From the NCBI GenBank assembly GCA_947585115.1, contig CANPWW010000014.1, positions 1 to 41,284 of the forward strand: a DNA stretch of 41,284 nt, in the 5' to 3' direction. Positions 1 through 41,284 of the stretch are shown here, piece by piece. The DNA comes from an uncultured Monoglobus sp. GTDB taxonomy: Bacteria; Bacillota; Clostridia; Monoglobales; Monoglobaceae. The position numbers and the translations under genes were made by a program. Numbering within the stretch: position 1 is the first letter of the stretch; the number at the start of each line of letters is the position of its first letter. The notes under the pieces were generated by a model. That model saw nothing but the letters and a program-made list of their open reading frames with translations, made no database searches and had not been told where the DNA came from.

Positions 1-7
1 TTCTCAT
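1..7 (-). CDS. 5' end of a leftward gene leaving the window (partial)
   Basis: Only the ATG (complement of 5-7) and the next codon (AGA) are inside the window, so no product can be named. A gene is inferred because the start is preceded on the minus strand by AAGGAG (complement of 17-22) at normal spacing and by a near-consensus promoter at 29-57. Confidence 0.6.
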
Positions 8-28
8 TTTAACACGCTCCTTGATTTA

Positions 29-57
29 ATTATATCATTCTCTTTTTTGCGTGTCCA
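29..57 (-). promoter_or_regulatory. Sigma-A promoter of the leftward gene at the window edge
   Basis: On the minus strand, TGGACA (complement of 52-57), a 17-bp spacer and TATAAT (complement of 29-34). The start codon at 7 lies about 22 nt downstream of the -10 box, with AAGGAG in between. Confidence 0.75.
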
Positions 58-76
58 CTTTTATTATACAACTTTC

Positions 77-109
77 CTGCGGCTTGTCCGCAGACTGAGG
101 GGGGGGGAA
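77..109. repeat. REP-like hairpin plus G-tract
   Basis: A CTGCGG / CCGCAG stem with a CTTGT loop is followed by ACTGA, a run of nine G and AA, joined directly to a heptamer element at 110. The same arrangement (GC-rich hairpin, ACTGAGGGGGG, AA, heptamers) recurs at about 30609-30637, so this is a dispersed composite repeat and not a chance palindrome. Confidence 0.65.
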
Positions 110-144
110 CTAGTCGCTAGTCCCTATTCCATAGTCCCTACGTT
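110..144 (+). repeat. Five-heptamer element, copy A
   Basis: Five consecutive 7-bp units: CTAGTCG, CTAGTCC, CTATTCC, ATAGTCC, CTACGTT. It is one of five 35-bp elements in the window with this architecture and the terminal unit CTAYGTT. Its right 21 bp are inside the leftward permease gene and encode that protein's last residues NVGTME plus the TAG stop. Confidence 0.75.
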
Positions 145-1002
145 GGTATTGAGCAGCACTATCGCGGCGAAGATCAATATGATTCCCGCCGCGTTTTTTA
201 TTGTCAAGGATTCGTGAAAAATAATGATGCCGGCCAGGGCGGCGACCATAGGCTCCGCGAACGCCAGCACCGACGCCTTGCCCGCGTCGATATTGGCGAG
301 GCCTCCGGTATACAGAACAAACGGCAAAAACGTTGAAAACACGCCAAGACCCAGCGCGGCGGGCGCGCCTCCGTCCGCGATAACCGAGACGATATGGGGC
401 AGTCCCGAAAAAGGCAGCAGCCCCAGCGAGGCCACGGCGAAGGTATAAAATATGATAGTAAACTGAGAATATTTGCGAAGCGCGGCCTTGCCGAATATGC
501 TGTATAGGGCGTAGCCGAAACCCGATCCTATTCCTGTCATAAGCGCGAAAGCGCCGATCCGGCCGCCGGCGAATCCGCTTGCCAACGCGCTGCCCGCGAA
601 GGCGGGAACCAGCGCGATTATCTTTTGCGCTGTTATCTTCTCCCCGAAAAAAACGACGGACATCAGCATGACAAAACACGGCGCGGTATAGAGCAGCACC
701 GACGCCGCGGCAAGGGTCGTGCGCTCGATCGTCAGAAAATAGCACACGTTAAAAAACACTATGCTCAAAAGGCCGCTGCCCAAAAACATCCAAAAGTCGC
801 GGATGCGAACTTTGAGCAGCGAGCGGTCTTTTATCAAAAGAAACAGCCCCATAAGCGCTGCGGTGATCAGACTTCTGGTAAACGTTATCTGTATCGGGCT
901 AAGTCCGCGCGCGTCAAGCGGCCGCGAAAACACGCCGATAAGACCCCAGCCCGTCGCGGCCGCCAGGATCATCGCGGCGGATAAAGCCTTTTTGTCTTTC
1001 AT
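124..1002 (-). CDS. EamA-family drug/metabolite transporter (DMT) permease
   Basis: A 292-residue hydrophobic protein made of two tandem EamA repeats, about ten predicted transmembrane helices. Repeat 1 starts near residue 10 (WGLIGVFSRPL) and repeat 2 near 150 (GIGSGFGYALYSIFGKAAL). The second repeat ends in the typical EPMVAALAGIIIFHESLT segment. The family exports or imports small metabolites across the cytoplasmic membrane; the substrate cannot be read from sequence. The start is supported by GGAGG (complement of 1010-1014) and a perfect promoter at 1055-1083. It is transcribed alone, divergently from yunB. Oddity: the last six residues and the stop codon lie in heptamer repeat copy A, so the native C-terminus has probably been replaced by repeat DNA. 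Confidence 0.9.
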   Translation of the reverse strand: MKDKKALSAAMILAAATGWGLIGVFSRPLDARGLSPIQITFTRSLITAALMGLFLLIKDRSLLKVRIRDFWMFLGSGLLSIVFFNVCYFLTIERTTLAAASVLLYTAPCFVMLMSVVFFGEKITAQKIIALVPAFAGSALASGFAGGRIGAFALMTGIGSGFGYALYSIFGKAALRKYSQFTIIFYTFAVASLGLLPFSGLPHIVSVIADGGAPAALGLGVFSTFLPFVLYTGGLANIDAGKASVLAFAEPMVAALAGIIIFHESLTIKNAAGIILIFAAIVLLNTNVGTME

Positions 1003-1054
1003 GTCCGCGCCTCCATTCGTTTAATTTACAATTATTATAAAATGCACGCGTAAA

Positions 1055-1083
1055 ATTATATCACCGCGGGATAAATATGTCAA
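1055..1083 (-). promoter_or_regulatory. Consensus sigma-A promoter of the EamA permease
   Basis: On the minus strand, TTGACA (complement of 1078-1083), a 17-bp spacer and TATAAT (complement of 1055-1060). Both hexamers match consensus exactly, which predicts strong constitutive expression unless repressed. Confidence 0.85.
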
Positions 1084-1085
1084 GA

Positions 1086-1209
1086 AAGGACGGAGCCGGC
1101 AAAGCGGAAGCGGCTCCGTCCTTATTATGTAAAAACTCACCAAAAGCTTTTACAGTTATACATTATAGCAGATTTTTCAAAAAATCTGTCGCGCGTCAGG
1201 CGACATTTT
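1086..1209. other. Three successive hairpins between divergent genes
   Basis: Three inverted repeats. AAGGACGGAGCCG (1086-1098) pairs perfectly with 1111-1123. CAGATTTTT (1169-1177) pairs with AAAAATCTG (1180-1188). TGTCGC (1187-1192) pairs with GCGACA (1200-1205), followed by TTTT. The first looks like a terminator stem but has no T-run on either strand, and no rightward gene precedes it. The third resembles a weak rightward terminator or a leader hairpin of yunB. Confidence 0.6.
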
Positions 1210-1252
1210 AACAAAACTGTTGAAACCGCGTATTATATATCGGGTGATTATT

Positions 1253-1972
1253 ATGAAAAAACGGCTGAGGAGATTCAAGTGGAGGTTCGGAGGCAGGAAA
1301 GGACGCCCGATACATAAAAGCCGTCCGCCCCGGGATCTGAAGAAAATAGGCCGGCGGCTCAAGATATCCGCTTTTGTTTTGCTTGCGCTGGGCGCGGCGT
1401 GCTTTTTGTGGGCGAATATCGAAAACCGGCTTTATCCGCTGCTGACCGATATGGCGCTGTCGAATTTAAACAGCATTGTGCTCCGCGAGTGCAGCGACGC
1501 GGTTGCCGAGGCCTCGGCCAATGGCGGCGCCGATTACGGCGAGCTTATAAACAAAGCCGCGGACAGCGGCGGCAACATAAAAAGCATATCGGTCAACTAC
1601 GCGGAATTGAATCAATTCAAGTCAAGCCTCGCCAAAGACGTGCAGAGCAGGATAGACAAGATCAACAGCGTGGATGTGTATGTTCCGTTTATGTCTATGT
1701 TTTCGGACTCGTTTTATTCCGCACTCGGGTTCCCGATAAAAATCAAGGTTCTGACCGACGAGAACATACAAATCGACTTTGAGGACAAATTCGAGTCGGC
1801 GGGCATCAACCAGACGCGGCACTTTATCTGCGTGAAGATCACAGCCGAAATGGGCGTCAATCTGCCGGTCCGCAAGAGCGGAGATGACATAGTGACCGAG
1901 ATTCCGATAGCCGAGACCATAATTTCGGGCGAGACGCCGGCGGCAATATTCGGCGACCAAATTTCCAAATAA
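1253..1972 (+). CDS. yunB: Sporulation protein YunB
   Basis: A 239-residue protein. A basic N-terminus (KKRLRRFKWRF) precedes one membrane segment near residues 48-66 (FVLLALGAACFLWANI), then an extracytoplasmic domain. The C-terminal pattern VPVR/IPIAETIISGETP matches YunB, a mother-cell sporulation protein of Bacillus and Clostridia. Its biochemical role is not settled; it is needed for normal spore formation in B. subtilis. The ATG at 1253 is chosen over an in-frame TTG at 1220 because GGGTGA lies 5-10 nt upstream of it. The gene stands alone between a divergent permease and the next promoter at 1999. It is the only clear sporulation marker in the window and supports a spore-forming host. 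Confidence 0.85.
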   Translation: MKKRLRRFKWRFGGRKGRPIHKSRPPRDLKKIGRRLKISAFVLLALGAACFLWANIENRLYPLLTDMALSNLNSIVLRECSDAVAEASANGGADYGELINKAADSGGNIKSISVNYAELNQFKSSLAKDVQSRIDKINSVDVYVPFMSMFSDSFYSALGFPIKIKVLTDENIQIDFEDKFESAGINQTRHFICVKITAEMGVNLPVRKSGDDIVTEIPIAETIISGETPAAIFGDQISK

Positions 1973-1998
1973 AATTTACGCGCGCGGCGCACTTTCTA

Positions 1999-2027
1999 TT
2001 GACATAAATCGAAAAATATATTATAAT
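1999..2027 (+). promoter_or_regulatory. Perfect sigma-A promoter of the rseC-vor operon
   Basis: TTGACA at 1999-2004, a 17-bp spacer, TATAAT at 2022-2027. It is followed by GAGGTGA (2056-2062) before the ATG at 2072. The next seven genes follow with gaps under 35 nt or overlaps, so this promoter probably drives all of them. Confidence 0.9.
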
Positions 2028-2071
2028 AATCAATTGTGAATAAATCCGAATTTACGAGGTGAAATATACCT

Positions 2072-2515
2072 ATGGAGCAAACGGGTTATGTGGTTTCCGC
2101 GGGAGCGGAGGGCATAAAAGTCAGGGTCGACCGCGAGTCGGCGTGCGGCGGCAACTGCGTCAGCTGCAAGGGCTGCCCATCGAGCGCTGTCATAGTCGAC
2201 GCCGTGGACGGCGGGGGCTTGGGCCTCAGAAAGGGCGACGTGGTGACGCTGTATGAGGACACCAAAAAAGTGCTGCGGTACGCTGCGATAGGCTACGGCC
2301 TGATGGCGGTGCTGCTGGTCGTCGGCGCGGTGCTCGGTTTCATACTGACGCGGCGCGACTTTATGGCGCTTATAGGCGCGGCGGCGGCTCTTCTGATAGG
2401 CTTTTTGATAGTGAAGCTGTTTTTCAGAAACGTGCAGTCGGCATTCACGGTGACCGAAATAAAGAGCCGCGCGGATGACCCGAAAGATCAAAACGACACG
2501 GGAGAACCGATATGA
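2072..2515 (+). CDS. SoxR-reducing system RseC/MucC-like membrane protein
   Basis: A 147-residue protein with the RseC/MucC layout: a short N-terminal domain, a cysteine cluster C25-x3-C29-x2-C32-x2-C35 (CGGNCVSCKGC), and two transmembrane helices near residues 72-92 and 95-117. RseC relatives are linked to electron transfer to SoxR or to Rnf-type complexes; in Clostridia the partner is not established. Here it opens an operon of a ferredoxin-coupled oxidoreductase, so a redox role at the membrane is reasonable inference. The stop overlaps the next start by 4 nt (ATGA), indicating translational coupling. Confidence 0.8.
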   Translation: MEQTGYVVSAGAEGIKVRVDRESACGGNCVSCKGCPSSAVIVDAVDGGGLGLRKGDVVTLYEDTKKVLRYAAIGYGLMAVLLVVGAVLGFILTRRDFMALIGAAAALLIGFLIVKLFFRNVQSAFTVTEIKSRADDPKDQNDTGEPI

Positions 2516-3201
2516 GCATGCTTGACGGACTAAAAAGAATAACGATAGTAACGGGCCACTTCGGCAGCGGCAAGACCGAGTTCGCGCTGAACTACGCGTT
2601 AAAGCTCCGCGAGGCGGGCAAAGACGTGCTGATGATAGACTTTGATATCGTGAATCCCTACTACCGCACAAAGGACGCGGAGGAGTATTTAAAAAGCCGC
2701 GGCATTGAGGTCATAGCGCCCGGCTTTGCCAACTCGAATATCGAGACGCCCACGCTGCCGCCCGAGATAATGCGTGCTTTTGACGACAAGTCAAAGTATA
2801 TCATTTTCGACGCTGGCGGGGACGATGACGGCGCTGTGCCGCTTGGAGTATACCGCGAACATTTTGCGCGCGAGGACTACGACATGTTTTTCGTGCTCAA
2901 CGAGCGCCGCATGCTGACGCAGGACGTTGACGGAGCCTTTGAGATATTTTCGGATATCCTCGGCGCGTCGCGTCTTGAGTTTACAGGTGTAGTTAACAAC
3001 ACGCATCTTATGGGATATACCGACGAGGGCGTTATCATACGCGGCGAGAAGCTGGCAGAGGAATTTTCAAAAAAAGTCGGGCTGCCGCTTGTCTGCACCT
3101 GCGTGAGCCGCGGTACCATTGAAAAAATAGGAGAACTTCCGAAATTAAACAGTCAAGTATTCACGATAGACCTGTTTGTGGGTCCGGGATTCAGCAAATA
3201 A
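2512..3201 (+). CDS. ParA/MinD-type P-loop ATPase
   Basis: A 229-residue P-loop NTPase with the deviant Walker A GHFGSGKT at residues 15-22, a following DVLMIDFDIVNPYYR segment and a YIIFDAGGDDDGA Walker-B-like region. This is the SIMIBI class (ParA/MinD/CobQ). The protein has no DNA-binding or membrane-targeting tail, so chromosome partitioning is unlikely. Stand-alone members of this type sit beside 2-oxoacid oxidoreductase genes in Clostridia, but their function is not known to me. Coupled to the RseC-like gene by ATGA overlap and 32 nt ahead of the ferredoxin subunit. Confidence 0.75.
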   Translation: MSMLDGLKRITIVTGHFGSGKTEFALNYALKLREAGKDVLMIDFDIVNPYYRTKDAEEYLKSRGIEVIAPGFANSNIETPTLPPEIMRAFDDKSKYIIFDAGGDDDGAVPLGVYREHFAREDYDMFFVLNERRMLTQDVDGAFEIFSDILGASRLEFTGVVNNTHLMGYTDEGVIIRGEKLAEEFSKKVGLPLVCTCVSRGTIEKIGELPKLNSQVFTIDLFVGPGFSK

Positions 3202-3233
3202 AAACCAAATCTAAACGGAAAGAAGGAGAATAA

Positions 3234-3440
3234 ATGGCAAAGGTTACGATAAACAAGGAGCGGTGCAAGGGCTGCGGTCTGTGCACGTCGGTCTGTCCCA
3301 AGAAAATAATTGTGACGGACACCGAGACCCTTAACGACAAGGGCTACCGCCCCGCCAAAATAACCGAGCCGGACAAGTGTATAGGCTGCGCGTTCTGCGC
3401 CACCATATGCCCGGACTGTGTTATAACGATAGAGAAGTAG
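3234..3440 (+). CDS. vorD: 2-oxoacid:ferredoxin oxidoreductase, ferredoxin (delta) subunit
   Basis: A 68-residue 2[4Fe-4S] ferredoxin with two complete cluster motifs, CKGCGLCTSVCP and CIGCAFCATICP. The small size and position directly before the alpha subunit are those of the delta subunit of four-part 2-oxoacid:ferredoxin oxidoreductases (VOR/KOR type). It carries electrons from the catalytic subunits to soluble ferredoxin. AGAAGGAG lies 6-13 nt upstream. The name vorD versus korD depends on the true substrate, which sequence alone does not decide. Confidence 0.85.
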   Translation: MAKVTINKERCKGCGLCTSVCPKKIIVTDTETLNDKGYRPAKITEPDKCIGCAFCATICPDCVITIEK

Positions 3441-3473
3441 AGTATATAAGGCTTTGAAAGGAGCAAGCAAAAA

Positions 3474-4535
3474 ATGGCAAAAGTATTGATGAAAGGCAAT
3501 GAGGCCTTGGCGGAGGCGGCAATGCGCTGCGGATGCAGATTTTTCTTCGGCTATCCGATAACTCCCCAGACCGAGCTTGCCGCCTATATGGCGAAAAAGA
3601 TGCAGAAAAACGGCGGGACCTTCCTCCAGGCTGAGAGCGAGGTCGCCGCGATAAACATGGTATACGGCGCCGCGGGAGCCGGTGCGAGAGTTATGACCTC
3701 GTCCTCAAGCCCCGGAATCAGCCTCAAGCAGGAGGGTATCTCATACATAGCGGGCGCCGATCTGCCCTGTCTCGTGGTAAACATTGTGCGCGGAGGCCCC
3801 GGCCTCGGCGGTATCCAGCCGGCGCAGTCCGACTATTTTCAGGCCACAAAGGGCGGCGGCCACGGCGACTATCATCTGCTGGTGTTCGCGCCCTCGTCGG
3901 TGCAGGAGCTGGCCGATATGACATCCCGCGCCTTTGATAAGGCGGACGAGTACAGAATGCCCGCGATGATAATGGGTGACGGCATGCTGGGTCAGATGAT
4001 GGAGCCCGTCGAGTTCAAAGACCCGATCGATCCCGCGACTCTTCCCGAAAAGCCCTGGGCGACCACCGGCACGGGCATGAAGCGCAAAAAGAACATAATC
4101 AACTCCCTCTACCTCACACCCGAGGAGCTTGAGAATTTGTGCATAGAGCGTGAAAAAAGATACGACAAAATAAGGGCGACCGAGGCGCTATACGAGGAGA
4201 TCCAAACCGAGGACGCAGACGTTATAATCGCGGCCTACGGAACGATCGCCAGAGTGGCGATGTCGGCGGTCGAGGCGGCGAGAGCCAAGGGCATAAAGGC
4301 GGGACTTATACGTCCGATAACCCTGTGGCCGTTCCCCGAAAAGGTATTCGCGAAGCGCGCCGAAACGGCCAAGTGCTTCCTCAGCGTTGAGATGAGCATG
4401 GGCCAGATGGTAGAGGACGTGCGCCTCTCGGTAAACGGCAAAAAGCCCGTTTATTTCTACGGCAGGACCGGCGGCATGGTGCCCGAGCAGGACGCGATCG
4501 TCGCGGAAATCGAAAAATGTCTTAAAAACTCGTAG
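3474..4535 (+). CDS. vorB: 2-oxoacid:ferredoxin oxidoreductase alpha subunit (VorB/KorA type)
   Basis: A 353-residue protein. The N-terminal pyrimidine-binding TPP domain (residues ~5-190) contains GNEALAEAAMRCGCRFFFGYPITPQTE and the glutamate-bearing QAESEVAAINMVYGAAGAGARVMTSSSSPG. A transketolase C-terminal-like domain follows (residues ~240-345, RPITLWPFPEK). The complex oxidatively decarboxylates branched 2-oxoacids such as 2-ketoisovalerate, or 2-oxoglutarate, to acyl-CoA while reducing ferredoxin. It works in the cytoplasm in amino acid fermentation or, in reverse, synthesis. Gene order D-alpha-beta-gamma matches clostridial vor/kor operons. The length fits VorB, but a KorA function cannot be excluded. 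Confidence 0.88.
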   Translation: MAKVLMKGNEALAEAAMRCGCRFFFGYPITPQTELAAYMAKKMQKNGGTFLQAESEVAAINMVYGAAGAGARVMTSSSSPGISLKQEGISYIAGADLPCLVVNIVRGGPGLGGIQPAQSDYFQATKGGGHGDYHLLVFAPSSVQELADMTSRAFDKADEYRMPAMIMGDGMLGQMMEPVEFKDPIDPATLPEKPWATTGTGMKRKKNIINSLYLTPEELENLCIEREKRYDKIRATEALYEEIQTEDADVIIAAYGTIARVAMSAVEAARAKGIKAGLIRPITLWPFPEKVFAKRAETAKCFLSVEMSMGQMVEDVRLSVNGKKPVYFYGRTGGMVPEQDAIVAEIEKCLKNS

Positions 4536-4569
4536 TCGGGGATGAATTATTAAGGAGATGAATAAATAA

Positions 4570-5325
4570 ATGGAAAAAATATTTGAAAGACCTCATTCCC
4601 TCAGCGACTTTGTTTTGTCATACTGCCCCGGCTGCACCCACGGCGTAATAAACCGTCTGGTGGCCGAGGTCGTGGACGAGATGGGTCTTGAGGGCAGCAC
4701 GATCGGCGTGTGTCCCGTGGGATGCAGCGTCACGGCGTATAATTTCTTTGAATTCGATATGCAGGAGGCGGCTCACGGCAGAGCCCCGGCTGTCGCCACG
4801 GGAATCAAGCGGGTGCATCCCGACAAACTGGTGTTCACCTATCAGGGCGACGGCGACTTGGCGGCGATCGGCACAGCCGAGACGATACATTCGGCGGCCA
4901 GAGCCGAAAATATAAGCATAATCTTTGTAAACAACACGATTTACGGCATGACGGGCGGCCAGATGGCGCCCACCTCGCTGATAGATCAGGTGACCCAGAC
5001 CACACCCTTCGGCAGAAAGGTGGAGAACCAGGGATATCCGATACACGTTTCCGAAATGGTGTCGACCTTAAAGGGCGCCTGCTATGTGGAGCGCGTGTCG
5101 GTTGACAGCGTGCCGAATATCAGAAAGACCAAGGCGGCTATCCGCAAGGCCTTCGAGTGCCAGATGGCGGGCAAGGGCTTCTCGCTGGTGGAGGTGCTCT
5201 CGAGCTGCCCCACAAACTGGGGAATGTCTCCGGTCGAGGCGCTGGAGCGCATCCGCACCGAAATGATGCCCGAATTCCCTTTGGGCGTTTATAAAGACTG
5301 TACCGAAACCGGAGGTGTCAGATAA
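4570..5325 (+). CDS. vorA: 2-oxoacid:ferredoxin oxidoreductase beta subunit (TPP-binding)
   Basis: A 251-residue TPP-pyrophosphate-binding subunit. The TPP/Mg motif GDGDLAAIGTAETIHSAAR with the closing FVNN is near residues 98-125. CPGCTHG near residue 17 and CPVGC near 49 provide cluster-ligand cysteines typical of the family. It pairs with the alpha subunit to form the active site. The start follows TAAGGAGATG; a competing ATG at 4559 opens only three codons. The stop (5323-5325) overlaps the gamma-subunit ATG by one base. Confidence 0.88.
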   Translation: MEKIFERPHSLSDFVLSYCPGCTHGVINRLVAEVVDEMGLEGSTIGVCPVGCSVTAYNFFEFDMQEAAHGRAPAVATGIKRVHPDKLVFTYQGDGDLAAIGTAETIHSAARAENISIIFVNNTIYGMTGGQMAPTSLIDQVTQTTPFGRKVENQGYPIHVSEMVSTLKGACYVERVSVDSVPNIRKTKAAIRKAFECQMAGKGFSLVEVLSSCPTNWGMSPVEALERIRTEMMPEFPLGVYKDCTETGGVR

Positions 5326-5867
5326 TGTATGAGCAGATAGTGATCGCGGGATTCGGCGGCCAGGGAGTGCTGTTCGCCGGCAAAATATTGGCATATATGG
5401 GCATGGACACGGGCAAGGAGTTGTCATGGCTCCCGTCCTACGGCCCCGAGATGCGCGGCGGAACCTGCAACTGCAGCGTTATAATCGCCGACACGCAGAT
5501 AGGCTCGCCGGTCATCCAGCGTCCCGACGCGCTGATAGTTATGAACAAGCCTTCGCTTGAAAAGTTTGTCGACGCGGTGAAGCCCGGAGGCGTGATCGTT
5601 CTCGACAGCTCGCTGATCGACACAAAGGTCGAGAGAGACGATGTGACCGTTGTTTATATTCCGGCGATGCAGATCGCCGAGAGCGCCGGCGCCGGAACGC
5701 TCGGCAACATGGTAATGGCGGGCGCTTACATGAAGGCGAGAGAGGATATGTATAACATCGAGGACCTGTACCGCAGCGTGCGCGAGCATACCCCGGCAAA
5801 GAGAGCCGGCCTCGCCGAAAAGAATATCGAGCTTTTAAAGGCGGGATATGAGTATAAGCAATGCTGA
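5325..5867 (+). CDS. vorC: 2-oxoacid:ferredoxin oxidoreductase gamma subunit
   Basis: A 180-residue protein of the pyruvate/ketoisovalerate oxidoreductase gamma family, with the N-terminal IAGFGGQGVLFAGKILAYMG glycine-rich segment and SYGPEMRGGTCNCSVI near residue 44. It completes the four-subunit enzyme and is thought to help bind CoA. GGAGGTG precedes the start. Its end overlaps the ABC-F gene by 7 nt (5861-5867), so the ABC-F gene is probably read from the same mRNA. Confidence 0.88.
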   Translation: MYEQIVIAGFGGQGVLFAGKILAYMGMDTGKELSWLPSYGPEMRGGTCNCSVIIADTQIGSPVIQRPDALIVMNKPSLEKFVDAVKPGGVIVLDSSLIDTKVERDDVTVVYIPAMQIAESAGAGTLGNMVMAGAYMKAREDMYNIEDLYRSVREHTPAKRAGLAEKNIELLKAGYEYKQC

Positions 5868-7780
5868 TCTCGATCTCGAATCTTAACAAAAGCTTCGGCG
5901 AAAACGAAATACTGAAAGATATCAATTTGACCATAGAGGACGGAGGCCGCTATGGTCTTATTGGCGTTAACGGAGCGGGAAAATCCACCCTGCTTTCGAT
6001 AATCATGGGCGAACTTGCATACGATTCGGGCGAGCTTTACAAGGCGCCGGGGTTGACGGTCGGCTACCTGAAACAAAACAGCGGTCTCGACCGCGGCTCC
6101 ACCATAATCCGCGAGATGCGGAACGTGTTTTCGGATATTCTTAAGCTTGAGGACGATATGCGCCGCCTTGAGGAAAAGATGCAGGGAATAACCGCGCACG
6201 ACACAAGCGAGTATCGCAGCCTGATGAGCGAGTATTCCCAAAAGCAGGCGTACTTTGAGAGCCGCGACGGATATAATATTGACGTAAAGATCAAGACCGT
6301 TTTAAACGGCATGGGCTTTTCCGACAAGGATTCCGACACCGAGATCGCCACTCTTTCGGGCGGCGAAAAGACAAGGCTCGCCATAGCCGCGCTGCTCCTT
6401 CGGGAGCCGAAGCTGCTGATACTGGACGAGCCGACCAACCACCTGGATTTCAGGACTCTTGAATGGCTTGAAAATTATCTGGTGAACGACTATAAGGGCG
6501 CGCTGCTGATCGTCAGCCATGACAGATATTTTCTGGATGTGACCGTTGAGGGCATGTTCGAGCTGGAGCGGCGCAAGCTGTATTCATACAAGGGCAACTA
6601 CTCAAAATACACCGAACTTCGGGCGCAGCGGATAGCGCTGTGGCAAAAGGAATACGAGGCGCAGCAGCTTGAGATCGAAAAGATGCGGACATACGTTGAA
6701 AAGAATATAACCCGCGCCTCAACCTCGGCCTCGGCAAAAGCCCGCGTAAAAGCCCTTGAGAACATGGAAATAATCGAAAAGCCCGACGCCGAGATAAAAC
6801 CGATAAAGCTCAAATTTGATATAACCAAGGAGCCGTTTAAGGACGTGCTGACCGTCTCGGATCTTGATGTGTCGGTTGGCGAACCGCCCGAAACGCTGTG
6901 CGAAAACATAGACTTCGCGTTAAAGCGCGGCGAAAAGATCGCGATAATCGGCGACAACGGGATCGGCAAGTCCTCGTTTTTAAAGACCGCGCTGGGGATC
7001 ATTCCACACGAAAAGGGCGATGTCGTTTGGGGACGCAACACCACGGTCAGCTACTACGAGCAGGAAAATTTGAATCTCGACCCCGACAAGCTCGCCATTG
7101 ACGAGCTGTGGGACAGATTTCCGCGCATACCCGAGGCGAGAATACGCGGCGTGCTTGGCAGCGTCAGACTGACAAAGGACGACGTGTATAAGCCGGTTCG
7201 GGTCATAAGCGGCGGCGAGCGGGCCAAGCTCGCGTTCTGCATTATCATGCTCGAAAAATCCAATGTGATATTGCTTGACGAGCCTACCAACCACCTTGAT
7301 CTGCCCTCGAAAGAGGTGCTGGAGCAGGCGCTGTGCGACTATCATGGCACGTTGCTTTTCGTGTCCCACGACAGATATTTGCTGAACCGCGTTCCCGATA
7401 AGATCGTCGAGATGACAAAGGACGGCTTTACCGTGTATGACGGCAATTTTGAGTATTACAAACAGCGCCGCGCATTCCTCGAAAAGAAGGCGGCCGAGGA
7501 AAAACCCCGCGGGGCCGTAAAGCTCGCGCCGAAACCTCAGGGCGGACACCGCTCAAAGGAACAGCGCAGAGCCGAGGCGCAGCGCAAGCAGCGCGTTTCG
7601 GAGCTTGAAAACCTGATAGCGGAGGCGGAGGAGCGCATATCCGAGATCGAGGCGGATATGACAAAGCCCGAAGTATTCTCGGACTACGAACAGATGAACG
7701 CTTTGACCGACGAACTTCGAAATACGAACGAAAACTTGGAAGAATACTATGCCGAATGGGAAACGCTTTCGGAAGAATAA
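5861..7780 (+). CDS. ABC-F family ribosomal ATPase
   Basis: A 639-residue soluble protein with two ABC domains and no membrane segments. Domain 1 has GVNGAGKST (~38-46), LSGGEKTRLA and LLILDEPTNHLD; domain 2 has GDNGIGKSS, ISGGERAKLA and VILLDEPTNHLD. A charged linker (~240-310) lies between them. The C-terminus (~560-639) is a predicted coiled coil, as in YdiF/Uup-type members. ABC-F proteins bind the ribosomal E site and relieve stalling; some give antibiotic resistance, but the linker here does not identify a resistance subclass. The start overlaps vorC by 7 nt. A tandem duplication spans its stop codon. Confidence 0.9.
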   Translation: MLISISNLNKSFGENEILKDINLTIEDGGRYGLIGVNGAGKSTLLSIIMGELAYDSGELYKAPGLTVGYLKQNSGLDRGSTIIREMRNVFSDILKLEDDMRRLEEKMQGITAHDTSEYRSLMSEYSQKQAYFESRDGYNIDVKIKTVLNGMGFSDKDSDTEIATLSGGEKTRLAIAALLLREPKLLILDEPTNHLDFRTLEWLENYLVNDYKGALLIVSHDRYFLDVTVEGMFELERRKLYSYKGNYSKYTELRAQRIALWQKEYEAQQLEIEKMRTYVEKNITRASTSASAKARVKALENMEIIEKPDAEIKPIKLKFDITKEPFKDVLTVSDLDVSVGEPPETLCENIDFALKRGEKIAIIGDNGIGKSSFLKTALGIIPHEKGDVVWGRNTTVSYYEQENLNLDPDKLAIDELWDRFPRIPEARIRGVLGSVRLTKDDVYKPVRVISGGERAKLAFCIIMLEKSNVILLDEPTNHLDLPSKEVLEQALCDYHGTLLFVSHDRYLLNRVPDKIVEMTKDGFTVYDGNFEYYKQRRAFLEKKAAEEKPRGAVKLAPKPQGGHRSKEQRRAEAQRKQRVSELENLIAEAEERISEIEADMTKPEVFSDYEQMNALTDELRNTNENLEEYYAEWETLSEE

Positions 7781-7810
7781 TGAATTAAATCGGAAGAATA
7801 ACAGAATTTA
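7769..7810 (+). repeat. 21-bp tandem duplication across the ABC-F stop
   Basis: Two adjacent copies starting TCGGAAGAATAA, at 7769-7789 and from 7790. They share the first 12 bases and diverge near the end. The first copy holds the stop codon of the ABC-F gene (7778-7780); the second lies outside it. Confidence 0.7.
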
Positions 7811-7815
7811 ATGTG

Positions 7816-7856
7816 ACAATTTTATAAAAAATTTACAAAAATTGTTGATTTTTTAT
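7816..7856 (+). terminator. AT-rich terminator after the vor/ABC-F operon
   Basis: ACAATTTT (7816-7823) pairs with AAAATTGT (7838-7845), followed by TGATTTTTTATTTT. The stem is AT-only except for one pair, so termination may be partial. Its right edge runs into the -35 box of the next promoter. Confidence 0.45.
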
Positions 7857-7873
7857 TTTGTTTAAGATATAAT
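7845..7873 (+). promoter_or_regulatory. Sigma-A promoter of the PucR-type regulator
   Basis: TTGATT at 7845-7850, a 17-bp spacer, TATAAT at 7868-7873. The region is very AT-rich. Confidence 0.8.
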
Positions 7874-7920
7874 ATGATTAGATTAATGACAGAAAATTTC
7901 ATGTTCAGGGGGTGTTGTTT

Positions 7921-9006
7921 GTGCAAGGCAGAGTATTTCAGAACACGCTTGTGCAGCTAAAAAGAGAGGTCCAGAGGACCTTGGGAGTTATCGACGACAG
8001 CGACACGATCATCGCGTGCAGCGATGAGGACAAAATAGGCAACACGGTCGACAATATTTTCACCGTGTTTTCGGCCACCGGAGAGGTTAAGACGGTAGCC
8101 GGCGCGTGCTACAAAAAGATAGAGACGTTCAGCAAGTGCGAGTATATCGTGTTCTGCGAGGGCGACGACGATGTGGCGAGAAACGCCTGCTCGTTCCTCG
8201 CGGTGAATTTCCTCACGATCAAGCAGTATTATGACGAGAAGTATGACAAGTCAAGCTTTATCAAGAATATCATCGTTGATAACGTGCTGCCCGGCGACAT
8301 ACTGTACCGCACAAAGGATCTGCATATCAGCGTTGACGGGTTCAGGGTAGTGTATCTGATCCGCGTTTCCGAGGAGACCGATCAGGGTTATCTCGACATA
8401 CTCAACAATATGTTCCCGGATAAAGCCAACGACTATGTTATCCGCATAGACGAGAAGGACGCGGTTGTTGTCAAGGAATTCCGCACCGAGCCTTCAAAGG
8501 CGGAGGTGCTGAATGTGGCTCAGAGCATATTCGACACGCTGGGCGCCGAGGCCATGATAACGCCGCTTATCGGAGTTTCCACTCTGGCCGAGAAGATACA
8601 GGATCTGTCTCAGTGTTACAGAGAGTCCCGTATCGCGCTTGAGGTCGGCAAGGTATTTGATACCGAGAAGGACATCATAAGTTATGACAATCTGGGTATA
8701 GGTCGTTTGATCTATCAGCTGCCCACCACGCTTTGCGAGCTGTTCCTCAACGAGGTTTTCAAAAAAGAGTCGATCAACGTGCTTGACAGCGAAACGATAT
8801 ACACCATCCAGAAGTTCTTTGAGAACAACCTGAATGTTTCCGAGACATCGAGAAAGCTGTTTGTCCACAGAAACACGCTGGTCTACAGGCTTGACAAGAT
8901 CAAGAAGCTCACGGGTCTCGATCTCAGAGAGTTTGACGACGCGATAATATTTAAGGTTGCCATGATGGTAAACAAATACCTCTCGTCGCAGCCCACAAGA
9001 CTGTAA
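7921..9006 (+). CDS. PucR/CdaR-type transcriptional regulator
   Basis: A 361-residue protein. The C-terminal ~60 residues form the PucR-type helix-turn-helix (YTIQKFFENNLNVSETSRKLFVHRNTLVYRLDKIKKLTGLDLREF), with the hallmark HRNTLxYRLxKI motif. The upstream part has a GGDEF-like CdaR middle domain (~170-280) and an N-terminal region of unknown ligand. Such proteins switch on catabolic genes in response to a small molecule. GTG at 7921 is taken as the start because AGGGGGTG lies about 7 nt upstream; another in-frame GTG at 7912 is inside that site. It is monocistronic, and its target is not evident from the neighbours. Confidence 0.8.
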   Translation: MQGRVFQNTLVQLKREVQRTLGVIDDSDTIIACSDEDKIGNTVDNIFTVFSATGEVKTVAGACYKKIETFSKCEYIVFCEGDDDVARNACSFLAVNFLTIKQYYDEKYDKSSFIKNIIVDNVLPGDILYRTKDLHISVDGFRVVYLIRVSEETDQGYLDILNNMFPDKANDYVIRIDEKDAVVVKEFRTEPSKAEVLNVAQSIFDTLGAEAMITPLIGVSTLAEKIQDLSQCYRESRIALEVGKVFDTEKDIISYDNLGIGRLIYQLPTTLCELFLNEVFKKESINVLDSETIYTIQKFFENNLNVSETSRKLFVHRNTLVYRLDKIKKLTGLDLREFDDAIIFKVAMMVNKYLSSQPTRL

Positions 9007-9058
9007 AAATATAAGAAAAATAAGGGTATAAATTTGTTTTAACTCAAATATGATTATT

Positions 9059-9098
9059 CGGGGCGGCTGAGGCGGCTGTGTTTTGCCTGTCCGCCCCG
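9059..9098 (+). terminator. Hairpin after the PucR-type regulator
   Basis: CGGGGCGG (9059-9066) pairs with CCGCCCCG (9091-9098), with an inner AGGC/GCCT pairing. There is no strong T-run after it (TGATTTTG), so it may be a weak terminator or a processing structure. Confidence 0.4.
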
Positions 9099-9124
9099 TG
9101 ATTTTGCGCAGTGAGGAGATCTGA

Positions 9125-9220
9125 ATGAACAGAAAAGCAGTGAAAATTACAGCGATCGTAATCGCGGCCGTATTCTTTTTGGGAATATGCGCGGGCCTTT
9201 CCGCCATGTTTTTTATGTGA
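9125..9220 (+). CDS. 31-residue single-pass membrane peptide
   Basis: An ORF of 31 codons plus TGA, with GAGGAGAT immediately upstream at good spacing. It encodes a basic N-terminus (MNRKAVK) followed by about 22 hydrophobic residues with two glycines (ITAIVIAAVFFLGICAGLSAMF), a plain one-helix membrane peptide. It sits between the PucR regulator and ctpA, 47 nt before the latter, and may be co-transcribed with it. I cannot assign it to a named family. The strong ribosome binding site is the main evidence that it is real. Confidence 0.55.
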   Translation: MNRKAVKITAIVIAAVFFLGICAGLSAMFFM

Positions 9221-9267
9221 GTCGGGGTCTGCCGATCTAAAAAGTATAATTCCCGGAGGATACGAAT

Positions 9268-10440
9268 ATGTATATTAAAAAGAAAACGCTGATACTACTG
9301 GCCGTTTTGCTGATAGTCGTAACATCGGTCACCACGATAGGGATTGTGAATCCGTTCGGGTTCACGCATTTTTTAAGTTTCCTGAAATTCAATATTCTGA
9401 CCGACGCGATCGAGGATAGATATTATACCGACGTGCCGGTTGAGGACTACGTGAACAGTGCCATATCCGGATTCGCGGAGGGCACGGGCGACCCGTATAC
9501 CGACTTTATATACGGCGAGGAGGCCGACGCCTACATGGAGGACATCAGCGGCAGCTTTGACGGTATCGGCGTATATATCGAAAACAATACCGAGGACAAC
9601 ACAATAACGGTCGTTTCGGCGATCGCCAACACTCCCGCCGAGGAGGCAGGCATAGTCAGCGGAGACAAGATCCTGGCTGTGGCGGGCGTCAGCTATACCG
9701 GAGAGCAGATGAACGAGGCTGTCAAAAACATGAAGGGACAGTCGGGAACAACCGTCGATGTGACGGTGCTCAAGGCCGACAGCGGAGAGACCGTGACCCT
9801 GACACTTGAGCGCAGGCACATAGACGTGACGACCGTTGAGTCAAAAATGATAGACGGCACCCACACCGGATATATCGCGATCTCGCAGTTTACCGAGAGC
9901 ACCGGAACGGAGTTTCGCGATCAACTGGTGGAACTAACCGACAATGGCGCGAAGAATCTGGTTCTGGATCTGCGCAACAATCCGGGCGGCTATGTGGACG
10001 CGGCGGTGGACGTGGCCTCAAACTTCGTGAAGTCCGGAGATGAGATCGTGTACACTCTCGACAAGCGCGGCGAAAAGGAGAGCTACACGTCAAAGGGCAG
10101 TCAGTATTATTTGCCGCTGGTCGTGCTGATAAATCAGGGCTCCGCGTCGTCAAGCGAGATATTGACCGGAGCGCTCAAGGACCACGGGCTCGCGCATGTC
10201 ATCGGCGAAAAGTCCTACGGCAAGGGCATAGTGCAGGAGGTATTCGAGGGCATAGACGGAATAGTGTCGGTAACGATCGCCAGATACTACACCCCGAGCG
10301 GCACCTGCATCCATGAGATCGGCATCGAGCCCGACGAAAATATACCCATGGAGCTGAGCAAATACGCCCGACTGAGCGAGCTGTCCCTCGCGGAGGATAA
10401 GCAGCTGTCGGCCGCGGTGAATTATTTAAATAACAAATAA
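9268..10440 (+). CDS. ctpA: C-terminal processing serine protease, S41 family (CtpA/CtpB)
   Basis: A 390-residue protein with an N-terminal signal anchor (residues ~5-27), a PDZ domain (~95-180, AGIVSGDKILAVAGV) and an S41 catalytic domain (~190-350). The catalytic Ser-Lys dyad is S294 in NQGSASSSEIL and K319 in SYGKG, 25 residues apart as in Prc and CtpB. It faces the outside of the membrane and trims C-termini; in spore formers a homologue triggers sigma-K activation, but vegetative roles are also common. GGAGGA precedes the start. The window holds a second, secreted S41 protease at 19558-21072. Confidence 0.9.
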   Translation: MYIKKKTLILLAVLLIVVTSVTTIGIVNPFGFTHFLSFLKFNILTDAIEDRYYTDVPVEDYVNSAISGFAEGTGDPYTDFIYGEEADAYMEDISGSFDGIGVYIENNTEDNTITVVSAIANTPAEEAGIVSGDKILAVAGVSYTGEQMNEAVKNMKGQSGTTVDVTVLKADSGETVTLTLERRHIDVTTVESKMIDGTHTGYIAISQFTESTGTEFRDQLVELTDNGAKNLVLDLRNNPGGYVDAAVDVASNFVKSGDEIVYTLDKRGEKESYTSKGSQYYLPLVVLINQGSASSSEILTGALKDHGLAHVIGEKSYGKGIVQEVFEGIDGIVSVTIARYYTPSGTCIHEIGIEPDENIPMELSKYARLSELSLAEDKQLSAAVNYLNNK

Positions 10441-10460
10441 GCAAAAAGGACGCGGATTTT

Positions 10461-10940
10461 ATGATTTTTTCAAAGATCCCGCAAAAGATAAAAGCCGTTG
10501 TTCGGCGGTTGTTTAAGAAAAGGAATAATCGCGCGGCTGAGCCTATACCGATAGAGACAAAAGCGCCGCCGATAAAGCCGCTTGATCAGCTGAGTTTTCC
10601 GGACGCGATAGAGTTCGCGCTGAGCGCCGCGGGGATCTCCGCGGACAGCGCGGGCATTGGGATAGCGCTGCCAAACGGTCTTGCGGGCGCGGAGAGCCTT
10701 ATGGACTATATCTGCCCGAGATTCAGACGAGTCGCGGTTTATACCGACGATCCGGACGCCGAGGATATTGCGGACGGAATTTACAGCAGATTCGGCCTGC
10801 CGATAATGTTGCACGGTTCAAAAGATTTCGCGCGGTGCCGCCAAACCTTGACTGCCGATATCGGCGCCGGCGCGCTGCGTCTCGGCCGCGACCTTTGCAT
10901 AATCGGCACCGATGAGAGCGGAGAATTGGTCCGCGGCTGA
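10461..10940 (+). CDS. Uncharacterised 159-residue protein
   Basis: I do not recognise the family. The first ~40 residues are strongly basic and proline-rich (KIKAVVRRLFKKRNN ... KAPPIKP). The rest (~45-159) reads as a compact alpha/beta domain with Rossmann-like features: IGIALPNGLAGAESLMDYICPRF, RVAVYTDDPDAEDIADGIYSRFGL, and a C-terminal LCIIGTDESGEL strand. There is no signal peptide or membrane helix. It lies 20 nt after ctpA, likely in the same transcript, and before the greA promoter. The upstream region lacks a good ribosome binding site (AAAAAGGACG at 11-20 nt is the best). Confidence 0.65.
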   Translation: MIFSKIPQKIKAVVRRLFKKRNNRAAEPIPIETKAPPIKPLDQLSFPDAIEFALSAAGISADSAGIGIALPNGLAGAESLMDYICPRFRRVAVYTDDPDAEDIADGIYSRFGLPIMLHGSKDFARCRQTLTADIGAGALRLGRDLCIIGTDESGELVRG

Positions 10941-10948
10941 AATTGGTG

Positions 10949-10977
10949 TTGACAATTGCTTGATATTAGAGTATAAT
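10949..10977 (+). promoter_or_regulatory. Perfect sigma-A promoter of greA-lysS
   Basis: TTGACA at 10949-10954, a 17-bp spacer, TATAAT at 10972-10977, then GGAGGT at 11026-11031 before the greA ATG at 11040. Confidence 0.9.
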
Positions 10978-11039
10978 TTACAAGTTAACTATAAGTTTAT
11001 ATTTGTATATAATTTTTAAAATATCGGAGGTAACTAAGA

Positions 11040-11513
11040 ATGGAAAAGAAACAGGTTAAGTTAACTGAAGATGGTTTAAAGCAGCTTGAGGAAGAACTTG
11101 AATATTTAAAAACCAAAAAACGCAAAGAGGTTTCGGAGAAGATAAAGGTGGCTCTGGGATTCGGAGACCTTTCCGAGAACTCGGAATATGACGAGGCCAA
11201 GAACGAGCAGGCTCAGGTAGAGGCGCGCATCGTGTCTCTTGAAAACATGCTCAAAAACGCGGTCGTTATCAGCGAAGAGGACCGCGATACCTCGATCGTG
11301 GAGATCGGCGCAAAGGTAAAGCTTTTAGACGTCGAGTTTGACGAGGAAGTGACGTACAAGATCGTGGGCTCCACCGAGGCTGATCCCGACAAGGGCAAGC
11401 TGTCGGACGAGTCGCCTTTGGGCGCGGCTCTGCTGGGAAGAAGCACGGGCGAGACTATCGACGTTGAAGCGCCCGCGGGAATAATTCAGTACAAAATTCT
11501 GGGAATTTCCTAA
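11040..11513 (+). CDS. greA: Transcription elongation factor GreA
   Basis: A 157-residue protein of usual GreA length. The N-terminal coiled-coil (~1-75) carries the tip acidic region ([17 protein letters not shown]). The C-terminal FKBP-like domain (~85-157) has [22 protein letters not shown] and the ending IQYKILGIS. GreA enters the RNA polymerase secondary channel and stimulates cleavage of backtracked RNA. It has its own perfect promoter and is followed after 22 nt by lysS, a greA-lysS pairing seen in many Bacillota. Confidence 0.95.
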
Positions 11514-11535
11514 AATTTAATATACGGAGGAAAAA

Positions 11536-13032
11536 ATGAGCGAAAATAACAGGCAGACAGAAAAGGAACTTAACGAGGTTCTGAGAATACGGAGGGACAA
11601 GCTCGGCGTTCTCAGAGAGAGCGGACGCGACCCGTTTGAGGCGACGTCCTTTGACCGCAAGGACATGGCCGGCGACATAAAGGCCGACTATGAGGCATAC
11701 GAGGGAAAGATCGTCACGATAGCCGGCAGGTTGATGGCAAAGCGCGTTATGGGCAAAATGTCATTCGCCGATCTGTCGGACAGAAGCGGAAGGATACAGC
11801 TCTGCGTAAAGAGGGACGAGCTTGGCGACGACGAGTACAAGATATATAAGAAATACGACATAGGCGATATAGTCGGCGTGACCGGAGAGGTTTTCAAGAC
11901 CAAAATGGGCGAGATAACCGTCCGCGCGTCAAGCATTAAGCTGCTGTCCAAATCCCTGCGCCCTCTGCCCGAGAAGTTCCATGGCATGACGAACACCGAC
12001 CTGAGATACAGGCAGCGCTATGTCGATCTTATCATGAACGACGAGGTGCGCAGAACGTTCGAGCTGCGCTCGGTCATCATCCGCGCGATCAGAAGCTTTC
12101 TCGACGAGCGCGGCTTTATGGAGGTCGAGACGCCCATACTCAACACGATCCCGGGCGGCGCGGCGGCAAGGCCGTTTATCACCCACCACAACACGCTTGA
12201 TATAGACATGTATATGCGCATAGCGCCCGAGCTCTACTTAAAGCGCCTTATCGTGGGCGGCTTTGAAAAGGTCTACGAGATGGGACGCCTGTTCAGGAAC
12301 GAGGGCATGGACGTTAAGCACAATCCGGAGTTCACATCGGTGGAGGTATACGAGGCCTACGCCGACTATGAGGACATGATGGACCTCACCGAGGATCTGT
12401 TTAAATATGTGGCCGAAAAGGCGCTGGGAACCACCAAGCTCACCTATCAGGGAGAGGAGATCGACCTGGGCGGAAAGTGGGAGCGGCTCACCATGCTTGA
12501 CGCGATAAAGAAATACGTCGGCATCGACATGCGCGGGGCCGCGACGGCCGAGGAAGCCATAGATATGGCGAAAGCCGCCGGAGTTGAGTTCGACGACGAC
12601 GCGCCCAAGATGTCAAAGGGCGAAGTAATCAGCTATGTGTTTGAGGAAAAAGTGGAGGATCAGCTTGTCCAGCCCACGTTTATATATGAGTATCCGGTGG
12701 AGATCTCTCCGCTGGCGAAGCGCTACGCCGACAACCCCGACTTCACCGAAAGGTTCGAGGTGTTCATCACCCGCCGCGAGTTCGGCAACGCGTTCTCGGA
12801 GCTCAACGACCCGATAGACCAGAAAGAAAGGTTCATAAAGCAGGTCGAAAAGCGCGAGGCCGGCGACGACGAGGCCAACATGATGGACGAGGACTACGTC
12901 AACGCCCTTGAATACGGTCTGCCGCCCACAGGCGGCCTCGGCATAGGCGTCGACCGTCTGGTAATGCTCCTCACCGACAGCAGCTCCATCCGCGACGTCC
13001 TATTGTTCCCCACAATGAAACCTATGGAGTAA
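11536..13032 (+). CDS. lysS: Lysyl-tRNA synthetase, class II
   Basis: A 498-residue protein. An N-terminal OB-fold anticodon-binding domain (~50-155, [26 protein letters not shown]) precedes the class II catalytic core. Motif 1 is near 190-215 ([19 protein letters not shown]), motif 2 near 255-270 ([17 protein letters not shown]) and motif 3 is [18 protein letters not shown] near the end. It charges tRNA-Lys in the cytoplasm. There is no T-box or leader; expression comes from the greA promoter. GGAGG precedes the start, and a strong terminator follows at 13145. Confidence 0.96.
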
Positions 13033-13144
13033 AAAGTGGCGTAAAATCGGGCTTTGCGGTAGGTTACAAGCCAGAACTTACGACCGACTTACGACCAAAC
13101 AAAGAGACTTTTCATTTAAACAAATTAATAAATAATTGAATACT

Positions 13145-13188
13145 AAAATAAACTCATGAGAAGATGTCTTGTGAGTTTATTTTTTTAT
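13145..13188 (+). terminator. Rho-independent terminator after greA-lysS
   Basis: A 12-bp perfect stem, 13145-13156 with 13172-13183 (AAAATAAACTCA / TGAGTTTATTTT), closes a 15-nt loop and runs into a T-tract. The 110 nt between lysS and this stem contain no gene that I can see. Confidence 0.85.
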
Positions 13189-13262
13189 CCGATTGTATTA
13201 TAATGTTGTCCTAATTTTCCCATTTTTACACCAAATTGTTTGGAAGGAGGTAAAGACATATT

Positions 13263-13397
13263 ATGAGTAATAATCAAAAAAAGAAAAATCGAACAAAAAA
13301 GCTTGCAGAAAAAGCCGGAGCGCTTACAGAGCTTCCCAATAGATTAGCGTTAATAACACTTGCAATCTCTATTTTCATTTGTATAATAACACTTTAA
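13263..13397 (+). CDS. 44-residue membrane peptide
   Basis: An ORF of 44 codons plus TAA. The N-terminal half is lysine-rich (SNNQKKKNRTKKLAEK); the C-terminal ~17 residues are a membrane helix (ALITLAISIFICIITL). The upstream GGAAGGAGGT is one of the strongest ribosome binding sites in the window, spaced 12 nt from ATG. The composition is more AT-rich than in flanking housekeeping genes. No family is recognised. It sits alone after the lysS terminator, convergent with the nuclease gene at 13496. Confidence 0.6.
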   Translation: MSNNQKKKNRTKKLAEKAGALTELPNRLALITLAISIFICIITL

Positions 13398-13495
13398 TAG
13401 TGCTTTGTCAAGACATAATATTTTGAAAGAAAACGAAACGCCGCATCGTTACGCGTTTTCCCTTTCATGACTGATTTTTCTGTTGTCCGCGTTCT

Positions 13496-14539
13496 CTATT
13501 CTCTCAAGAAATCGCAAAGCCTGCGGTAATTCTCGAACGCAGCCGACAGCGCTTCTTTAAGCTGCGCCGCGTTTTCGCAGGATACCTTGTATATGCCTAT
13601 CGTCATATACTTTCCGCAAGCAAGGCGTCCGGGTTTTTCAAAATTAAACTCCGTTAGGCGGTATAACTTGTTATTGTCCTTCACAACTGCGTCGCGGACG
13701 TTTTTACGGTCGCGGGCCTCTTTACATGAGCTATCCGGCTGGAGTTTAAGACAAACAAGGAATTTGCGCCCGTTCGCATCAACATACCGGCTCGATTCGA
13801 TTTGCAGATACAGATTGCATCTGACGCCTTTAATTGTCAAATTATTATAGTTGCCCGTCCACAGTCCTTCAAAGCCTCCTTTCGGATTCGGAACATAGCC
13901 GTATCCTATCGACGCGTCCCTTTCCTCGGCAAAGCCGCTGTTTTGCAAATCATCATAAAAAGCAAATGTCTGAGAAGCATCCCATTGAGCGATCGGAAGG
14001 GTTTTATAGCGGCGCGCGTTTTGATGCAAATAATATAATCGCTCATAGTAATCCAGAAAAATCCTGTTATCGGTTCTGTCCGCGAACGGCGACATTAAAT
14101 CCAATATCTGCGTCGTTGTGATTATTTGATATCCTGCCTCTCTGACCTGCGACATATCAGACTGAAACCACGTTTTATAATACGCGCCGCGCGCGGCGCA
14201 TTCGGGATATTCCCGTTTCAGAGTTTCCAAATACTTTTTTAATTGATTGTCATGCTCGCTTGTGTACGTCTTATCCTCCACGATGATTTTGTATTTAGTA
14301 TCGCCCGAAACCGCCGTAAGCAAAACGTCAATGTGCTTTACCTGTCTCTCAACGCTCTTAAGAGTAACCGGACGCCCCTTCAGTTCGGGTACGAACAGCG
14401 TAATCAGCTTAACGGCGCATTCGTTAAGAACAGCGTCTCTCTCCGCGTTCTCCAGCGCGAATGACGCCAGCCAGCAGATGAACGCGTCCTGTGAAAGCTC
14501 GCCGGAAGCATAATAAAATAAATTATTTTGTAAATTCAT
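13496..14539 (-). CDS. PD-(D/E)XK nuclease superfamily protein (PDDEXK_4 type)
   Basis: A 347-residue protein. The nuclease core is visible as D71 (KHIDVLL), then E88-D-K90 in IIVEDKTYTSEHDNQLKKY, with a trailing Q99, the order expected for PD-(D/E)XK enzymes. The N-terminus NLFYYASGELSQDAFICWL is typical of the PF14281 family, found singly or near mobile elements; the biological substrate is unknown. ATG at 14539 is preferred because GGTGG lies 9-13 nt before it; an in-frame ATG at 14554 would add five residues. The gene is divergent from a HipB-like regulator, each with its own promoter. Anti-phage or restriction function is possible but unproven. Confidence 0.78.
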   Translation of the reverse strand: MNLQNNLFYYASGELSQDAFICWLASFALENAERDAVLNECAVKLITLFVPELKGRPVTLKSVERQVKHIDVLLTAVSGDTKYKIIVEDKTYTSEHDNQLKKYLETLKREYPECAARGAYYKTWFQSDMSQVREAGYQIITTTQILDLMSPFADRTDNRIFLDYYERLYYLHQNARRYKTLPIAQWDASQTFAFYDDLQNSGFAEERDASIGYGYVPNPKGGFEGLWTGNYNNLTIKGVRCNLYLQIESSRYVDANGRKFLVCLKLQPDSSCKEARDRKNVRDAVVKDNNKLYRLTEFNFEKPGRLACGKYMTIGIYKVSCENAAQLKEALSAAFENYRRLCDFLRE

Positions 14540-14583
14540 TTTTATTTCCACCATTCTTCAATGATTAAATTATGTTAAGTACA

Positions 14584-14612
14584 ATTATATCGAACGAGTG
14601 AAAATCAGTCAA
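14584..14612 (-). promoter_or_regulatory. Sigma-A promoter of the PD-(D/E)XK gene
   Basis: On the minus strand, TTGACT (complement of 14607-14612), a 17-bp spacer, TATAAT (complement of 14584-14589). Confidence 0.8.
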
Positions 14613-14690
14613 GACAATTTCGGCAAATCTCTTTGCGGATTCTTTTGTAAATATACATAATTCTCCGCGGATTATCGGGGTTTGTTATGA

Positions 14691-14719
14691 TTGACAAGTT
14701 AAGCGCTTTATGCTATTAT
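14691..14719 (+). promoter_or_regulatory. Promoter of the HipB-like regulator with an internal palindrome
   Basis: TTGACA at 14691-14696, then TATTAT at 14714-14719 with 17-bp spacing (TATAAT at 14717 would give 20). The spacer contains the palindrome AAGCGCTT at 14701-14708, a plausible operator for autoregulation by the gene it drives. Confidence 0.65.
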
Positions 14720-14759
14720 AATTATGCAAATTTGATAAATTAAGAAATCAGGTGATAGT

Positions 14760-15098
14760 ATGAAAATAACCAAAAACGAAAATGAACAGGATATTTTGAA
14801 AGAAATTGGCGCCCGAATCAAACAGTGCCGCATATCATTAGATATTACGCAGGCCGAACTTGCGGACAAATGCGGAGTTTCAGACCGTACGGTGTTCCGT
14901 ATTGAAAATGGGGAAGACTCAAAATTTTCAAATTATATAAAAATACTGACAGAATTGCGGTTAAGGCAAAATATAGATATACTGATTCCGGAAGTACCGC
15001 CGGATTTTAAGCCGCTGTCTAAGCGGAACAAACCAAGACAGCGCGTTAGATCAAGACGTTACGCAAAATCAAGCCGGGTTAGGGGAGAAGATAAATGA
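14760..15098 (+). CDS. HipB-like XRE-family helix-turn-helix regulator
   Basis: A 112-residue protein. A helix-turn-helix (~13-67) reads IGARIKQCRISLDITQAELADKCGVSDRTVFRIENGE, followed by a stretch (LIPEVPPDFKPLSKRNKPRQRVRSRR) like the C-terminal tail of HipB-type antitoxins. HipB normally precedes and neutralises the HipA kinase, but here no hipA follows: the next gene (15347) is unrelated and only an 8-codon ORF starts at the expected place. It is therefore an orphan antitoxin-like repressor, possibly recruited to control itself and the divergent nuclease gene. CAGGTGAT lies before the ATG. Confidence 0.8.
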   Translation: MKITKNENEQDILKEIGARIKQCRISLDITQAELADKCGVSDRTVFRIENGEDSKFSNYIKILTELRLRQNIDILIPEVPPDFKPLSKRNKPRQRVRSRRYAKSSRVRGEDK

Positions 15099-15219
15099 AA
15101 GGTAATAGAGCCGGAAAATAAAGAATACACCGGAATCGAGTTTGCATGATGTATTTAAAATTCATTACGGCGCGGGCGCAGATGGGCTATAAATTTGTGA
15201 ACAATTTGGTAAATTCGTA

Positions 15220-15248
15220 TTGCAAAATAAAATTCGGTATGGTATAAT
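15220..15248 (+). promoter_or_regulatory. Sigma-A promoter before the membrane-anchored protein and ArsR gene
   Basis: TTGCAA at 15220-15225, a 17-bp spacer, TATAAT at 15243-15248. The rest of 15099-15346 contains no convincing gene. Confidence 0.75.
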
Positions 15249-15346
15249 AGAAAAGTATGCATAATATATGATCGGAATTATTGCGGCCGCGGGGCGGCTT
15301 TAAGATTTCGATTTAAATGCTGATCATCGGAAAAGAGTTGATTTTT

Positions 15347-15985
15347 ATGGACAGTCAGGCCAGAGAGGCCAGAGAGATGACAAAACAGCTGCCTTTTAAA
15401 AAGCGGCTTATAAATTTCTGGTTTTACAACAAATGGATAGTTGCCGGAGTGATCCTGGTTATCCTCACGATCGCGCTGACGATCTACGAGGTCACCAATG
15501 TTCAGTCCTACGATTCCCTTGTGGCGGTTTACAGCGGCGACGCGGTGCCCGAAGAGGTCGCGGGCAAGATACAGGCCGAGCTTACCGAATACTGCAACGA
15601 TGTCAATCAGGACGGAAATATATCGGTCTCGGTGACTCCGATGTCCGGCAGCCGCGACGACGGCAGCGAGGAGGCGGTGGCGGTCGAGACGCGCCTGATG
15701 AGCGAGCTCAATTCCGGAACCAACGACATATATATAGTCGATAAGGAATACTATGATTTTTTGATGGACAACGACTATGGCGAGTGTTTCTCGCAGGTGT
15801 ACCCGCTGAACGAAAACGGCGCGCTTATGGAGAAGATGGGGCTTTCGGGAGAGTATTATCTGCTGGTCCGCGATCTGTACCCGGCCCACGAGGGCAAGGC
15901 GGACAAGCGGGCCGCCCACAACAACGCGGTGGCGATATACGAGCATCTCGCGGGGATCGCGCATGATGACCCCGCCGCGGAATAA
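15347..15985 (+). CDS. Membrane-anchored extracytoplasmic protein of unknown function
   Basis: A 212-residue protein from ATG 15347; an earlier in-frame ATG at 15317 has no ribosome binding site. Residues ~1-25 are cytoplasmic and charged (FKKRLINFWFYNKW). One membrane helix spans ~29-48 (IVAGVILVILTIALTIYEV). The remaining ~165 residues are acidic and face outside, with alternating strands and helices resembling a periplasmic-binding-like fold (YDSLVAVYSGDAVPEEVAGKIQAELTEYC; NDIYIVDKEYYDFLMDN). I do not recognise a named family. It lies 13 nt before the ArsR gene, likely in one operon. Confidence 0.65.
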   Translation: MDSQAREAREMTKQLPFKKRLINFWFYNKWIVAGVILVILTIALTIYEVTNVQSYDSLVAVYSGDAVPEEVAGKIQAELTEYCNDVNQDGNISVSVTPMSGSRDDGSEEAVAVETRLMSELNSGTNDIYIVDKEYYDFLMDNDYGECFSQVYPLNENGALMEKMGLSGEYYLLVRDLYPAHEGKADKRAAHNNAVAIYEHLAGIAHDDPAAE

Positions 15986-15998
15986 AAGGTGATGTCAG

Positions 15999-16325
15999 AT
16001 GAGTGAGAATATTCGAAAATGCGAGATCATGGATCCCGATCTGATTCGGCGCGTCACGTCGTTCTTTAAAGTTCTGGGCGACGAGACCCGGGTCAAGATA
16101 CTCTACGCCTTGTACGGACGCGAGATGTGCGTGACCGACATAGCCGATTCCCTAGAGGCTTCGGGCTCGGCGGTGTCGCACCAGCTCAAGCAGCTCAAGC
16201 TCGAGGGGCACGTGAAGTCGCGCAGAGAGGGCAAGAACATATTTTACTCGCTGGACGACGAGCATGTTGTCGACATAATACATCAGGCTCTGACCCATGT
16301 TGAGCACAAATCAAACGAAAAATAA
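15999..16325 (+). CDS. ArsR/SmtB-family metal-sensing repressor with an alpha-5 zinc site
   Basis: A 108-residue winged helix protein: FKVLGDETRVKILYAL, then EMCVTDIADSLEASGSAVSHQLKQLKLEGHVKSRREGKNIFYSL. The C-terminal helix carries D87-x-H89 and H100-x2-H103, the same spacing as the alpha-5 zinc ligands of CzrA (D84, H86, H97, H100). C52 in EMCV recalls the CadC/ArsR alpha-3 motif, but the full ELCVCDL pair is absent. It is therefore probably a Zn(II)/Co(II)-responsive dimeric repressor. No metal exporter is adjacent: upstream is a membrane-anchored unknown, downstream is ileS. AAAAGGTGAT is the ribosome binding site. Confidence 0.85.
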   Translation: MSENIRKCEIMDPDLIRRVTSFFKVLGDETRVKILYALYGREMCVTDIADSLEASGSAVSHQLKQLKLEGHVKSRREGKNIFYSLDDEHVVDIIHQALTHVEHKSNEK

Positions 16326-16380
16326 ACACAAAACAACAGCAATAGATAAAAGACTAACATTAAGAATTGGAGGGATATAA

Positions 16381-19300
16381 ATGTATCGTAAGGTGTCAAC
16401 CGAGCTTTCCTTTGTTGACAGAGAGAAAGAAGTAGTTGATTTTTGGAAAAAGAACGATATATTTAAAAAGAGTGTAAAAAACCGCGAGGGAGCGGAGATA
16501 TATACGTTTTTTGACGGACCGCCCACGGCCAACGGCAAGCCCCATATAGGCCATGTGCTGACCCGCGCCATCAAGGACCTGATCCCCAGGTACCGCACCA
16601 TGAAGGGCTATCTGGTTGAGCGCAAGGCGGGCTGGGACACCCACGGCCTGCCCGTTGAGCTTGAGGTCGAGAAGAGCCTCGGTATCAGCGGCAAGCCCGA
16701 GATCGAAAAATACGGCGTTGAGGACTTTATCAAAAAGTGCAAGGACAGCGTTTTCGTGTACCAGAGCGACTGGGAGGAAATGAGCGACCGTGTCGGTTTC
16801 TGGGCCGATATGGACAATCCGTACGTGACCTACCACAACGACTATATCGAGTCGGTATGGTGGGCGCTCAGACAGATATGGGACAAAGGTCTGCTCTACA
16901 AGGGCCACAAGATCATGCCCTACTGCCCGCGCTGCGGCACCGCGCTGTCGAGCCACGAGGTGGCGCAGGGCTACAAGGACGTTAAGGAAAACTCGATCAT
17001 TGCAAAGTTCCACATAAATGACGCGCCCGAGAACGAGTACATTCTCGCGTGGACGACGACGCCCTGGACGCTGCCGTCCAATGTGGCGCTGTGCGTCAAT
17101 CCCTATGAGACTTACGTTAAGATCGACACGGGCAGCGAGAAATATATTCTCGCTGAGGCGCTGCTTGAAAAGGTTGTAGACGGCGGGTACACCGTGCTTG
17201 AAAAGCATGTCGGAACCGATCTCGTTGGTATGCACTACGATCCGCTCTATGATTTTGAAAAGCCCGAGGGAGACGCCTACAGAATCGTGGCCGACAACTA
17301 TGTTACTATGGAGGACGGTACCGGAATCGTGCATATCGCGCCCGCCTTCGGTGAGGACGACAACCGCGTAGGCAAGGACTACGACCTGCCATTCATAAAT
17401 CTTGTAAACACGCAGGGCAAGTTCGTTGACAGCTGCGGAGACTGGTCGGGCATGTTCGTAAAAGACGCCGACAAGCTGATCATCCGCGACCTCAAGGACA
17501 GAGGTCAGGCGTTCGCGGTCATCCCGTTTGAGCACAGCTATCCCTTCTGCTGGAGATGCGACACGCCGCTGCTCTACTACGCCTGCGACACGTGGTTCAT
17601 CAAGATGACCGCCGTGCGCGACAATCTGCTCAAAAACAACGAGACGGTCAACTGGCTGCCGGACAACATCAAGCACGGCAGATTCGGAAATTTCCTCGAA
17701 AACATAATCGACTGGGGTCTCTCCCGCTCGAGATACTGGGGAACGCCCCTGCCTATCTGGGAGTGCTCATGCGGACACAGGCACGTTATCGGCTCGATAG
17801 CCGAGCTCAAGGAAATGGGAATAAACTGCCCCGATGACATCGAGCTGCACAAGCCGTATGTCGACGAGGTAAAGCTCCGCTGCCCCGAGTGTGGCGGCGA
17901 GATGAAGCGCGTTCCCGAGGTTATCGACTGCTGGTTCGATTCGGGCTCGATGCCCTTCGCTCAGCTCCATTATCCCTTTGAGAACAAGGAGCTGTTCGAA
18001 AAGCATTTTCCCGCCGACTTCATCAGCGAGGCTATCGACCAGACCAGAGGCTGGTTCTATACCCTGATGGCGATCTCGACCCTGCTGTTTGACGAGTCGC
18101 CCTATAAAAACGTTATAGTTATGGGCCATGTGCAGGACGAGCACGGCAAAAAGATGAGCAAGCACCTGGGCAACGTCATCGCGCCCATGGACATACTCAA
18201 CGATCAGGGCGCCGACGCGGTTCGCTGGTATTTCTACTCAAACTCCGCGCCGTGGCTGCCCAACAGATTTTCGGCGAGAAACGTTTCCGAATCCCAGCGC
18301 AAGTTCCTGGGCACTCTTTGGAACACATACGCGTTCTATGTGCTCTACGCCGAGATCGACAAGTTTGATCCCACGAAGCACGAGCTTGACCCCGAAAAGC
18401 TGTCGGTTATGGACAAGTGGATATTGTCAAAATTAAACGGCGTTATCAAAGAGGTGGACGACAATCTGTTTAACTACAAGATAGTTGAGGCCACCCGCGC
18501 GATCTCCGAGTTTACCGACGAGCTGTCCAACTGGTACGTGCGCAGGAGCCGCGAGCGTTTCTGGGCGAGCGAGCTGACCGACGACAAGATCAGCGCCTAT
18601 ATGACGCTCTACACCGTTCTGGTCGAGTTCTCGAAAGTTTGCGCTCCGTTCATTCCGTTTATGACCGAGCAGATATATCAAAATCTGGTGCTGTCGGTCG
18701 ACAAGAACGCGCCCGAGAGCGTGCACCTGTGCGACTATCCAAATATTCGCGAGGAGCTCAGCTTCCCCGAGATCGAGACCGACATGGACGCGGTGCGCAA
18801 GGTGGTTATACTGGGCCGCGCCTGCCGCAACGAGGCGAACATCAAAAACAGACAGCCCCTGCCCAAGCTCTATATCCAGTCAAAGACCGAGATAAACCCC
18901 GATTATATCTATATAATCTTGGATGAGCTCAATATCAAAGAGGTTGAGTTTGTGGCGGACGCGAGCGCGTTTATCGCCTACAAGTTCAAGCCCCAGATGA
19001 GGACTATGGGTCCCAAGTACGGACGGCTGATGCGTCCCATATTCGACGAGATCGCCAAGATGGACGGCGCCGAGGTCATGGCTGTGCTCAATTCGGGCGA
19101 GCCCCTGCGCCTCACGGTACAGGACACCGACGTTGAGGTTTATAAGGACGATGTGCTGATTGAGACCGAGCAGATGAACGGCCTTGTCAGCGACAGCGAC
19201 GGCGGCTTCACCGTGATACTCGACACCAACTTAAACGATGAGCTGATAGACGAGGGCTTCCTCAGAGAGATACTCAGCAAGATACAGAACATGCGCAAGG

Positions 19301-19494
19301 ATTCCGGCTTTGAGGTTCAGGATCGTATCAGCGTGGCCTACAGCGGCAGCGAAAAGATCGCCGCGATCTTCGATAAGTTCGGTGCCGAAATAAAATCTCA
19401 GGCCCTGGCCGACAAAATAGAATCGGCCGAAAACAGCGGCAAAGAGTGGAACATCAACGGCGAAAAAGTCACGATAGAAGTCAAGAAAATATAA
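16381..19494 (+). CDS. ileS: Isoleucyl-tRNA synthetase, long (IleS2-like) form
   Basis: A 1037-residue class I synthetase. The HIGH motif is H55-I-G-H58 and the KMSKS motif is KMSKH at 591-595. The editing domain (CP1) lies between about 190 and 390 with the TTPWTLPSN segment. The C-terminal anticodon-binding domain begins near 680. The start MYRKVSTELSFVDREKEVVDFWKKNDIF, and a length about 100 residues above the classical bacterial form, place it in the eukaryote-like IleS2 group, often less sensitive to mupirocin. No T-box leader precedes it, only 55 nt after the ArsR gene with GGAGGG. A bidirectional terminator follows. Confidence 0.96.
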   Translation: MYRKVSTELSFVDREKEVVDFWKKNDIFKKSVKNREGAEIYTFFDGPPTANGKPHIGHVLTRAIKDLIPRYRTMKGYLVERKAGWDTHGLPVELEVEKSLGISGKPEIEKYGVEDFIKKCKDSVFVYQSDWEEMSDRVGFWADMDNPYVTYHNDYIESVWWALRQIWDKGLLYKGHKIMPYCPRCGTALSSHEVAQGYKDVKENSIIAKFHINDAPENEYILAWTTTPWTLPSNVALCVNPYETYVKIDTGSEKYILAEALLEKVVDGGYTVLEKHVGTDLVGMHYDPLYDFEKPEGDAYRIVADNYVTMEDGTGIVHIAPAFGEDDNRVGKDYDLPFINLVNTQGKFVDSCGDWSGMFVKDADKLIIRDLKDRGQAFAVIPFEHSYPFCWRCDTPLLYYACDTWFIKMTAVRDNLLKNNETVNWLPDNIKHGRFGNFLENIIDWGLSRSRYWGTPLPIWECSCGHRHVIGSIAELKEMGINCPDDIELHKPYVDEVKLRCPECGGEMKRVPEVIDCWFDSGSMPFAQLHYPFENKELFEKHFPADFISEAIDQTRGWFYTLMAISTLLFDESPYKNVIVMGHVQDEHGKKMSKHLGNVIAPMDILNDQGADAVRWYFYSNSAPWLPNRFSARNVSESQRKFLGTLWNTYAFYVLYAEIDKFDPTKHELDPEKLSVMDKWILSKLNGVIKEVDDNLFNYKIVEATRAISEFTDELSNWYVRRSRERFWASELTDDKISAYMTLYTVLVEFSKVCAPFIPFMTEQIYQNLVLSVDKNAPESVHLCDYPNIREELSFPEIETDMDAVRKVVILGRACRNEANIKNRQPLPKLYIQSKTEINPDYIYIILDELNIKEVEFVADASAFIAYKFKPQMRTMGPKYGRLMRPIFDEIAKMDGAEVMAVLNSGEPLRLTVQDTDVEVYKDDVLIETEQMNGLVSDSDGGFTVILDTNLNDELIDEGFLREILSKIQNMRKDSGFEVQDRISVAYSGSEKIAAIFDKFGAEIKSQALADKIESAENSGKEWNINGEKVTIEVKKI

Positions 19495-19513
19495 AACATC
19501 TGCATAAAAAATC

Positions 19514-19545
19514 AGCGGCTCTCCCGATCGGGAGGACCGCTTTTT
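19514..19545. terminator. Bidirectional terminator between ileS and the S41 protease gene
   Basis: AGCGG (19514-19518) pairs with CCGCT (19537-19541) around the palindrome CTCCCGATCGGGAG (19521-19534). TTTTT follows on the plus strand and GATTTTTTA on the minus strand, so it serves both convergent genes. Confidence 0.9.
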
Positions 19546-19557
19546 GAATATTAAAAA

Positions 19558-21072
19558 TTATTTGCTTTCGTTTGGGGTGATGCCGTAGTGGCGCATTGCC
19601 GCGTTCAGCTGCTCATCGACCAGCTCCTGCGTCTCGACGAGGGCTTTGTAAAGCTCCCGCTGGGTGGTGAGATCAAGCACTCCGTAGGGAAACAGGCCGT
19701 GCATGGCCTGGAACCGCTGTATCGCGTCCGCCAGGTCGGGGCCGAAGCTCGGGTCGTCGGCGTTGCCCAAAAATCTGTTCCACACCGCCAAGATCTTTTT
19801 GGCCTTCGCGATATTCGGGTCGCTCATGCCCTGTTCATAAACCGCGGCATAGTCAAAATCGCTGAATCCGCTGTGGTCAAACGGAATGTATGTGTTTTCA
19901 ACGGTCGAGTCTGGCTCAAGGCCGATCTGGTCAATATTGGTGCCGAGCGGCGTCAGGTAGTATGCGGCGGTGAATTTCATCGCCTCGCCGTCTTTGAGGG
20001 GCATGATCGACTGGACTGTGCCCTTGCCGTATGTGCGATTTCCTATGAGTATACCAGCTTTGTTGTCCTGTATCGCTGCCGCCAGGACCTCGGAGGAACT
20101 GGCGCTGTTCTCGTTAACCAATACCACGAGATCGTATTTTTTTTCGGATTTGTTGTCCGATTTGAAAACTATGTCAAACATGTCCGCCTTGTGGTCCTCG
20201 GAAACGATTATGTCGCCATCTTTCAAGAAGTGATTGGCTATCGCGACCGCCTCGGACAGATAGCCGCCGCCGTTGTCGCGCACATCGACGATTATGTCGG
20301 TGATACCCTCTTTTTCGGCGTCGGTCATAGCCTCGGCAAACTGCGCGCCCGCATTGTCCATAAAGCTGTATATCCTTATATACATGGCTTTGCGGGGCGA
20401 GCCGTCAATGTCGTCGACGCCTTCAAGAACGGTGTGGGCAACCGAGAGCTTTTCGGCGATCTCCTCGCGCGTTATGGTGAAGTAAAGAGGCGAGTCGCTG
20501 CCGCCGCGGAGAACGCCGATAACAACCTGCGTTCCGATCTCGCCGCGAATGAGTGCCTGCGCCGCATCGACCGTGGCTCCGAAAAGACTTGTTCCGTCCG
20601 CGCTGTAGAGAATATCACCGGGCAGTATACCGGCCTTTTCGGCGGGAGACTCGTTATATATCGAGCCCACAACCAGCTTGCCTCCGACCTCGTTCATCGT
20701 TATGCCGATGCCGCCGATCGTGCCCTCAAGCTCTGATAAAAACTCGTTGGTTTCCTCGGAGCCGGGATAGAACACCGAGTAATCGTCAATTGACGAGAGT
20801 ATCGCTGTCATTACTCTGTCATACAGTTCGGGATCGTCTTTCAGCGCTTCCAGCAGACCCGCTTTGTAGAGAGAGGCGGAGGTTACGCCGTCCTTAGCGA
20901 ACACCGCCAGATACTCCACGATCTCATTCACATATTCCGAAATGAACTCGCCGCTGTATTCTTGCGGCGCGGCCGCGGGCGCCGCGTCATCGGCGAATAC
21001 CGCGCCGCCGAAGCTCATAAAAACACAGCTTGCCGCCAGCGCGGAGGCGAGGATCTTTTTAAAATTATTCAT
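19558..21072 (-). CDS. Secreted S41 protease with PDZ and peptidoglycan-binding domains
   Basis: A 504-residue protein. The ATG at 21072 is taken because GGGAGATG precedes it and it begins a clean signal peptide (NNFKKILASALAASCVFMSFGGAVFA, cleaved near 27); the open frame extends 39 codons further upstream without support. A PDZ domain spans ~112-195 and the S41 core ~205-395. The catalytic pair is S325 (ENSASSSEVL) and K350 (RTYGKG), 25 apart. Residues ~442-480 (FGPDLADAIQRFQAMHG) resemble a PG_binding_1 domain, suggesting action at the cell wall. It is the second gene after a small secreted protein, 34 nt downstream of it. Confidence 0.88.
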   Translation of the reverse strand: MNNFKKILASALAASCVFMSFGGAVFADDAAPAAAPQEYSGEFISEYVNEIVEYLAVFAKDGVTSASLYKAGLLEALKDDPELYDRVMTAILSSIDDYSVFYPGSEETNEFLSELEGTIGGIGITMNEVGGKLVVGSIYNESPAEKAGILPGDILYSADGTSLFGATVDAAQALIRGEIGTQVVIGVLRGGSDSPLYFTITREEIAEKLSVAHTVLEGVDDIDGSPRKAMYIRIYSFMDNAGAQFAEAMTDAEKEGITDIIVDVRDNGGGYLSEAVAIANHFLKDGDIIVSEDHKADMFDIVFKSDNKSEKKYDLVVLVNENSASSSEVLAAAIQDNKAGILIGNRTYGKGTVQSIMPLKDGEAMKFTAAYYLTPLGTNIDQIGLEPDSTVENTYIPFDHSGFSDFDYAAVYEQGMSDPNIAKAKKILAVWNRFLGNADDPSFGPDLADAIQRFQAMHGLFPYGVLDLTTQRELYKALVETQELVDEQLNAAMRHYGITPNESK

Positions 21073-21106
21073 AATAATCATCTCCCAAAATGTGTTGAAA
21101 CATTTA

Positions 21107-21505
21107 TTATTTATCAATAACCTGTATACGCTCAACGCGGTATGTGCCGTCGACCAGCTTGACCGTCGTGACCCGAACATCCATATCAAGGAACCATGCC
21201 AGCGATTTAAGATCTAGCTCCGAGCCGCCCTCTCTGGCGTCCCAGACGTTTCTGTCAAAGGCGGGCACAGCTGTGTATTCAAGGGCTTTTGATGCCTCGG
21301 TGCCGACTGTGTCGGCGGCTCTTATAGGTCTGACCTTAGTCAGTATGACCTCGTTGTCATTCCAGTCCGAAAGATAGAGCTTTGCGTTTAGAATAGAAAC
21401 ATCCGTTATGAGCTTTTCGGGCTCAACGGCGTGCGCGCACCGTGGCGCGATAACCGCCGAGATCAATAGAACGCATAATATTATTTTTGATATTGTTTTT
21501 TTCAT
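21107..21505 (-). CDS. Small secreted protein of unknown function
   Basis: A 132-residue protein with a signal peptide (KKTISKIILCVLLISAVIAPRCAHA, cleavage near 26) and a ~105-residue mature domain of alternating strands (KLITDVSILNAKLYLSDWNDNEVILTKVRPI; VTTVKLVDGTYRVERIQVID). AAAGGAGA precedes the start. It is the first gene of a two-gene leftward unit with the S41 protease, so it may be a substrate, inhibitor or partner of that enzyme. No family is recognised. The ending KLVDGTYRVERIQV looks like a small beta-rich fold. Confidence 0.7.
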   Translation of the reverse strand: MKKTISKIILCVLLISAVIAPRCAHAVEPEKLITDVSILNAKLYLSDWNDNEVILTKVRPIRAADTVGTEASKALEYTAVPAFDRNVWDAREGGSELDLKSLAWFLDMDVRVTTVKLVDGTYRVERIQVIDK

Positions 21506-21552
21506 ATATTGTCTCCTTTGTGTAAAGCCGGTTCATTCACCAAGTTATAATG

Positions 21553-21655
21553 CTCCCGCAAAACGCCAACGGAGTGCGTTTTGTGGGAAAGAGGAGCAAA
21601 CCCGAAGCGGGCGTAGCTTTTGGCGCTTGCGCCAAAACAAGCAAGCGTAGGGATT
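21553..21655. repeat. Cluster of hairpin repeats between argS and the secreted-protein gene
   Basis: Three stems in a row. CCCGCAAAACGC (from 21553) pairs with GCGTTTTGTGGG with one G-T pair. A CCCGAAGCGGG hairpin is near 21600. TTTTGGC pairs with GCCAAAA near 21618-21637, flanked by GCGTAG repeats. It starts just upstream of the leftward secreted-protein gene and ends at the argS stop. Neither strand has a terminator T-run. It looks like REP-type repeat DNA and may also fold in the argS transcript. Confidence 0.6.
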
Positions 21656-21662
21656 TGCGACG

Positions 21663-23363
21663 TCACATGTGGGCCGGTGCGTCTATCTTTAACATATTAA
21701 GCACGCCGGCTATGACCTTGCGCGCGCAGTCGATCAGCTTAACTCTGGCGTCGCGCAGCTTTTCGTCGTCAACGTTGACGCGGCAGTTGTTGTAAAATCC
21801 ATGGAACTCGGTGGCGAGCTCCGTGGCGTAGCGCGTCATGCGCGCGGGCTCCAAAGTCTCGGCCGATATCCTGATCTCCTCGGGCATGTCCGCAAGCTTT
21901 TTGAGAAGCGACAGCTCGCTTTCGTGCGTGAGGAGCGACGGGTTTATCTCGGCGTACGCTTTGGGAACAACGCCGTCCTCTTTTAATATCCTTAAAATTC
22001 CGCATATCCTGGCGTGCGCATACTGCACGTAGAACACCGGATTGTCGTTGCTCTGCTCTTTGGCGAGCTCCAGATCAAAGTCCAGATGGCTGCCCGCGCC
22101 GCGCATGTTGAAGAAGAAACGCGCCGCGTCGATGCTTACCTCGTCAAGAAGGTCGGTCAGGCTTATCGCCTTGCCCGTGCGCTTTGACATGCGCACAACC
22201 TCGCCGTCGCGTGTCAGGCGCACAAGCTGCATCAGCACGATGTCAAGACGATTTGAGTCGATACCCACGGCGCTGAGCGCTTCCTTCATGCGCGCCACAT
22301 GGCCGTGGTGATCCGCGCCCCATACGTTTATCGCGCGGTCAAAGCCGCGGGTTTCCAATTTATTTATATGGTACGCGATGTCCGCCGCGAAGTAGGTGGG
22401 TATTCCGTTTTGGCGGATAAGCACCTCGTTTTTTTCAAGACCCATTTTCTCGCAGTCGAGCCACAGCGCGCCGTCCTGCTCGTAGGTATAGCCGCGCTCG
22501 CTCAGGCGGTCGATCGCCGCTTTCACGGCTCCGCTCTTGTGGAGCTCGCTCTCGCGGAACCATACGTCGTAGTGTATTCTGTATTTCTCAAGATCTGTTT
22601 TAAGCGCCGCTATGTTTTTTTCAAGAGCATAGTCGATCAGCGCCTGCGCCCGTTCTTCCTCGGGGGCGTCAAGATACTTGTCCCCTTTTATCTCGATAAA
22701 CTCTTTGGCGCGGTCAATAATGTCCGAGCCTTGGTATCCGTCCTCGGGAAACTCGACCGCGTCCTCTCCGCGGAGCTGTTGAATATATCTGGCGCTCAGA
22801 GAGCGGCCGAATTTGTCGATCTGGTTTCCCGCGTCATTTATATAAAACTCTCGGGTAACATCGTATCCCGCGTACTCCAGGACCGAGGCAAGGCAGTCGC
22901 CTAGGGCGCCGCCTCTCGCGTTGCCCATGTGCATGGGACCGGTGGGATTGGCGCTGACGAACTCGACCATGGCTTTTTTGCCCTTGCCGATGTCGATCTT
23001 GCCGTAATCCGCGCCCTGTTCCTCAATGGCGCGCATTGTTTCGTAAAGCCAATCGGGCGTTAAATAAAAATTGATAAAGCCCGCGCCTGCAACCTCGATT
23101 TTTTCAATATTCGCGCCTTTGTCTATCCTCGATGTGATCTCGGCCGCAATTTTCGCGGGCGCGCAGCGGAATTCTCTTGCGAGCGCCATTGCCGCGCTGC
23201 AGGCGAAGTCGCCGTGGCTCTTGTCTTTGGGGACCTCGAGCTTTATGCGGTCGCTCAGCGATTCGATATCCGCTGCGCCCAGCGCGCCGTCAGTCATGGC
23301 GTCCGTGAGCGCCTGTTTTATTTTGTCCGTGATCTCCTGTTTTATCTTGTCGGTAATGCTCAT
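21663..23363 (-). CDS. argS: Arginyl-tRNA synthetase
   Basis: A 566-residue class I synthetase. The N-terminal Add-1 domain (~1-100) is followed by the core. The signature is H145-M-G-N148 in NPTGPMHMGNARGGALGDCLA, the usual clostridial form of HIGH. MSKRTGKAISLTDLLDEV serves as the KMSKS region. The C-terminal DALR anticodon-binding domain ends in LLDCARKVIAGVLNML-like helices. It is the last gene of the leftward ddl-murI-ywiB-argS group, although 230 nt of repeats separate it from ywiB. ywiB-argS adjacency is also found in Bacillus. AAAGG precedes the start. Repeat clusters flank both ends of the gene. Confidence 0.95.
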   Translation of the reverse strand: MSITDKIKQEITDKIKQALTDAMTDGALGAADIESLSDRIKLEVPKDKSHGDFACSAAMALAREFRCAPAKIAAEITSRIDKGANIEKIEVAGAGFINFYLTPDWLYETMRAIEEQGADYGKIDIGKGKKAMVEFVSANPTGPMHMGNARGGALGDCLASVLEYAGYDVTREFYINDAGNQIDKFGRSLSARYIQQLRGEDAVEFPEDGYQGSDIIDRAKEFIEIKGDKYLDAPEEERAQALIDYALEKNIAALKTDLEKYRIHYDVWFRESELHKSGAVKAAIDRLSERGYTYEQDGALWLDCEKMGLEKNEVLIRQNGIPTYFAADIAYHINKLETRGFDRAINVWGADHHGHVARMKEALSAVGIDSNRLDIVLMQLVRLTRDGEVVRMSKRTGKAISLTDLLDEVSIDAARFFFNMRGAGSHLDFDLELAKEQSNDNPVFYVQYAHARICGILRILKEDGVVPKAYAEINPSLLTHESELSLLKKLADMPEEIRISAETLEPARMTRYATELATEFHGFYNNCRVNVDDEKLRDARVKLIDCARKVIAGVLNMLKIDAPAHM

Positions 23364-23385
23364 GCTGAATTTTTTCCTTTCTGCG

Positions 23386-23413
23386 GTTTTTGCTGTTTGC
23401 TGTTTGCTATGTT
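23386..23413 (+). repeat. Divergent heptamer array (CTGTTTG type)
   Basis: Units GTTTTTG, CTGTTTG, CTGTTTG, CTATGTT. The period (7 bp) and the terminal CTATGTT match the five-heptamer elements, but the internal unit differs. It lies 22 nt upstream of the argS start on the opposite strand. Confidence 0.55.
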
Positions 23414-23490
23414 CCCACCTCCGTCTTTTCGCCTTTGGCGAAAATCCACCTCCTCCCGGGATGAGGCAGGCGGGCGGATAATATCCGCCC
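23414..23490. repeat. REP-like palindromes upstream of argS
   Basis: TTTTCGCC (23426-23433) pairs with GGCGAAAA (23437-23444) over a 3-nt loop. A 19-bp palindrome, GGGCGGATA-A-TATCCGCCC, is at 23472-23490 and recurs exactly at 30503-30521. The stretch also has pyrimidine-rich CCACCTCC repeats. These resemble dispersed non-coding repeats common in gut Clostridia (from memory, not searched). Confidence 0.65.
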
Positions 23491-23495
23491 CTACG

Positions 23496-23530
23496 AACAT
23501 AGTGATTAGTAATTAGCTAATAGTGATTAG
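23496..23530 (-). repeat. Five-heptamer element, copy B (inverted)
   Basis: Read on the minus strand: CTAATCA, CTATTAG, CTAATTA, CTAATCA, CTATGTT. It is inverted relative to copy C at 23580-23614, with 28 of 35 positions matching. The two copies therefore act as terminal inverted repeats of a 119-bp unit. An inner stem, ACGCGG (23539-23544) with CCGCGT (23576-23581), extends the hairpin. Confidence 0.75.
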
Positions 23531-23579
23531 ACGAAAGAACGCGGGGATATATGTTATGTTTTCGATAACTTTTTTCCGC

Positions 23580-23614
23580 GTATTCACTATTCGCTAATCG
23601 CTAATCTCTACGTT
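23580..23614 (+). repeat. Five-heptamer element, copy C
   Basis: Units GTATTCA, CTATTCG, CTAATCG, CTAATCT, CTACGTT. The right 21 bp overlap the 3' end of the leftward ywiB-like gene and encode its last residues NVEISD and the TAG stop. The frame and stop position relative to the element are the same as in copy A. Confidence 0.75.
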
Positions 23615-24016
23615 AACCGTCATGTTGTTTTTTATAAAATTTTGGTTGTCGGCGTCCAGGAGGTAGTTCATTTTGAGAGTGCCGCCGTCCTTGCCGAATT
23701 TGTAGTCGATGTTTTCGGTCGTTACCGCGGCGCCGATCTGGCCGTAGGGTGTGTTCACCAAGCACAGGCTCTTTTCGCCGCTTCTGTAATCCATCTTTGA
23801 CGAGAACCTGCCCTTTCGCGAAACGCTGACTCCGGCGTCGCTGACCTTTATTGTGGTGGTCGTGTCCTCAAAACCGGTCATGGCGCTCTCGTCGTATATT
23901 ATGTATATTTTGTTGTTACGTATGGCGTATCTGCCTCTGGTGTCCAGAGCTATGGTTTCTTCCTCGCCGTCGATCTCCTGAGCGGTGCGAATGGTAATAA
24001 ACGCGTTGTCTTTCAT
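23594..24016 (-). CDS. ywiB: DUF1934 (YwiB-like) protein
   Basis: A 140-residue lipocalin-like beta-barrel protein of the YwiB/DUF1934 family: AFITIRTAQEIDGEEETIALDTRGRYAIRNNKIYIIYDES, then TTIKVSDAGVSVSRKGRFSSKMDYRSGEKSLCLVNTPYGQI and the DYKFGKDGGTLKMNYLLDAD segment. The function is unknown. It lies between murI and argS; a ywiB-argS pairing also occurs in B. subtilis. It is 14 nt downstream of murI, with AAGGAGAC as ribosome binding site. The six C-terminal residues (NVEISD) and the stop come from heptamer copy C, so the native end is probably altered. Confidence 0.85.
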   Translation of the reverse strand: MKDNAFITIRTAQEIDGEEETIALDTRGRYAIRNNKIYIIYDESAMTGFEDTTTTIKVSDAGVSVSRKGRFSSKMDYRSGEKSLCLVNTPYGQIGAAVTTENIDYKFGKDGGTLKMNYLLDADNQNFIKNNMTVNVEISD

Positions 24017-24030
24017 ATAGCAGTCTCCTT

Positions 24031-24840
24031 TTAGTATTTTTCGATGTCGATCTTGGCGACCTCTCCGTCGATTTTTTTCGACAGGAACAGGCTGCCCAGT
24101 TCCTCAAAGCCGTGCACCGTGTCGCTCACATAGTATTTGGCGCGTCCCTTAGCGGCTTTGTCTGTCAGAAGTCCCCGAGTCTCCATAATGGATTTCGCGT
24201 CGTCGGCCGCCGCTGCGCCCGAGTCGATCAGAGTGACGGAGCTTCCGGCAATTTTCTGTATCGTTTTTCTCAGCAGAGGATAGTGGGTGCAGCCTAAGAT
24301 TATCGTGTCCGCGCCGTATTTAACTATGTCTTCGAGATATTCCTCGGCCAGCATTTCCGCGATCTTGGTGTCGGCGTACCCGTTTTCAACCACAGGCACA
24401 AACATGGGGCAGGCCGTGGAGATCACTTTGAATCCGGGGTTCAGCTTTTTCAGCTTCTCGGCGTACTTGCCGCTGTTCACGGTGCCGCGCGTGCCCAAAA
24501 CTCCGATGACCCCGTTTTTTGTCGCTTCCGCGGCGCGCTTTGAGGCCGCGTCCACAACTCCGATTATATCGGTGTCATACTCGGTGGTTATATGGGGCAG
24601 AGCCGCGCTGCTGGCGGTTCCGCAGGCTATTATGATAAATTTTATGTCAAAGCTCCTGAGAAAGTTTATGTCCTGCCTGACGTATTTTACTATGGTCGAG
24701 GAGCTCCGCGTGCCGTAGGGCACACGTCCGGTGTCGCCGAAGTATATAATGTCCTCGTTTGGCATTATGTTCATAACTTCGCGCACGCAGGTCAGTCCGC
24801 CCAATCCCGAGTCGAATATTCCAATTGGTCTGTTGTCCAT
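24031..24840 (-). CDS. murI: Glutamate racemase
   Basis: A 269-residue Asp/Glu racemase supplying D-glutamate for peptidoglycan. The N-terminal signature is RPIGIFDSGLGGLTCV. The two catalytic cysteines are C73 (IIIACGTASS) and C184 (ILGCTHYPLL), each in its usual motif. The residue after the first cysteine is Gly where many homologues have Asn (ACNTA). ATG at 24840 is used because it follows ddl by 16 nt with AAAGGAT upstream; the open frame extends 13 codons further but would overlap ddl. Together with ddl it links D-amino acid synthesis for the cell wall. Confidence 0.93.
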   Translation of the reverse strand: MDNRPIGIFDSGLGGLTCVREVMNIMPNEDIIYFGDTGRVPYGTRSSSTIVKYVRQDINFLRSFDIKFIIIACGTASSAALPHITTEYDTDIIGVVDAASKRAAEATKNGVIGVLGTRGTVNSGKYAEKLKKLNPGFKVISTACPMFVPVVENGYADTKIAEMLAEEYLEDIVKYGADTIILGCTHYPLLRKTIQKIAGSSVTLIDSGAAAADDAKSIMETRGLLTDKAAKGRAKYYVSDTVHGFEELGSLFLSKKIDGEVAKIDIEKY

Positions 24841-24856
24841 AATCAAAATCCTTTTC

Positions 24857-25915
24857 TTATCCGCGGCGGTTCTCGGCAAGCTCGATCAGTTTGTCAAGAA
24901 GGTCGGTTCCTTTGAGGCCGCTCGCTTCCCAAAGCTTGGGATACATGCTGATGGACGTGAAGCCGGGCAGGGTGTTGATCTCGTTGAGTATTACCCTGCC
25001 GTTTTGTTTGTCAACAAAAAAGTCAACGCGCGACAGTCCTCTGCACTCGCAGATCTTATAGGCCGTGAGCGCGTACTCCTTGAGCTTTTCCTCAACCGCT
25101 TTGTCGACTATGGCCGGTATCGTCAGCACCGAGTCGCTGCTGTTGTACTTCGCGTCAAAGTCATAGAAATCATTGGCGGGCGCGATCTCGCCGATGTTGT
25201 CGGCAATTATCGGGTCAAAGTTGCCCAGCACGGCGCTCTCGGTCTCGGAGGCGCTTATGTATTCCTCGATAAGGACCTTGTAGTCATGCTCAAACGCCAG
25301 TTTAACGCCCTCGATCAGTTCCTTGCGGTTCCGCGCCTTGCTGATGCCCACCGACGAGCCCGCGTTCGACGGCTTGATGAAACAGGGGTAGCCCAGCTTT
25401 TCCTCGACTTCGCGCACGTCAAGCTCCTCGCCGTATTTGACGGTTATCCAGTCTGCCTGAGGGATCCCGGCCTCTTTGAACAGGATCTTCGCCACGCACT
25501 TGTCCATGCACACCGCGCTTCCCAGAACTCCCGAGCCGACATACGGTATGCCCGCTATTTCAAACAGCCCTTGGATAGTTCCGTCCTCGCCGTTTTTTCC
25601 GTGAAGGACCGGAACGGCGGCATCGATCTTTATCGTCTCGACCGTGCCGTCTTTTTTGAAACGCAGGATGCCTTTGTCGTTTCTCGAGGGCGAGATTATC
25701 GCTCTGTCGAATTTTTCGACCGCCGAATCGTTCGCGTCGGACGATATGTCGCCGCTGTCAAAATATACCCAGTTGCCGGCCTTGTCGATAAAAATTTTAT
25801 GTATTTCATATTTGCTCTTGTCGAGCAAATCAATAACAGTCGCAGCCGATATTTTGCTTATGTCGTGCTCGCTCGAAACCCCGCCGAACACAACGCACAC
25901 ATTTTTCTTTGCCAT
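24857..25915 (-). CDS. ddl: D-alanine--D-alanine ligase
   Basis: A 352-residue ATP-grasp ligase. The N-terminus KKNVCVVFGGVSSEHDISKISA has the Ddl GG-x-SxEHxxS signature. The central domain contains VLHGKNGEDGTIQGLFEIAGIPYVGSGVLGSAVCMDK, and the end has RVDFFVDKQNGRVILNEINTLPGFTSISMYP with the metal-binding E-x-N. It joins two D-alanines for the peptidoglycan pentapeptide. First gene of the leftward ddl-murI-ywiB-argS unit, with AAAGGATG before the ATG and a promoter at 25967-25994. The LPGFTSISMYPKLWEASGL ending is typical of clostridial Ddl; nothing suggests a D-lactate ligase. Confidence 0.94.
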   Translation of the reverse strand: MAKKNVCVVFGGVSSEHDISKISAATVIDLLDKSKYEIHKIFIDKAGNWVYFDSGDISSDANDSAVEKFDRAIISPSRNDKGILRFKKDGTVETIKIDAAVPVLHGKNGEDGTIQGLFEIAGIPYVGSGVLGSAVCMDKCVAKILFKEAGIPQADWITVKYGEELDVREVEEKLGYPCFIKPSNAGSSVGISKARNRKELIEGVKLAFEHDYKVLIEEYISASETESAVLGNFDPIIADNIGEIAPANDFYDFDAKYNSSDSVLTIPAIVDKAVEEKLKEYALTAYKICECRGLSRVDFFVDKQNGRVILNEINTLPGFTSISMYPKLWEASGLKGTDLLDKLIELAENRRG

Positions 25916-25966
25916 ACAATCATCCTTTCATAATGCGTCTGAATATGTGATAGATACTAACATACT

Positions 25967-25994
25967 ATTTTACCATAATTTAAAATAATTTCAA
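25967..25994 (-). promoter_or_regulatory. Promoter of the ddl-murI-ywiB-argS unit
   Basis: On the minus strand, TTGAAA (complement of 25989-25994), a 16-bp spacer, TAAAAT (complement of 25967-25972). It lies in the 311-nt AT-rich gap between divergent genes. The gap also contains small inverted repeats (for example CCGAAAA / TTTTCGG near 26057-26079) but no gene. Confidence 0.6.
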
Positions 25995-26134
25995 TAGTTA
26001 TAATAAATAAATTTTAAGGCGCGAATGCCGCCTCATTTGATGACAGAGCTTGATCGCCCGAAAAAACGTTGTTTTCGGCAAAATTTAAATTTTTGTAAAC
26101 AACACGAAATAATCCCGGTTCGGATTTATTTTAC

Positions 26135-26163
26135 TTGATTTGCGGAAATATTTATGTTATAAT
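26135..26163 (+). promoter_or_regulatory. Sigma-A promoter of the hybrid histidine kinase
   Basis: TTGATT at 26135-26140, a 17-bp spacer, TATAAT at 26158-26163, 63 nt before the kinase ATG. Confidence 0.8.
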
Positions 26164-26226
26164 ATTTTTGTATGTTAAAAAGCGGAACATCCGCCCGGGC
26201 AAAAATTTGAGAAAGTAAACTGCGAT

Positions 26227-28740
26227 ATGGATTCTTCAAAAAAATATAAGAAAATTTTATCCGAGATGAGGCTGAGTATTTTCATACTGGCGGTGTTTGT
26301 GTTGCTGTCCTGCGTCTGCGTGTTTTACATGAGAGCTCAGCTTTTGCAAAACGCCTTAGAGACGGGCACCTCTCTCGCCAAGTCATACGCCGTTGAGGAG
26401 CAGAACAATATCTCTCTGTATTCCACTCTGCTGGAGCTTGGCACAAGAAATATAGACGAGCACCTCGGAGACGATCCCGCTAATGCGGACGCGTGGATGT
26501 ATGATTATCTTGAAAGGCTGAATATCTATTTCGGAGAAAGCTTTGACCCGTTCGCGGTGGTCAACGGCCGCTGCATATTCGCCAATCCCCGCGAGGATCC
26601 GGACGCGTATGATTACGCCTCCGAGGAATGGTATATCCGCGCGGTCGAGGCGGACGGCGATATTGTTTACACCGATATTCACGATGACGCGTACAGCGGA
26701 AAAAGAGTGATAACCGCAGCCAAAAAGGCGGGCGGCTCCGACAGCGTTATCGCGTTTAACATATTCCCCGAGAGCTTTAATTATTTTGAGGGCAGCTCGG
26801 ATATTCCCGAGGGCGGCAGATACTATCTCTGCGACAGCAGCGGAGGACTTATATACTATCAGACCGACTACGGCGAGAGTTATGAGGAATGTCAGAATTT
26901 TGCCGCGGTGCTTTTGGGCGGAATCGAGCGCGGCGATTACTCGGAATACGGAGACATGTTCGACTCGAAAAAAGAGGGAAAGCGCGGCGTTTATTATTAC
27001 AAAATGAGCAACGGCTGGACCTCGATTCTCACCATACAGATGAGCAGTATTCTCGGCGGGCTCAACTATTTTTACGTGATACTTATCCTGCTTGTGCTGG
27101 CGTTCATGCTGGCGGCGCTGTATCTCACGTACCGCGATTACAAAAACAAGAAAAATATTGAGCGGGCGCGCGACACGGTGCAGGTGCTCGGCAATATGTA
27201 CTACGCGATCTACCGCGTTGATTATTTAAGCGGCACATATGAGGCGATAAAAGCCTCCGATCATGTGAGGGACAGGATCGGGCTGAGCGGAAGCTATGAA
27301 AGGCTGATCGACACGATAAACGAGGTCACCGACGAGAACACGGGTCAGGACTTCAAGCAAAGTTTTTCGACAGAAAAAATAAAAGAGCTGGTCCGCGACG
27401 GGGTCAAGGATTTCGGCGGTGATTTCCTGCGCAGATTCGGCACGACATACAGATGGGTGAACGTGCGCCTGCTGTTTGACGACAACCTTGCCCCCGGCGA
27501 GGTCGTGCTGTGCTTCCGCCGAATAGACGACGAGAAGGGCAGACAGACCGAGCAGCTCAATCTGCTGCGCAACGCCCTGCGCTCGGCGCGCAAGAGCGAG
27601 AACGCCAAAAACGTGTTTTTCAGCAACATGTCCCACGACATGCGCACGCCGCTTAACGCGATAATCGGCCTCACAACACTCGCGAAAAACAATATCGACG
27701 ACAAGGAAAAGCTCGGCGAATATATCAGAAAGATCGAGCTGTCAAGCACTCAGCTTTTGAGCCTTATAAACGATGTGCTTGAAATTTCAAGGATCGAAAA
27801 CGGCAAGGTATCCCTTGAGTACAAGCCTGTAGATCTTAAAGAATGCGTCAGCTCCTGTGCCGATCTGTTCCGCGATCAAGCGGCCAAGGAGCATAAGAAG
27901 TTCACGATAAACTGCGATATTAAAAACAACATGGTGCTGTGCGACTCGTTCAGATTGACGCAGATAATAAACAACATACTCTCAAACTCGTTTAAATACA
28001 GCAACCGCAGCGCGAAGATAAAGCTCAGCGTCACCGAGATGACGTTTAAAGAGCACAGCAAATACAGGATCGTTGTTGAGGACACCGGTATCGGAATGAC
28101 AAAAGAGTTCCTGAAAACCATATTCGAGCCATACGCCCAGGAGAACCGTTTCGGAGCGGGCAACGTTATGGGAACAGGTCTCGGAATGCCGATCGTCAAG
28201 AGTCTTGTGCAGCAGATGAGCGGCGAGATATTTGTCGAGAGCGAATACGGAAAGGGCAGCAAGTTCACTGTCATTATCCCGATGGAAACGGCGGAGGATC
28301 ACGAGACAGCGGAAGAAAATAACGCTGAATCGGAGGCGCCCGCCAAGCTTGACTTAAACGGCCTCAAGGTCCTGATGGCCGAGGATAACGTTATCAATAT
28401 GGAGATAGCGGCGGAGCTTTTGAGCGACAAGGGGATCGAGGTCACCGAGGCGTGGAACGGCGCGGAGGCAGTTTCAATATTCAAGGATTCCGAGCCGCAT
28501 ACCTTCGACGCGGTGCTGATGGATATGCAGATGCCCGTGATGGACGGCTGCGAGGCGGCGCGGCATATAAGGGCGCTCGGACGCGATGACGCGAGGACCG
28601 TTCCGATAATCGCGGTGACCGCCAACGCCTTCGCCGAAGATGTGGCGATGACGACCGAGGCGGGCATGAACGCGCATATCTCAAAGCCTATAGATTTTGA
28701 GGAACTCGGCCGCGTGCTGAGCGAGCATGTAAAAAGATAG
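26227..28740 (+). CDS. Hybrid sensor histidine kinase with C-terminal receiver
   Basis: An 837-residue membrane protein. TM1 (~14-36) and TM2 (~283-303) flank a ~245-residue extracytoplasmic sensor of Cache type. A PAS-like linker (~310-440) leads to HisKA with phospho-acceptor H470 in FFSNMSHDMRTPLNAIIG. HATPase_c follows (N-box NNILSNSFKYS, G1 DTGIGM, G2 GTGLGMPIVK). The C-terminal receiver (~712-835) has acceptor D766 in VLMDMQMPVMDG. There is no HPt or output domain, so signals must pass to another protein. It stands 42 nt before speE, same strand. Its ligand is unknown; Cache domains often bind amino acids or polyamines, so a link to the polyamine genes is a speculative possibility. Confidence 0.88.
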   Translation: MDSSKKYKKILSEMRLSIFILAVFVLLSCVCVFYMRAQLLQNALETGTSLAKSYAVEEQNNISLYSTLLELGTRNIDEHLGDDPANADAWMYDYLERLNIYFGESFDPFAVVNGRCIFANPREDPDAYDYASEEWYIRAVEADGDIVYTDIHDDAYSGKRVITAAKKAGGSDSVIAFNIFPESFNYFEGSSDIPEGGRYYLCDSSGGLIYYQTDYGESYEECQNFAAVLLGGIERGDYSEYGDMFDSKKEGKRGVYYYKMSNGWTSILTIQMSSILGGLNYFYVILILLVLAFMLAALYLTYRDYKNKKNIERARDTVQVLGNMYYAIYRVDYLSGTYEAIKASDHVRDRIGLSGSYERLIDTINEVTDENTGQDFKQSFSTEKIKELVRDGVKDFGGDFLRRFGTTYRWVNVRLLFDDNLAPGEVVLCFRRIDDEKGRQTEQLNLLRNALRSARKSENAKNVFFSNMSHDMRTPLNAIIGLTTLAKNNIDDKEKLGEYIRKIELSSTQLLSLINDVLEISRIENGKVSLEYKPVDLKECVSSCADLFRDQAAKEHKKFTINCDIKNNMVLCDSFRLTQIINNILSNSFKYSNRSAKIKLSVTEMTFKEHSKYRIVVEDTGIGMTKEFLKTIFEPYAQENRFGAGNVMGTGLGMPIVKSLVQQMSGEIFVESEYGKGSKFTVIIPMETAEDHETAEENNAESEAPAKLDLNGLKVLMAEDNVINMEIAAELLSDKGIEVTEAWNGAEAVSIFKDSEPHTFDAVLMDMQMPVMDGCEAARHIRALGRDDARTVPIIAVTANAFAEDVAMTTEAGMNAHISKPIDFEELGRVLSEHVKR

Positions 28741-28782
28741 ACGGCGATCTCCGCGAAAATAATCTTGAAAGGAAATAAGATC

Positions 28783-29631
28783 ATGGAATTATGGTATTCG
28801 GAAAACCACAGTCGCGACGTGCGGTTCTCGGTCAGGGTCGATAAGCAGTTATACAGCGCCGAGACCGGGTTTCAGCGCATCGACGTTATGACGTCCGAGG
28901 AATTCGGCACGTTTCTGACCCTCGACGGATTGATGATGGTGGCTGAAAAAGACGAGTTCATATACCATGAGATGATAGTGCACGTGCCGATGGCGGTGAA
29001 CCCGGAGATCAAAAAGGTTCTGGTTATCGGTGGCGGCGACGGCGGTACCGTGAACCGCCTTGTCCTGTACAAAACGATCGAAAGCATTGATCTTGTTGAG
29101 ATTGACAGCGAGGTCACCGAGGTCTGCCGCCGTTTTTTCCCGAGACTGACCGCCGGGCTTGACGATCCGCGCGTGAATATACATTTTGAGGACGGGCTCC
29201 GTTTTATACGCTCATGCAGAAATAAGTACGACCTTATAATAGTCGATTCCACAGACCCGTTCGGCCCCGGCGAGGGCCTGTTCACGCGGGAGTTTTACGG
29301 GAACTGCTCACGGGCCCTGAGAGACGGCGGAATATTGGTCAACCAGCACGAGAGCCCCTATTATGACGATTACGCTGAGTCGCTGATACGCACCCACCGC
29401 CGAATAAAGGGCGTATTCAAGGTGCACAGACTGTATCAGGCGCACATTCCCACATATCCGTCGGGGCACTGGCTGTTCGGCTTCGCGTCCGACCGCTTTG
29501 ACCCCGTCGCGGATTTCGACGCGGAAAGGTGGAGCGCGCTCGGGCTTGAGACGAAGTATTACAACACCGAGCTGCATAAGGGCTGTTTCGCCCTGCCAAA
29601 CTATGTTAAGGAGCTGATCAACAATGCCTGA
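28783..29631 (+). CDS. speE: Spermidine synthase (polyamine aminopropyltransferase)
   Basis: A 282-residue SAM-fold enzyme: putrescine plus decarboxylated SAM gives spermidine plus methylthioadenosine. The start MELWYSENHSRDVRFSVRVDKQLYS is typical. Signatures seen are the GGGDGGTVNRLVLYK nucleotide loop, VEIDSEVTEVCRRFFP, the YDLIIVDSTDPFGPGEGLFTREFY catalytic loop and YPSGHWLFGFAS. ATG at 28783 is used; the open frame adds six codons upstream, starting at a TTG that is part of the TTGAAAGGA ribosome binding site. It overlaps speB by 8 nt, so the two are coupled. No speD (SAM decarboxylase) is in the window. Confidence 0.94.
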   Translation: MELWYSENHSRDVRFSVRVDKQLYSAETGFQRIDVMTSEEFGTFLTLDGLMMVAEKDEFIYHEMIVHVPMAVNPEIKKVLVIGGGDGGTVNRLVLYKTIESIDLVEIDSEVTEVCRRFFPRLTAGLDDPRVNIHFEDGLRFIRSCRNKYDLIIVDSTDPFGPGEGLFTREFYGNCSRALRDGGILVNQHESPYYDDYAESLIRTHRRIKGVFKVHRLYQAHIPTYPSGHWLFGFASDRFDPVADFDAERWSALGLETKYYNTELHKGCFALPNYVKELINNA

Positions 29632-30499
29632 AAATATTGACCCGATCCCGATCGCGCAAAGCGTGACCAAGTTTATCGGATGCGAAAAGACGGCAGACGA
29701 GGCGGACATATGCCTGTTCGGGGCGCCGTTTGACTCGACAGCCTCGTTCCGTCCCGGTTCAAGATTCGCGCCGCAGGCCATGCGCTCCGACTCGTGGGCG
29801 CTTGAGACCTACAGCCCGTATCAGGACGGCGATCTCGAGGATAAAAAAGTCTGCGACTGCGGAGATCTGGAACTGCCCCTCGGCGACACCGAGGCGGCGC
29901 TTGAAATGATAAAAAATCAAGCCGCGGCCATATGCGGGGCGGGCAAGATCCCTTTCATGATCGGAGGTGAGCATCTTGTCACGCTGGGTGCGGTCGAGGC
30001 GTGCTGCGAAAAATTCGGCCTGAATCTCAGAATGATACATATTGACGCCCACACCGACCTTCGCGACGAGCTGTTCGGCGTCAAACTGAGCCACGCGACT
30101 GTTATCAGGCGGTGCGCCGAGATGCTGGGCGACAAAAAGGTTTATCAGTTCTGCATACGCAGCGGCGAGAAACAGGAATTTGAATGGGCCGAGGAGCACA
30201 CGAATCTTCATAAATTTGACCTCGACGGGCTTGACGAGCTGATCGAAAAGCTGCGCGGATATCCGGTGTATTTCACGCTGGATCTCGACGCGCTCGATCC
30301 GTCGGTGTTCCCGGGAACAGGGACTCCCGAGCCCGGCGGCGTGAGCTACGCGGAGCTTCAGGAGGCTGTTATAAAAATCTGCGGCGGGCTCAACATAGTT
30401 GGCTGCGACATTGTGGAGCTTGCCCCGAGCCTTGACCCGAGCGGCGCCAGCACAGCCGCCGCCTGCAAAATATTAAGAGAAATGCTTATAGCAATGTGA
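29624..30499 (+). CDS. speB: Agmatinase
   Basis: A 291-residue ureohydrolase converting agmatine to putrescine and urea. The Mn-binding motifs are all present: GGEHLVTLG, HIDAHTDLRDEL, the SHATVIRR loop and LDLDALDPSVFPGTGTPEPGG. The last is the agmatinase rather than arginase pattern. It overlaps speE by 8 nt and supplies that enzyme's putrescine. No arginine decarboxylase (speA) to make agmatine is in the window. A 186-nt repeat-rich gap follows before the next polyamine gene. Confidence 0.93.
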   Translation: MPENIDPIPIAQSVTKFIGCEKTADEADICLFGAPFDSTASFRPGSRFAPQAMRSDSWALETYSPYQDGDLEDKKVCDCGDLELPLGDTEAALEMIKNQAAAICGAGKIPFMIGGEHLVTLGAVEACCEKFGLNLRMIHIDAHTDLRDELFGVKLSHATVIRRCAEMLGDKKVYQFCIRSGEKQEFEWAEEHTNLHKFDLDGLDELIEKLRGYPVYFTLDLDALDPSVFPGTGTPEPGGVSYAELQEAVIKICGGLNIVGCDIVELAPSLDPSGASTAAACKILREMLIAM

Positions 30500-30502
30500 T
30501 AC

Positions 30503-30637
30503 GGGCGGATAATATCCGCCCTGCGGGACGTACCCTACAACAAGTATTGCGCCAAATTCGTAGGGGACGGCGCCCTCGACGTTCCATAAGGCGCCCCCTC
30601 GGGGGAGCTGTCGGGCTTTGCCCGACTGAGGGGGGAA
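30503..30637. repeat. Composite REP-like repeat block inside the polyamine cluster
   Basis: It starts with the 19-bp palindrome GGGCGGATA-A-TATCCGCCC (30503-30521, identical to 23472-23490). A GTAGGGGACGGCGCCCTC segment follows. Then comes a CCCCCTCGGGGG stretch with the hairpin GTCGGGC-TTT-GCCCGAC, and ACTGAGGGGGGAA joined to heptamers at 30638. This has the same architecture as 77-110. No gene is present in 30500-30685. Confidence 0.75.
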
Positions 30638-30672
30638 CTATTTACTAATCACTAATCGCTAATAACTACGTT
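30638..30672 (+). repeat. Five-heptamer element, copy D
   Basis: Units CTATTTA, CTAATCA, CTAATCG, CTAATAA, CTACGTT. The last unit is followed at once by AGGAGG (30673-30678), the ribosome binding site of the carboxynorspermidine synthase gene. The element boundary therefore coincides with the start of the translation signal, exactly as in copy E. Confidence 0.8.
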
Positions 30673-30685
30673 AGGAGGAAATCAA

Positions 30686-31903
30686 ATGAGCAGAGCTTTA
30701 ATTATCGGAGCCGGCGGAGTTGCCGGTGTGGCCGCGCACAAGTGCTGCCAAAATTACGAGGTGTTCACCGACATCATGATAGCTAGCCGCACCAAGTCAA
30801 AGTGCGACAGGCTCAAACAGAGCTGTGAGGAATACATGAAAAAAATCGGCGGCAAGACCAATATCGAGACCGCGCGCGTTGATGCCGACAACGTTGACGA
30901 ACTGACCGGGCTTATCGGAATGTACCGCCCCGAGATCGTTATAAACCTGGCCCTGCCTTATCAGGACTTGTCGATCATGGACGCGTGCCTGAGATCGGGC
31001 GTCCACTATCTTGACACCGCCAATTATGAGCCTCCCGACACGGCGAAATTTGAGTATAAATGGCAATGGGCCTACCGCGAAAAGTTCGAAAAAGCGGGAT
31101 TGACCGCGATCTTGGGCAGCGGCTTTGACCCGGGCGTGACCGGAGTTTTTTCGGCGTATGCCATGAAACACGAGTTTGACGAGATAAATTATATAGATAT
31201 TTTAGACTGCAACGGCGGCGACCACGGCTACCCGTTCGCCACCAACTTCAACCCGGAAATAAACATCCGTGAGGTGTCGGCCAACGGCAGCTATTGGGAA
31301 AACGGAAAATGGATCGAGACAAAGCCGATGGAGATCAAGCGCGAGTATGACTTTGAGGGTGTGGGAAAAAAGGACATGTATCTGCTGCACCACGAGGAAC
31401 TGGAGTCGCTGGGCCTCAACATCAAAGGCATAAAGCGCATACGGTTCTTTATGACCTTCGGCCAAAGCTATCTGACGCATTTAAAATGTCTCGAGAATGT
31501 GGGCATGACCTCGATCAAGCCTATTATGTATGAGGGCAAGGAGATAGTTCCGCTGCAGTTTTTGAAGGCCGTGCTGCCCGACCCGGCTTCGCTGGGCCCG
31601 AGAACGGTGGGCAAGACCAACATCGGCTGCATATTCCGCGGCAAAAAGGACGGCAAAGATAAGAACTATTATTTATATAACATCTGCGACCATCAGGAGT
31701 GCTACAAAGAAGTCGGCTCGCAGGCGGTTTCATACACGACCGGAGTGCCCGCCATGATAGGCGCGGCTATGGTACTTACCGGAAAGTGGAAAAAGCCCGG
31801 CGTCTATAACGTTGAGGAAATGGACCCCGACCCGTTCATGGACAGCCTCAACAAGTTCGGCCTCCCATGGAAAGAGAACCGAGATCCCGTATTGGTGGAT
31901 TAA
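30686..31903 (+). CDS. Carboxynorspermidine synthase (saccharopine dehydrogenase family)
   Basis: A 405-residue NAD(P)-dependent enzyme. The Rossmann motif is ALIIGAGGVAGVAAHKC at residues 4-20. It continues IMIASRTKSKCDRLK, NLALPYQDLSIMDACLRSGVHYLDTANYEPPD and ILGSGFDPGVTGVFSAYA, the carboxynorspermidine/carboxyspermidine dehydrogenase (CASDH) branch rather than true saccharopine dehydrogenase. It condenses putrescine (or diaminopropane) with aspartate semialdehyde; NspC then decarboxylates the product to spermidine. nspC, its usual neighbour, is absent here. AGGAGG abuts heptamer repeat copy D. It stays co-directional with speE-speB after a 186-nt repeat block. Confidence 0.85.
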   Translation: MSRALIIGAGGVAGVAAHKCCQNYEVFTDIMIASRTKSKCDRLKQSCEEYMKKIGGKTNIETARVDADNVDELTGLIGMYRPEIVINLALPYQDLSIMDACLRSGVHYLDTANYEPPDTAKFEYKWQWAYREKFEKAGLTAILGSGFDPGVTGVFSAYAMKHEFDEINYIDILDCNGGDHGYPFATNFNPEINIREVSANGSYWENGKWIETKPMEIKREYDFEGVGKKDMYLLHHEELESLGLNIKGIKRIRFFMTFGQSYLTHLKCLENVGMTSIKPIMYEGKEIVPLQFLKAVLPDPASLGPRTVGKTNIGCIFRGKKDGKDKNYYLYNICDHQECYKEVGSQAVSYTTGVPAMIGAAMVLTGKWKKPGVYNVEEMDPDPFMDSLNKFGLPWKENRDPVLVD

Positions 31904-31918
31904 ATTTCAATTTTATAT

Positions 31919-31947
31919 TTGAAATTTTCGCGCAAAAACCATATAAT
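31919..31947 (+). promoter_or_regulatory. Promoter of the DinJ-YafQ pair overlapping an inverted repeat
   Basis: TTGAAA at 31919-31924, a 17-bp spacer, TATAAT at 31942-31947. The -35 box lies in the right arm of a 9-bp inverted repeat (AAATTTCAA 31902-31910 with TTGAAATTT 31919-31927). That repeat could be an autoregulatory operator for the antitoxin or a weak terminator of the preceding gene. Confidence 0.65.
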
Positions 31948-31985
31948 ATAATTAAACCCTATAGCATAGAAAGGAGATGCTTCTT

Positions 31986-32264
31986 ATGCCGGGAGCGACA
32001 ACAAATATAAGTATTCGCATGGATGCCGGGCTCAAGGCTCAGGCCGACGAGTTGTTCGCCGAGCTTGGAATGAATATTTCAACGGCGTTTAACATTTTTG
32101 TCAGACAAGCAATTCGAGAGGGAAGGATTCCTTTTGAAATAACTCTAATGCAGCCTAATCGTGAAACCGTTGAAGCTATGCTTGAAGCCGAGAGGATAGC
32201 CGGTGACCCGTCGGTAAAAGGGTATACCGATTTGGACGAAATGTTTGAGGAATTGAAGAGATGA
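31986..32264 (+). CDS. dinJ: Type II antitoxin, RelB/DinJ family
   Basis: A 92-residue protein with the RelB/DinJ ribbon-helix-helix start TTNISIRMDAGLKAQADELFAELGMNISTAFNIFVRQAIREGRIPFEI. The rest (~60-92) is the acidic toxin-wrapping tail ending YTDLDEMFEELKR. It represses its own promoter and neutralises the YafQ toxin. ATG at 31986 is chosen with GGAGA 9-13 nt upstream; an in-frame ATG at 31977 lies inside the ribosome binding site. It overlaps the toxin gene by 4 nt (ATGA). Confidence 0.92.
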   Translation: MPGATTNISIRMDAGLKAQADELFAELGMNISTAFNIFVRQAIREGRIPFEITLMQPNRETVEAMLEAERIAGDPSVKGYTDLDEMFEELKR

Positions 32265-32548
32265 GCAACAATCCGAAATACATTGTAAAACTGACTTCGC
32301 AGTTTAAAAAGGATTATAAACGCGCTATCAAACGCGGTTTTGATATAGAGTTATTGGAAAATATCGTTAGAATTATAGCCTCGGGTGAAACGCTGCCCGA
32401 GGCATACAGAGATCACAGTCTTTCCGGCAGATGGTCCGGACATCGGGAATGTCACGTAGCGCCCGATTGGCTGCTGATTTACAAAATTGAAAATAATGTT
32501 CTGGTGCTGACCTTGTCCCGTACGGGCAGCCACAGCGATTTGTTTTAA
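32261..32548 (+). CDS. yafQ: Type II toxin, YafQ family mRNA interferase
   Basis: A 95-residue RelE-superfamily ribonuclease that cuts mRNA on the ribosome. H52, H65, D69 and H91 align with the catalytic H50, H63, D67 and H87 of E. coli YafQ, so the toxin looks intact. The motifs are YRDHSLSGRW, GHRECHVAPDWLLIYKI and LTLSRTGSHSDLF. Translation is coupled to the antitoxin by ATGA overlap. Its stop is only 13 nt before the start of a PL11 lyase gene with no visible promoter between, so the lyase may be co-transcribed with the toxin. Confidence 0.93.
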   Translation: MSNNPKYIVKLTSQFKKDYKRAIKRGFDIELLENIVRIIASGETLPEAYRDHSLSGRWSGHRECHVAPDWLLIYKIENNVLVLTLSRTGSHSDLF

Positions 32549-32561
32549 AAGGGAGATTTTT

Positions 32562-35500
32562 ATGAAAAAAAGATTGTTTGGTATCGCTCTTGCGCTGTTT
32601 GTGATTTTTTCGGCGCTGCCTTCGTCAGCGGCCTCCGATGCGGCAGCGGAGCCTCAAAAAGAGCTCATCGGACGCGGCGCGATCGGCGCGGTAAATCCCG
32701 CGGGCGGCGTGTACCTCACGTGGCGCCTGCTTGAAAACGAGCCCTTAGGCAGCGTGAGCTTTAACGTCTACAAAAACGGAGCGCTTCTCGCAAACGTGAA
32801 GAACACCAATTACATCGATGCGGACGGCGCCAAGACTGACGCGTATAATGTTTCGGCCGTGGTCTGCGGAGCGGAGGGCGAGAAGTCGCCCGACATCGCG
32901 ATCCTTGACGGATACGCCGACAAGGGCTACGAAAAGGCGCCCTACGCATATTTTGATATTCCCGTAAACATTCCGCCCGACGGCAACGGAGCGACCTACA
33001 ACGCGCCAGACACAAGCGGCGGTCAGAGCGGCGGCCCGAATGATGTTTCGGTGGGCGATGTGGACGGCGACGGAATTTATGAGATAATCTTAAAGTGGGA
33101 CCCTTCAAATTCAAAGGATAATTCCCAAAACGGCGTGACCGGAAATGTTTATATCGACTGCTATGAGTACGACGGAACACAGCTCTGGCGCATTGATCTG
33201 GGCAGAAATATACGTGCCGGCGCCCACTATACCCAATTTCAGGTATACGACTACGATGGAGACGGCAAGGCGGAAGTCGCGATGCGCACCGCGCCCGGCT
33301 CGAAGGACGGCAGCGGGGCGTACGTGACCGAGGTCGGCGTGAATGACGCGATAAAGAAAGCCGACAACACTAAAACATACATAAATTCAAAGGGTCAGGT
33401 CATAGAAAATCCTGAGTATCTGACGATTTTTAGCGGCGAGACCGGAAAGGCTATGCAGACGATAGAGTACGAGCCCGCGAGAGGCTCGGCGAGCGCCTGG
33501 GGCAAAGACAGCTACGGCGGCCGCTCTGAGCGTTTTCTGGCGGGAACCGCGTATCTTGACGGAGTGCACCCCAGCATGATCTTTGCCAGAGGCTACTATC
33601 AGCGCTCGTCAATGGTTGCCTATGACTGGGACGGCAAGGATCTTAAAAAGCGCTGGCTGCTCGACAGCGGAATGGATACTAAAAATCCGTTCTACGGCCA
33701 GGGCAACCACAATCTGTCGGTGGCAGATATAGACAATGACGGCAAGGACGAGATCGTCTACGGCTCCTGCGCGGTCGACGACGACGGCACGGTGGCGCAT
33801 TCAATGGGCTGGGGCCACGGCGACGCGCTGCATGTCTCGGATTTCGACAACGACGGGAAGCAGGAGATCTTCGCGCCCCTTGAGGAAGAACCCAATTGGG
33901 GAATAGGCTTCCGCGAGGCGGACGGCACCGAGATATGGCACTACAAAGCATCGGACGACGACGGCCGCGGCGCCATGGCGTATTTCAGCCGCAAGTATGG
34001 CGTGCTCGCGTGGGACGGCGCTTTCGGTATAAGAACAATAGACGGAACTCTTATAAATAATAATCCTAAGCAGGACAACGAATGGTCAAACGCCAACTTC
34101 CCGATTTACTGGGACGGTGATTTATGCAGCGAGCATTTTGACGGAAACAGAATAAGCAAGTTTAACGATGACACCGCCTCGTTCGGCAGATTTATGAATT
34201 TTTCCGGGACCGCTTATAACAATACCACCAAAAAGAACCCTTGTCTGCAGGCCGATCTGTTCGGCGACTGGCGCGAGGAGCTGATCCTGAGGCGGGCCGA
34301 CAACGCGGCGCTCAGGGTGATCATGTCGCTTTGTCCGACGGATTATATGTTCACCACATTTCTTCAGGATCACCAGTACAGAATGGCGGTTGCGTGGCAG
34401 AACACGGCCTACAACCAGCCGCCTCACCAGAGTTATTATATAGGCTATGACAAAGACGCCGCTGAGTCGACCGTGAACGTGAAGGACAGCGGCGGCAATC
34501 CCGTTGCAAATGCGTCTGTGACTCTCAGCGGCCCCAATGTGAGGTACGGTCTCACGGGAGCCGACGGCACAGCGGCTTTCAGGGTCGAAAACGGCGATTA
34601 CACGGTTTCGGCGGAGTGCGAAGGATATGTCACAGAGGAAACCGCCGTAAAAGTTGACGGCGCCTCAAAAACGGAGCTCACGCTCGAAAAAGAGGTAAAC
34701 ATAGGCGATATATGGAACTTTGACGATCTCGCGATCGGCAAAACGGTTGAGGACGGCGAGACAGTCTCAAACGAAAACGGGAAAAATATCACTGTAAAAT
34801 TCGGCACCTCGGCTGAGGCGGGCGGAACCGCCCCGTCGATCGAGAGCCGTGACGGCGGCGGTTACCTGAAGCTGACCGACAAGAACGGAAAACAGGACGG
34901 CTGGTCGTATTCGCCCGAGGCTCCGATCGACTATGACAAGCTTGTTATAGAAATTGACTTCACGGTCGGCGAGACCGACAGCGGCGTCCAGCTTCTCAGG
35001 GTGCTTGACAAAAACAACGTTCCCGAGAGTCTGGCCTACAGCGGCTCCGACGGCAGGGCTTTTGATATCATAACAGGCGACGGCACGCTCACTTTCACCG
35101 ACTATCTCTCAAAGGGCAAGAATGATACAAGCGCCAAAACCGCCGCGGTATCGGGATTCAAGCTTTCGGCGAACAAGTGGTACTCGCTGAAGCTGGTATA
35201 TTCAAGAAGCGCCGACAGCGTCAAGGTGTTTACCAAAAACGCCTCGGACACAGCCTACACCCCGAGAGACACGTTTGTGCTCGGCGGCACTTCGCCGAAA
35301 GGAGAGGTGCCCAAGCTCTCGCCAACATCCATTCTCACAAACACCAGAGGCTCGGCGAGCACAAATCTCGGAATAGACAATATATTCATCGGCACGACCG
35401 GAGCGGCTCCGAAACCCCTCGCATACACGATCAACAGCGCCTATGCGTCGGGCAGATTCGTGACCGTCAGCGTCACAAAGAATTTCGATTCGGGCGCCGA

Positions 35501-35696
35501 AAACGACACGCTTATAGCCGCGTCATATAATAAGTACAGCGGCGCTCTAACAGATTTCAATTCGGCTGAGCTTGCTGTGAGCGTCGGTGAGACAAAAGAG
35601 GTCGTCCTCGATCTCACATCTACCGAGACAGACGAGATCTCGGCCTATATCTGGAACGGCTTTGACGAAATAAAGCCGCTCGCGAATAAAAAATAA
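32562..35696 (+). CDS. Secreted rhamnogalacturonan lyase, PL11 family, multimodular
   Basis: A 1044-residue protein. The signal peptide is cleaved near residue 24 (LFVIFSALPSSAAS). The PL11 catalytic domain (~37-628) is an eight-bladed propeller type: GRGAIGAVNPAGGVYLTWRLL at its start, repeated DVDGDGIYEIILKW / DIDNDGKDEIVYGS / DFDNDGKQEIF calcium-type loops, and QPPHQSYYIGYD at its end. It cleaves the alternating rhamnose-galacturonate backbone of rhamnogalacturonan I outside the cell. A carboxypeptidase-regulatory-like beta domain (~633-708), a LamG-like/CBM-like module (~715-945) and a C-terminal module (~953-1044, YTINSAY...AYIWNGFDEIKPL) follow. No LPXTG, SLH or dockerin is seen. GGGAG precedes the start. 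Confidence 0.92.
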   Translation: MKKRLFGIALALFVIFSALPSSAASDAAAEPQKELIGRGAIGAVNPAGGVYLTWRLLENEPLGSVSFNVYKNGALLANVKNTNYIDADGAKTDAYNVSAVVCGAEGEKSPDIAILDGYADKGYEKAPYAYFDIPVNIPPDGNGATYNAPDTSGGQSGGPNDVSVGDVDGDGIYEIILKWDPSNSKDNSQNGVTGNVYIDCYEYDGTQLWRIDLGRNIRAGAHYTQFQVYDYDGDGKAEVAMRTAPGSKDGSGAYVTEVGVNDAIKKADNTKTYINSKGQVIENPEYLTIFSGETGKAMQTIEYEPARGSASAWGKDSYGGRSERFLAGTAYLDGVHPSMIFARGYYQRSSMVAYDWDGKDLKKRWLLDSGMDTKNPFYGQGNHNLSVADIDNDGKDEIVYGSCAVDDDGTVAHSMGWGHGDALHVSDFDNDGKQEIFAPLEEEPNWGIGFREADGTEIWHYKASDDDGRGAMAYFSRKYGVLAWDGAFGIRTIDGTLINNNPKQDNEWSNANFPIYWDGDLCSEHFDGNRISKFNDDTASFGRFMNFSGTAYNNTTKKNPCLQADLFGDWREELILRRADNAALRVIMSLCPTDYMFTTFLQDHQYRMAVAWQNTAYNQPPHQSYYIGYDKDAAESTVNVKDSGGNPVANASVTLSGPNVRYGLTGADGTAAFRVENGDYTVSAECEGYVTEETAVKVDGASKTELTLEKEVNIGDIWNFDDLAIGKTVEDGETVSNENGKNITVKFGTSAEAGGTAPSIESRDGGGYLKLTDKNGKQDGWSYSPEAPIDYDKLVIEIDFTVGETDSGVQLLRVLDKNNVPESLAYSGSDGRAFDIITGDGTLTFTDYLSKGKNDTSAKTAAVSGFKLSANKWYSLKLVYSRSADSVKVFTKNASDTAYTPRDTFVLGGTSPKGEVPKLSPTSILTNTRGSASTNLGIDNIFIGTTGAAPKPLAYTINSAYASGRFVTVSVTKNFDSGAENDTLIAASYNKYSGALTDFNSAELAVSVGETKEVVLDLTSTETDEISAYIWNGFDEIKPLANKK

Positions 35697-35703
35697 TATA
35701 GTT

Positions 35704-35738
35704 CTAATCACTATTCACTAATTACTAATCACTACGTT
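35704..35738 (+). repeat. Five-heptamer element, copy E
   Basis: Units CTAATCA, CTATTCA, CTAATTA, CTAATCA, CTACGTT. AGGAGG (35739-35744) follows without a gap and the ATG is at 35752. This is the same junction as in copy D upstream of an unrelated gene. The left flank differs from copies A and D: no G-tract or hairpin. Confidence 0.8.
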
Positions 35739-35751
35739 AGGAGGTAAAATT

Positions 35752-38700
35752 ATGAAAAAAAGGTTATTGAGTATCGCTATTTCGCTGTGTATGGTGATAA
35801 CAGCGCTGCCGGTTTTCGCAGTTGGCGAAGCTGAGGACGGCACAGCGAATGCCTCGGCTGATCTCGCGGCAAGACAAATGGAGTACCTGAATCGCGGCGG
35901 ATTCGCGGCGAACTTGACCTATGGCGGCGGAGTTTATTTAAGCTGGCGCCTTTTGGGCACCGAGCCGATGGACACGACGTTTAACGTTTACAAAAACGGC
36001 GCGGTTTTGGTTGAGAGCTATGAGCTTACAAATTACACCGACCCGGCGGGAACGGCGGATGACAAATATTCCGTCGCGCCTGTAATAGGCGGCGTCGAGG
36101 GTGCGAAAAGCGAAGAGTTCCCGATGCTGAACGGAATTCGAGACAAGGATTGGAAAAATTCGCCCTACGCCTATTTTGACATTCCCGTGCAGATACCGCC
36201 GCTTAACACTGCCAAAAGCTATGAGGCAAACGATGCCTCGGTGGGTGATGTGGACGGCGACGGCGAATACGAGATAATACTCAAATGGGAACCCGATGAC
36301 GCCAAAGACAGCGCCTCCGGCGGTGTCACCGACCGCGTGTATCTTGACTGCTATGAGATGGACGGCACAATGCTTTGGCGGATCGATCTGGGCAGAAACA
36401 TCAGAGCCGGCCAGCACTACACTCAGTTTCAGGTTTTTGATTATGACGGAGACGGCAAGGCCGAGATGGCGGTCAAGACTGCGCCCGGCTCGATCGACGG
36501 CAGGGGCAACTATGTGTCCGACGCGGGAAACACCGATGAGATCAGGAATACCAACAACGAGGCGAGCTATATAGGTTCAAACGGCCACATAACGGGCGGC
36601 CCCGAGTATCTCACCATATTTAACGGAGAGAGCGGCGCGGCAATGCAGACGATAAACTATCACGCGCCGGTCGGAAACGTGCGCGACTGGGGAGACAGCG
36701 ATTATAACCGTTCGGACAGATATTTGGCGGGAACCGCGTATCTTGACGGCGTGCATCCCAGCCTGATCGAGTGCCGCGGATATTACGGAAAATCCGTTGT
36801 GGCCGCTTATACGTGGGACGGAAAAGACCTCAAGCAGAGCTGGATCATAGACAGCACAAGCAATTCTGACAATGATTTCTACGGTCAGGGCAATCATAAC
36901 CTTTCGGTCGCAGACCTTGATAACGACGGCAAAGACGAGATAATTTACGGCTCGGCGGCGCTTGACGACAACGGCAAAGTCTTGTGGTCGGCAAAGAACT
37001 CAAGCGGCAGAAAGCTGGGCCACGGCGACGCGCTGCACGTGTCCGACTTTGACAACGACGGTGAGCAGGAAGTTTTCAAAGTCCTCGAGGACAGCCCGAC
37101 GTGGGGCAGAGTGTTCATAAACGGCTCCGATGGCAAGATCATCTGGTACGAGACCACCACCGGCGACGACGGCCGAGGCATCATGGACTATTTCAGCAAG
37201 CAGTACGGCGTGCTGGCATGGGACTCCGGCCTTAACACCAGAACTATGAGCGGCGAGATAGTTAATTTCGGTTCATACAACTCGAGAAATGAGTTGGTCA
37301 CCGTGCAGGACGGACAATATCCCAACTTTGCGATCTATTGGGACGGCGATCTGTGCAGAGAGCATTTCAGCGAAGGCAGACTGAGCAAATGGAACGACGG
37401 CGAATATAGGGTAAATGACTACAATAAACAGCCCGCTTTTGATAAAAACGGCGATCCGTTGATAAACAAGGGCGGTCTCAGCCGTCTCTGGTCGACATGG
37501 ACTTCAAATCCCGTTTCTACAAACAACAGCACCAAAGCCGTTCCCTGCCTTCAGGCGGATCTGTTCGGCGACTGGCGCGAGGAGCTTGTGCTGAGGCACA
37601 GCGACAATACCGCGTTGAGAGTGTTCACATCACTTACGCCCAGCGATTATAAATTCACAACGTTTATGCACGACAGCCAGTACCGCTGCGCTATAGCATG
37701 GCAGAACACCGCGTATAACCAGCCGCCTCACCAGAGCTATTATATCGGCTATGATAAAAAAGGTGATTATGTTCAGCCGAATATCTATGTCAAGGATCTT
37801 GATCCAGAGGTTGTGTTCACCGTGACGGATACTGCCGGCAATCCCGCGGCGGGCGTCAGCGTGAGCATCGGCGAAACATCCAAGGTCACGGACAAAGACG
37901 GCGTTGTCTCGCTCAGGATCCCGGCGGGAACATACACATACACGGCGGATTCCGAAAACTATAACGTTGTCACCGGCGAGATAACGGTCGCCTCAGGACA
38001 GACAAACACCAAATCTATCCGGCTCGTTGAGATCCCCGACAGCGTTATCACGGTAACAAGCGGCGGCAGCCCGGTGTCGGGCGCGGCGGTCACGATTAAC
38101 AAAAAGACCGTCAAGAGCGGAGCGGACGGCAAAATAACCATAAAGCTCCGCGCGGGCGAGTATGACTACACCGCCGTATGCCGCAAATATAACACAAAGA
38201 CAGACAAGCTGACGGTCGCCGAGAGCGGCTCGACCGATCTTTCAATCGAATTGGAAGCCATAGACTATGTATACGACAGCGATAAAGACACAAACGGCAG
38301 CAAATTCGTATACAGCGGCGACGGAGCCGCGCTTTCGTTCAGCGGCGGACAGTGGACCTTCAACCAGAACAGCACCGACGGCGGCAGAAAATTCGGCGGT
38401 GACTTTGACATGTCGGACGGCGGCAATATGACCTTTGAGATGACATACAACACAGGCGGCGTTAAGGACTCGTCAGGTGATTGGAAGTGGGCCGGAAGAG
38501 CGTATACCCACCACATTGAGTTCCTTGACTACTACGGCAAGGTTCTGCTGGGAATAAGCCAGGAATATAAGGAAACAGGCGCGCAGGAGGTTCAGTATTA
38601 TACCGGCACCAAGTCGAAAACCGCCGTTAAAACAGGAACGGTTGTCGGCGGCCCCAACATCACGGCCCGCAGCGCTTCGACATGGACGATAACGCTGAAC

Positions 38701-40137
38701 GCCGACCTTAAAAACAAAAAAGCCGAGCTGCGTCTTATGGACGAGGCGGGCGAAAACGGATATATAATCAGCGATATTCCGATCGACGTTACCTCGTTCT
38801 CAAGAGTTGAGATCGGCTCGACTGCCTCGGGCAATGTCACTTGGTCGCCCAGAGTCAGCAAGGTTCTCTATAAATCGGACTGCGTAAATAATTCGACGCC
38901 CGCGCCTCCGCCGCCAACGCTTGCCCCGACACCCACGCCCACTCCGATTCCCATGAAGGGTGAGACATGGAACTTCAATAATATAGACGAGGCGGCAACA
39001 TATGAAGACGGCGCGAAGATCGCAAACGAAAACGGAGAGTCGCTGACCGTGAACTATTCAACAAAAAATACGGCTCCATCAATTGCAAAGAGAGCCGACG
39101 GAGATAACTATTTCGCGATCAATGATAAGGGCGCCGGTCAGGACGGCTGGACATACACACCCGAAAGCCCGATCGACTCCGAGCTTATCGTAGTTGAAGA
39201 GGAGTTTAAAATGGGTGACGCCGATAAGGACACGGTACTGCTGAGATTATATGATAATAAGAACGCAAGCACGAGCAATACATATACCGATAAAAATGAC
39301 GGCAGAGCCTTTGAGATAAAGACCGGTTCGGGCAATCTGAAATTCAGTGATTACTTCTCAAAGGGAAGCAGCGACACCAAGGGCCTTGATCAGGACGTTT
39401 CGGGCTTTACCTTTGAAAAGGATAAGTGGTACGGTGTTAAAGTCGAATACGCCAAAGCGGATAACAGCGTGACGGTCTACACAAAGCCTGACGGCGGCGC
39501 GTATACCAAGAGAAACACGTTCACGCTCGGCTCCGGAACAACAACCAAAGGCGAGGTTCCGGCTTTGGCGCCCACCGGATTCGCGTGCTCCACGCGAGGA
39601 AGCGCGGCAAATGTCTTGGGAATTGACAATGTTTATATAGGTTACGCGGCAAGCGAGCCCGACCCGACTGCCACTCCGGGAACAGTTGAACCCACGGAGA
39701 CGCCGAGCGCAAGCGAGCCTACGGAGACACCGAGCGTAACCGAGCCTACGGAGACACCGTGCGTAACCGAGCCCACGGAGACGCCGAGCGCAAGTGAGCA
39801 GCCCGGCGAGACGCCGTCCGCGTCCGAGGCTCCAAAGCCGGAGTACGCCTACACGATCAACAGCGTGACGCCGTCGGTCGAGGGCGAGACGAGAAGCGTC
39901 AATGTGAACATCACAAAGAACTTTGACGCGGGCGATGATAATAAGCTGTTTGTCGCCTCATACAGTTCGGACGAGATAATGACCGCGGTAGGGCTCGATG
40001 ATATTGAGGCCGAGATCGGCGAGACGATTGATATAAACATCCCAATCGCGTACTTGGACGGCGACGTAGTGCTTGCCTATGTATGGAACGGCCTGAGCGA
40101 GATCAAGCCGCTCACGGACCCGTACAAAATGAAATAA
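35752..40137 (+). CDS. Large secreted rhamnogalacturonan lyase, PL11 family
   Basis: A 1461-residue paralogue of the preceding lyase, with a signal peptide ending near 24 (VITALPVFAVG). The PL11 domain spans ~45-668: RGGFAANLTYGGGVYLSWRLL, DVDGDGEYEIILKWEPDD, DNDGKDEIIYGSAAL, QPPHQSYYIGYD. Two regulatory-like beta domains follow (~686-757, ~764-835), then a ~200-residue unknown beta module (~838-1042). A Pro/Thr linker leads to a LamG-like module (~1073-1299) paired with that of the first lyase, a 9-residue repeat linker (~1313-1358) and the shared terminal module (~1364-1461, YAYTINSV...AYVWNGLSEIKPL). It lacks anchoring signals. AGGAGG abuts heptamer copy E. A terminator follows. Confidence 0.92.
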   Translation: MKKRLLSIAISLCMVITALPVFAVGEAEDGTANASADLAARQMEYLNRGGFAANLTYGGGVYLSWRLLGTEPMDTTFNVYKNGAVLVESYELTNYTDPAGTADDKYSVAPVIGGVEGAKSEEFPMLNGIRDKDWKNSPYAYFDIPVQIPPLNTAKSYEANDASVGDVDGDGEYEIILKWEPDDAKDSASGGVTDRVYLDCYEMDGTMLWRIDLGRNIRAGQHYTQFQVFDYDGDGKAEMAVKTAPGSIDGRGNYVSDAGNTDEIRNTNNEASYIGSNGHITGGPEYLTIFNGESGAAMQTINYHAPVGNVRDWGDSDYNRSDRYLAGTAYLDGVHPSLIECRGYYGKSVVAAYTWDGKDLKQSWIIDSTSNSDNDFYGQGNHNLSVADLDNDGKDEIIYGSAALDDNGKVLWSAKNSSGRKLGHGDALHVSDFDNDGEQEVFKVLEDSPTWGRVFINGSDGKIIWYETTTGDDGRGIMDYFSKQYGVLAWDSGLNTRTMSGEIVNFGSYNSRNELVTVQDGQYPNFAIYWDGDLCREHFSEGRLSKWNDGEYRVNDYNKQPAFDKNGDPLINKGGLSRLWSTWTSNPVSTNNSTKAVPCLQADLFGDWREELVLRHSDNTALRVFTSLTPSDYKFTTFMHDSQYRCAIAWQNTAYNQPPHQSYYIGYDKKGDYVQPNIYVKDLDPEVVFTVTDTAGNPAAGVSVSIGETSKVTDKDGVVSLRIPAGTYTYTADSENYNVVTGEITVASGQTNTKSIRLVEIPDSVITVTSGGSPVSGAAVTINKKTVKSGADGKITIKLRAGEYDYTAVCRKYNTKTDKLTVAESGSTDLSIELEAIDYVYDSDKDTNGSKFVYSGDGAALSFSGGQWTFNQNSTDGGRKFGGDFDMSDGGNMTFEMTYNTGGVKDSSGDWKWAGRAYTHHIEFLDYYGKVLLGISQEYKETGAQEVQYYTGTKSKTAVKTGTVVGGPNITARSASTWTITLNADLKNKKAELRLMDEAGENGYIISDIPIDVTSFSRVEIGSTASGNVTWSPRVSKVLYKSDCVNNSTPAPPPPTLAPTPTPTPIPMKGETWNFNNIDEAATYEDGAKIANENGESLTVNYSTKNTAPSIAKRADGDNYFAINDKGAGQDGWTYTPESPIDSELIVVEEEFKMGDADKDTVLLRLYDNKNASTSNTYTDKNDGRAFEIKTGSGNLKFSDYFSKGSSDTKGLDQDVSGFTFEKDKWYGVKVEYAKADNSVTVYTKPDGGAYTKRNTFTLGSGTTTKGEVPALAPTGFACSTRGSAANVLGIDNVYIGYAASEPDPTATPGTVEPTETPSASEPTETPSVTEPTETPCVTEPTETPSASEQPGETPSASEAPKPEYAYTINSVTPSVEGETRSVNVNITKNFDAGDDNKLFVASYSSDEIMTAVGLDDIEAEIGETIDINIPIAYLDGDVVLAYVWNGLSEIKPLTDPYKMK
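39688..39825 (+). repeat. 27-bp in-frame tandem repeat coding a Pro/Thr/Glu linker
   Basis: Four 9-codon units EPTETP-(S/C)-(A/V)-(S/T) at 39688, 39715, 39742 and 39769, then a variant EQPGETPSAS to 39825. It encodes a flexible linker between the LamG-like and terminal modules of the second lyase. One unit carries an unusual Cys. Confidence 0.9.
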
Positions 40138-40143
40138 GTTAAG

Positions 40144-40177
40144 AAAATCGGCTCCCGAAAAATGGGAGCCGATTTTT
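40144..40177. terminator. Bidirectional terminator between the PL11 lyase and DUF11 genes
   Basis: A 13-bp perfect stem, AAAATCGGCTCCC (40144-40156) with GGGAGCCGATTTT (40164-40176), has a 7-nt loop. There are T-runs on both strands, serving the convergent genes. Confidence 0.9.
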
Positions 40178-40184
40178 ACGCGGT

Positions 40185-41042
40185 TTAGGAGATAGTTCCG
40201 GTAACTTCGATAGTGATGGTTCCGGGGCCGCTATTAGATGCCGCGGGCACATTGAGAGTGATCTGACTTCCGCCTTTGGGGAAAGTGAGAGTGTTGGTCG
40301 GAGCCGCGACCTCGTAATCATCCGGCGAGGCGGCAACGGGACCGCTGCCGATGTCGTAGGATATTGACGTCACGCTGAACTCGCTCGGAAGCATATCGGT
40401 CAGCACCACGCTGTTCGCGGGGCCCGTGCCGCTGTTTATCAGCGTGAAGGTGTAGGTCAGACTGTCGCCCGATACCACGCTGTCCTGATCCGCGGCTTTG
40501 AGGATAGCCACGTTGGCGTAGGGCTGAGGATTAATCGTCGCTTCGGCTGTCGCGGTGACGGCCGCTCCGCCCGCCGCTCCGCCGTTTGCCGTGGCGGTGA
40601 CCGTGTTTGTCACGGCCTCGCTCTGAGAAGGATCGAGCGTTGCGGCGTATACGATGATAAGATTGTCGCCGGGCTGCAAAACGGTTGTCGCCGAGAAGGT
40701 AACGTTTGTTTCGGCGGGAGCAGCCGTTCCGGTTATCGGATCGCCGTTTAAATAGAACTTTGCCGAGCCGCCCACGTAGATAAGGGGCTGTGAGCCGCTT
40801 TCGGCGTCGCCCAGGTCGTCGACCACGGACGGATTGTAAAGCGCTCCCGAGCCGGTGTTGTCAATGCGCACGATATACGTTCCGGCGGAGCCGGGCACGA
40901 TCGCGGGCGTGACCGCCGTCTTTGTCGCTTCCATGGTATACTGGTCAATAAGCGAGGTGTTTGTCTGATTGGAGAGCGCCGTCGCCTGCATGCCATTATC
41001 GCTGTAGGATATCTGCGCTCTGTTTGGAAGATTGGTTGCCAT
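40185..41042 (-). CDS. DUF11-repeat protein without signal peptide
   Basis: A 285-residue, Ala/Thr/Ser-rich, all-beta protein with two DUF11-type domains: about 30-160 (KTAVTPAIVPGSAGTYIVRIDNTGSGALYNPSVVDDLGD) and about 175-285 (VAILKAADQDSVVSGDSLTYTFTLINSGTGPANSVVLTDMLP). Such domains usually occur in surface proteins, yet the N-terminus MATNLPNRAQISYSDNGMQATALSN has no signal peptide or membrane helix. AAAGGAG precedes the ATG, so the start is firm. Upstream is a sequence fitting a sigma-K promoter. A mother-cell-made spore coat or crust role is inferred from these two points. The last residues TGTIS are close to the terminator. Confidence 0.75.
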   Translation of the reverse strand: MATNLPNRAQISYSDNGMQATALSNQTNTSLIDQYTMEATKTAVTPAIVPGSAGTYIVRIDNTGSGALYNPSVVDDLGDAESGSQPLIYVGGSAKFYLNGDPITGTAAPAETNVTFSATTVLQPGDNLIIVYAATLDPSQSEAVTNTVTATANGGAAGGAAVTATAEATINPQPYANVAILKAADQDSVVSGDSLTYTFTLINSGTGPANSVVLTDMLPSEFSVTSISYDIGSGPVAASPDDYEVAAPTNTLTFPKGGSQITLNVPAASNSGPGTITIEVTGTIS

Positions 41043-41095
41043 GTTTTATCTCTCCTTTTAATTTCTCATTTTGTATCATTTGGCGCGCCCGATAA

Positions 41096-41123
41096 TATCC
41101 TATGCCGTAATTTTACAAAAAGT
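41096..41123 (-). promoter_or_regulatory. Possible sigma-K (late sporulation) promoter of the DUF11 gene
   Basis: On the minus strand, CATAGGATA (complement of 41096-41104) matches the sigma-K -10 pattern CATA-N3-TA, with AC (complement of 41122-41123) 17 bp upstream as the -35. No good sigma-A promoter is seen in the same stretch. The pattern is short and could occur by chance. Confidence 0.35.
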
Positions 41124-41259
41124 GACAATAAAATTTTATTTAAGTAGGAAAAATAAAAACACCGCCAAAGTTTCATGCCTGCTTATAATAAAAAAGCCGC
41201 CCATAACGGCAATGTCATTAAGTTAAAAAAGACTAATAATGATTAAATAGTATACAGGG

Positions 41260-41284
41260 AGAGTGAAAATTGCGATTTCACTCT
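41260..41284. other. Inverted repeat at the right window edge
   Basis: AGAGTGAAA (41260-41268) pairs with TTTCACTCT (41276-41284) over a 7-nt loop. It may continue past the window. The preceding 41124-41259 is AT-rich with no gene that I can see. Confidence 0.5.

Follow-up and report, generated by a model that had tools for sequence, protein, structure and literature searches.

A dispersed 35-bp pentaheptamer is a candidate joint module of an intergenic mosaic repeat family in Monoglobus

Introduction

Why should a block of five heptamers with the same last unit recur at separate gene boundaries of one bacterial contig, and is it a mobile element, a product of recombination, or simply a tandem repeat? 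This question was raised by a sequence from an uncultured Monoglobus sp., referred to here as the window, i.e., the whole stretch of 41,284 nucleotides that was analyzed, which is contig 14 in an assembly of 125 contigs and 2.34 Mb. A preliminary description of this DNA had listed five copies of such an array and had read them as a mobilised or recombination-defined unit with a precise boundary. Nothing relevant was found in the literature on repeats of Monoglobus, and a comparison of the window with Rfam at gathering thresholds gave no match to a known structured RNA.

Results

The window contains five copies of the array

All five of the reported copies were present at the positions given for them, each being composed of five 7-mers and ending with CTAYGTT (cf. 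Table 1). The last unit was CTACGTT in four of them and CTATGTT in the inverted one. When the window was searched for four CTANTNN units followed by CTAYGTT, with up to two mismatches allowed, the matches were exactly these five, and the same pattern gave 0 matches in 100 dinucleotide-preserving shuffles of the window (chance expectation, 0). Copy 1 belongs to a second, CTAGTCC-like subfamily, though one of its units is ATAGTCC, and its CTACGTT end overlaps the terminal codons of the EamA gene, the stop codon of which (TAG, 124-126) comes from the array. Copies 2 and 3 form an outward-facing pair around a single hairpin, and the first unit of copy 3 reads GTATTCA because the hairpin module ends within that unit.

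Table 1. Coordinates of the arrays, hairpin modules, and adjoining genes in the window
Feature	Position	Strand	Remarks
Right-hand part of hairpin module, M1 type (..CTGCGGCTTGTCCGCAGACTGAGGGGGGGGGAA)	59..109	+	docked at unit-1 end of copy 1
Array copy 1 (CTAGTCG CTAGTCC CTATTCC ATAGTCC CTACGTT)	110..144	+	subfamily B
EamA-family transporter gene	124..1002	-	last codons (NVGTME-stop) read from array copy 1
Degenerate three-unit array (CTGTTTG CTGTTTG CTATGTT)	23393..23413	+	followed by module M4 (CCCACCTCCGTC..)
Hairpin module M4 (CCCACCTCCGTC-stem loop-CCACCTCCTCCCGGGATGAGGC)	23414..23468	+	
GTAG-type REP (GTAGGGGCGGATATTATCCGCCC)	23472..23494	-	one base off CTATGTT end of copy 2
Array copy 2 (CTAATCA CTATTAG CTAATTA CTAATCA CTATGTT)	23496..23530	-	
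Hairpin module M3 (..GAACGCGGGG..TTTTTTCCGC)	23531..23579	+	between copies 2 and 3
Array copy 3 (GTATTCA CTATTCG CTAATCG CTAATCT CTACGTT)	23580..23614	+	end overlaps 3' end of DUF1934 gene
DUF1934 gene	23594-24016	-	C-terminus formed by array copy 3
Composite of REP and hairpin modules	30500..30637	+	between arginase-family gene and array copy 4
Array copy 4 (CTATTTA CTAATCA CTAATCG CTAATAA CTACGTT)	30638..30672	+	flush with AGGAGG
Saccharopine-dehydrogenase-like gene	30686-31903		AGGAGG directly adjoins array copy 4
Array copy 5, solo	35704..35738	+	7 bases past a stop codon; flush with AGGAGG
Rhamnogalacturonan-lyase gene	35752-40137		AGGAGG directly adjoins array copy 5

The array is a dispersed 35-bp block of the genus

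The preliminary description had proposed a profile search through the host genome and its relatives. In the host, the strict pattern was found at 77 sites, while the controls gave 0 and 1 (the latter being a reversed control). Array contexts were read in 1.10 Mb of host sequence, about 47% of the genome, which held 92 arrays ending in CTAYGTT, 68 of them with exactly five units. Host and relatives together (about a dozen genomes, 2.4 Mb) yielded 365 nonredundant arrays, orthologs included. Their unit numbers were concentrated at five (270 arrays, 74%); 36 arrays had three units, 41 had four, 14 had six, and 4 had seven, and no long arrays occurred.

The arrays fall into two subfamilies, A (roughly CTAATCR/CTATTCR, CTATTCG, CTAATCA, CTAATCA, CTAYGTT) and B (CTAGTCC, CTAGTTC, CTATTCC, CTAGTCC, CTAYGTT), in both of which the fourth base of a unit is specific to its position. 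When units were permuted within arrays, the observed specificity was reached in 0 of 1000 permutations in A and likewise in 0 of 1000 in B; the block has therefore been inherited as 35 bp. With 270 of the 365 arrays made of five position-specific units in two subfamilies, it is thus a dispersed 35-bp block and no microsatellite, and its copies descend from one 35-bp ancestor. The pattern was abundant in eight of the twelve Monoglobus genomes, rare in three (1-5 sites), and missing from the single-contig G008, while outside the genus a few sites were found in one genome of another Monoglobaceae genus and in one further Clostridia genome of the 291 sampled. Among the genomes searched, the family is therefore almost confined to Monoglobus.

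The CTAYGTT end often lies at gene starts and gene ends

The reported position of the arrays at gene boundaries holds more sharply than had been claimed, in that the boundary end is the CTAYGTT end. Taking as a gene start a Shine-Dalgarno sequence with an open frame of 60 codons or more, and telling distinct starts apart by their first residues, we found such a start on the CTAYGTT side of 65 arrays (36 distinct gene starts) and on the opposite side of 2; 41 of the 65 abutted the Shine-Dalgarno sequence at an offset of 0-1. The CTAYGTT end fell within the 3' end of a CDS in 43 of 132 antisense contexts, and the unit-1 end in 13 of 177, both counts being approximate, since they derive from simple ORF calls. 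Arrays that run into gene 3' ends supply the stop codon. Read on the antisense strand, i.e., from the CTAYGTT side, 268 of 270 arrays carried stops in all three frames, 263 of them within 21 nt (shuffled sequences, 23%), while on the sense strand only 38 of 270 had stops in all frames. The array itself is nearly unstructured (mean minimum free energy, MFE, -0.99 kcal/mol, compared with -1.06 for shuffled sequences and -17.7 for the 60 nt to its left).

Beyond CTAYGTT the right flanks had been said to differ, and many different flanks at a precise junction were indeed observed. The junction at the CTAYGTT end is precise and in most cases stable, and it frequently coincides with a gene boundary. 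The near-zero offset to the Shine-Dalgarno sequence is sharper than recombination and selection would predict, and hints at a choice of target or at a role in translation.

Hairpin modules and REPs dock at the array in a preferred orientation

Recurrent hairpin modules form mosaics with the arrays. Under labels coined in this analysis, these are M1 (GGCGCCCCCTCGGGGGAGCTGTC-loop-GACTGAGGGGGG), M2 (GTAG-type REPs, e.g., GTAGGGGCGGATATTATCCGCCC), M3 (about 50 bp, CGCGGG..TCTCCGCG), M4 (CCCACCTCCGTC-loop-..CCTCCTCCCGGGAGGAGG), and M6, which resembles M1 on the opposite strand. As in BIMEs, hairpins and short linkers are regularly combined between genes, e.g., as array-M4-M1-array, REP-array, or M3-array. 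The modules attach mainly at the unit-1 end and turn over there; of 53 M3 hairpins, 51 were joined to the array at the T of unit 1. Where a GTAG REP lay no more than 8 bp from an array, it was on the same strand as the array by 27:1 on the left and by 17:3 on the right, and 16 of the 17 same-strand REPs on the right were linked to it by one base (GTT-C/T-GTAG). Whereas M4-M1 pairs are inverted, array-adjacent REPs thus keep one orientation (44:4 overall). In the host, 11 of 92 arrays had a REP no more than 6 bp to their left, compared with 0.05-0.4 expected, and REP counts were high in array-bearing genomes and zero in the array-free G008. We also observed a repeat of about 120 bp (GTCCGCTCACGTTAATGATTTGTGGCCTCG..GCGGCTCCGGCCGCAG) in the loops of hairpin modules, i.e., a repeat within a repeat, at L044:2680-2800, L066:13075-13195, and other places.

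Orthologous sites mostly keep the array and exchange its modules

The comparison set comprised twelve genomes with 65-97% identity over shared loci. Among 186 pairs with at least 90% flank identity, the array was present in the same orientation in 159 and there was no array in 22, the conserved share being biased upward because many loci had been fetched for holding an array. The unit number was equal in 97 of the 159 array-sharing pairs and different in 62. The constancy of unit number proposed in the preliminary description therefore stands as a strong mode (270/365) but not as a rule.

Copy 5 is a solo array whose position is shared by the host, G009, G002, G004, and G011, and also by G003, with a changed left flank; in G006 and G010 it is split by a longer inserted repeat. 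Copy 4 occupies the same place in eight genomes, and in the outgroups G005 and G008 a short spacer of ordinary sequence is found there. To its left, the composite at 30500..30637 is missing in G009, G002, and G004, which keep the array with no module, and the other genomes carry differing modules. At the copy 3 site, the flank and the final two units do not change between genomes; the units upstream of them alternate between A and B types, and the modules are replaced. Copy 1 is common to five species. In G003, G006, and G010, the EamA gene has no array, ends differently (LLNIPLGK..TSG-stop), and is followed by another gene, so copy 1 lies at a rearrangement junction. At some orthologous sites the subfamily switches next to an identical right flank (e.g., L012 versus L135 and L014 versus L144), which argues for recombination between copies.

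Several pairs differed by the presence of larger pieces. A composite present in L155 (G011) and absent from L018 (host), or the reverse, ends exactly at CTACGTT, the empty site being cctttcgtt^agtaac (^ marks the junction). L068 (host) compared with L159 has a resident array followed by an additional module-plus-array; L015 (host) compared with L260 and L212 has a 61-bp hairpin that bears CTACGTT and is flanked by a 6-bp duplication (TTTATT); L086 compared with L115 has a REP pair at unit 1 with an 8-bp duplication (CTAATCGC); and L150 and L019 differ in the presence of M3 at the T of unit 1. Duplications of 6-12 bp surround some of the inserted hairpin modules, and several of the presence/absence pairs are equally readable as deletions. 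Among the orthologous loci compared, there was no bare 35-bp insertion with clean flanks or a target duplication, and none of the high-identity comparisons captured an array arising at an empty site. The clean empty sites anticipated in the preliminary description were thus encountered for whole composites or hairpin modules instead of a bare 35-bp insert. It had also taken presence at identical positions in all relatives, with normal divergence, as evidence against mobility; the array was mostly at the same place in relatives, with unit numbers that varied between orthologs. Of the mobilised or recombination-defined unit, what is retained is the precise CTAYGTT boundary, and the stand-alone mobile 35-bp unit is not.

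Two further routes to the array were considered and rejected. Repeated target duplications of 7-8 bp, of which the array would be the footprint, have one suggestive case (L086 versus L115) and leave the shared 35-bp block unexplained. YGTT as an insertion target fits one clean case (L155 versus L018) and does not recur at other empty sites.

RAYT genes as candidate machinery

The host has RAYT genes with visible HxH and catalytic-region motifs; the one in L018 matched NF047646 (REP_Tyr_transpos) with an E value of 2e-16 and 60 bits, which is below the curated cut-off of 80. RAYT was found in 7 of the 12 genus genomes and was undetected in the array-rich G004 (96% complete) and G002 (98%), where RAYT docking could therefore only be past activity. 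RAYT was rejected as the mover of the array itself, given its absence from these two array-rich genomes and an array near only 2 of 14 RAYT loci. An IS200/IS605 Y1_Tnp protein (PF01797) was likewise dismissed as a driver, as none was above threshold in the host and it occurred in 2 of the 12 genus genomes.

The TnpA-REP protein of E. coli is specific to the REP strand and cuts at C^T close to the REP (PMC8266576). Since the arrays offer C^T every 7 bases and REPs dock on a single strand, RAYT joining is a reasonable explanation for the docking: judged from the junctions and from the E. coli biochemistry (PMC8266576), RAYT would join REP strands to arrays at C^T.

In two host RAYT genes, L018:11641-12174 and L235 (contig C60), GTAG-type REPs lie in frame inside the CDS (peptides VGDGALDVP and VGADIIRP). 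These RAYT genes do not reach the cut-offs of Pfam Y1_Tnp and NCBIfam, and a PF01797 genome search misses them.

Discussion

On balance, we regard it as more likely than not that the 35-bp pentaheptamer serves as the constant joint in a family of intergenic mosaic repeats that is specific to Monoglobus and comparable to BIMEs. According to this model, the array would have multiplied within REP/hairpin composites, been shuffled by recombination between copies, and otherwise been held in place. Its repeated CTA units may be favored acceptor sites for REP hairpins, a preference that could be due to a RAYT enzyme joining strands at C^T, and the survival of junctions at gene boundaries would be owed to the near lack of structure in the array and to the three-frame translation stop that it provides within about 21 nt from the CTAYGTT side. 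The most surprising point, the zero offset to the Shine-Dalgarno sequence, is not fully accounted for by the joint model. An undescribed dispersal process that places the 35-bp module by its CTAYGTT end 5' of a Shine-Dalgarno sequence or into the last codons of a gene, after which the CTA units accept RAYT-driven REP hairpins, would be a further possibility, which we judge unlikely.

The same offset speaks for the array being primarily a translational leader. Located just 5' of the Shine-Dalgarno sequence, it would be bound by, or act as a standby site for, a protein that associates with ribosomes or binds RNA (S1, Csp, or Csr-like), and mobility would be secondary. The 65 abutting arrays, whose 36 distinct starts include EF-G-, DnaK-, and lumazine synthase-like genes, all have one orientation, mostly with an offset of 0-1; 54 of 57 belong to subfamily A, 36 have no recognised left module, the array RNA is unstructured, copy 5 stays in place in several species, and the same geometry is seen in the TAACTGA repeats of Beggiatoaceae, for which such a role was proposed (PMC4679880). 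However, most arrays are located elsewhere, many of them flanked by hairpin modules or lying antisense to the 3' ends of genes, the downstream genes share no common function, and the outgroups G005 and G008 manage without an array at the copy 4 site, so that we consider a leader role rather doubtful. The precise joining of CTAYGTT to many unrelated right flanks could instead mark the array as the constant terminus of a mobile element that is defined at one end only. Its transposition machinery would cut after CTAYGTT, and adjacent hairpin modules would be carried along at the variable other end. Recurrent junctions (GTT^CCCACC, GTT^GACCCC, GTT^GACTGAG, GTT-C-GTAG, GTT^C(A/G/T)CTAAT, and GTT^AGGAGG), the clean composite of L155 versus L018, and a G as the first flanking base in 118 of 186 unclassified flanks are consistent with that. 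Yet most copies are also bounded on the left, at five units, none of the candidate enzymes is present in all array-rich genomes, and the clean events are few and would look the same if they were deletions between repeats; we hold such an element to be quite improbable.

The outward-facing pairs might suggest a MITE (array, hairpin, inverted array) that has the arrays as its 35-bp terminal inverted repeats and has left solo arrays as remnants. About a dozen pairs surround one hairpin, e.g., at L048 15100-15216 (117 bp), L067 7675-7794, and 23496-23614 of the window, and their CTAYGTT ends point outwards to genes. Against this, such pairs are a minority (about 12 among the 92 host arrays), no target duplication was seen around them in the flanks that were read, and solo arrays are common in tight intercistronic gaps, which makes a MITE very unlikely. 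Finally, the variable unit number in 62 of 159 close orthologous pairs and the occurrence of doublets and of arrays of 3-7 units are what an ordinary slippage microsatellite with a degenerate last unit would give. The five-unit mode in 74% of arrays, the noninterchangeable units in two subfamilies, the lack of long arrays, and the common end, which forms a precise junction with many flanks at unrelated loci where the copies are dispersed, leave that explanation hardly credible, and in this respect the preliminary description was right.

The joint model invites comparison with known repeat systems. In the intergenic mosaic elements of Neisseria (dRS3/RS), a short constant repeat bounds exchangeable intergenic modules and is linked to recombination. 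The combination of a constant repeat with exchangeable modules is shared with the Monoglobus array, although the sequences are unrelated, and we know of no heptamer structure or gene-boundary anchoring in dRS3/RS. Cyanobacterial STRRs are dispersed heptameric repeats that form arrays of variable length and are not known to have hairpin partners or a fixed last unit; the Monoglobus arrays, likewise dispersed heptamers, have both. The nearest known analogue is the family of TAACTGA direct repeats in Beggiatoaceae (MacGregor 2015, PMC4679880), which has in common with the Monoglobus arrays the orientation to gene starts, the overlap with gene ends, and the restriction to a lineage. TAACTGA arrays consist of two to six identical units in variable number and end near the start codon, mostly without a Shine-Dalgarno sequence (PMC4679880), whereas those of Monoglobus, a member of the Clostridia, have nonidentical CTAATCA/CTAGTCC units with a mode of five, a fixed CTAYGTT flush with the Shine-Dalgarno sequence, and hairpin REP partners. 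Stops in all frames toward the downstream gene, a feature of the TAACTGA repeats, were seen in 38 of 270 Monoglobus arrays in sense, compared with 268 of 270 in antisense. With the REP/BIME-RAYT systems (PMC2817692, PMC8266576), Monoglobus shares RAYT genes, GTAG-tagged palindromes in intergenic mosaics, and a fixed orientation of REP-strand docking, but its heptamer array is no palindrome and would be a joint between palindromes instead of a REP itself. That the array could be a REP was discarded, as it forms no hairpin (MFE like that of shuffled sequences) and its reverse strand mostly reads AACGTAG, with AACATAG in the rest, and has no hairpin after GTAG.

Heptamer arrays oriented toward gene starts thus occur in a second lineage, Monoglobus, that is unrelated to the one with the still unexplained TAACTGA repeats, and its arrays connect such repeats to a RAYT/REP mosaic. 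Twelve genomes in which arrays are present, absent, split, or switched offer material for studying how intergenic mosaics grow and why hairpins attach in one orientation, and they bear on whether insertions at gene edges are tolerated owing to a block that is unstructured and rich in stops.

Additional observations in the window

Both ends of the window (1-80 and 41184-41284) are repeats common to other contig ends of the same assembly, which indicates that this contig breaks at the mosaic repeats. A small ORF at 32264-32490, by eye YafQ/RelE-type toxin-like, is precisely absent in G010 (with a 3-bp microhomology) and partly absent in G006. The adjacent gene pair at 32562-40137 encodes two family 11 rhamnogalacturonan lyases, consistent with a pectin-degrading host, and a 27-bp tandem repeat (39694-39793) within a rhamnogalacturonan-lyase gene varies in length among relatives.

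Follow-up and report, generated by a model that had tools for sequence, protein, structure and literature searches.

The heptamers that close the EamA-family permease gene at the start of the analysed window (the whole 41,284 nucleotide stretch) are, with a probability of roughly three in four, one copy of a dispersed, polar and degenerate heptamer repeat that stops genes in three frames, replaces their tails and has spread by insertion. Five arrays of this family lie within the window, one of them an inverted variant. The EamA gene (124-1002, minus strand; Pfam EamA, E 2.6e-46) has its last six codons and stop (124-144) within the array at 110-144 (plus strand), which reads CTAGTCG CTAGTCC CTATTCC ATAGTCC CTACGTT. 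The gene takes its 3' end from the CTACGTT side of the array, and the heptamer second from the gene is mutated (ATAGTCC). The last three heptamers, CTATTCC ATAGTCC CTACGTT at 124-144, are read on the minus strand as AAC GTA GGG ACT ATG GAA TAG, giving NVGTME*. The original prediction took 124-144 as the element at this site; the full array has five heptamers and spans 110-144.

The second capped gene (23594-24016, minus strand) matches Pfam DUF1934 (E 1.9e-32, match spanning 7-133 of 140) and presumably encodes a YwiB-like protein. Its last six codons and stop (23594-23614) fall within the array GTATTCA CTATTCG CTAATCG CTAATCT CTACGTT (23580-23614, plus strand), and the minus strand AAC GTA GAG ATT AGC GAT TAG gives NVEISD*. 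The prediction that the repeat gives the last six codons and the stop of both genes, with TAG as the complement of the CTA in the third heptamer and the same frame relative to the element, agrees with both sequences. In the DUF1934-argS spacer an inverted array ending in CTATGTT (23496-23530, minus strand) points away from the first one. A core with CGCGG...CCGCG ends, read directly from the sequence and assigned to neither strand, lies between these two opposite arrays (23540-23580, within 23496-23614). Such a pair could correspond to the terminal inverted repeats of a MITE, but many other arrays have no inverted partner in view. The remaining two arrays (30638-30672 and 35704-35738, both plus strand) are found immediately 5' of AGGAGG and a start codon, at 30686 and 35752 respectively. 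The large ORF that begins at 35752 (35752-40137) also contains a 27-bp tandem repeat of about 3.7 copies (39694-39793) encoding a Thr/Pro/Glu-rich linker.

The heptamer arrays are a genome-wide dispersed family with an abundance far above chance. Allowing one mismatch at most, CTANTNNCTANTNNCTA has 15 matches in the window against 0.23 expected. In the whole Monoglobus-type gut genome to which the window belongs (2.34 Mb in 125 contigs) the count is 395 against 2 for the reversed control, and CTANTNNCTACGTT is found 119 times against 0 for its reversed control. The anatomy was determined from 100 arrays: 99 of the 119 CTANTNNCTACGTT matches, taken from 100 listed places after sites with less than 60 nt of right flank or a repeated context had been dropped, and the EamA array, added separately because its mutated unit misses the pattern. 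The consensus is roughly (CTANTCN)4-CTACGTT, typically of five units (35 bp), with about 120 copies in the genome. Five heptamers were found in 59 arrays, four in 19, two in 10, three in 8 and six in 4. The variation within CTANTCN units is located at positions 4 and 7, according to position counts over the 100 arrays. Two blends recurred when the arrays were compared by eye, CTAATCN CTATTCN CTAATCN CTAATCN CTACGTT and CTAGTCC CTAGNNC CTATTYC CTAGTCC CTACGTT.

Successive heptamers place the same bases in each frame in turn, and CTA reads TAG on the complementary strand. Because seven equals one modulo three and nearly every unit has CTA, the frame decides in which of the first three heptamers TAG is met. 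Read from the CTACGTT side, 89 of the 100 arrays leave no frame open across 35 nt; from the opposite side the number is 10, and the control gave 353 of 20,000 random 35-mers from the window. CTA is present at 71-92% per base even in heptamers 1-3, which the search pattern leaves unconstrained. Entry in frame 0 gives NVxxxx*, while the other two frames end at the second or first heptamer.

All three frames are used by genes that end at arrays. The 17 gene ends first scored divide into 6, 6 and 5, and a wider rule raised the count to 19, with 12 stops inside the array, five stop codons completed by the first bases of the array and two stops just before it. The 12 internal stops fall in the third heptamer in six cases, the second in two and the first in four. 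Genes were called with a codon-bias score trained on 25 window ORFs judged to be genes, rather than with a gene finder. The NVxxxx* end common to the two window genes means no more than that both use frame 0, which is one of the three observed. Any two capped genes would share a frame by chance once in three, and the shared frame of these two is attributed to chance because all three frames occur among capped genes. The same-frame claim is accordingly true for both genes but carries no significance, and the shared frame was rejected as a meaningful property. The original prediction had proposed looking for further NVxxxx ends in the proteome; among the scored arrays of this genome the additional frame-0 ends are NVETRK (twice), NVGTRE and NVVIRK. 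With CTA in nearly every unit, a heptamer repeat yields both the stop-codon cassette and the common frame as by-products.

The array-coded C-termini differ from those of array-less orthologues. EamA proteins with the array end in VLLNTNVGTxx* in five genomes (the window's own, G009, G011, G002 and G004), while those without it end in VLLNIPLGKKEKTSG or VLLNIPLGKSKKTSG (G006, G010 and G003) or in VLLNIKFKNFGK (G005). DUF1934 proteins with the array end in MTVNVEIxx in nine genomes; array-less ends are MTVTVTKEK* (G007), MTVTVRTDSVTESKSEIN (G008) and MTIKVTAQNQNI (G001), and other genera end otherwise. In both families the orthologues diverge exactly from the AACGTAG boundary on. The original prediction had proposed this alignment as its check, and in neither protein do array-less orthologues share the array-coded terminal residues. 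The change in DUF1934 falls outside the Pfam match. Between DUF1934 and argS the spacer is 43-58 nt long in two genomes lacking the array and 190-405 nt in eight that have it.

The picture is the same for six further capped genes, whose array-coded ends are missing from array-less orthologues. Four of these carry Pfam names, a nitroreductase (L238), a DUF3737 protein (L275), a thioesterase (L263) and a transglycosylase-domain protein (L047); the other two (L036 and L042) were compared with a subset of relatives, the orthologue searches having covered the two window genes and the four named here. Capped genes at L033, L239 and L270 (two genes) lie outside the comparison, and L274 has no clearly array-less relative. 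The loose array flag used for the orthologue rows gives chance matches (e.g. L085, L114, L315) as well as misses, and the rows were judged by eye. Two near-exceptions were seen: the array tail NVETRK has three residues in common with the native NIAFRK, and the nitroreductase end EVVISD of G009 resembles the native EVIVTD of G001. In L047 the native YE* is lengthened to YERSD* and not replaced. No displaced native tails were seen behind the cassette in the array and array-less pairs compared, which may reflect replacement or later decay, the identities being too low to tell these apart.

The arrays are polar with respect to genes. The CTACGTT end adjoins a gene in 36 of the 100 arrays (19 gene ends and 17 starts with a Shine-Dalgarno sequence) and the opposite end in 2, a count conditioned on an intact CTACGTT end. 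The description of the repeat as a portable stop-codon cassette capping 3' ends is right in that it stops genes and gives them array-coded ends, but the repeat is not specifically a 3' cap, since starts are met nearly as often (17 against 19). What stands out more is the fixed end that faces genes, combined with stops that are asymmetric between the strands.

These contacts can also be read differently, with the arrays as regulatory sequence beside genes, either a binding site at the DNA or RNA level or a leader preceding the Shine-Dalgarno sequence, and the overlap with gene ends as incidental. This reading is possible, if on the unlikely side. It accords with the 17 arrays directly 5' of a Shine-Dalgarno sequence and start codon, and with the 30500 site, where the array before AGGAGG is kept in 7 of 7 aligned relatives while the modules on its far side come and go. 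The invariance of the gene-proximal heptamers, synonymous sites included, points the same way. At the DUF1934 site, 140 pairwise site comparisons among five close genomes gave 0 differences in the two heptamers next to the gene; the differences amount to 19, 29 and 37% in heptamers 3, 4 and 5, and to 20% at third codon positions of the gene. At the EamA site the corresponding values are 0 of 70 for the first heptamer, 6% for the second, 10-14% for the others and 24% for third codon positions. This invariance, in five genomes and at two sites, suggests constraint at the DNA level rather than the peptide level, or homogenisation. Against a regulatory role, 64 of the 100 arrays touch no gene in the author's scoring, and the sequence is missing from one genome of the genus. 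From heptamer 3 onward the DUF1934 site (L061-L069) is hypervariable, the first base differing in 80-90% of pairs.

The side away from CTACGTT is occupied by hairpin modules, CGCGG cores or the end of an IS-like element. Positions 1-76 of the window are such an end, of a multi-copy element with 14 copies (L223-L236) in 4 of the 12 genus genomes. An array follows the IS-like end in every copy, always in the same orientation, and contigs break there. The window copy has a hairpin module between the element end and the array. The start of the IS-like ORF was seen only as a fragment at one contig end, and may resemble an IS3-family OrfA; a search for the element body in the window's own genome gave one contig end only. 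A 30-bp stretch resembling the IS end, together with its array, lies in G004 beside an ORF that by eye looks like a serine recombinase (L226, 1500-3030). The spacers also share other high-copy modules, GTAGGGGCGGATATTATCCGCCC hairpins (which look REP-like), GGCTCCCC..TGTC-hairpin-GACTGAGGGG and CGCGG..CCGCG cores. They occur at 30500-30637, 77-109 and 23480-23580 in the window and at many loci elsewhere, and form mosaics that are gained and lost between species at conserved gene junctions.

It is quite unlikely that the arrays are terminal parts, or solo ends, of this IS-like element as a larger transposon and have spread along with it. The element end does lie at the non-CTACGTT side of the array in every one of the 14 copies found in four genomes. 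However, the element is found in 4 of the 12 genus genomes and arrays in 11, a hairpin module intervenes in the window copy, and hairpin modules take the same side elsewhere. The arrays may equally be the target of the element, whose body was not recovered. An origin in place by tandem slippage at gene ends, without insertion, is highly improbable, for although native and array tails partly resemble each other in two genes and the number and sequence of units vary between species at one site, a 35-bp pattern with a fixed CTACGTT end recurs at about 120 places, mostly outside genes; the dispersed copies refute slippage for the whole family, and local changes in unit number may still arise by it.

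CTANTNNCTANTNNCTACGTT is present in 11 of the 12 genus genomes, the window's own included, and is missing from one complete genome (G008); it was also found in 2 of 48 more distant relatives, with 43 matches in G017 and 4 in G030. An exact 21-mer gave 82 stretches across 84,980 species genomes, a scan that may leave out records of the window's own genome. Among the 21-mer loci listed, every title but one names a Monoglobus or Clostridia bin from 'Lapin' samples; the exception is a Cytophagales metagenome-assembled genome (L183), whose lone short array was taken as chance. Carriage by viruses was rejected, the 21-mer, a degenerate 28-mer and the IS-like end all giving 0 matches in viral_contigs.

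The heptamer repeat was probably once mobile. The portability claimed in the original prediction is suggested by the roughly 120 dispersed copies and by orthologous sites with and without arrays, but no transposase was found, and no target duplication, as would mark a MITE, was found in flanks that are complex mosaics. Among 914 flank pairs, 144 were array-less by a loose pattern; 11 chosen for small gaps were examined, and no clean occupied and empty pair at over 97% identity was found. Some of the 'empty' sites carry other repeat modules. Mobilisation by a REP-associated tyrosine transposase was rejected, as the Y1 transposase family (PF01797) has no match in the window's own genome and in the genus only in G003 and G006. 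The array at the 30500 site is present in all seven aligned relatives, and many copies are therefore old and mostly inherited. At the 35704 site another repeat lies within the array in two genomes, and the pair L200 and L010 looks like a product of array-to-array recombination.

Insertion of a polar repeat would account for these patterns as follows. The CTACGTT end is fixed and faces genes, and the variable end faces other repeat modules. Where the fixed end lies in the 3' end of a gene, translation reads AACGTAG and then meets TAG in one of the first three heptamers. The gene is thereby closed within seven codons, and its native tail replaced, or in one case lengthened, by array-coded residues. 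Insertion would have spread the copies, the repeat most likely being a non-autonomous mobile sequence, and copies in 3' gene ends may survive since the element terminates harmlessly in that direction. A more far-reaching version, unlikely as a whole, is that CTACGTT is a docking end of a polar mobile repeat: set against genes and with stops only in the direction in which genes read into it, the repeat may be adapted to gene ends as sites where it does little damage while rewriting C-termini genus-wide, and its other end may be a landing and recombination site for the IS-like element and the hairpin modules.

The arrays are a compact example from nature of an intergenic repeat that has altered how unrelated proteins end. 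As a single genus offers orthologues with and without arrays for comparison, small repeats as a source of new C-termini become testable. No description of this repeat in Monoglobus was found in the literature (open-licence PMC articles).

Three known systems can be compared. The heptameric short tandemly repeated repetitive (STRR) sequences of cyanobacteria are degenerate heptamers between genes. By description they share both properties with the Monoglobus arrays; the phylum differs and the unit sequences are uncompared. The REP/BIME mosaics with REP-associated tyrosine transposases, as far as the excerpted source describes them (PMC2817692), are likewise high-copy modular intergenic mosaics. 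In contrast to these, the heptamer array is not palindromic, and the window's own genome lacks a match to the Y1 transposase family.

The closest resemblance is to the TAACTGA heptamer direct repeats of Beggiatoaceae, some Cyanobacteria and Bacteroidetes, as described in the excerpts of MacGregor (2015, PMC4679880) used here. In one orientation these have stops in all three frames, and sets of them overlap upstream stop codons; the Monoglobus arrays likewise stop three frames one way (89 against 10 of 100) and overlap stop codons (12 of 100 inside the array, and five completed by it). According to the same excerpts, most TAACTGA sets are found just upstream of start codons, a role as regulatory sequence beside genes is proposed, and the repeats are possibly mobile by no evident mechanism. 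The Monoglobus material bears on how heptamer repeats spread, a question left open there. The differences from what these excerpts report are in unit and position. The Monoglobus unit is the degenerate CTANTCN, whereas the TAACTGA unit is repeated unchanged, and one terminal Monoglobus unit (CTACGTT) is fixed and faces the gene. Only 17 of 100 Monoglobus arrays, not a majority, lie upstream of starts, and there the Shine-Dalgarno sequence follows directly after the array, while canonical ribosome-binding sites are reportedly rare at the TAACTGA repeats. Judged against these excerpts, the Monoglobus family works like the TAACTGA repeats but by unit sequence and position is not a member of them.
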